Below, in pieces: positions 1 through 34,627 of a DNA stretch of 34,627 bases. Location of the stretch: positions 1 through 34,627 of the forward strand of contig JACPSI010000128.1 of NCBI GenBank assembly GCA_016193365.1. Reading direction: 5' to 3'. Below the pieces are notes generated by a model. It did not search any database, was not told the origin of the DNA, and saw only the letters and a list, made by a program, of their open reading frames with translations. Numbering within the stretch: the stretch's first letter is position 1; every line of letters begins with the position of its first letter. This stretch comes from Ignavibacteriales bacterium (GTDB lineage: Bacteria; Bacteroidota; Ignavibacteria; UBA10030). The position numbers and the translations under genes were made by a program.

Positions 1-480
1 AACGCATTCCATCAAGCTCGAATAGAATCGCAATCGGGAATTCTCAAAGTGCGCTTTGCCTGCTTCAACGAAATGTTTTTGCTCAACAACACTCCAGCGA
101 ACGCTTTTCAGATAGGCAAGAAATTTTCGGTTCTGAAAAAATGAGCTTCCGAGAGAGCCTCCCACATCGACCACACTTAACTTTCCATAATTTTGCGCCG
201 CTGCAAGCATTAATCCCGAAAGCAATGGCCATGAATACTCTATTGAGTCGAAAAGCACGGAATCGCGCTCGTACTCGGCCTGTCCGCGCTTCACCTTGAG
301 AAGCGCTTGGGTTACTGTGTTCAGAATTTCGGGAGAGTCATAGCCCGTGGAATGCGCCAGAGCCTCATCCCAGCTGGAATAATTACCTGTAAAACTTTTG
401 CTGAAGGAATTTCGCGCAAAGAGCTTCGAGAGCACCGGCGGGAGAAACAGTTTTACCGTTTCTTTTACTTTTGCAACCAT
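1..480 (-). CDS. TIGR04325-type putative SAM methyltransferase, 3' end cut by window edge
   Basis: The first 160 codons are present and the reading frame is open to base 1, so the C-terminus lies outside the window. The protein shows the hallmarks of the TIGR04325 methyltransferase family: GNYSSWDEALAHSTGYD near residues 32-48, YERDSVLFDSIEYSWPLLS near residue 75, and a glycine-rich SAM-type loop (VVDVGGSLGSSFFQNRKFL) near residue 105, followed by WSVVEQKHFVEAGK. The family is usually found in surface polysaccharide clusters; the substrate is unknown. The ATG at 480 lies 4 bases after the stop of the upstream glycosyltransferase, so the genes are probably co-transcribed. Family assignment rests on motif recall; the sugar-modifying role is inferred from context. 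Confidence 0.8.
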   Translation of the reverse strand, partial: MVAKVKETVKLFLPPVLSKLFARNSFSKSFTGNYSSWDEALAHSTGYDSPEILNTVTQALLKVKRGQAEYERDSVLFDSIEYSWPLLSGLMLAAAQNYGKLSVVDVGGSLGSSFFQNRKFLAYLKSVRWSVVEQKHFVEAGKAHFENSRLRFYSSLMECV

Positions 481-484
481 CGTT

Positions 485-1384
485 TCAATGTAAGAAAAGA
501 TTTCGGATGCGTCGTTTCATCTTGTCCATCGGACCCGGTTTCAATAAACGCAAATACCGGCCAATGTCTCTTGCTATCTCCTCATTGTGCCACTTCGGAA
601 TATCGGATACTTGAATCGGACTTTGGGACAGCGAAACATCAAACGCATCCATTGTTTCGGAGTGCGAGCCCGAGCTATCGTGGCCGATGTTATGCACCAG
701 GGAACGCCCCGGGTACAAGGTAAGTTTGTTTTTCAGAAAGGCGGAAGCATGCCATCGGATGGCCCACGAGTCGATTTCACCGGCACATTGTTGTTTCAGC
801 ATCTGTGTATAGTGGTACGACCCGCCCAGGTCAAATTCCTTTTCAAGCCCTTTCGAACGTAATTCTCCAAGAAGTTTTGTTCCGTCGGGTTCAAACAAAT
901 CCCAACCCCTCTTCCACGTCCCCCATCCCCAACAATCTGCGCCCTTCAAGAAAAATGTCTCAGGCAATTGTGCTTTAATTGGGTAAAAGTAACCATGAAC
1001 TGAAATCACGTCTTGATCACTTTTATAAAACTCTAAAGAGTCATTCATATATTTCAGGAAGAATCGTGATGTTACAAGATCATCCTCCACAACAATGACT
1101 CTTCCATGCTCCCTCACGACCTCGGACACACCGGAAATCACCGATTCAGCCAGGCCTCTATTTCGCTTATGAAGTATGACCTTGACCGATTGAAATCCTT
1201 TCACCTTCGTCAGGCCTGCTCTGACAACCTCCACGGCTTCACGGTCGGCATCACCCTGCGGACCATCAGCGTAGATGTGGAGGTCCGTTCGATCAGCAAG
1301 AACATTGTTTCGCAACGCCTCCAGTGTTCGTTGCGTATGTTGCGGGCGCTTATAGACAAAAAGCGCGACTGGAGAAACGTTCAT
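485..1384 (-). CDS. GT-A fold glycosyltransferase (GT2/GNT-I-like)
   Basis: This 299-residue protein has a GT-A nucleotide-sugar transferase layout. The N-terminus MNVSPVALFVYKRPQHTQRT precedes a strand-rich domain. An acidic VVEDDLVTSRFFLKYMN near residues 97-113 is the likely metal/nucleotide-binding DxD-equivalent. GWGTWKRGW near residue 152 resembles the acceptor-side segment of GNT-I-like or HlpA-like sugar transferases. It has no signal peptide or membrane segment, so it should act at the cytoplasmic face on a lipid-linked glycan. Its ATG overlaps the FkbM gene's stop in an ATGA junction, pointing to translational coupling. Donor and linkage cannot be read from sequence. Confidence 0.75.
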   Translation of the reverse strand: MNVSPVALFVYKRPQHTQRTLEALRNNVLADRTDLHIYADGPQGDADREAVEVVRAGLTKVKGFQSVKVILHKRNRGLAESVISGVSEVVREHGRVIVVEDDLVTSRFFLKYMNDSLEFYKSDQDVISVHGYFYPIKAQLPETFFLKGADCWGWGTWKRGWDLFEPDGTKLLGELRSKGLEKEFDLGGSYHYTQMLKQQCAGEIDSWAIRWHASAFLKNKLTLYPGRSLVHNIGHDSSGSHSETMDAFDVSLSQSPIQVSDIPKWHNEEIARDIGRYLRLLKPGPMDKMKRRIRNLFLH

Positions 1385-2139
1385 ATTCTTTTCTCCGATC
1401 TGTTTGTCCGCAGCGCGTAAAGATAATCGTGATGCGACATTTGCTCAACCAAATCATATTTGCTTTTAAGCAGACCATAAATCTCACGTCTCGACCGCGC
1501 CTCAACAAGAATATACTTGGGAGCATATTTGTGAAGATTAAGCCCTTTGAGAGCGTCACCTTCATACCCTTCAACATCGAGTGAGAGGAAATCAATCGGG
1601 CGCTCTCGATGAATGTCGTCCAAGATAGATTCCAACGTCCTGGCAGGAACGCGAAGACTGTAAGATTGATTGAGATTTTGAACCTTCAATCCCTGGTCTA
1701 TATGTTTCTTTCTTGACGCGGCATCTTTTAATGATCCATGAACCACCGACATCAGACCGGCATAATGAATTTCTATTGATGAATCTTTGAAAGTTTTGGC
1801 GACAAGAGCACAGTTAAAAACAAACGAATTCTTACGCTCCTTTTGGCAGCGTTCAAAAAGTTCGGGTATTGGCTCAATGAGTACACCCCGCCAACCTAAA
1901 ATCTTTTCCAGATAGTACGTATTGCTTTGTGAAAAACCGTCATTGGCTCCAGCCTCTATAAAGAAACCGTTTCTGAAATTGATGTATTTCGCAAGCTTCT
2001 TGTCAAGGTCACCCAAGGACGGCCTCGAATAACGCGGATTTCGGCACAATTCAAAAACACGTCTACGTATAACCTTTAGGCGTTGCTTGAAATCCTGCGT
2101 AGCTCCTGATCGTTCAGATTCTATTCCGCGGCCTTCCAT
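1381..2139 (-). CDS. FkbM-family SAM-dependent methyltransferase
   Basis: The 252-residue product carries the FkbM methyltransferase core: FIEAGANDGFSQSNT (about residues 60-74, SAM-binding motif I), GVLIEPIPELFERC, and FLSLDVEGYEGDALKGL in the C-terminal half. The family O-methylates sugars or small molecules. The open frame extends upstream to 2427, but that stretch is Cys/His-rich and lies entirely inside the flippase gene. I therefore place the start at the ATG at 2139, which overlaps the flippase's end by 19 bases. The stop forms an ATGA overlap with the next glycosyltransferase. A role in methylating the exported glycan is inferred from the cluster. The exact start is moderately certain because no strong Shine-Dalgarno sequence is visible. 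Confidence 0.8.
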   Translation of the reverse strand: MEGRGIESERSGATQDFKQRLKVIRRRVFELCRNPRYSRPSLGDLDKKLAKYINFRNGFFIEAGANDGFSQSNTYYLEKILGWRGVLIEPIPELFERCQKERKNSFVFNCALVAKTFKDSSIEIHYAGLMSVVHGSLKDAASRKKHIDQGLKVQNLNQSYSLRVPARTLESILDDIHRERPIDFLSLDVEGYEGDALKGLNLHKYAPKYILVEARSRREIYGLLKSKYDLVEQMSHHDYLYALRTNRSEKRI

Positions 2140-3509
2140 AATACTTTGATTGTGTACCAATATCTCGGGACAAAGAGAGCTTTTATCATCATGACGCTCT
2201 GCCCCCTTCCGCCGGAAAACAACGACAGCGAAAAAACAGAGGCAAAATACGAAGCTAACGTTGCGACAGCAGAGCCCTGGATACCGTAGGTGGGAATGAG
2301 AAGAAGGTTCAATGCCACATTCAGCAGCATTCCGATCGTTGTCCTGTACATCGAATATTTTAACAAGTTCTCCACCATGAGATACTGACTGCTTGCGACA
2401 CCCAGAAACGTCGCCACTCCAGACCACACGTAAACCGTCAGAACGGGTGACGCCTCCAGGTAGTCCGTGCCATAGAACCAGCCAATAATTGAACCAGAAA
2501 AAAAGGTCACAAGAAGTGCTATGAAGATACTGACTCCTGCCATGCCGTCGTAAAGCTTTTGGAGCCAGCGCAGATACTTTGCATAGTCATTCTTCCTTGC
2601 TTCAATAAGTGACGGAAAGACCGAAACCGTTATCGTGCCGGGAATGAAATACCAGACCTCGGCCATCCTCACTGCTGCCGAGTAAATACCGACAGCATTC
2701 ATGTCCATCAGACTTCCCAGAAGCACCTGGTCTACTTTCATATAGATCACAATGGCAAGCCCCGATAACACGAGCGGCCAACTGTCCCGTAGAAGATTTC
2801 TGGCCGTGGTGCCGCTATAGTTCCAGTTGCGAACGCTATTCCCCGTTATACGATACGCAAAAAGCAAGGAAATTCCACCGAAGATGATTTCCATGGTAGC
2901 CAGAATTGCAAAAACTAGCAACGGCGCCTCGAGAAGAATACCAAGCACCCTGACAGCCGAAAGAGAAAAAAAAACTATGTTTTTGCTGATGACGCTGTAT
3001 TTGGACTGCACCTTCGATTGAAACCACAGGTCAACAACATCGAGCGCTTGAAAAACATAACCGACGGCAATTATAAAAACAAGGAGTCGGGTTACGGGGT
3101 CCGTAGAAGAAATGGCATACGTTGCCAGCAGGCACAATACGACAGTCACAAAACCTCCTGCCAGTCTGAGAACAAAGGACGTCCCAAGCAGTGTTTCTTT
3201 CTGCAGAGGGTTTTTGACGATTTCGCGTACCACAATATTCTCCAGGCCGAGCCCGGCGATCGAGCCGAAAATGGCACTGAGGCTGATAGCGTAGTTCAGC
3301 GATCCAAACTGACCCGGACCGAGATAACGTGCAATCCACACTCCCACGACAAGTCCGACTCCCATCCTGAAAATCTTGTCGAACACGAGCCATCCTGTAT
3401 TGAAAAAAATTCTTTGGAGGTCTTGACGGGCAACTATCTTTGCCCGTACTCCTTCGGGAAGGATTTTCATCCAGCGTGGCGTTTTGATTCCTTGAACCCC
3501 GTCCTTCAT
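2121..3509 (-). CDS. Wzx-like polysaccharide flippase (MOP superfamily)
   Basis: This polytopic membrane protein of about 462 residues has 12 or more hydrophobic segments and the typical N-terminal layout of oligosaccharide flippases (FDKIFRMGVGLVVGVWIARYLGP, then FGSLNYA). It should move lipid-linked repeat units across the inner membrane. I prefer the ATG at 3509 over the upstream ATG at 3548. At 3509 the start overlaps the GT4 stop in a 4-base ATGA junction and is preceded by an AGGGA ribosome-binding sequence 5 bases away; the longer version would overlap by 43 bases. It sits between two glycosyltransferase genes and two methyltransferase genes, consistent with a Wzx role. Specificity cannot be predicted. 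Confidence 0.9.
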   Translation of the reverse strand: MKDGVQGIKTPRWMKILPEGVRAKIVARQDLQRIFFNTGWLVFDKIFRMGVGLVVGVWIARYLGPGQFGSLNYAISLSAIFGSIAGLGLENIVVREIVKNPLQKETLLGTSFVLRLAGGFVTVVLCLLATYAISSTDPVTRLLVFIIAVGYVFQALDVVDLWFQSKVQSKYSVISKNIVFFSLSAVRVLGILLEAPLLVFAILATMEIIFGGISLLFAYRITGNSVRNWNYSGTTARNLLRDSWPLVLSGLAIVIYMKVDQVLLGSLMDMNAVGIYSAAVRMAEVWYFIPGTITVSVFPSLIEARKNDYAKYLRWLQKLYDGMAGVSIFIALLVTFFSGSIIGWFYGTDYLEASPVLTVYVWSGVATFLGVASSQYLMVENLLKYSMYRTTIGMLLNVALNLLLIPTYGIQGSAVATLASYFASVFSLSLFSGGRGQSVMMIKALFVPRYWYTIKVLWKAAE

Positions 3510-4612
3510 TCTTTCCCTGAATACAAGTTGAAATAACGCTGCACCCATGCACGCGGATTTAGTGTCTTAGAAAACCTGCGGGCACCCTGGGAAAGCTTCG
3601 CCTGCAGCGTGCGACTTTCAACCAGATCCATAATCGTTCGACTCACGGATTCGACCGTCCGTTCACAAAGGAGTCCGTTCACGCCATGACGCACAAGATC
3701 CCGGGTACCTTCAACATTCGTCGCAACAACAGGCTTTCCAAGGCACAAGGCTTCCTGCAAGACGAATGGAAGCCCCTCCTTCTTGGATGTCAGGAGTACC
3801 AAGTCACTTTTATTGATAACGGCTGCTGGAGTTTCGTATTGAGTCAGGCCGAGTACCCTCGACGGGAATGAATTCCTGAGAGATTGAAAATAACCGTTTG
3901 AACCAGAAACACCGATGAAGACAAAGGCTACTTTTTTCTTTTCATCGAGCAGCCGCTGTGCTGAGGCAATGGCAAGCGGATAATCTTTGACCGCGTCATC
4001 CCGGGCGATCATCGTCACAATGGCATTGCCTTTGTTCAAGAGAAGATAGGCGTGAAGGGTCGGGGATAGCGGTGTTTTTGCCTCGTGTAAAATTTGTCTC
4101 GGATTTACCACGTTTGGGACGAGCGCCACCTTTTCGCTTGAATGGGGAAATCTCCGCCGGACTTCCTCTGCCTCGCTTGGAGAAACGGAAATAACTCTGT
4201 CGGTATTTCTCAGAAGGTATGATTCGAGTATGAGATAAAGGCTGGAAGCTCCCAAAACATTCGGCGGATGAAAACCGTGATAAGAATGAAACCTTCGTGC
4301 GGCAAGACGCCTCCGCGAAATCGAACGGACATAAAGACCCGCCCCTTTTCCGTGGGAATGGATCACATCGGGAAAAAGACCTTGAAGGAAGGAATTCCTC
4401 AGACTGAGCTTTGAGAGGTGAATCCGGTTGAGCGGAAATTCGCGGACGGCGACCCCAAGATCCCTGAAACGCTCAACAAAAATTCCACGGGGAGGAAGGA
4501 CTACCGTAAACTGGACCTGTGGATACCATCGGCGAAAGCCTTGCACGAGGTTGAACACTGCAACTTGCCCGCCGCCGAGGTCGTTTTGAGTCAAACACTG
4601 TACGATGTGCAT
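3506..4612 (-). CDS. Group 1 (GT4) glycosyltransferase
   Basis: The 368-residue protein has the two-Rossmann GT-B fold of GT4 enzymes. The N-terminal glycine-rich acceptor loop is NDLGGGQVAVFNL (about residues 10-22). VISVSPSEAEEVRRRF lies mid-protein. The C-terminal donor site is SKKEGLPFVLQEALCLGKP, with the EX7E pair that binds the nucleotide-sugar. It is soluble, lacks a signal peptide and is likely peripheral at the inner membrane. It is the first gene of the glycan cluster, 66 bases after trpB. Neither a terminator nor a recognisable promoter is visible in that gap, so it may be read through from the trp genes. Family is confident; sugar specificity is unknown. Confidence 0.9.
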   Translation of the reverse strand: MHIVQCLTQNDLGGGQVAVFNLVQGFRRWYPQVQFTVVLPPRGIFVERFRDLGVAVREFPLNRIHLSKLSLRNSFLQGLFPDVIHSHGKGAGLYVRSISRRRLAARRFHSYHGFHPPNVLGASSLYLILESYLLRNTDRVISVSPSEAEEVRRRFPHSSEKVALVPNVVNPRQILHEAKTPLSPTLHAYLLLNKGNAIVTMIARDDAVKDYPLAIASAQRLLDEKKKVAFVFIGVSGSNGYFQSLRNSFPSRVLGLTQYETPAAVINKSDLVLLTSKKEGLPFVLQEALCLGKPVVATNVEGTRDLVRHGVNGLLCERTVESVSRTIMDLVESRTLQAKLSQGARRFSKTLNPRAWVQRYFNLYSGKE

Positions 4613-4678
4613 CGGAGAAGATGAGCTTGAAAGTTGATTTCTCCCGTTCCACTCACCTTCAAGAATTCTCCTTGGTAT

Positions 4679-5902
4679 TCACGTTCGTGACTGCACCGCT
4701 GCAAGATCTTTATCGCCCCGGCCGGACAGATTAATAACAACTACATTCGACTGCTTCAAGGTTTTGACGTAATCGAGAGCAAACGCAACTGCATGCGCAG
4801 ACTCCAACGCCGGAATGATTCCTTCCAACCGGGTCAGCGTACGAAATCCTTCAAGCGCTTCCCTGTCCGTGACAGACACATATCGAACTAAACCGATGTC
4901 TTTCAAATACGAATGTTCCGGCCCAACTCCCGGATAGTCCAGACCAGCGGAGATCGAGTGAGCAGTTTCAACCTGACCTTGTTCATCCTGAAGAAGATAT
5001 TGCAATGCGCCGTGCAAGACGCCCGGTTTTCCCCTTGAGAGTGACGCTGCATGCCTTCCTGAATCCAAACCTTCGCCGGCAGCCTCGACACCAATAAGTT
5101 CAATGATGCTCGTTTCATCAAGAAACGGATAGAACATTCCAATGGCATTACTCCCTCCGCCAACACATGCGACAAGCGCATTGGGGAGCTTACCTTCCAC
5201 AGCAAGAATTTGCGTCCGCGTTTCCCGGCCAATAACGCTCTGAAAATCCCTCACCATCATGGGATACGGATGCATACCAACGACCGAGCCGATGATATAA
5301 AACGTCGTTTCCACGTTTGTCACCCAGTCGCGTATTGTTTCGCTCGTGGCATCTTTCAACGTCCGGCTGCCGGACTTTACTGGCCGGACTTCAGCACCCA
5401 ACATTTTCATTCTTTGCACGTTGGGCGCCTGGCGTTCCATGTCCAGCTCCCCCATGTACACGACACATTGCATATCGAATAATGCGCAAACGGTGGCAAC
5501 AGCGACGCCGTGCTGGCCCGCGCCGGTTTCAGCGATAATCCTCTTTTTCCCCATTCTCCGGGCGAGCAATGCCTGGCCAATCGTGTTGTTAATCTTGTGT
5601 GCACCTGTATGGCAGAGATCTTCTCTCTTCAAATAAATTTTCGCGCCTCCGTTTTGCTTTGTCAAGCGTTCAGCAAAATACAGCGGCGTTGGCCGGCCGG
5701 CATAGTCTTTAAGATAAAGTTCCAATTCCGTTTGAAAATCAGCATCGTTTTTGAGGCTCAGATATGTTTCGGTGAGCTCCTCTGCGGCGCGAACGAGCGT
5801 CTCAGGTATGTATCGGCCACCGTAGATTCCGAAATGTCCCTCAGCGTCTGGCATCGTGCCGATGTATTTTCCGTTATTCCTCGTCATCGTCCAGGTCTTC
5901 AT
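4679..5902 (-). CDS. trpB: Tryptophan synthase beta chain
   Basis: TrpB makes tryptophan from indole and serine using PLP. The Schiff-base lysine is in HTGAHKINN (K103), the glutamate region in [11 protein letters not shown], the PLP phosphate loop in [10 protein letters not shown] (about residue 245), and the C-terminal LSGRGDKD is intact. Length is usual for the family (about 395-405). Three in-frame ATGs compete: 5902, 5887 and 5854. The first overlaps the trpF end by 29 bases. The last begins [13 protein letters not shown], as in many homologues, and lies beyond the trpF stop; none has a good Shine-Dalgarno sequence. TrpB normally works with TrpA, but the next gene here is a glycosyltransferase, so TrpA must be encoded elsewhere or be absent. 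Confidence 0.95.
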
Positions 5903-6536
5903 TGTAATACAGGGGCACGCTCCGGGCTCGTGCTATGAAATCCCGCACTTTACGTGGATCCTTCCGCCCTGGACGGACTTCAACACCGCTGCTGACGTCG
6001 ACTCCATACGGCTGGACAAAACGAACTGCATCCTCAATGTTGTCAGGATTTAATCCGCCCGACAGGATGATTTTTCCATACTCTTTTGCGGCAATTGCGA
6101 GATTCCAGTCGAAGGTTTTTCCCGATCCTCCGTATGTTTCATCCTGGTACGTATCAAGCAAGAATGCGTCGACGATGTAGTTTCGCAGAGTTTCGATTTC
6201 AAAACCAGGGTAGACGCGAAACACTTTGATGACGGAAGAATCAAAATTTACGAGGTCGTCGGGGCCCTCTTTTCCGATGAGCTGCACTGCGCTGAGATGA
6301 ACGGCGCTCATAACATCGCGAACACGTTTGCGGCTTGCGTTGACAAAAACGCCGATCTTCGACTTGTGTTCGGGAAGTTGGGATACTATCTCCACCGCCC
6401 GGTCGATTGTCACAAACCGGGGACTGCGTTCATAAAAATTCAACCCTATGGCATCCGCACCACATTCGAGCGCAAATCGGGCGTCTTCCAGGTTTGTCAC
6501 TCCACAAATCTTCACAAAGAGGTCCTGGTTTACCAT
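5874..6536 (-). CDS. trpF: Phosphoribosylanthranilate isomerase
   Basis: TrpF performs the Amadori rearrangement of N-(5-phosphoribosyl)anthranilate to CdRP. The 220-residue TIM barrel has the general-base cysteine in VKICGVTN (C11), [12 protein letters not shown] for substrate phosphate handling, [19 protein letters not shown] carrying the acid aspartate, and [11 protein letters not shown] plus DVSSGVE closing the barrel. Where most homologues have VQLHG, this one has VQLIG (about residue 84), a mild deviation. The start shares an A with the trpC stop (TGATG), so translation is coupled. The C-terminus is a very acidic tail (NEDLDDDEE) whose codons overlap the proposed trpB start. Confidence 0.95.
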
Positions 6537-7312
6537 CAGGCGTGCACCATCGCTCTTAACGCACCTATCCGGTCCTTTTTAGTGACAAGTCCTTCCCCGA
6601 CGAGCGCCGCATCGAAACCCGCGAGGCTTAGTCTCTCGACATCGTCCGGGTTCATAATCCCGCTTTCGCTGACGGCTATTGCACCAGGAGATATTTTGTC
6701 ACGAAGTCTCAGCGAGTGATCGAGCGAAACATCAAAGGTCGTCAAATCGCGATTGTTAATGCCGATAATTTCAGCGTCAATGCTGTTGGCAATTTCGACC
6801 TCATCAGCAGTGTGAGCTTCGACAAGAACATCAAGGCCCAACGATCCTGCAATCGAATAAAAATGCTGAAGCGTAATTCTGTCGAGGGCTCTCACGATCA
6901 ACAAAACCGCGTCGGCGCCGAGGACTTTCGATTCATAGATCTGGTACTCATCGATAATGAAATCTTTGCGGAGCACTGGCAAACGGCTGACCGCCTTGAC
7001 TTCCCTGATAAATCCGGCATGCCCTTGAAAGAACTTTTCATCAGTCAGTACGGATAGGGCGCGCGCCCCCCCGGTCTCATAATCTTGCGCCAGCTGTGTG
7101 TGATTGAAAGTTCCGTTCAACACACAGTGCGAGGGCGATGCTTTCTTGATTTCCGCAATAATCGAAATTCCGTGACCTTTGATACTTCCGGCGAAATGCG
7201 ACACGGTATCCTGTGTAAGAGCATGTTTCTTTATCTCTTCATAAGGGATCTTGTTCCGGGCCTGCTGAACTTCACTGCGCTTGTGGGAGAGAATATCCTG
7301 CAATGACGTCAT
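6536..7312 (-). CDS. trpC: Indole-3-glycerol phosphate synthase
   Basis: TrpC closes the indole ring from CdRP. Numbered from the ATG at 7312, the 258-residue barrel keeps the expected catalytic set: E54 and K56 in AEIKKASPS, K116 in LRKDF, E165 in LVEAH, the GINNRDL loop at 184-190, and ESG at 216-218. The frame is open upstream to 7408. The ATG at 7312 makes an ATGA overlap with the corC-like stop and gives the family's standard length, so the extension is rejected. The immediate neighbour upstream is a CBS-domain gene rather than trpD, an unusual interruption of the trp order. Confidence 0.95.
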   Translation of the reverse strand: MTSLQDILSHKRSEVQQARNKIPYEEIKKHALTQDTVSHFAGSIKGHGISIIAEIKKASPSHCVLNGTFNHTQLAQDYETGGARALSVLTDEKFFQGHAGFIREVKAVSRLPVLRKDFIIDEYQIYESKVLGADAVLLIVRALDRITLQHFYSIAGSLGLDVLVEAHTADEVEIANSIDAEIIGINNRDLTTFDVSLDHSLRLRDKISPGAIAVSESGIMNPDDVERLSLAGFDAALVGEGLVTKKDRIGALRAMVHA

Positions 7313-8190
7313 GGCTTGAGCGCTTCCTCCGGCTTCAACTTCGCTCCAGGACTTATTTTCACTTGCCGAATTCGTCTCGCGCTTTTGCTCAGAATAGTAA
7401 ATGTGCATTCACCAAATTTTATTTCTTCATTCACTTCGGGAAGTTTTCCGCTCATCTTTTGGAGAAATCCGGCGAGCGTTTCGTAATCAGATCCTTCAGG
7501 GATATTAGTCTTAAACTGCGCATTGAAGTCTCCGATACTCATCGCTGCATCGACGACCGTCAGGCCGTCGGTCGATTTCTCAACGGCCTTTCCGACTTCA
7601 TCGTATTCGTCAAGAATCTCACCAACGATTTCCTCGATGATGTCCTCCATTGTGACAAGACCTTCTGTGCCACCGAACTCGTCCACGACAATCCCAAGAT
7701 GGACTTTTCGTTGCTGCAGCTCTCGGAGAAGCTGGCTGATCTTTTTCGATTCGGGAACAAAATATACAGGTCGAATGATGTCCTGCAAGATGATCAGATC
7801 ACGATGTTCAAGCAAGCTGAGCAAGTCTTTGCTGTAAATCACGCCCATCATGTTATCCATCGTCTTCTTGTAAACAGGAATCCTCGAGTATCCTTCATCG
7901 ATTACTTTGTGAATAAGTTTGTCGGTTGGCATGTTCATGTCGACAGCCACTATATCCGGGCGAGGAATCATGATCTCCTTGACGGTAATATCGGAGAATT
8001 CAAGAATACTCTTGATAAGCTCGTGCTCTGTCTTATCCAACGCTCCACTTTCTGTCCCTGCGTCGATCACTTCACGGATCTCCGCTTCGGAAAGGTCCGC
8101 CTTGAGCAAGCCCCCTTTCATCAGCAGACTCTTGAGAAAGCGCTTTCCGGCGCTAAGTCCGGTCCTTACGAATTTGTCGCTTCGATCCAT
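7309..8190 (-). CDS. CorC/HlyC-like CBS-pair protein, soluble type
   Basis: The 293-residue protein has a short N-terminal region and two CBS domains: VKEIMIPRPDIVAVDMN through GVIYSKDLL, then IIRPVYFVPES through GLVTMEDIIEEIVGEI. A C-terminal CorC_HlyC/transporter-associated domain follows (GDFNAQF, YETLAGFL, LPEVNEEIKFG). It lacks the DUF21/CNNM membrane domain of larger relatives, so it resembles CorC, implicated in Mg/Co efflux or nucleotide sensing. The start overlaps the trpD end by 25 bases and the stop overlaps trpC by 4, embedding it in the trp transcript. Whether it senses adenosine nucleotides for the pathway or is a passenger cannot be told. The start codon is fairly but not fully certain. 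Confidence 0.9.
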   Translation of the reverse strand: MDRSDKFVRTGLSAGKRFLKSLLMKGGLLKADLSEAEIREVIDAGTESGALDKTEHELIKSILEFSDITVKEIMIPRPDIVAVDMNMPTDKLIHKVIDEGYSRIPVYKKTMDNMMGVIYSKDLLSLLEHRDLIILQDIIRPVYFVPESKKISQLLRELQQRKVHLGIVVDEFGGTEGLVTMEDIIEEIVGEILDEYDEVGKAVEKSTDGLTVVDAAMSIGDFNAQFKTNIPEGSDYETLAGFLQKMSGKLPEVNEEIKFGECTFTILSKSARRIRQVKISPGAKLKPEEALKP

Positions 8191-9062
8191 TGCTTTAGTT
8201 TTTTCTTAGCAGAACCATTGTCCAGCGCAGCACGTGCTTCACGAACTCCGTCTTTTAGAGACGGTGCCCTCCCCGCAACAAAAATGGCGGCTCCAGCATT
8301 CAAGACGGCGATTTCCCTGGGAGCTCCATTGTTACCTCCGAGAATCCCCGTAATAATCTCCGCGTTTTGCACCGTGTCTCCTCCACGAATAGCTTCGGGC
8401 GATGCCATGTGCACACCGACGTCCTCGGCTTTAAGTTGATACGTTGAGACCGAGTCGTTCCTCAACTCGCTTACTTTTGTCGCACCAACGGTCGATAGTT
8501 CATCCAATCCCCCATCTCCATGCACAACGAGAGCGTGCTCCGATCCCAGATCCTTCAGAACCCGAGCCATCGTCTCCGTCAATGATGCCCGAAAAACACC
8601 GAGAACCTGTCTCTTCGCTCCCGCAGGGTTCGTAAGCGGCCCGAGAATATTGAAAATCGTTCGAATTGACAAATCCTTCCTAACTCCGACTGCGTATTTC
8701 ATTGCCTGATGCATGTGGGGAGCGAACAAAAATGTAATGCCGACCTCCTCGAGTACTTTCGAAACTTTTTCCACGGGGATCTCAATATTCACGCCGAGAG
8801 CTTTCAGCACATCCGCACTTCCACACCGACTTGAAACAGCTCTGTTCCCGGTTGACTGAATACGAATAGCTTTTTCCCGCATTGCACGGGCACAGCCCGC
8901 AATCTCATCCGGCGTTTCACCTTTTGACCGCAAGCCCATCAGGAAACCGGCAATCTGCCCCTCAGTCGTATTCCCGCTCATGATCTCGCTCATGGCTTCG
9001 CGGGCTTCCGACGAGGTGAGATCCTGGCGTTCAGCCAGTTTTGCGATAACTTCTTGTATCAT
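8166..9062 (-). CDS. trpD: Anthranilate phosphoribosyltransferase with internal deletion of the PRPP-binding loop
   Basis: TrpD transfers phosphoribose from PRPP to anthranilate. The helical N-terminus (MSGNTTEGQIAGFLMGLRSKGET), the FAPHMHQAMKYAVGVRKDL anthranilate region, FNILGPLTNPAG and the metal-binding HGDGGLDELS are all well conserved. At residues 65-80 the chain runs AIRIQSTGNRAVSSRCGSAD, whereas the family has about 36 more residues between AIRI and GNR. Those contain GTGGDG, the N-(I/L)-ST segment and the KH of KHGNR, which bind PRPP. The total of 298 residues fits a family length near 335 minus that stretch. The frame is intact, so this is a clean in-frame loss. By known mechanism the protein should be inactive, unless the deletion is an assembly error. 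It starts 3 bases after the M48 gene. Confidence 0.92.
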   Translation of the reverse strand: MIQEVIAKLAERQDLTSSEAREAMSEIMSGNTTEGQIAGFLMGLRSKGETPDEIAGCARAMREKAIRIQSTGNRAVSSRCGSADVLKALGVNIEIPVEKVSKVLEEVGITFLFAPHMHQAMKYAVGVRKDLSIRTIFNILGPLTNPAGAKRQVLGVFRASLTETMARVLKDLGSEHALVVHGDGGLDELSTVGATKVSELRNDSVSTYQLKAEDVGVHMASPEAIRGGDTVQNAEIITGILGGNNGAPREIAVLNAGAAIFVAGRAPSLKDGVREARAALDNGSAKKKLKQWIEATNS

Positions 9063-9065
9063 GTT

Positions 9066-9893
9066 TCAAGGCAGCCTGTTCTTAAATTCAGCATAACGAA
9101 CGGAGAAGATATTGTTTTCTGTCGGTTCTGGATATCCTAAGAACTGCACTTGTTTTGTGACATTGTGAATGCGATCCTGCGGCAAAGGGTGCGTCGAGAG
9201 AAAACGTTGAAACGCGCCACCACGCCCTCCCGTCCCTCCAATTTTTTCGAAAAAATATCGGATTCCACCGGGATAATACTCGGTCGAACGCAAGTATTTG
9301 ATTGAAAAGTTATCCGCTTCCTCCTCATCGCCTCTGCTATTCCGAAGCAAGGCAAGACCCGTGAAAAGGTTTCCGGCAATTTTTTCGGTCTCACCCGGAT
9401 TTCCTCCCAGAAGGACACTCAGCACTATTTGATAACCGAGTGCAGCCGTCATCCGCCTTGTGGCGTGCCGTTTCTCCGCATGGGCAATCTCATGGCCGAT
9501 AACCCCCGCCAATGTCGCTTCATTATCCACGAATTTCAAGAGCCCTGTATAGACGTAAATATAGCCACCCGGCGTACAAAATGCGTTGATTGTACTGTCG
9601 TCTTTAATAATCTCGAATTGATAAGCATAGATGCCTCGTTTGACGATGTCGGGTGATGCGAGTATCTTCCGGCCTATGTGTTCGACATATGCCTTCACAT
9701 CAGGACGATCTTTCAGCAACGGATACTCTTTTGGGGTTTTTCGAATCTCCTGGTCAATCTGTTTCCCCAGCTCGATATCTTTCGAATCCGGGAAGAGGTT
9801 AATCCCAAGTGAGCCACCGCAACTGAGGGAAAAAAACGAGAATGTTGCCGCGAACATCCAAATGTTGATAGTCGCCGCTTTACCGTTGGTCAT
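9066..9893 (-). CDS. M48 family metalloprotease, probable lipoprotein
   Basis: The 275-residue protein starts with a hydrophobic segment ending in FSLSCGG, a loose lipobox with C25, so it is probably anchored in the envelope. The zinc site is clear: HEIAH at 134-138 within GVIGHEIAHAEKRHATRR, and the downstream SRGDEEEAD (186-194) supplying the third ligand. This matches M48C-type (BepA/LoiP-like) periplasmic proteases involved in outer-membrane protein quality control. No TPR extension is present, unlike BepA. The ATG overlaps the truA stop as ATGA. The pairing with truA and trpD looks positional rather than functional. Confidence 0.9.
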   Translation of the reverse strand: MTNGKAATINIWMFAATFSFFSLSCGGSLGINLFPDSKDIELGKQIDQEIRKTPKEYPLLKDRPDVKAYVEHIGRKILASPDIVKRGIYAYQFEIIKDDSTINAFCTPGGYIYVYTGLLKFVDNEATLAGVIGHEIAHAEKRHATRRMTAALGYQIVLSVLLGGNPGETEKIAGNLFTGLALLRNSRGDEEEADNFSIKYLRSTEYYPGGIRYFFEKIGGTGGRGGAFQRFLSTHPLPQDRIHNVTKQVQFLGYPEPTENNIFSVRYAEFKNRLP

Positions 9894-10624
9894 TGTTCGT
9901 ACGTCACGTGTTCAAGAAACAAGCCGCAGGCTGGCGCCGTCATTCCCGCGGCCGTCCGGTTTTTTGCACTCAGAATGTCCTCGAAATCCTCCATCCGCCG
10001 ATAGCCTCGCCCGACATCGACCATGGTACCGACGAGTGCGCGCACCATACCATGAAGGAAACGATTTGCCGATATATCAAACTCCAATACAGAATCGCGA
10101 ACCGTCCACGTTGTGGATAAAACGTTGCAACGGTGATGTTCCACTTCAGATTCGCTCTTGCAGAATGACGAAAAATCATGTTCTCCGATGACAAGCCGCC
10201 CACATTGCTTCATGAGGTCAATATCGAGCTTGTACGAAAGGCTCCAGCAGTACTTCCTGAAGAGAGCCGTGGGGTGTTGACTGATGTAATACTTGTAGTG
10301 GCGTCCCTTTGCGCTGTACCTTGCATGAAACTTATCGTCAACTCCTTCTGCACTGAGCACCACGATATCCTTCGGCAGGACTCCGTTCAGAGACCTCACA
10401 AGGCTTGTTTCTTCAATCTTCTGTGCGCTCCGAAAGTTCGCCACCTGGCCTCGCGCGTGCACGCCGGCATCCGTCCGGCCCGCCCCGGTAACACGGGTGT
10501 CCCCCTGAAGGATCTGCTTCAGCGCTCGCTCAAGCTCACCCTGAACAGACCGCCCGTTTTCCTGATACTGCCATCCGACAAAATCCGTACCATCATATTC
10601 AAGGACAAGTTTCACATTTTGCAT
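9890..10624 (-). CDS. truA: tRNA pseudouridine(38-40) synthase
   Basis: TruA isomerises uridines 38-40 in the tRNA anticodon stem-loop. The 244-residue protein contains the catalytic GRTDAGVHA motif with D52, LEYDGTDFVGWQYQ at the N-terminus, RHYKYYIS mid-protein and RFLHGMVRALVGTMVDVGRG in the C-terminal half, all typical. Length is standard. The start codon is an ATG at 10624 without a clear Shine-Dalgarno sequence. A terminator-like hairpin ends only 17 bases upstream, which leaves little room for a dedicated promoter. The stop is coupled to the metalloprotease gene by ATGA. Confidence 0.96.
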   Translation of the reverse strand: MQNVKLVLEYDGTDFVGWQYQENGRSVQGELERALKQILQGDTRVTGAGRTDAGVHARGQVANFRSAQKIEETSLVRSLNGVLPKDIVVLSAEGVDDKFHARYSAKGRHYKYYISQHPTALFRKYCWSLSYKLDIDLMKQCGRLVIGEHDFSSFCKSESEVEHHRCNVLSTTWTVRDSVLEFDISANRFLHGMVRALVGTMVDVGRGYRRMEDFEDILSAKNRTAAGMTAPACGLFLEHVTYEQ

Positions 10625-10641
10625 TGCTCGACCCGGGAAAC

Positions 10642-10667
10642 AAAAAATCCCGCATTGCTGGCGGGAT
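10642..10667 (-). terminator. Intrinsic terminator-like hairpin in front of truA
   Basis: Read on the minus strand, a 7-bp stem (ATCCCGC at 10647-10653 paired with GCGGGAT at 10661-10667, 7-base loop) is followed by six T residues. It lies 24 bases after the stop of the DUF5683-like gene and 17 bases before the truA ATG. It may terminate the upstream operon or act as a leaky attenuator for truA. Confidence 0.7.
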
Positions 10668-10691
10668 CCTCACTATCTCGACGATGTACTC

Positions 10692-11426
10692 TTAGAACTC
10701 TTTTGAGATCTTCAGCTCTACGCCATGGGTTGCGAGGAAACCGCCCAAAGGAATCACCCGAAGTTGCCACGCTCCTTCATACTGCACGCGCCTGTTGTGA
10801 GCAGCCGCTGCTCTTCCGGCCATAAATGCCGAGACAATGCGATTAACGACCGCGGCTCCGATAAGAAAATTCGCGTTTCGAAAAGTCTCGTCACTTCGAA
10901 TCCTCAGCGATTTGAATTGTTCGCGATGGAAATCGTTATCCCATTGCCAGGCGTGATCGGACGAGGTGTACAACAGGCTATACTCCCGATTCCGGAGTTT
11001 CTGCTGATTGTAATCCCCGACATTTCCAAAGTTGCCCAGGTTGACTTCAAATTGCTCATCTTTGCCGTCAAGCTGAGCATTTGCGTGTTGGCGTGCAAAT
11101 GCCCTTGCATCATTGCGGAGCCAGTTGCCGTGCGAAATGAAACCAGCATAGGTCAGCCAAAGACCCGCATCACCCATGAGGAAATACTTTCCCGTTGAAA
11201 ACGAGCCCGCATACAATTCCCCCACGCCGGGGAGGGCCAGAGAGTACGCCACAGCCAGCCAAACAGATTTTTGCTTCGCCCCCTCCTGAAATAAGAACAT
11301 ATCGCTCTTTTGAAATTCCCGTTCCGGATGTTCGACTGCGAAAAAGTTTTTGATTCTCGCTTGAGGCAGCACGCATTGCACGCACAAAATCATGATCGCA
11401 CAAAACATTTGAGCCCGTGCAATCAC
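10692..11426 (-). CDS. DUF5683-like envelope protein of unknown function
   Basis: The 244-residue protein has a likely signal peptide (MIARAQMFCAIMILCVQCVLPQA). Two hydrophobic segments around residues 53-100 carry SLALPGVGELYAGSFSTGKYF, a PG-x-G-(Q/E)-x-Y pattern like that of Bacteroidota DUF5683 proteins. The middle is hydrophilic and Asn/Gln-rich (about 105-170). A second hydrophobic helix (NFLIGAAVVNRIVSAFMAGRAAA) and a short beta-like C-terminus ending in VELKISKEF follow. It is predicted to be in the envelope; no catalytic motif is visible. The ATG overlaps the mtaB stop as ATGA. The DUF5683 relation is tentative, resting on one motif and on topology. Confidence 0.6.
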   Translation of the reverse strand: MIARAQMFCAIMILCVQCVLPQARIKNFFAVEHPEREFQKSDMFLFQEGAKQKSVWLAVAYSLALPGVGELYAGSFSTGKYFLMGDAGLWLTYAGFISHGNWLRNDARAFARQHANAQLDGKDEQFEVNLGNFGNVGDYNQQKLRNREYSLLYTSSDHAWQWDNDFHREQFKSLRIRSDETFRNANFLIGAAVVNRIVSAFMAGRAAAAHNRRVQYEGAWQLRVIPLGGFLATHGVELKISKEF

Positions 11427-12754
11427 GCGGCCACCACTTCGGTCATCTCAGGAGTATCGACAGCACAAATCTCTCCCGTACAGCCATTTCCAGTTACTCC
11501 CGTAATCTGCACTTGAAGTATTTCGTTCTTTAGCTCTTGAGTTGATGCAACATCAACACGTACGTATTCTTCTGTTAACCCGGTGCACAATCCTTGCCCA
11601 CGATTCTCCTCGAACAGCACGTTCATAAGTCGGCCATGGAACGATTCGTAAAAGAGTCGCTTTTTGCGCATACTCAGGATTCGGAGTTTTTCGCTTCGTT
11701 CGGCGCGCACACGCGGCTCCACTGCATTGCCGAACTCCGCCGCAGGTGTATTTGGGCGCTCTGAATAAGAGAACACATGGAGGTACGAAATCGGCAGATC
11801 CGTAAGAAATCGTTGCGTCTCATCAAACAGGAAATCGGATTCACCGGGAAAACCGACGATAACATCGGCGCCAATACCCGCGAGAGGAGCGCTTCTTTTG
11901 ATGCGTTCGACGCGATTTGTATACAAAGACGTCACATACCTTCGTCTCATGTTGTTTAAAATCGTATCAGCTCCGGATTGAAGGGGGATATGAAAATGCT
12001 TGCAGAGTTTCGGCTCCGACAGCCAGAAATCCAGGAGTTCGTCCGTCAGGAGGTTCGGCTCAATTGAACTGACCCGAATTCTCTCCAACCCTTCAACACG
12101 CACAAATTGCTGCAAGAGCGAGAGCAAATTCGTTCCGATTTTTTTTCCATAGTCACCAACGTTCACACCCGTGAGTACGATTTCTTTGTAGCCTCCGTCG
12201 ACCGTCTGTCTGGCATAGGAAACAAGGTCCTGTACCGGCACGCTTCGGCTTTCCCCGCGGGCCAACGGAATTGTACAAAAAGAACAGTTGTAGTCGCAGC
12301 CGTCTTGAATCTTTAGAAATGCCCGTGTTCTTTCGGCGAAACCTGCCGAAGAAGCTATGTGAAACTCTTGCTTTTCCGTGATTGGGGAAACCCGAATGTC
12401 CGGAAGAGCTTTTTTGCGGAATCCAGATGCGTAGTTCATGAGATCGAACTTTTCCCTTGTGCCGAGAACAAGGTCGACACCGGGAATCAAAGCGATTTCC
12501 TGAGGTTGAAGCTGAGCATAGCAGCCCGCGACGATGACAAAGGCATCCGGCGAATGGCGTAAGGCCCGTCGCACGAGCTGTCGGCATTCGCGATCCGCCC
12601 GCTCCGTTACACTGCACGTGTTAATGACCACAACGTCGGCGTGCTCGTCGATGCGGACAGGTGTGTACCCTCGCTGGACAAATTGCCTGCCAATCGTGGA
12701 CGTTTCGGCAAAGTTCAGTTTGCAGCCAAGAGTATGGAGAGCGACACGTTTCAT
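11423..12754 (-). CDS. mtaB: tRNA t6A37 methylthiotransferase (radical SAM)
   Basis: MtaB converts t6A37 of ANN-decoding tRNAs to ms2t6A. The N-terminal UPF0004 domain binds an auxiliary 4Fe-4S cluster through C11 (TLGCKLN), C47 (NTCSVT) and C78 (AGCYA). The radical-SAM cluster motif is CDYNCSFC (C153, C157, C160), followed by IPLARGESRS. A TRAM-type domain occupies the last 60 or so residues. The NTCSVTERAD and TLGCKLNFAE signatures favour MtaB over MiaB or RimO. The ATG is only 4 bases beyond a terminator hairpin and has no Shine-Dalgarno sequence, so expression may depend on read-through from rpsA. Confidence 0.94.
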   Translation of the reverse strand: MKRVALHTLGCKLNFAETSTIGRQFVQRGYTPVRIDEHADVVVINTCSVTERADRECRQLVRRALRHSPDAFVIVAGCYAQLQPQEIALIPGVDLVLGTREKFDLMNYASGFRKKALPDIRVSPITEKQEFHIASSAGFAERTRAFLKIQDGCDYNCSFCTIPLARGESRSVPVQDLVSYARQTVDGGYKEIVLTGVNVGDYGKKIGTNLLSLLQQFVRVEGLERIRVSSIEPNLLTDELLDFWLSEPKLCKHFHIPLQSGADTILNNMRRRYVTSLYTNRVERIKRSAPLAGIGADVIVGFPGESDFLFDETQRFLTDLPISYLHVFSYSERPNTPAAEFGNAVEPRVRAERSEKLRILSMRKKRLFYESFHGRLMNVLFEENRGQGLCTGLTEEYVRVDVASTQELKNEILQVQITGVTGNGCTGEICAVDTPEMTEVVAA

Positions 12755-12758
12755 AAAG

Positions 12759-12796
12759 AAAAAGAGTTGCCCGATTGAGTTCGAACAACTCTTTTT
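12759..12796 (-). terminator. Bidirectional intrinsic terminator after rpsA
   Basis: An 11-bp perfect inverted repeat (AAAAAGAGTTG at 12759-12769, CAACTCTTTTT at 12786-12796) flanks a 16-base loop. A-rich and T-rich flanks give a T-tract on either strand. On the minus strand it follows the rpsA stop by 18 bases and ends 4 bases before the mtaB ATG. Confidence 0.8.
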
Positions 12797-12814
12797 GAGA
12801 ACATTGGATGAGTG

Positions 12815-14560
12815 TTAATTTGTGCTTGGAGTTTCCGTAAAGCTGGATTCAGATGGCGTTATGGGCATCGTGACGATATCCTTCAGCGTCATCGGCGAGA
12901 GTTTATGGGAGGCCACGTAGTCGTCTACAAGCCTCTGTTCCTTTCCTCGCAAGTATTCGAGAGCGGAGAGGACGATCTTCTTGCTCTCCTTATCGAATTC
13001 GATCACTTTCAAATTCAGCGTATCGCCGACTCTGAAGGATTCAGCGATATTCTTCACAGGAGTTTGTGATAACTGAGAAAGGGGCACGAATCCGTCCACG
13101 CCCAGCGGTAATTCGACGATCACTCCCTTTTCGATGATTCGAACGACCTTGCCTTCAACATCTGTCCCAACTTTATAGGAGTTTTCAAAAGCTTCCCAGG
13201 GATTGTCCTGAATTTGTTTGTGGCCGAGCGAAATGCGCCTTTGCTCAACATCGATTGCGAGGATTACGACATCGATCTTGTCGCCTTTTTTAACAACTTC
13301 ACCCGGATGACGGATTTTCTTCGTCCACGACAGGTCAGAAATATGCACCAACCCGTCGACACCCTCTTCGAGCTCCACAAACACTCCAAAGTTCGTCAGA
13401 TTGCGAACGGCGCCGGTGTGCTTTGAGCCGATGGGATACTTCTGCATGAGCGTCGTCCAGGGATCGGGCTCGAGCTGTTTCATGCCGAGCGAGATCTTCT
13501 TTCCATCTTTATCGAGCGAGAGAATGATGCCGTCCACCATTTGTCCCATCGAGACAACTTGCGAGGGGTGCTTGATGTGCTGAGTCCAACTCATCTCCGA
13601 AATGTGGATAAGCCCTTCGATGCCTTTCTCGATCTCGACAAATGCGCCGTAATCCGTCAGCGAGACCACCTTGCCTGTAACCTTCGTGCCAACAGGATAC
13701 TTCAGGTCAATGTTTTCCCATGGATGCGGCAGCAGCTGCTTCATGCCCAGCGATATTCGTTTCTTTTCCTGGTCGAAATCGAGGACAACGACGTTGACAG
13801 TTTGGTCAAGTTTCACGACTTCCGAGGGATGATTGACGCGTCCCCAAGAGAGGTCGGTAATGTGCACAAGTCCATCGACGCCTCCAAGGTCCACGAAAAC
13901 GCCGAAATCGGTAATTGCCTTGGCATGGCCTTCAAGGATTTGGCCTTTTTCAAGACTGTCGAGGATGGTTTTTCGCTGGCTGGCAAGTTCTTCTTCGACG
14001 AGGATCTTATGACTCACGACAACATTTTCAGACGGATGATTGACCTTGACCACTCGGAAATCCATTTCTCTCCCGATAAAAGCATCGAAATCACGTACCG
14101 GCCGAACGTCAATTTGGGATCCCGGCAAAAATGCATCGAGTCCCATCAAATCAACGACGATGCCGCCCTTGGTGCGTCGAACGCATCTTCCCCTGAGCAC
14201 TTCGCCTTTTTCGTACGAGCGGACGATCCGTTCCCACACACGCATGAAATCCGCGCGCTTGCGCGACAGGACAAGCTGTCCGTCTTTATTTTCGACGCTT
14301 TCGAGAAAGACCTCGACTTCGTCGCCGATTTTCATTTCTTTCAGGTTGGGAAATTCGCCGACGGAAACAGAGCCTTCGGATTTGAACCCGATGTCAATTG
14401 CCACATTCGAATCTCCGATATGCACGATCCGGCCCTTTACGATTTCTCCGGCATGAAACGACCCCATCGTGCTTTCATACAGCTTTGCTAACTCTTTGTA
14501 TTCACTTTCTGAATACCCGTTTCCCTCTACATCAAGTGGTACATTTAAGGCTTGCGCCAT
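12815..14560 (-). CDS. rpsA: 30S ribosomal protein S1
   Basis: The 581-residue protein contains six S1 RNA-binding repeats at roughly 36-101, 118-185, 205-274, 290-361, 377-448 and 464-533. Repeats 3-6 carry the canonical FGVFV/YGAFVE and GLVHI(T/S)(D/E)(L/M)SW signatures; the first two are divergent ribosome-docking domains, as in Escherichia coli S1. S1 recruits and unwinds mRNA on the 30S subunit. A strong GGAGG (14565-14569) lies 4 bases before the ATG, unusual among its neighbours. The leader holds a duplicated initiation-like sequence and a short overlapping reading frame, possible targets of S1 autoregulation. It follows ispH and cmk, a common arrangement. Confidence 0.97.
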
Positions 14561-14613
14561 TCATCCTCCGGACAACGACAATACCCTCTGCTGTCATTCT
14601 CGATGCCAGTCAT
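14545..14613 (-). other. Short upstream reading frame overlapping the rpsA start
   Basis: An ATG at 14613 opens a 22-codon frame (MTGIENDSRGYCRC...) ending in TAA at 14545-14547, inside rpsA codons 5-6 in a different frame. It covers the rpsA ribosome-binding site and start. No good Shine-Dalgarno sequence precedes it (GTGTGAG only), so translation is speculative. Confidence 0.25.
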
Positions 14614-14633
14614 CTCACACCGGCCAACGACAA
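14568..14633 (-). repeat. Duplicated 14-mer in the rpsA leader
   Basis: The 14-mers at 14620-14633 (TTGTCGTTGGCCGG on the minus strand) and 14568-14581 (TTGTCGTTGTCCGG) match at 13 of 14 bases, 38 bases apart. Similarity continues into the bases that follow: GATGACTGGC after the distal copy and GATGAATGGC after the proximal copy, the latter containing the rpsA ATG. The rest of the 148-base leader (14561-14708) shows no further gene. A TTGACA near 14660-14665 lacks a convincing partner. Confidence 0.6.
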
Positions 14634-14708
14634 CTTCGGTACAAATAGGTTAATGAATAATGGATTACGTGATGACTGTCAAACAAACGGAGCAACAAAC
14701 CAACGCCT

Positions 14709-15608
14709 TCATGCTGCGGCAGGTTGTTGTTCAAACTTTTCTTCGATAACTTTTTTCACCGATTCCATCAGCCACTGAGGGGTTGACGTAGCTCCCGTCA
14801 CTCCCACTGTTTCAATACCGTCAAACCAGTCGGCGTTCAACTCCGGTGTATCCTCGATAAAATATGTCCGCGGGTTTTCCGATCTGGTGATTTCAAACAA
14901 CACTTTGCCGTTGGAACTATGCCTGCCCGCCACGAAGATAACCACATCGTTGGCCTTCGCGAATTCGCGAAGCTTCTTATCCCGGCCTGAAACCTGGCCA
15001 CAAATAGTGTCTTTTGCATGAAAACCGATTGCCTCGTCCTCGATGGAACCAACCACAAGTTCGGCCACCCGCCGTTCAAGTTCCTGCTTGATCTTGTAAA
15101 ACGTTGGCTTATCCATGGTTGTTTGCGAAAACAGTACCGTCTTCCGGCTCAGGTCTACTTTGTCGATCTCTTCGAGCGACTTGATGACCACACCCTCGCC
15201 ATTCGTCTGGCCCACCAGGCCTATCACCTCGGCATGCTCTTTTTTCCCGTAAACAACAACCTGGTAGCCGTCGAGGTAAAATCGTCGGATTCGTTCCTGC
15301 ACTTTCGTTACCACCGGACATGTCGCGTCGATGATCGTAATCCCCAATTCCTCAGCTTTTTTGTATGTTGATGGCGGTTCCCCATGAGCCCGGATCAAAA
15401 CTGTTTGACCCTTTGCTTTCTCCATATCAGACAAGGTTATCGTCTTCAAACCTTCCTCTTCGAGGCGCTTGATTTCCATCGGGTTGTGGATGATCTCCCC
15501 CAGTGAGTACATCGCTCTCCCTTTACCCGCCAACTCCTGCTCGGCGATTTCAATCGTCCTTACCACGCCCCAGCAAAACCCTGAATGTCGGTCAACAGTA
15601 ACCTTCAC
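14709..15608 (-). CDS. ispH: 4-hydroxy-3-methylbut-2-enyl diphosphate reductase
   Basis: IspH performs the last step of the MEP isoprenoid pathway, giving IPP and DMAPP. The three cluster cysteines are C12 (GFCWGV), C97 (DATCPVV) and C203 (DTICGQV). Substrate-binding residues are visible in EIIHNP (H41), RAHGEPP (H75) and KKEHAEVIG, plus GRHSSN and VTGATSTP in the C-terminal domain. Length (299) is normal. The start is GTG at 15608, overlapping the cmk stop as GTGA; an in-frame ATG is not available nearby. It sits between cmk and rpsA. Confidence 0.96.
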   Translation of the reverse strand: MKVTVDRHSGFCWGVVRTIEIAEQELAGKGRAMYSLGEIIHNPMEIKRLEEEGLKTITLSDMEKAKGQTVLIRAHGEPPSTYKKAEELGITIIDATCPVVTKVQERIRRFYLDGYQVVVYGKKEHAEVIGLVGQTNGEGVVIKSLEEIDKVDLSRKTVLFSQTTMDKPTFYKIKQELERRVAELVVGSIEDEAIGFHAKDTICGQVSGRDKKLREFAKANDVVIFVAGRHSSNGKVLFEITRSENPRTYFIEDTPELNADWFDGIETVGVTGATSTPQWLMESVKKVIEEKFEQQPAAA

Positions 15609-16288
15609 AATTTCTTCCTTCTGAGAATTTCTTTTGCTTTCTGTACGATAAAATTCGCCTGTTCTTCCAGCGAGAGGTCGGATGTGTCGAGTACAAAAGC
15701 GTCTTTAGCCTGTTTCAACGGGCTTGCGTCCCTCGTTGAATCTTTCCGGTCTCTCTCTTCAATCTCCGTCGTGAGGCTTTGTTCGTCTACCTCAACTCCA
15801 TCAACAGCCAACTCTTTTTTTCTTCTGCGAGCACGTTCGGTGACATTTGCCACCATGAAGACCTTCAAGTCGGCGTCGGGCAAAACAACCGTCCCGATAT
15901 CCCGGCCTTCCAACACGACTCCACCGCTGGCTGCCATCTTCCGTTGTTCACGGACAAGTACTTCCCGCACATCCGGTATGCTACTGATGGAGCTCACAGA
16001 CTTCGTGACCTCGCCGGTTCGAATCCGGTGAGTCACATCCCGCCCATCAATAAAAACTTTCGTTGAGTTGTGAGAGATTTCGAGACGGATTTCGCTCCGT
16101 CGGGCAAGAGCAGAAACGCTCTCACGGTCTCCCGGCAAAATCCCTTCCTCCAACACTTTGACCGTAATCGCCCTGTACATCGCCCCTGTGTCCACGTGAA
16201 TGTAACCCAATTTCTTAGCAACCAGCTTCGCTGTGCTGCTCTTTCCCGCTCCCGCAGGCCCGTCGATGGCGATAACAATTTTTCTCAA
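15605..16288 (-). CDS. cmk: Cytidylate kinase
   Basis: Cmk phosphorylates CMP and dCMP to the diphosphates. The 227-residue protein has the P-loop GPAGAGKSST (10-19), HVDTGAMYRAIT for nucleotide-monophosphate binding, VVLEGRDIGTVV, and RARRRKKE in the LID. DSTRDASPLKQAKDAFVLDTS is the family's C-terminal signature. The start codon is a TTG at 16288. No in-frame ATG exists before an upstream TAA, and the family's conserved N-terminus begins immediately. A Bacteroidota-type promoter 22 bases upstream probably drives cmk-ispH-rpsA. Confidence 0.94.
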   Translation of the reverse strand: MRKIVIAIDGPAGAGKSSTAKLVAKKLGYIHVDTGAMYRAITVKVLEEGILPGDRESVSALARRSEIRLEISHNSTKVFIDGRDVTHRIRTGEVTKSVSSISSIPDVREVLVREQRKMAASGGVVLEGRDIGTVVLPDADLKVFMVANVTERARRRKKELAVDGVEVDEQSLTTEIEERDRKDSTRDASPLKQAKDAFVLDTSDLSLEEQANFIVQKAKEILRRKKL

Positions 16289-16310
16289 CGAACGTTCAAC
16301 AATCAGGTGT

Positions 16311-16341
16311 AAAATATAGCAATTTTATGGCAGGAGAGCAA
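16311..16341 (-). promoter_or_regulatory. Candidate Bacteroidota-type promoter for cmk-ispH-rpsA
   Basis: On the minus strand, TTG (16339-16341) is followed by 20 bases and TATATTTT (16311-16318). This matches the TTG-N19/20-TAnnTTTG pattern except at the last base. It lies 22 bases before the cmk start, a reasonable leader length. Confidence 0.4.
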
Positions 16342-16372
16342 CCGAATCCTTTATTTTCCTTGGATTTTCGCA

Positions 16373-16380
16373 TATCTTTG
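16373..16380 (+). promoter_or_regulatory. Candidate -7 element for the SpoU methyltransferase gene
   Basis: TATCTTTG fits TAnnTTTG exactly and ends 8 bases before the ATG, so the transcript would have almost no leader. A proper -33 TTG at 19-21 bases spacing is not seen, so support is partial. No Shine-Dalgarno sequence precedes the gene. Confidence 0.35.
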
Positions 16381-16388
16381 CCGCCGAC

Positions 16389-16943
16389 ATGAGGAAACTG
16401 ACGCACGCCGAAATAGCTCAAAACCGTGTCAAACCGGATGAAATTGTCGAGACCGAGAGAATTCCCGTCACAGTACTCGTGGACAATGTCCGCAGCCTCT
16501 ACAACGTCGGTTCCATTTTTCGAACTTCTGATGGAGCGATGATCACCAAACTGTTTCTCACGGGTTTTACACCCCATCCTCCGAGAAAGGAAATAGAAAA
16601 AACTGCGCTCGGTTCAACGAAAAGTGTTCCGTGGGAGTATGAAAAGAATCCAACGACTTGTATCTCGCAACTCAAAGAACAGCGCTACAAAATCTGTTGC
16701 CTGGAGCTTACCGATTCCAGCGTCCCCTACACTAACATTCAGCCGGGCGACTTTCCCTTGTGTCTTGTCATTGGCAATGAAATCACTGGAATTTCAAAGG
16801 AAATCCTCTCACAATCCGACTTGGCCATTGAGATTCCCATGTTTGGAATAAAGCAGTCACTGAACGTCGCCGTCGCATACGGCATCGCTGTGTTCGAACT
16901 CGCCAGAATATGGAGGCAACGTTCTCCTTTGCCTCGTTCCTAG
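16389..16943 (+). CDS. SpoU/TrmH-family RNA 2'-O-methyltransferase
   Basis: This is the only plus-strand gene. The 184-residue SPOUT protein has the three family motifs: NVRSLYNVGSIFRTSD (motif 1, SAM/RNA site with the conserved N and R), LCLVIGNEITGIS (motif 2) and IEIPMFGIKQSLNVAVAYGIAVFEL (motif 3, knot). The enzymes methylate ribose 2'-OH in tRNA or rRNA. There is no N-terminal substrate-binding domain as in RlmB, so it resembles short TrmH/TrmL-like members; the target base cannot be assigned. It is divergent from cmk across 100 bases and convergent with the AlbA_2 gene, with which it shares its stop. Confidence 0.88.
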   Translation: MRKLTHAEIAQNRVKPDEIVETERIPVTVLVDNVRSLYNVGSIFRTSDGAMITKLFLTGFTPHPPRKEIEKTALGSTKSVPWEYEKNPTTCISQLKEQRYKICCLELTDSSVPYTNIQPGDFPLCLVIGNEITGISKEILSQSDLAIEIPMFGIKQSLNVAVAYGIAVFELARIWRQRSPLPRS

Positions 16944-17596
16944 TCAAACGCCTTCGTGTAAAAATCTTCTTTTTCGTGTGTGTGAATCCTTAGAACTCCT
17001 GCTCTGACCAGCTGGATAAGAGTCCGGGAAGCCCGGCGATTCGAGATATTGACAAGCCGGCCAAACTCCTTCACCGTAATTCTTTCCTTTTCTTCGAGAA
17101 AATCGAAAAGCCTCCGCTCATTCTCGCCAATCGTGAGGCGAAGCGGAGGTGAGTCCGGGCTTTCAGCGCGGAGAATTCGCACAACTTCCTTGCTGGCGAC
17201 AACTGTCTTGTCATTCACTCGAATAAAAACCCTGCTTTCTTCGTCTCCCGTTTCACCGTTTTCCCCGACAAACATGTGCGGCTTTTGCGAACTCTCGTGA
17301 ACCTGGGCAACGATAACGTCCTTCCCTTTGTATGAGACGATTTCGATTTCAGGCTCAATCGGCGGGTCGCAATAGAATGAACCGGAGGTACGGACGAGGT
17401 CGATTTCACTTTTCTCGCTCTCGACACCGATGACCGTCCGGTCGTCATTTACACCAAAGAGGATGGTTCCTCCTTTTGTGTTGGCGAATCCGATCAGAGC
17501 GCGGGCGATTTTCTCCGGGCTCGTCACCTTGCGTTTGAATTCAAGTTGAAACCCCTCGCCCTCATCCAGCATATCTTGAACATCCCTGTAATTCAT
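16940..17596 (-). CDS. AlbA_2 (Schlafen-like) domain protein with C-terminal winged helix
   Basis: The 218-residue protein begins with the AlbA_2 signature: EGFQLEFKRKVTSPEKIARALIGFANTKGGTILFGVNDDRTVIGV (about 14-58). The fold is found in putative transcriptional regulators and nucleases. The segment at 100-140 includes VFIRVNDKTVVASKEVV. The last 65 residues (ERRLFDFLEEKERITVKEFGRL, then SNRRASRTLIQLVRAGVLR) look like a winged helix for DNA binding. ATGA overlap with the glycosyltransferase gene places it at the end of the rel-ruvX-mtgA operon. A regulatory role is inferred; no partner is evident. The stop is convergent with the SpoU gene at a shared CTAG. Confidence 0.85.
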   Translation of the reverse strand: MNYRDVQDMLDEGEGFQLEFKRKVTSPEKIARALIGFANTKGGTILFGVNDDRTVIGVESEKSEIDLVRTSGSFYCDPPIEPEIEIVSYKGKDVIVAQVHESSQKPHMFVGENGETGDEESRVFIRVNDKTVVASKEVVRILRAESPDSPPLRLTIGENERRLFDFLEEKERITVKEFGRLVNISNRRASRTLIQLVRAGVLRIHTHEKEDFYTKAFD

Positions 17597-18531
17597 AGAG
17601 AATCCTTCCGGCCAATGCCTGAATCCGCGGGTGTGAATGAAGAATCTTGCTGAAAAGCGGCTGAGTCAGTCTGAAAAAGGGCTGAATCGAGATGAAGTGC
17701 GAGCGAATCGATATGAATCGCAAGGGATTCTGAGAGGGCCACACCAGTGTCTATCGGAACCATGCCGCGAACTTTCATTCGCTCCAGGATCATTGACGCC
17801 CGACGCATCACATACTGAGAATCCTCATCAGCTTCGTGCTTTCGCGGGCTTGGAATTATTGCCGCCAATTTTGTTGCCTCATCCCGAGTGAGGCTCGCCG
17901 CAGATTTTCCAAAATACCGTTGTGAGGCCGCTTCGATGCCGTACACGCCGCTCCCCCATTCTATAACGTTAAGATAAATTTCGAGTATGCGGGATTTGCT
18001 CAGCGTCCTTTCCATATACCATGTCAGTATCCATTCCCGCAATTTCCGAAACGGGTTTTTCGAAGAGGAAAGATAGATGTTTTTGACAAGCTGTTGTGTG
18101 ATGGTACTGGCACCCCGCGCAAAACGCCCTTCCTTGAGGTTGCGCACAACCGATTCTCTGAATTCATACCAATCGAATCCTGAATGCGACCAGAATGTTC
18201 CATCTTCCGCAACCACGATCGCGTCGACAACGTGCTTTGGTATTTTACTCAAAGAGATCCACTGTTGAGACTTGTAGAATCTCTTGCCCCGCTCCCTGGC
18301 AGCCGCTTCGTGCTCTCTCATGAATGCTGTCCACGAGGGATTGGAGTTTTTCAATTGTCTAACCTCGCTCAGCGGGAGGGGAACAATGGACACAACGACA
18401 AGGAGCATGAAGAGCAAAAGCGCAGTTTTGACCTTATTCCGTTGAACACGCCCGCCAAGATTTGTCCCCAACACACTTTGGAGAATCGGTTGCGGCACAC
18501 CGGCTTCCCGCGGTTGCTCTTGAATCTCCAT
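17593..18531 (-). CDS. mtgA: Monofunctional peptidoglycan glycosyltransferase (GT51) with heptad-repeat tail
   Basis: The 312-residue protein has one membrane anchor (about 35-52) and a GT51 domain that polymerises lipid II. The catalytic glutamate is in VVAEDGTFWSHSGFDW (E109). GASTITQQLVKN (140-151), RKLREWILTWYMERTLSKSRILEIYLNVIEWG (about 162-193) and YGIEAASQRYFGK follow, all standard. No transpeptidase domain follows. Residues 268-312 instead form six 7-residue units starting (D/E)S, closed by DSL, which is not part of the family. The start at 18531 lies 1 base after the ruvX stop; the longer open frame to 18669 overlaps ruvX and is rejected. The symbol is by analogy. Confidence 0.92.
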   Translation of the reverse strand: MEIQEQPREAGVPQPILQSVLGTNLGGRVQRNKVKTALLLFMLLVVVSIVPLPLSEVRQLKNSNPSWTAFMREHEAAARERGKRFYKSQQWISLSKIPKHVVDAIVVAEDGTFWSHSGFDWYEFRESVVRNLKEGRFARGASTITQQLVKNIYLSSSKNPFRKLREWILTWYMERTLSKSRILEIYLNVIEWGSGVYGIEAASQRYFGKSAASLTRDEATKLAAIIPSPRKHEADEDSQYVMRRASMILERMKVRGMVPIDTGVALSESLAIHIDSLALHLDSALFQTDSAAFQQDSSFTPADSGIGRKDSL

Positions 18532-18532
18532 G

Positions 18533-18982
18533 CTAACAGGATAGTGATTTCTTCGTGCTGTCGAGGAAGCTTTGAAGGATGAGGGAGGCTGCCATCGCGT
18601 CGATGTTCTTCTTGTTCGTCCTCCGGTCTTTCTTTTTGGTTCCCATGTCCAGGAGCGTTTGCCGCGCAATCGACGTGGTGAACCTCTCGTCCCACGTCAC
18701 GACGTCCAGCCCTGTTTCTTGTTTCAAGCGATTGATAAAACCTTGAACTTCATCCGCCTTCTGCGCTTTCTGTCCTTTCAAATTGAACGGCATACCTACC
18801 ACAAGCAGCCTGACATGCTCCGATTGAATAATGTGCACAAGCTCTTTCCAGAAGGCGCCGTTGTTGTCCAGCGTACGATGAGGTCGCGCAATGACACCGA
18901 GGGGGTCGCTGAGCGAGATGCCGATACGTCTCGAGCCATAATCAATGCCGAGAACCCGAGTGTATTCTGTCACGGTCGCCAT
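18533..18982 (-). CDS. ruvX: Holliday junction resolvase-like/pre-16S rRNA nuclease
   Basis: RuvX (YqgF) is an RNase H-like nuclease, linked to 16S rRNA 5' maturation and proposed as a resolvase. Seen here: VLGIDYGSRRIGISLSDPLGV with the first acidic residue, LLVVGMPFNLKGQKAQKA, VVTWDERFTT carrying the next acidic pair, and the C-terminal KKNIDAMAASLILQSFL with the final aspartate. I use the ATG at 18982, giving 149 residues. The frame continues to a TTG at 18997 that would overlap rel. The nearest upstream gene is rel, 7 bases away. Confidence 0.93.
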   Translation of the reverse strand: MATVTEYTRVLGIDYGSRRIGISLSDPLGVIARPHRTLDNNGAFWKELVHIIQSEHVRLLVVGMPFNLKGQKAQKADEVQGFINRLKQETGLDVVTWDERFTTSIARQTLLDMGTKKKDRRTNKKNIDAMAASLILQSFLDSTKKSLSC

Positions 18983-18989
18983 CCCCGGT

Positions 18990-21176
18990 TCATCCAAGGA
19001 ACCTCTCGACTTCCAGGATACCGTTGACCTTTCGGATTTTTTCGATGATGCGCGTCAGATGCTCGGTATTTTTCACGAAGAGGATAAACTGTCCGTCGAA
19101 GAGAGGTCCTTTCGAATCCATGTTCACGCTTCGGATATTCGTGTTGAGATAAGTCGAAATTGCGTGGGTCACGTCGCTGAGCAAGCCGGGCCTGTCTTTT
19201 CCGGAAATATGAATTGCAGCAATAAAGTCCGCACCATTTGCCGGCGGCCAGTTCACCTCAACGATCCTTTCGCTTTCCGCCATCCTCAGGGAAATGACGT
19301 TCTTGCAATCTTTGCGATGGATCTTGATCCCTTCACCGATCGTCACAAAACCCACAATTTCATCGCCGGGAATCGGGTTGCAGCATTTTGCATACTGGTG
19401 CATGAAATTGTCGCTGGTGCCGAAAATGGAAATCCCACTCGCAATGTCTCTCGCGGTGTGGATAAACTTTGTGAATAATGATTGAGATTGTTCGGCGCGG
19501 GTGGCAGCATCGGCGACGGGATGTTTCTCCCGAACACTCAGCTGGTCGATCATCCCGTCGACATCGACTTTTCCTTCGGCAACCTGGATGTAAAACGCCT
19601 GCACGTTGTCATACCGAAGACTTGCTCTGACAAATTTTTGAAGGTCGTCCTCGTTGATGTGGAACTTGTGTTTTTTAAGTCTCTTGTCCCATGCCTCCTT
19701 TCCCTCCTCGGCCTTTTTCCTTGTTTCCTCGCGAATCCATTTCCGAATGTGAGATTTTGCCTTGTGCGTGACGACAAATTGTTCCCAGTCCGGGTTCGGC
19801 GTTTGATTCTTGGACGTGATGATCTCCACCTGGTCGCCGCTTCGTAGCAGCGTATTCAACGGTACGATTCGGCCGTTGACCTTTGCTCCGATGCAGTGCC
19901 AGCCGATATTTGTATGGATTTCGAACGCGAAATCGAGAGGGGTTGAATTGCGTGGCAGTATTTTCAGGTCTCCTTTAGGTGTGAAGACGTAGATTTCGTC
20001 CTGGTAGAGGTTGAGTTTAAAGCTCTCCATCAGCTCCCGGGGTGTCTCTTCGCTTTTCTGCTCAAAGATTTCCCGCACCCAGTTTATCCAGCTTTCCAAT
20101 TCCTTGTCGAGGGAGGATTTGTTTTCTTTATACATCCAGTGGGCCGCGACGCCGCGCTCGGCAATTTCATGCATGGGCTTTGTGCGGATCTGGACTTCCA
20201 CCATTTTCCCCTCCGGCCCGACAACCGTCGTATGGATAGACTGATAAGCATTCTTCTTCGGAACCGAGATGTAGTCTTTGAACCGTTCAGGGATGGGCTT
20301 GTAGATTTCCGTCACGACGCCGTAGGCGATAAAGCAGTCGTTATTATCCTGGCTCTCCAGCACAATCCGGACGGCAAAAAGGTCATAAATTTCTTCGAGG
20401 GGTTTTCCCCGTTTTACCATCTTCTGGTAGATACTGTAAATATGCTTTGGCCTACCCTCGATCTCTGCCGCAAAGCCTTCTTCCTGCAAACGTTTCTTAA
20501 TCGGCGCGACAAACTTGTTGATGTAGTGTTCGCGCTCCCTCCGTTTGGATTTCAGTTGTCGTGCAATCTCATCATATTCCTTCCGGTACAGCACACGGCA
20601 CGCGAGGTCTTCGAGTTCCCACTTGATCCTTGCAAGTCCAAAGCGGTGGGCAAAGGGCGAATAGATTTCGAGGGTTTCCCTGGCGAGGCGCTGTTGTTTA
20701 TCCGGAGCGAGAAAATCAACCGTACGCATGTTGTGAAGACGGTCTGCAAATTTCACCAGCATGACGCGAATGTCGTTGACCATCGAGAGCAGCAACTTAC
20801 GGTAGCTCTCAGCCTGCGTGACTTCATGGCTCTCAAAAATATCCGTAATCTTGGTCGCACCGTCAACGATATCGGCGATTGTTTCGCCAAACTCAGCCCG
20901 GATGTCCTTCAGCTCCAATTTTGTATCTTCAACGACGTCGTGAAGCAGAGCGCTTACGACTGAAACGTCGTCGAGCGGTATTTCCTTGGCAACGACGAGA
21001 GCTACCTCATAGGGGTGATGAAAATAGGGTTCCCCAGAAGCCCGGAGGTCGTGTTTGTGGGCTTCGAGGCTCATCGTGAACGCTCGCGAAACGAGATCCT
21101 CATCAACAGTACGCAGGTTTCTCTTGCAGACTGCGATAAGGTCATCAAGTTTCTTTTTGTATTGCGTATTTACCAT
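18990..21176 (-). CDS. rel: Bifunctional (p)ppGpp synthetase/hydrolase
   Basis: The 728-residue protein makes and degrades (p)ppGpp. The HD hydrolase domain is intact (FHHPYEVALVVAKE at 52-65 and LLHDVVEDT at 78-86 with the HD pair). The synthetase domain contains RFKDYISVPKKNAYQSIHTT, where RFKD is the variant typical of bifunctional Rel enzymes. TGS (IYVFTPKGDL onward), a zinc-finger region (KCCNPIPGD...HRKDC) and a C-terminal ACT domain (ISGKDRPGLLSDVTHAI) complete the long-form layout. The frame opens with TTG at 21200, but the ATG at 21176 is preferred because a promoter -10 element overlaps the TTG. It heads the rel-ruvX-mtgA-AlbA_2 run. Confidence 0.95.
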   Translation of the reverse strand: MVNTQYKKKLDDLIAVCKRNLRTVDEDLVSRAFTMSLEAHKHDLRASGEPYFHHPYEVALVVAKEIPLDDVSVVSALLHDVVEDTKLELKDIRAEFGETIADIVDGATKITDIFESHEVTQAESYRKLLLSMVNDIRVMLVKFADRLHNMRTVDFLAPDKQQRLARETLEIYSPFAHRFGLARIKWELEDLACRVLYRKEYDEIARQLKSKRREREHYINKFVAPIKKRLQEEGFAAEIEGRPKHIYSIYQKMVKRGKPLEEIYDLFAVRIVLESQDNNDCFIAYGVVTEIYKPIPERFKDYISVPKKNAYQSIHTTVVGPEGKMVEVQIRTKPMHEIAERGVAAHWMYKENKSSLDKELESWINWVREIFEQKSEETPRELMESFKLNLYQDEIYVFTPKGDLKILPRNSTPLDFAFEIHTNIGWHCIGAKVNGRIVPLNTLLRSGDQVEIITSKNQTPNPDWEQFVVTHKAKSHIRKWIREETRKKAEEGKEAWDKRLKKHKFHINEDDLQKFVRASLRYDNVQAFYIQVAEGKVDVDGMIDQLSVREKHPVADAATRAEQSQSLFTKFIHTARDIASGISIFGTSDNFMHQYAKCCNPIPGDEIVGFVTIGEGIKIHRKDCKNVISLRMAESERIVEVNWPPANGADFIAAIHISGKDRPGLLSDVTHAISTYLNTNIRSVNMDSKGPLFDGQFILFVKNTEHLTRIIEKIRKVNGILEVERFLG

Positions 21177-21198
21177 GAGTACGTGAGTCCCCTCAATC

Positions 21199-21226
21199 AA
21201 TATACGTTTTGCAATTCCATTGTCAA
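21199..21226 (-). promoter_or_regulatory. Candidate sigma70-like promoter for rel
   Basis: On the minus strand, TTGACA (21221-21226) is followed by 16 bases and TATATT (21199-21204). That is a perfect -35 and a 5-of-6 -10 element by the classical consensus. Transcription would start near 21192, giving a leader of about 16 bases before the ATG at 21176. GAGGGG lies 12 bases before that ATG. Confidence 0.45.
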
Positions 21227-21242
21227 GATTCCCCTCCCTGCG

Positions 21243-22295
21243 TCAATTCCCCGAATTTCGGTTGTTTTTCAATAGCGACTGAATTCTCCTCGCTTCATCG
21301 AATTTCGCCTTCGCCCGGGCTTGCAATTCCTCCGGAAAAACATGGGATTCGAACGCGAGCAGCGACCTCAAATGAAAATCCACGTCGGTCGAATCCTGAA
21401 GGGCCATTTTCATCCTGACAATGTTAAGCCGGCAGAGCACTTCCGAGTATGGATTCGCCAACGCATCGCTGTTAATACTTGCGAGTAAATCGACGTAGAC
21501 TTCCTCGGCTTCCTTGTGTTTTCCCGACTTCCATAGCGCGTCTCCGAGTCCCCACAGGAAGACACGATTCATCGGATACTGCGACAATGCCTCCCGTGCT
21601 ACCTCCCCAGCTTGCTGAGGCTTTCCAGCATCCAGGAAGATCGTCACCAGTGAACTGAGCGCAACAAAACGATTGTATGTGCCAAGCTTTGCACATTGCC
21701 GGAGCATCCGAATCCCTTCATCGCGATCATCCGAAACGAAGGGCAGCCAGTTGATGAACTCGGTTTTTCGACTTGTCCAATAATAGTACGTCCCTAAACC
21801 TGCGAACGCATCATAAAACAACGTATCCTTTTCCACGCAAGTTTTGAATTGGGAAACAGACGACAATCCTTTCCGTAGTCCGCCAAACCAGTCACCTCGA
21901 TCTGCCCGCGCAAACGCATCATAGCCAAGAGCTGTCGCGAGGAAGTAGTATCCCCAGGGAGAGTCGGGTTGCTCAGCGATCATGCGTTCGGAAAAATTCG
22001 AAGCTACCTCCAGCAAAGAATCAAACGGGCCGCGATGAGGTTGGCTTATGTGGTCGATTGAGCGAGCTTCAATGACTGCTGCCTGGTACAAATAACCGGC
22101 GGGATGATCGGGAAAACGATTCGATACTATTTTAAAAAGAGAATCTGCAGAGACGTACCTGCGACAGAGGGTGAGGTCGATTCCCTCAGAGAGCAAATCG
22201 TGAAGGACAGGGTCGGGCAATCGTTGGGCTTCAAGAACAAAGCTGAAAACACACAAAGAGGAAACCAAACCGTAAAAACACCTCGCAAAAAACAT
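21243..22295 (-). CDS. Secreted or periplasmic TPR-repeat protein
   Basis: The 350-residue protein begins with a signal peptide (MFFARCFYGLVSSLCVFSFVLEAQ) and is helical thereafter. TPR-like pairs are recognisable: ADSLFKIVSNRFPDHPAGYLYQAAV, SPWGYYFLATALGYDAFAR, RFVALSSLVTIFLDAGKPQQA, and VFLWGLGDALWKSGKHKEAEE. No catalytic residues stand out. It probably scaffolds envelope complexes, but the partner is unknown. It follows upp by 3 bases and ends 17 bases before the rel promoter. Confidence 0.75.
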   Translation of the reverse strand: MFFARCFYGLVSSLCVFSFVLEAQRLPDPVLHDLLSEGIDLTLCRRYVSADSLFKIVSNRFPDHPAGYLYQAAVIEARSIDHISQPHRGPFDSLLEVASNFSERMIAEQPDSPWGYYFLATALGYDAFARADRGDWFGGLRKGLSSVSQFKTCVEKDTLFYDAFAGLGTYYYWTSRKTEFINWLPFVSDDRDEGIRMLRQCAKLGTYNRFVALSSLVTIFLDAGKPQQAGEVAREALSQYPMNRVFLWGLGDALWKSGKHKEAEEVYVDLLASINSDALANPYSEVLCRLNIVRMKMALQDSTDVDFHLRSLLAFESHVFPEELQARAKAKFDEARRIQSLLKNNRNSGN

Positions 22296-22298
22296 TTT

Positions 22299-22925
22299 TT
22301 ACTCTGTCCCAAACATTCTATCGCCGGCATCACCGAGCCCAGGAAGAATATACCCGCGTTGATTCAGCCCGCGGTCCAGCGAACATGTGTACATCTTGAC
22401 GTCGGGATGCGCTTTGGAGATGGTGCGAACTCCCTCGGGCGCGGCTACCAGACTTACAAATCGGATGCTCTGTGCACCTTTTTCTTTTAAATACGAAATC
22501 GCAGCACTCCCGCTCCCGCCTGTGGCAAGCATGGGATCCAGGACAAGGACGAGCGCATTCTTGAGATTTTTTGGCACTTTGAAGTAATAGTCGACTGGCC
22601 TGAGCGTGTCTTCGTCGCGATATAAGCCAATGTGCCCAACGCGCGCGTCTGGAATCACTTCGACAAACCCCCCGACCAACCCGAGCCCTGCCCGCAGAAT
22701 TGGCACGAGCACAATCGGCTGAGAGACAATGTTTCCCTTGGTCTTCTCAAGCGGAGTTTTGATTCCGATCTCCTTTATATTGAGGTCGCGTGTCACCTCA
22801 TACGCCATGAGACTCGCCATTCTTCTCAAGATTGCACGAAACTGATTGCTCGGAGTCTTTTTGTCACGGAGCAGCGTGAGATCCCTTTTCACCAGCGGGT
22901 GGTCGATAACGGTCACATTTTCCAT
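22299..22925 (-). CDS. upp: Uracil phosphoribosyltransferase
   Basis: Upp salvages uracil with PRPP to UMP. The 208-residue protein shows VPILRAGLGLVGG for the flexible-loop region, the PRPP-binding motif LVLDPMLATGGSGSAA (about 127-142), and the C-terminal uracil-specific loop GYILPGLGDAGDRMFGT. Length and order match the family. It begins 9 bases after the flavoprotein gene and is followed by the TPR gene after 3 bases. Confidence 0.96.
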   Translation of the reverse strand: MENVTVIDHPLVKRDLTLLRDKKTPSNQFRAILRRMASLMAYEVTRDLNIKEIGIKTPLEKTKGNIVSQPIVLVPILRAGLGLVGGFVEVIPDARVGHIGLYRDEDTLRPVDYYFKVPKNLKNALVLVLDPMLATGGSGSAAISYLKEKGAQSIRFVSLVAAPEGVRTISKAHPDVKMYTCSLDRGLNQRGYILPGLGDAGDRMFGTE

Positions 22926-22934
22926 TTTTCCTCG

Positions 22935-24290
22935 TTAGAATCGTTTTGAAAGTTGATTCGCTGCTATGAGAATTGGGTCCCACAGAGGGGCAAACGGCGG
23001 TGAATAAATCATATCGAGGCGGAACACTTCGTCAACGGTGAGCCTCTGTTGAATCGCAACTCCGAGTGTATTCGCTCTTAAGACGCTGCCAACTCCGCCA
23101 TAGACGTTGGCTCCCAACACTCGCCGGGATTTTTTGTCTGCGATGAGGTGGACAAAAACTTTTGCATTGCCGGGATAAAAACTGATCTTCGAATCACCCG
23201 AAATGTGTTCTGAGACCACATCGAAGCCGGATTGCCGCGCCTCTTCTGAACTGATACCCACCTGAGCGACTTCGAGCCCAAACACTTTAACAGCCACGGC
23301 GCGAATGGCTCCCTTGAAGGTCGCTTTTCCACCGGCTGCATTTTCGCCAGCCACCCATCCCTGTTTGCTTGCTGTTGTAGCCAACGGTATGTACATCCAT
23401 TTGTTATTCACGAGGTTTTTGACTTCACAGCAATCTCCTCCGGCAAAAATCGTATCCACATTTGTCGCCTGCCTTTGGTCGGTGGTGATGCCGCCGTTCG
23501 GCCCGAGGTGGATTCTTGCTGAGGCGCATAGCTCAACGTTGGGTTCAACTCCAAGTGAGAGAATGACGAGGTCCGCTGAAAATTCTCCACCGGATGTATC
23601 GACTGCAACAACGTTTCCCTTCTCATTCGCTTTCAAACGTCGGCAGTGAATATTGCGCTTGAAGTGCACGCCGTTTTTCACCAGCTCGCCAAGAACCGCT
23701 TTGCGGGCCTCCTGTTCCAGGCCGGACATAGGCAGCTCGCCCTGATGGAGGAGCGTCGTCTCAATCCCGTTGTTGACGAGAGCCTCGCACATTTCCATGC
23801 CGATGTACCCTCCTCCGACAATCAGCGCTCGCAGCGGCTTTTCTTCTTCGATGAATTGTTTCAGCGCGTATCCCTCGCTCAGCGAATTCACGCGAAACAC
23901 ATTTCGCGCGTCCTCGTTGTCCAGGCCCAGTCTTCTTGATTTCGCCCCCGTTGCCAGGACAAGCCTGTCGTATTCATATTCCTGCACTTTTTCGCGGTCC
24001 AGATCGCGAACGACGAGTTGTTTCTTGACCGCTCGAATCTCCTCCACGCGATGAAATATCTTTACTTTGACGCCTTTCACCTGTTCCAGCCGCTGGGGCG
24101 TATAGGTGATGAGTTGTTCCTTCTCCTTCACTTCATTTCCGATATAGTACGGCAGCTCGCAAATACCGTACGAAATGTGCTCCCCCTGCTCAAAAAGGGT
24201 AACGTCCGCGTTGGGATTTACGCGTTTTGCTTTGCTTGCGGCGCTGGGTCCCGCCGCGACACCGCCGACGACAAGAATGCGTTGTTTCAT
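22935..24290 (-). CDS. CoA-disulfide reductase-like FAD/NAD(P) oxidoreductase
   Basis: The 451-residue flavoprotein has the N-terminal FAD motif VVGGVAAGPSAA (7-18) and a single active-site cysteine C44 in SYGICELPYYIG, the CoADR/Nox/Npsr signature. A second dinucleotide-binding motif (LIVGGGYIGMEMCEAL, near 155-170) and FAGGDCCEV near the FAD C-terminal loop follow. A C-terminal dimerisation domain is present, but no rhodanese domain follows. Members reduce CoA disulfide, polysulfide or oxygen, and a single cysteine does not discriminate among them. The start overlaps the der stop (ATGA), so it is coupled to der. Confidence 0.85.
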   Translation of the reverse strand: MKQRILVVGGVAAGPSAASKAKRVNPNADVTLFEQGEHISYGICELPYYIGNEVKEKEQLITYTPQRLEQVKGVKVKIFHRVEEIRAVKKQLVVRDLDREKVQEYEYDRLVLATGAKSRRLGLDNEDARNVFRVNSLSEGYALKQFIEEEKPLRALIVGGGYIGMEMCEALVNNGIETTLLHQGELPMSGLEQEARKAVLGELVKNGVHFKRNIHCRRLKANEKGNVVAVDTSGGEFSADLVILSLGVEPNVELCASARIHLGPNGGITTDQRQATNVDTIFAGGDCCEVKNLVNNKWMYIPLATTASKQGWVAGENAAGGKATFKGAIRAVAVKVFGLEVAQVGISSEEARQSGFDVVSEHISGDSKISFYPGNAKVFVHLIADKKSRRVLGANVYGGVGSVLRANTLGVAIQQRLTVDEVFRLDMIYSPPFAPLWDPILIAANQLSKRF

Positions 24291-25597
24291 TTCTTTTTGA
24301 AAACGACGTTCAGGGGCACTCCGGAAAACCCGAAATGGTCGCGAATCTTGTTTTCGAGGAATCGCCTGTAATGCTCCTGCACAAGGCGCGGTTCGTTGCA
24401 GAAGAAACTGAACATGGGCGGGCGAGTTTTGATTTGGGTGACATATTTGATCTTGATTTCCTTCGGGCTGGAGGATTTGGGCGGGTTGCGCTGTATATCG
24501 GGGAGCAGGGCTTTGTTAAGAGCGCTTGTTTCGATTCGCTTGCATTGTTCGAGATGGATTTCTCCGGCTTTTTCGATCACCTTGCGGATACGCTGCATTG
24601 CTTTCGCTGAAATAAACAGCACCGGGAGGAAATCATAAAGCCCAAGTTGCTCGAGAATTGTCAATTCATATTCTCTTGCAGTCATCGTTGTTTTTTCCAC
24701 CAGGTCCCATTTGTTTACAGCAATCAGAGCGGAACGATGGCGTTCCATTGTTGCCGCAACGATATGAAGATCCTGAGCATCGACGCCGGATTGTGCATCA
24801 AACAGAATAACGGCCACGTCGCTGTCTTCAATGCTTTTTAAGGTGCGGATGGCGCTATAAAACTCGACATTCTCCTTGACGCGGCTCTGCTTCCGAAGCC
24901 CGGCTGTATCGACGAGGACGTATTCTTCCCCGTTGATTTTGACGATGGAATCGACCGAATCGCGCGTTGTCCCCGGAATATCCGTTACCACTGTCCGTTG
25001 TTTCCCCAGCAATGCGTTGACCAGCGATGACTTGCCCACGTTCGGCTTACCGATAATCGCTATGCGAAGGAGTTCTCGTTCTCTTTTGGAAATTCCGTTT
25101 GTGTTAAATTTCGCCGTCAGGAGATCGAGGAAATCTCCGATCTGCCGTCCGCCCAGGGCGGAAATCGGAATCGGCTCGCCAAGGCCGAGTTCAAAAAACT
25201 CTGTGCTCAGATGCTCCCGTGTGGAGGAATCAATCTTGTTGACGACGAGATGTACCGGCTTGTTGGATTTTCTCAGGATGATCGCTATCTCCTGGTCGAG
25301 TCGAGTGATTCCGTCGACGGCATCAACCAGAAATACGACAGAATCAGCCTCCTCAATTGCAATTCTTGCCTGCTCGCGAATTGCTTTCTCAAACACATCT
25401 TCTGACTTCGGCACAAAACCGCCTGTGTCAATGACGGTGAACGATTTGCCCGCCCATTCGGCATTTGCATATTTGCGGTCTCTTGTAACTCCTGGAGTGT
25501 CGTAGACAATTGCTTCACGGGCTCCAAGGATCCGGTTAAACAACGTGGATTTTCCCACGTTTGGCCTTCCGACAATTGCTACGATGTTCTTCGACAT
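24287..25597 (-). CDS. der: Ribosome-associated GTPase Der (EngA)
   Basis: Der is a double GTPase needed for 50S assembly. The first G domain has GRPNVGKST (10-18), a DTGG switch (VIDTGGFVP) and NKID. The second has GKPNVGKSS, VDTAGLRKQSR and NKWD. A KH-like domain closes the 436 residues (KIKYVTQIKTRPPMFSFFCNEP, then NKIRDHFGFSGVPL). The frame is open to 25933, but the ATG at 25597 gives the family length and lies just downstream of a strong promoter. It leads der-flavoprotein-upp-TPR. Confidence 0.97.
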   Translation of the reverse strand: MSKNIVAIVGRPNVGKSTLFNRILGAREAIVYDTPGVTRDRKYANAEWAGKSFTVIDTGGFVPKSEDVFEKAIREQARIAIEEADSVVFLVDAVDGITRLDQEIAIILRKSNKPVHLVVNKIDSSTREHLSTEFFELGLGEPIPISALGGRQIGDFLDLLTAKFNTNGISKRERELLRIAIIGKPNVGKSSLVNALLGKQRTVVTDIPGTTRDSVDSIVKINGEEYVLVDTAGLRKQSRVKENVEFYSAIRTLKSIEDSDVAVILFDAQSGVDAQDLHIVAATMERHRSALIAVNKWDLVEKTTMTAREYELTILEQLGLYDFLPVLFISAKAMQRIRKVIEKAGEIHLEQCKRIETSALNKALLPDIQRNPPKSSSPKEIKIKYVTQIKTRPPMFSFFCNEPRLVQEHYRRFLENKIRDHFGFSGVPLNVVFKKK

Positions 25598-25602
25598 GAT
25601 GT

Positions 25603-25633
25603 CAAAATTACCCAAAAAAGGGGCGAGATTCAA
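25603..25633 (-). promoter_or_regulatory. Bacteroidota-type promoter for der, implying a leaderless mRNA
   Basis: On the minus strand, TTG (25631-25633), a 20-base spacer and TAATTTTG (25603-25610) match TTG-N20-TAnnTTTG exactly. Only 5 bases separate the -7 box from the der ATG, so the transcript would begin at or next to the start codon. No Shine-Dalgarno sequence is present. Confidence 0.6.
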
Positions 25634-25648
25634 TGAAGGGTCTTTGTA

Positions 25649-25691
25649 GACTTCCGAAGTTCGTAAAGGCACTCGATAAACTTCGGAAGTC
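25649..25691. repeat. 13-bp perfect inverted repeat upstream of der
   Basis: GACTTCCGAAGTT (25649-25661) and AACTTCGGAAGTC (25679-25691) pair perfectly around a 17-base loop. There is no T-tract on either side. It lies between the terminator of the transglutaminase-like gene and the der promoter, so it may be an operator, a REP-type element or part of a double terminator. Confidence 0.7.
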
Positions 25692-25702
25692 CCCGGGCAA
25701 AC

Positions 25703-25729
25703 AAAAAACCCCTTCCAAAGGAAGGGGTT
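25703..25729 (-). terminator. Intrinsic terminator after the transglutaminase-like gene
   Basis: On the minus strand a 10-bp stem (AACCCCTTCC at 25720-25729 pairing with GGAAGGGGTT at 25707-25716, 3-base loop) runs straight into six T residues. It lies 26 bases after the stop at 25755. Confidence 0.9.
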
Positions 25730-25754
25730 ATAGGAACAACGCTTAAGGGCAACT

Positions 25755-28250
25755 TTATTCTTTCCAATACAAAAATTCCTTAACTCCCGCAATTTGTGTG
25801 GGGTCTGCACCGCGTCGTCCTCCGAACACAAATCGGTTTTGCTCGTTTTTGTATTTTTCGCGAACTCTCGAGGCTTGTGCAGTCGATTTTCCTCGCTCCG
25901 GTACGCTTTGCAGCGTTCGGCTGAGCAATTCAAAAATATCAGACTTTGCGACTTTTCTTTCCGATTGTTCCGCTGCGCGGACGCCCAAAGCCTCGGTCAC
26001 TCTTTCGAGACCAAGTATATCGAATGCCTCCTCGCGGGAATCGAAGCGGGAAATGGCAACTTGAAAAGATTCGACAGCGTCATCGGTGGATCCGGCAAGA
26101 TACCGCGCCAGTCCAAAATTCAGATATACACCTCCATCGGAGCTGTCCGCCTGCATGCTTTTCTGATAGTATTCCTGAGCTGTTGCCAGGTCATTTTTCA
26201 GGAGGTAGATATTGGCAAGGTTGTTCATCGATCCTGGTGTATTCAAGGGGTTCAACGCTTGTATTGCGACATCATAGCTTCCGGCTTTTGCCTGAATGAC
26301 GCCCGCTTTGTTCCTTTCAGCCGGGTTGGAGCTTGCAAGGTTTTCCGCGCTGCTGCTGAGCATTTGGCTCTGCGCATATTCATAATCCACAAGGTCCTGG
26401 GCAGCAAGTTGTGCAATTCTTTCTCCCGGAGGCGGTGAAACAGTCTTTGTAGACAATGAGAGGTTTGCGGGAGGAAACGCGGCCTTTGCCTTCCTCGTGT
26501 CGATGAGCTCGACTTTGCCTCCGCCCTCCGTGTTTTTGTAGTATTCAGAAGCACCTGTCATCCACGCTTTCACGAACGGCTGGTTAATCATTGTCGTTTC
26601 CAACGGCATCCATACGGTGTTCTCGTCGACCACATAATCTTTGGAGTTTACGCTGATCATGTATCCGTTCTTCGGCCTCACGTCGGTGTCGAACATGATG
26701 AAGATGTGGTCGCTCGTGGCGATGAATTTTGTCCTGATGCCAATGTTTTCGAGACACGACGCTATCAAAACAGATGAATCGTCACAGTCGCCAGCCTTTG
26801 AGGCAAGAGTCTCCCGCGGATAGGAAATAAGGTCCAGAACGTCGTTCTCGGCCGTTTTCCACGGGTCTGATACATAGTTAATTCCGTACGCCCGGATTCC
26901 ATCCCAGATAGCGATTGCGTTGACGACGTTGCGCGGAAGTTTGGATTTCAGTTTCTCATCATTGCCGATACTACCTACGACATAACGAGCAAACTGGACG
27001 ACGGACTCATCGGTGTCCGTGACGAACGCTCCCACGGATTCTCCCCTTCTCCAGCTGATGGTATTGCGGCTGTAGAGAGTCACCGGCTTCACCAGGCTTC
27101 GTGTTTGCGGCTGGTTATTAAATGTATATGAGAGTTCTACTTTTGCCTGAGCCGTCGCGTTTGCGCTTAACTCATACAACTGCTTCGCATCCAGAGTTGC
27201 GGCGAGCTTGAAGGTTTGTTTTGAGCCGGGAACAACCGACTGGACGATTTGTTCGGAAGGCAACGCCATATATCCCGGAATGAAGATGGAAACCTTGACG
27301 TTGCGAATTTCGGACTTCGACGTGTTTTCGATTTCGATAGATGCTAACGGGTTGTAGGCATAATAATTCACTTGCGACGGGAAAATGTTTTCCACGCCGA
27401 ACTGCGTGATGTCGAGCGAGCTGCTCGCTGCCGAAATGCCCCGCGCCTTCTCTGCATTCTCCTTCGTGCTTAAATCGAGCCGGCTTCCGGTAAAACCGAC
27501 GACGACGAGGTCGTCGCGGTTCAGTAATTCGGCGCGAAGGTCATCCATCGTTCCGTTCACGGACGCTTCGTAGACCGCCCCATCTTTTTCAAAATAACGG
27601 AGCTTCAAGTTATTAATAATCGGACTTTTCTTTGGGAGGTCCTGTTCGTATCGGGCAATCAGTTTATCGTCGATGCCGAGCAGTGCAATTTGAATAATGC
27701 GCGGCCCGGAAGCTTCTTCCTTCAGCCTCACTCGTGCCTTGACATAAAGATCTTTTGCGAGATTCTCGCCGAGCAATTGCATACACAGGTTGGCTGCCGA
27801 GGAACGTCCCGAAGCCGACTTTTTCCCGCTCATGGAGGAGACGGCAATCATCTCGCCGGTGTCGGTAATGATGACCTTTGCTGACCCTTTGCCGGCGTAT
27901 TCGTAGTTCTTGACGCCGTAGAATTCTTTCTCAGCATCGAAGGTCGCCTCGGATTTGCCGATGATAAGCCATTCAGCGCCATAGCGAAGCCCGATTTCCT
28001 TTGCGCGTGCCGGATTGCTCTCTGCCAGAGCAATGTCGCGGGCCGTGACATTGGCAAACTGGTCTTTGTCGACAAGCCGGAAGCCTTTTTCGAGAAGGAC
28101 TTCCTCGATTTTCGTCGCGACCAGACGTGCATCGACCGACTGCATGTCGATCTTCTCATCCAGGACGACCATGACGCGGGGCCAGTCTCGTTTGTCCTGA
28201 GCGATGACAGTGCTAAAGACCAGGATTGCCAGAACTAAGGATTTCTTCAT
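25755..28250 (-). CDS. Secreted transglutaminase-like protein with TPR repeats
   Basis: The 831-residue protein has a signal peptide (MKKSLVLAILVFSTVIAQ). Residues 20-175 resemble the CsgG/FlgT-type fold (RVMVVLDEKI, VEEVLLEKGFRLVD-like helix, GAEWLIIGKSEATF). A beta-rich middle follows. A transglutaminase-like core carries C489 in KAGDCDDSSVLIASCLENIGI and H515 in TSDHIFIMFD; the third residue sits in VWMPLETT, where E replaces the usual D. Residues about 640-760 form TPR repeats (AGSYDVAIQALNPL, MNNLANIYLLKNDLATAQEYYQ). An envelope peptidase or crosslinking role is plausible but unproven. A GAGG Shine-Dalgarno sequence lies 6 bases before the ATG, and a terminator follows. Confidence 0.75.
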   Translation of the reverse strand: MKKSLVLAILVFSTVIAQDKRDWPRVMVVLDEKIDMQSVDARLVATKIEEVLLEKGFRLVDKDQFANVTARDIALAESNPARAKEIGLRYGAEWLIIGKSEATFDAEKEFYGVKNYEYAGKGSAKVIITDTGEMIAVSSMSGKKSASGRSSAANLCMQLLGENLAKDLYVKARVRLKEEASGPRIIQIALLGIDDKLIARYEQDLPKKSPIINNLKLRYFEKDGAVYEASVNGTMDDLRAELLNRDDLVVVGFTGSRLDLSTKENAEKARGISAASSSLDITQFGVENIFPSQVNYYAYNPLASIEIENTSKSEIRNVKVSIFIPGYMALPSEQIVQSVVPGSKQTFKLAATLDAKQLYELSANATAQAKVELSYTFNNQPQTRSLVKPVTLYSRNTISWRRGESVGAFVTDTDESVVQFARYVVGSIGNDEKLKSKLPRNVVNAIAIWDGIRAYGINYVSDPWKTAENDVLDLISYPRETLASKAGDCDDSSVLIASCLENIGIRTKFIATSDHIFIMFDTDVRPKNGYMISVNSKDYVVDENTVWMPLETTMINQPFVKAWMTGASEYYKNTEGGGKVELIDTRKAKAAFPPANLSLSTKTVSPPPGERIAQLAAQDLVDYEYAQSQMLSSSAENLASSNPAERNKAGVIQAKAGSYDVAIQALNPLNTPGSMNNLANIYLLKNDLATAQEYYQKSMQADSSDGGVYLNFGLARYLAGSTDDAVESFQVAISRFDSREEAFDILGLERVTEALGVRAAEQSERKVAKSDIFELLSRTLQSVPERGKSTAQASRVREKYKNEQNRFVFGGRRGADPTQIAGVKEFLYWKE

Positions 28251-28300
28251 GTTTGCCTCGTTGATTCTGTTGCGATGGGCTCCGCCATCTGGATTTTAAC

Positions 28301-28380
28301 CTGAGGCGGAGTCCATCTTACTAGTGCTTTTATGCCGGACTCCGTCTCAAGGATTTGTCTTAGACGACGGAGCCCGTCTC
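28301..28380. repeat. Dispersed repeat, copy A
   Basis: Bases 28301-28349 match copy B (30383-30431) at 44 of 49 positions. Bases 28363-28380 match 30563-30580 exactly, with only 13 bases between the two blocks here. The sequence is rich in alternating GGCGGAGTCC / GGACTCCGTC / GACGGAGCCC arms that can pair with one another. It fills most of the 242-base gap 28251-28492 together with the orphan sorting-domain tail. Confidence 0.75.
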
Positions 28381-28449
28381 TTATTTCATCAACATCATTT
28401 TCTTGACGTTCACGTAACGCGAATCTTGCGTCCCGCCGTCGATTGTGAC
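28381..28449 (-). pseudogene. Orphan 3' end of a T9SS sorting-domain gene
   Basis: Bases 28449-28381 encode VTIDGGTQDSRYVNVKKM and the final MLMK, followed by TAA. This is almost identical to the last 22 residues of the large surface protein ending at 30581. The rest of a sorting domain (PNPFNP and middle strands) is missing. The frame differs from that of the upstream tail-fibre-like gene, whose TGA at 28493-28495 lies 43 bases away. It looks like a leftover from recombination or deletion rather than a gene. Confidence 0.75.
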
Positions 28450-28492
28450 TCTCTCACTCCAACTGAGTTCCGGATCTTTGTTCAGCGTAACC

Positions 28493-29563
28493 TCAGTCTC
28501 TTTCAATCTTCTCCAAACGCGTTTCGAGTTCTTTGTTGCGCTTTTGTAATTGGATAACGTACAATGTCAACTCTTCAACTTTTTGTAGAAGCTTTGATTG
28601 CATTTCTCCCACATTGAGACCATTGGTTTCGACTTTTCCCGCAGAAGGAATGTTGGGCAGATGTTTGTTGGTTTTGATAAAGTTTTCAACATCGGGCAAC
28701 GGCATTAATTTGTATGATTCATCAAAGACGAAATCTGGCCAACCGCTTTGCGTCACTATGACCTCACGGCACGTGATCGTTCCGTTGACGGCCAATTTCG
28801 ATTGAGGTGTAAGTGTGCCAACACCAATATACCCATTTGATCCCTTGATTTTTAGAAAATTTGCCCCACCGCCTCGTGCATTTATATTGAAGTCCAATGG
28901 AGTTGCGCCACTATAGTCTGAGGCTCTAGCAAGATCTATATAAAACCCATTCGTCAGGTCGTGGTAAAAAACGGTTTTGTTGTATGTTCCCGTCCCGGTC
29001 GAGGTCAGAAAAAAGGGATTTCCACCTGATATTTGAGTGTTTCCCACAATATCCAGTTTCTGTCCGGGAGTTGTAGTTCCGATGCCAACGTTGCCTGTAA
29101 AATCCACATTGCCTGATACTGTGAGCTTATTCGACGGGCTTGTTGTTCCAATGCCAACATAGCCGTTCGATTTCATAAGGGTCATAACTGCCGTGCTTGA
29201 AACCTTGAACTTGAAATCATCGGTCCCTCCATATTCGACACCGAAATTCCAGTCCTCGACACCCTGCGTTGCAAGTGTTATATAACTTCCATAACTGGTG
29301 CTCGGTCTGACAAGAGACAAGACTGCAGGGACATCCGACGGGTAAAGTTCAATCATCCCTCCTGATCCCGTTACATACAATAAACCTCCATTGACGTGCA
29401 AACGGGTGGAAGAATTGGGGTTAATTCCAATCCCAACGCTGCCAGAATTTGAATTATAAATGTTATTTCCACTAGTCGTCCACTGTGCTAGCGAGAAGGA
29501 ATGCAATAGCGACACGCAAACAAAAGTAACTATTAAGGATTCTCGAAATCGAAATGGTCTCAT
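28493..29563 (-). CDS. Secreted tail-fibre-like protein with coiled-coil C-terminus
   Basis: The 356-residue protein has a signal peptide (MRPFRFRESLIVTFVCVSLLHSFSLAQ). The body carries glycine-rich motifs of the VGIGTTSPSNKLTVSGNV type, repeated at least four times (VGIGINPNSSTRLHV, YVGIGTTSPSNKL, NVGIGTTTPGQKLDI, YIGVGTLTPQSKLAV). These are characteristic of Bacteroidota fibre-like surface proteins. It ends with HLPNIPSAGKVETNGLNVGEM and a coiled coil (about 320-356), resembling S74-chaperone-adjacent tails but without a protease domain. The ATG at 29563 has GGAGG 5 bases upstream and gives a proper signal peptide; the frame is open to 29617. It lacks its own sorting domain. Confidence 0.8.
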   Translation of the reverse strand: MRPFRFRESLIVTFVCVSLLHSFSLAQWTTSGNNIYNSNSGSVGIGINPNSSTRLHVNGGLLYVTGSGGMIELYPSDVPAVLSLVRPSTSYGSYITLATQGVEDWNFGVEYGGTDDFKFKVSSTAVMTLMKSNGYVGIGTTSPSNKLTVSGNVDFTGNVGIGTTTPGQKLDIVGNTQISGGNPFFLTSTGTGTYNKTVFYHDLTNGFYIDLARASDYSGATPLDFNINARGGGANFLKIKGSNGYIGVGTLTPQSKLAVNGTITCREVIVTQSGWPDFVFDESYKLMPLPDVENFIKTNKHLPNIPSAGKVETNGLNVGEMQSKLLQKVEELTLYVIQLQKRNKELETRLEKIERD

Positions 29564-29613
29564 GACATCCTCCATAGATTTTGATATTGTCCTATAGCTG
29601 TATTCAGTCTGGA

Positions 29614-30309
29614 TCATTTTATTAGCATCATCTTCTTCACATCGGTGAGATCGGATTTACTTCCTTCTTGGATCACTGATAGTCGGTAGAAATAAATCCC
29701 TGAACTGAACCTTTGACCATTAAACTTAATCTCGTATCTGCCTGCTTTTTGCTCTGCATTTACAAATGTTGCAACTTCCCGTCCTGTGATATCGTAGAGC
29801 TTTAAAGTAACTTGAAAAACAGCCTCACTTGTTGGCACAGAATACTGGATGACGGTCTCTGGATTAAAGGGATTTGGGTAGTTCTGGGAGAGCTCAAATT
29901 GAATTCGTAGATTTTCTGATTCGCTATCAAGGTTCGACATCGCGATTTCCGAAATTGAAGCTCGAAACTGTGATCCCTCTTCTGCCTTAAATTCTCCCGT
30001 AAGCCTTATTTCTTCTCCGGCCACAAAAGTAATTGTAGTTCCCTTGCCAACGACAAAAGGCTCGTCATCGCCAGCTTTTGTTATTATCGCAGACTTGGAT
30101 TCGTACGTCGATTTTTCACGTGCTGGAGTCGACAATACCAAGTCTCCGGGTGACGGCGACCGGGCAGCTTCTGGTTTGCCGACGTGCGTCGTTGGTGACG
30201 CCAGAGTGTCCAGAGGCGCGTTGGGTGAAACTGATACATCGAGCGGTCGTCCCCTTGCCTCCAGTATCAGAAGACAACCAACAAAAGCGAGGAATCTTGT
30301 TTGAGCCAT
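29614..30309 (-). CDS. Small T9SS-sorted surface protein
   Basis: The 231-residue protein has an N-terminal hydrophobic stretch (FLAFVGCLLILEA), a low-complexity Pro/Ser/Ala region to about 75, and a short beta segment ITFVAGEEIRLTGEFKAEEGSQFRASI, a pattern often found before Bacteroidota sorting domains. It ends in a full T9SS C-terminal domain (NYPNPFNPETVIQYSVP, LKLYDITGREVATFV, GRYEIKFNGQRFSSGIYFYRL, KKMMLIK). It should be exported and anchored at the cell surface. No catalytic domain is visible. A GGAGG Shine-Dalgarno sequence lies 4 bases before the ATG. Confidence 0.8.
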   Translation of the reverse strand: MAQTRFLAFVGCLLILEARGRPLDVSVSPNAPLDTLASPTTHVGKPEAARSPSPGDLVLSTPAREKSTYESKSAIITKAGDDEPFVVGKGTTITFVAGEEIRLTGEFKAEEGSQFRASISEIAMSNLDSESENLRIQFELSQNYPNPFNPETVIQYSVPTSEAVFQVTLKLYDITGREVATFVNAEQKAGRYEIKFNGQRFSSGIYFYRLSVIQEGSKSDLTDVKKMMLIK

Positions 30310-30382
30310 ATTTCCTCCTTCGTGTTGTGTTATGTTTTTGCCCCCAAGTTGTTCAGCGTTGGGCGCCGTCTCGGTTTGCGCC

Positions 30383-30580
30383 CCGAGGCGAAGTCCATCT
30401 TACTGGTGCATTGATGCCGGACTCCGTCTCATTCGTTGGTCACTCCTGCAGATTTTAAGCAGGAGTTCAGAACAAAGCCACTATCTGGATTCCCCGCCTG
30501 ACCTCAAAGGTCAACAAGGCGGGCAGGCGTCTTAAAATCCGACGGAATGACAACATAAAGAGGACGACGGAGCCCGTCTC
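30383..30580. repeat. Dispersed repeat, copy B, with nested hairpins
   Basis: The outer blocks 30383-30431 and 30563-30580 match copy A, but 131 bases separate them here instead of 13. The extra sequence holds two hairpins: ACTCCTGC/GCAGGAGT (30442-30449 / 30459-30466), and a two-part stem CCCGCCT...AGGCGGG (30493-30499 / 30517-30523) around GACCT/AGGTC. It occupies most of the 271-base intergenic gap 30310-30580; the remainder shows no gene. Confidence 0.7.
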
Positions 30581-33500
30581 TTATTTCATCAGCATCATTT
30601 TCTTCACATCAACATAACGGGAATCCTGCGTTCCGCCGTCCACTGTGATCCGGTAGAAATAGACACCGGTTGTGAGCGAACGTGCGCTGAACTTGATCTC
30701 ATAATAACCGGGAATCTGCTCTTGTTCAACAAGGGTCACAACTTCCTGGCCGAGAAGGTTGTACACCTTCAGCGATACGTTGTAGACCTCACGAGCGCCC
30801 GAGACTTGATAGCGGATAACAGTTTCTGGGTTGAACGGGTTCGGGTAGTTGGCAAAGAGCTTCATTTCTCTCGGGACCAGGTCTACTCCGCGTCTTTCCC
30901 TGTCGACGAATTCACGAGTCCCGACAAGAACCACGAAGTTTCTGACGCCTTGCTTTGAATTGACCTCCACAGCCGATGTAGTGCGTAGATTATATGCCAT
31001 AGACTCGTCAAGGTCAACAAGATAGGCTTCGAAAGCCGGATTCGGGATTGCTTTTGCGCCGGAGAGATCCAGTCTGATTCTCGCTCCTTTGTCGCCTGTG
31101 ATTACTTTCATATCCCAAGAATCGCCTTGATCGTTGATTGGACGAATATCCATGTCACGACCAGAGGTTTCCCCTTTGAAATACACGGCAACATTCTTCC
31201 CCTCGAGAATGGGCGGCTGATAAGAATCATAGGAATCATGGCCGGTACTTGCGCCATCCGTCATGCCAACGCCGTTACCCTCATCTTTCAGGTCGTTATC
31301 CGTTCGGTAGGCGTTTACATTTACGATCCAAGCAGATTCGTTTTCGCTATTCTTGCTGGCGACCGACAAGGGAGCCTCCAGGTTAAAGCTTGGTGCAACC
31401 CCGGTTTGTTGTCCGATAACTCCAAACAACAACTTCGTGGCCTGTGTTGCGTAGAGTGCGAGTCCCTCCCACGGAAGGAGGCTCTTGTGATTAGCGTCGG
31501 TCCACCACCCACTGCCCCTAGGTCCTTGACCATCATAATATGCCCAGTCTGTGATAGCTCCCGGGCCACTCGACCTCAAGCTGTCATATGAAATCGCGGT
31601 CGTGAAAGGATTGCCGACGAGATTCCATCCTTGAGTCAATTGAATGCCGTCGTTGTTCATAACTTGAGCGTTCACGGTTGTTGCACCGCTGACAGTGACT
31701 TTCTTGTCAGCTTCTCTGACAACCAAGAAGAAGGCAGCACCAGGCTTGAGCGCGGATTCGTCTTTGAACGTTTCGTAATCGTCAGGTGTTGATGTTCCAC
31801 CACCGGTAATTCTCTGCATTCGCCAGTTCACATAATTGACGTCTCCGTCCGCGTGTGGTCCAAGGCTTGCAGGAATATACGAACTGGGCTTCTGGTCCGT
31901 GAGTTGGTAAGGCACAGAGAAAAGCCTGTATGCCTTGACTTCCGTCCCCGGCATTGTACTTGCGGCTGGCAACGGCGTCGGCTGCGGTGGGGGTTGGTCG
32001 GAAATCACTGTTACAATTGACCAGGCATTCGTTGTTTTGATGTTCTGTGCGGAATCCGTCGCCGTTATCCGGTAAACGATATTATTCGGAACTCCTCCGC
32101 TTGTAAATACGTCAGCAGGAATGGCCGCTGCAGAATTTGTGAACGGTGCATTGTACGAAACTGGAGTCCATGTCGAAACTTCCACTCTTCGATACTCTAG
32201 GCTCATTGAAGCAATCGGCGACAAGCTTGATAGTTTTGTCGAAGAAGCTGTTATGCTCTTTGGAGATGTGGCCACGCCTGCGGTTATCGTCACCGGACCA
32301 ACAGAAGCGGAATCGTGGCTAATTGTTGGAGGAACATTGTCATACAAGATTGTCAACGAAGCGTAGTTACCAATGGTCTTGTTTCCGAGGGCATCCTCAA
32401 CGTAGAAATACACGAGGTGCTGTCCCGGGGATGACGGCGAAAGGATCGAGGCACTCCAATTTCCTGTCGTCCCACCCACGTTGACAAAAAATCCTTCCTG
32501 CCCTGATGTTGGAGGGGAATCGTACTTGTACCACAGCTTGGAAATGTTGAACGCGTTTGGCGGGCCTGTCCACAGAACTGTGATCGTGTTGCTATTCGTC
32601 CAGTTCGTCGCGGCAGGACTTGAAAGTCCAGTCGGTGCGCCCGTTTGAATGTCAACCTTTACAGGATAAGCATCCGTCGTCGACACATTACCAGCCGTGT
32701 CGGTCGCCGTTATACGATACTCCAGGGAATTCGGCTGATTGTTGGTAATGAATGCAGAAGCCGGAATTGTCTGACTGCTGGCGATACTTGGAAACGCGAG
32801 CTCCGACCCCCAAGTCCCATCCGACGTTTTCTTCCACTGCAACTTAAATGTTGTCGGATTGACGCCTGAGAGTTCCGAAGCTTTGCTTGCGCTCGCCTGA
32901 ATGACAGCCCCCGAGCCTTGAACGGCGCCGTTCAGAATGACAACAGCCGCAACTGTTGCGCTGTCGTGCGTGATCGTCGGCGCGACGTTGTCGTACCTGA
33001 GTGTGACGGTCGAGGTGTTGTTAACCTCCTTGTTGCCTGCTGCATCCTCCAGGTAAAAGTACGTAAGATGTGTTCCGGCCGTCGGAGGAGTAATCTGTGC
33101 CGTCCCTGCCGCTCCCGACGTTAATGCTGTTACAAAATTCCCCGCATCTCCTAATGTCGGAGCTGAATCATACTTGTACCAAAGTTTTACGACTCCTGAC
33201 GCGTCCGAAGGACCTTGCCAGTTAATCGTGTACGTTACACCTCTGTGCCATCCAATTTGGCTGGGATCTGGACCAAGGCTCACGGGAACTCCTGGCGGGG
33301 TTGTATCGACGCCGTTTCCTTTTAGCGTGTCTGCCAGAACGCCGTCCGGCGGATAGTGACCGAAATCATCCGTCTGCAAAAGAAGAACCGCTTGCTTTGC
33401 GCCGAGACTGTTGGGTTGAAACCGCACAACGATGTTGCGATTTTGCCCCGGCGTCAGTTTCACCGTAAAGGGACTGCTTCCGGATACAACTGCAAATTGA

Positions 33501-34627
33501 GACGCATGGGTGCCGGAAAGCGTTGATGGAATATTGACATTCAGGTCAGCAGACCCAGTGTTCGTCAATACTATCGTGGTATCGGTCGTTGCATTCGGTA
33601 TCTCTTGGTCAGGGAATGTCACGGCTCTTACGCTTGACTGCGCAAACGGCGCGAGAACTGTCTCAACCATGATTGAGTCAGTGTAGGCTGAGTATCCTGC
33701 TGAGTTATACGCTCGGACCCTGTAATAATAAGTGCTGTTTGCTGTCAGACCCGTGTCCTGATATGTCGTTGTTCCTGGTGGCACTGAAGGCAAGATCCGG
33801 AAGTTCTCTACCCAAGCTCCACTTCCAAATTTTCGATCGAGGCGGAAGGACTCTTCATTAGTAGAGTTATCTGCCCAAGCGATAGTGGCCGACGAGGCGT
33901 TGAACGTGGTGACCTGCAAGCTTGTTGGCGCCAGTGGCAATGTCGCTGGTGTAACAGTTTGATCTCCTCCGAGAGAAGTTTGGGAATTGCTGTTGCGAGC
34001 TACAGCTCTGTAAGTATACGTCCTGCCGGCAATCAGATTCTTGAGAGTGTCGCTCACATTAACGGGATTCACGCCGGAGACCTTAATCTTGGGAAGTTTA
34101 TTCTCCGTCGTCCGATCGAAGTCGACATTTTCTCCCCATTGGAAGAACACCACGGTGGCTGTGTCCCCGTTTGGATTGACTGTGGCATGCACAATTGCCG
34201 TGTTCAACGTGACGCCTGTTGCAGCATTTGTCGTTACCGTGGGAGCACTTGCCGCCCGGGTCGAGAAGCTGAATGTCGATGAATATGGACTCGTACCACC
34301 AGAATTCGTCGCGCTGACATGCCAGTAGTACGTCGTGCTGTTTGCTAGACCACTCAAAGCCGTGGAAGTATCTGAAATCGTGGCATCCTGGAAAATGTTA
34401 GTCGTAAATTCGCCGCCGCCTCCTGTTGTCGGGTCTGTGGTAACTTGTATTCGATAGGAAGCAGCCGTTACGGATGAACTCCACCTCAGTGTCAAACTCA
34501 ACGACTGGTTGACAGCTCCGCTCGTCGGTGATGCCAGAGCCGGCGCCGAAGGTGCAGCAAGCGCTTCAGTCGTGAAGCTCCTTGCGGCGGAGAAGTCGCT
34601 ATAGCCTACAAGGTTTTTCGCCCTGAC
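30581..34627 (-). CDS. Large multidomain T9SS surface protein, N-terminus beyond window
   Basis: The frame is open to the right edge, giving more than 1340 residues. From the N-terminal side there are fibronectin type III repeats (SLTLRWSSSVTAASYRIQV, ATIAWADNSTNEESFRL, TYYYRVRAYNSAGYS). An ASH-like domain follows (FPDQEIPNATTDTTIVLTN, GQNRNIVVRFQP). Two copies of a module of about 210 residues are marked by LWYKYDS(A/P)PT, YFY(L/V)EDA(A/L)GNK and YRITATD. A unique C-terminal region carries QGWNLVGNPF. The T9SS sorting domain is NYPNPFNPETVIRY to KKMMLMK. It should be an adhesin-like or matrix protein; no enzyme domain was found. Confidence 0.9.
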   Translation of the reverse strand, partial: VRAKNLVGYSDFSAARSFTTEALAAPSAPALASPTSGAVNQSLSLTLRWSSSVTAASYRIQVTTDPTTGGGGEFTTNIFQDATISDTSTALSGLANSTTYYWHVSATNSGGTSPYSSTFSFSTRAASAPTVTTNAATGVTLNTAIVHATVNPNGDTATVVFFQWGENVDFDRTTENKLPKIKVSGVNPVNVSDTLKNLIAGRTYTYRAVARNSNSQTSLGGDQTVTPATLPLAPTSLQVTTFNASSATIAWADNSTNEESFRLDRKFGSGAWVENFRILPSVPPGTTTYQDTGLTANSTYYYRVRAYNSAGYSAYTDSIMVETVLAPFAQSSVRAVTFPDQEIPNATTDTTIVLTNTGSADLNVNIPSTLSGTHASQFAVVSGSSPFTVKLTPGQNRNIVVRFQPNSLGAKQAVLLLQTDDFGHYPPDGVLADTLKGNGVDTTPPGVPVSLGPDPSQIGWHRGVTYTINWQGPSDASGVVKLWYKYDSAPTLGDAGNFVTALTSGAAGTAQITPPTAGTHLTYFYLEDAAGNKEVNNTSTVTLRYDNVAPTITHDSATVAAVVILNGAVQGSGAVIQASASKASELSGVNPTTFKLQWKKTSDGTWGSELAFPSIASSQTIPASAFITNNQPNSLEYRITATDTAGNVSTTDAYPVKVDIQTGAPTGLSSPAATNWTNSNTITVLWTGPPNAFNISKLWYKYDSPPTSGQEGFFVNVGGTTGNWSASILSPSSPGQHLVYFYVEDALGNKTIGNYASLTILYDNVPPTISHDSASVGPVTITAGVATSPKSITASSTKLSSLSPIASMSLEYRRVEVSTWTPVSYNAPFTNSAAAIPADVFTSGGVPNNIVYRITATDSAQNIKTTNAWSIVTVISDQPPPQPTPLPAASTMPGTEVKAYRLFSVPYQLTDQKPSSYIPASLGPHADGDVNYVNWRMQRITGGGTSTPDDYETFKDESALKPGAAFFLVVREADKKVTVSGATTVNAQVMNNDGIQLTQGWNLVGNPFTTAISYDSLRSSGPGAITDWAYYDGQGPRGSGWWTDANHKSLLPWEGLALYATQATKLLFGVIGQQTGVAPSFNLEAPLSVASKNSENESAWIVNVNAYRTDNDLKDEGNGVGMTDGASTGHDSYDSYQPPILEGKNVAVYFKGETSGRDMDIRPINDQGDSWDMKVITGDKGARIRLDLSGAKAIPNPAFEAYLVDLDESMAYNLRTTSAVEVNSKQGVRNFVVLVGTREFVDRERRGVDLVPREMKLFANYPNPFNPETVIRYQVSGAREVYNVSLKVYNLLGQEVVTLVEQEQIPGYYEIKFSARSLTTGVYFYRITVDGGTQDSRYVDVKKMMLMK

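Follow-up and report, generated by a model that had tools for sequence, protein, structure and literature searches.

A sorting-domain tail of 22 codons plus stop, located at positions 28381-28449 (minus strand) of the window, i.e., the complete stretch of 34,627 bp analyzed here, is real and probably represents a genetic scar. It is interpreted as the original 3' end of the giant T9SS cargo gene lying upstream of it, displaced and left behind by one-sided integration of donor DNA. The window represents all of contig C114 of a draft assembly comprising 3.16 Mb in 167 contigs. A new gene end upstream, a homologous old end downstream and coding-type divergence between the two were observed, and displacement is further supported by the presence of the arrangement in this genome, its absence in relatives, a step in GC content and the recurrence of the layout at other T9SS genes. 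For this account, we infer the donor, the direction of the replacement and the one-sided mode of recombination. A previous sequence-only reading of this DNA had suggested recombination around a surface-protein cassette, which is corroborated by synteny, the GC step, the mainly synonymous divergence and the parallel cases. It had also suggested that a duplicated T9SS gene end was cut by recombination. The stranding of a gene end by recombination was retained from this proposal, whereas displacement by an incoming copy is likelier than duplication followed by cutting, because the two copies diverged under coding constraint to approximately the interspecies level.

The Orphan Tail and Its Direct Repeat

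The orphan tail (28381-28449, minus strand) is a T9SS type A sorting-domain tail and reads VTIDGGTQDSRYVNVKKMMLMK plus stop, compared to ITVDGGTQDSRYVDVKKMMLMK plus stop for the tail of the giant gene (30581-30649). As the sequence-only reading had described, it resides behind the fibre-like gene in a frame differing from that of the corresponding ORF (28493-29617), with 43 bp in between. Its described resemblance to the end of the giant gene was also recovered, since both tails are part of an 86-bp direct repeat (28363-28448 vs. 30563-30648) featuring 87% identity. Past this unit, a second repeated pair of 50 bp (28300-28349 vs. 30382-30431) showed 90% identity. The 86-bp pair is far beyond chance expectation, because the top match elsewhere in the 3.16-Mb genome, outside the window, was a piece of just 30 bp (E=0.0015), compared to 3e-24 for the partner copy.

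The T9SS type A profile (TIGR04183/PF18962) describes a whole domain of ~70-95 residues at the C-terminus, from which the orphan deviates; it spans just positions 71-94 of the 94-position sorting domain of the giant gene, and a profile search with its 59-aa frame matched none of the models. The C-terminal motif (KKMMLxK type), which is needed for secretion, is intact in the orphan tail, and for HBP35 the T9SS signal was located in the last 22 residues (PMC11285876). However, the orphan is joined to no protein. Most likely, it now represents an inert, non-coding remnant.

The fibre-like gene was also considered as a frameshifted cargo gene that once ended in the orphan tail. This candidate was rejected because the 43-bp junction that separates the stop of the fibre-like gene from the orphan tail (28450-28492, minus strand) is devoid of sorting-domain similarity; moreover, no T9SS domain is present at the end of related fibre-like proteins. 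The frame of the orphan tail stays open into the fibre-like gene, and a programmed frameshift onto the tail is conceivable, but inspection by eye revealed no obvious slippery site. A folded or attachment-site structure within the orphan tail was likewise rejected, since its stability is not in excess (z about -0.5).

The Locus in Related Genomes and the Intervening Cassette

The giant fn3-rich T9SS cargo gene (30581-34627, minus strand) encodes at least 1348 aa and runs off the contig. Its conserved downstream neighbour in relatives is the 831-aa TPR gene (25755-28250, minus strand), the product of which shows 90% amino acid identity in the sister species and which is also present in more distant family members. 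The family list comprised 32 genomes, two of them belonging to the genus, namely the genome analyzed here (G000) and the sister species (G001), an Ignavibacteriales groundwater MAG (JACQPT010000073.1); the relatives named are metagenome assemblies. In G001, G008, G026, G015, G004 and G020, the 831-aa gene is directly preceded by a T9SS gene whose sorting domain is complete, and no counterpart of the small T9SS or the fibre-like gene intervenes. In G001, for which the comparison at the locus covers ~0.9 kb upstream of the 831-aa gene, a single complete sorting domain was found. The unrearranged locus therefore exists in relatives, as C-terminal displacement implies, and the block 28450-30381 is specific to this genome among those compared, because the six relatives do not possess it. 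Fixation of the same arrangement in all relatives, named by the sequence-only reading as evidence against its proposal, was not observed, since the arrangement is absent in the sister species and in every family member examined at the locus. Across the family, the 831-aa TPR gene adjoins a T9SS gene and may share one functional unit with the giant gene.

The cassette between the two tails consists of two genes. The small T9SS cargo gene (29614-30309, minus strand) encodes 231 aa with a 3-coathanger stack and a sorting domain and, like the giant gene, matches T9SS type A sorting-domain profiles. Its partner, the fibre-like gene (28493-29617, minus strand; GC 44%), features GIGTTSP repeats and a C-terminal coiled coil; its likely start at 29563 provides a signal peptide. 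GC content amounts to ~43-44% over roughly 28381-30115 vs. ~51% in the flanks, and the shifts in composition are best placed near 28381 and 30115.

No full-length homologue of the fibre-like gene was detected in the other 31 family genomes, in which one weak match covered the repeats only, whereas another family of the order possesses relatives of the protein. In G043, a fibre-like relative is followed by a small T9SS gene whose product is 32% identical to that of the window's small gene. Because both genes are paired likewise in that genome, they may represent a recurrent pair. A phage origin of the fibre-like gene was considered and rejected, as viral contigs and phage records gave no relative.

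Divergence of the Two Tails and Proposed Course of Displacement

Over their 22 codons, 8.5 synonymous and 3.5 nonsynonymous changes separate the two tails, none of them at codon position 2, corresponding to a pS of 0.64 and a pN of 0.07. Comparison of the giant genes of this species and G001 over the same 22 codons yielded a pS of 0.56, and values of 0.68-0.77 were obtained for whole genes of the region. Pooling of the three loci with tail pairs resulted in a pN/pS of 0.10 (P=3e-10 vs. neutral change). The mostly synonymous differences, at approximately the interspecies level, indicate that the tails diverged while both were coding, i.e., as parts of working genes. This pattern is compatible with an encounter between donor and recipient alleles or with an old functional paralogue, and it argues against the insertion itself having freshly duplicated the tail.

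The following course of events is proposed. A DNA fragment from a related bacterium would have carried the end of the donor's giant gene and, behind it, the small T9SS and fibre-like genes. On the left side, this fragment would have recombined with the giant gene by homology, which served as the anchor, and on the right side it would have joined illegitimately within the recipient's sorting domain. The giant gene would thereby have gained a working donor end, and the recipient's last 22 codons, stop and 3' flank would have stayed behind the cassette, beside the unchanged 831-aa gene. The REP-like hairpin described below would have pre-existed in the 3' flank and moved along with the gene end. 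Homology-facilitated illegitimate recombination, in which incoming DNA is anchored by homology at one side and joined illegitimately at the other, is described in PMC3240628, and it was proposed for orphan immunity genes of the Vibrio T6SS and for orphaned Rhs ends (PMC5361080). One-sided integration would explain why the giant gene is intact, why the cassette looks foreign and shares its strand, why displaced tails of variable length occupy their native position and why the two tails show coding-type divergence.

The search of relatives, with the genus represented by two genomes, retrieved no donor genome containing the giant-gene end together with the small T9SS and fibre-like genes, and the direction of the displacement is for this reason unproven. 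The present tail of the giant gene and its 3' flank are colinear with G001 in the alignment. The left crossover is not locatable, because the contig ends within the giant gene and the comparison with G001 covers the short region given above.

An ancient tandem duplication appears unlikely. In this case, the giant gene or its 3' part would have been doubled, both copies would have remained functional for a long time, and the second body would then have been lost and replaced by the cassette. The coding-type divergence of the tails and their common REP flank would thereby be explained, and T9SS genes often stand in tandem in this genome. However, the synonymous divergence dates such a duplication to about the species split, yet a single giant gene is present in G001 and five family genomes; moreover, several steps would be required at each of the three loci.

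REP-Like Hairpins Adjoining the Tails

Identity of the 18 bases following both stops, reported in the sequence-only reading, was verified (28363-28380 and 30563-30580, both minus strand). These bases, GACGACGGAGCCCGTCTC, represent one arm of the hairpin GGGCTCC-N(about 24)-GGAGTCC. Downstream of the orphan tail, the arm belongs to the hairpin at 28337-28375 (minus), which together with a second hairpin at 28277-28314 (plus) constitutes an inverted pair within 28265-28381 (minus strand). In total, eight hairpin copies were found in this genome and 11 in G001; four genomes from three other genera contained none. The hairpins fold well, with z-scores of -3.6 and -3.9, and most copies adjoin unrelated genes. 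In both species, the hairpin flanks a Y1_Tnp-like (IS200-like transposase) ORF, for which the Pfam match is weak and below the cut-off.

An imperfect palindrome that is dispersed intergenically and flanks a putative tyrosine transposase gene corresponds to the definition of a REPtron. Because a dispersed, well-folding hairpin flanks a weak IS200-like transposase match, it is a REP-like element with a probable RAYT. As in published REPtrons (PMC3733652), short palindromic hairpins occur in inverted pairs, are dispersed intergenically and flank an IS200-like transposase gene; in contrast to these, copies are few in this genome, the core differs in being the motif given above, and the element accompanies tails, with a role in moving them that is only putative.

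Being a REP arm that also occurs beside unrelated genes, the 18-bp block does not in itself indicate tail-to-tail exchange, contrary to the sequence-only reading, and was ruled out as a tail-specific scar. A search of the genome for further copies of tail plus block, suggested in the same context, yielded no near match to the 86-bp pair, and the block was found dispersed. Tails devoid of linked repeats, which that reading had regarded as speaking against it, were encountered in part: 29 other intact tails in this genome are not accompanied by the block, the latter itself being the dispersed REP arm.

In the 3' flank of the giant gene, the REP-like element is interrupted at the same place as in G001, whereas the REP of the orphan is uninterrupted. 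Its second half at 30382-30431 (minus strand) is a copy of 28300-28349, and the intervening stretch 30432-30562 (minus strand) contains another dispersed element, which occupies the same site in G001 and is missing from the orphan copy. In G001, the 3' flank of the giant gene features a degenerate form of the hairpin. As the orphan does not possess the element common to the giant-gene flank and G001, displacement needs a loss or a different lineage. This second dispersed element, cactcctgcagattttaagcaggag ... gacggaatgaca, was observed in 3' flanks of T9SS genes, namely at 30440-30552 of the window and, in further copies, at G001:C9 (L058, about 3250-3352) and at G000:C81, downstream of the tail at 11475.

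Activity of the REP/RAYT system, by which the transposase or REP-REP recombination would have copied the gene end and the hairpin before the cassette entered between the copies, is considered improbable. Both tails abut a REP arm, REP hairpins flank the RAYT-like gene, and a tandem of 12 codons and a REP pair at G001:C233 as well as a REP-abutting orphan tail at G000:C50 would be in line with such activity. However, the orphan tails at C47 and C122 possess no REP, most REPs adjoin unrelated genes, and the tails diverged as coding sequence and not by recent copying.

Recurrence of Displaced Tails at Other T9SS Genes

The succession of a T9SS gene, an unrelated same-strand gene and a displaced tail recurs at C47 and C122, in degraded form at C50, and in the sister species, and in every displaced-tail case the cargo is located on the strand of the T9SS gene. 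At C47, an AAA_14/DUF4143 ATPase gene, the displaced tail and a second tail come after the T9SS gene, in this order; the displaced copy includes 30 bp of the 3' flank of the T9SS gene (61/66 identical). The same order, with one displaced tail, was found at G001:C201. At C122, a toxin-antitoxin-like pair, apparently frameshifted, separates the T9SS gene from the displaced tail, and at C50 a degraded tail and a REP lie behind an outer-membrane protein gene.

The displaced tails at G000:C47 8726-8791 (L227) and G001:C201 11654-11717 (L229) are 94% identical, with the G001 copy frameshifted, whereas third positions of the DUF4143 ATPase gene in front of them are only 59% identical between the species. 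Furthermore, the 3' flank of the T9SS gene at G000:C47 7264-7296 (L227) resembles an older frameshifted tail (RRM.MLLR*), which suggests layered tail replacement. The pair at C122 943-1390 (L244), identified by eye, consists of a small antitoxin-like ORF with no Pfam match and a RelE-like toxin frame, the latter being the one that is apparently frameshifted.

With the sorting-domain tail model A1, this genome gave 57 matches and G001 gave 46; in each genome, about four of these are short-frame (orphan) tails that contig ends do not explain. Orphan tails thus account for about 8/103 tail matches in G000 and G001 vs. 0/88 in G015 and G004 (Fisher P=0.008), the model being built from this genome and its sensitivity in other genera possibly being lower. 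The layout with a displaced tail was not found in two other genera. A copy of the gene's own end within 5 kb downstream was detected for 3/49 T9SS genes vs. 0-1/178 others (P about 0.01-0.03), the control set being genes in sampled genome stretches, and for 2/48 vs. 0/178 (P=0.04) when the window's own case was left out. Among the control matches, L244 (minus strand) corresponds to the C122 case read in antisense, and L256 covers 43 bp at 79%; two extra T9SS matches in this count are intact neighbouring paralogues. The enrichment of displaced ends at T9SS genes accordingly rests on few cases and small counts.

That the T9SS tail is itself a functional recombination or attachment site, used by an unknown recombinase or by circle integration so that cassettes repeatedly insert and duplicate the tail, is highly improbable: unrelated same-strand cargo is repeatedly found at T9SS 3' ends, with two successive orphan tails at C47 and an orphan block there that is far more conserved between the species (94%) than the ATPase third positions (59%), but displaced tails vary in length (about 12, 22 and 33-44 codons), the tail shows no unusual folding, the cassettes contain no recombinase gene, and the duplicates have diverged where fresh attachment repeats would be identical.

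Comparison with Known Systems and Implications

Gene-end displacement is known at toxin loci of Proteobacteria. Orphan C-termini reported at Rhs and CDI loci, including Rhs C-terminal displacement (Jackson et al. 2009, PMC2935791; Poole et al. 2011, PMC3150448), resemble the displacement proposed here: the gene of a large surface or secreted protein acquires another 3' end, and its previous end is retained downstream. There, a variable toxin tip is displaced, in contrast to the conserved secretion signal in the present case, and, unlike in these systems, the intervening genes are unrelated (fibre-like, ATPase, toxin-antitoxin-like). The orphan immunity arrays of the Vibrio cholerae T6SS (PMC5361080) are similar regarding the proposed illegitimate recombination anchored at one side and the old 3' part behind a new module; they differ in that the present locus contains no effector-immunity pair and the anchor would be a T9SS cargo gene.

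Whether 3' ends of T9SS cargo genes are genus-wide preferred entry points for horizontally acquired cassettes, each leaving a countable displaced-tail scar, is a tentative generalization that we regard as possible but doubtful. If true, conserved sorting-domain ends would serve as landing ground, and strings of scars such as those at C47 would record successive acquisitions. Scars of the displacement kind at T9SS genes would show the route by which Bacteroidota relatives gain surface and accessory genes, and a lone sorting tail would be a simple marker for recently acquired genes in genomes and MAGs. For annotation, caution is advisable, as lone KKMMLxK tails do not necessarily represent frameshifted cargo genes.

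Two further gene ends were observed in the sister species. At G001:C233 1-380 (L169), a unit of ~160 bp that consists of the 12 final codons and stop of a T9SS gene together with a REP pair is repeated in tandem; the copies are non-identical and a RAYT-like gene adjoins them. At G001:C221 1562-1671 (L181), a sugar-dehydrogenase-like T9SS gene carries a premature TAA a few codons before the end of its tail (TGRMVLVR*), and a REP is located directly behind this tail.
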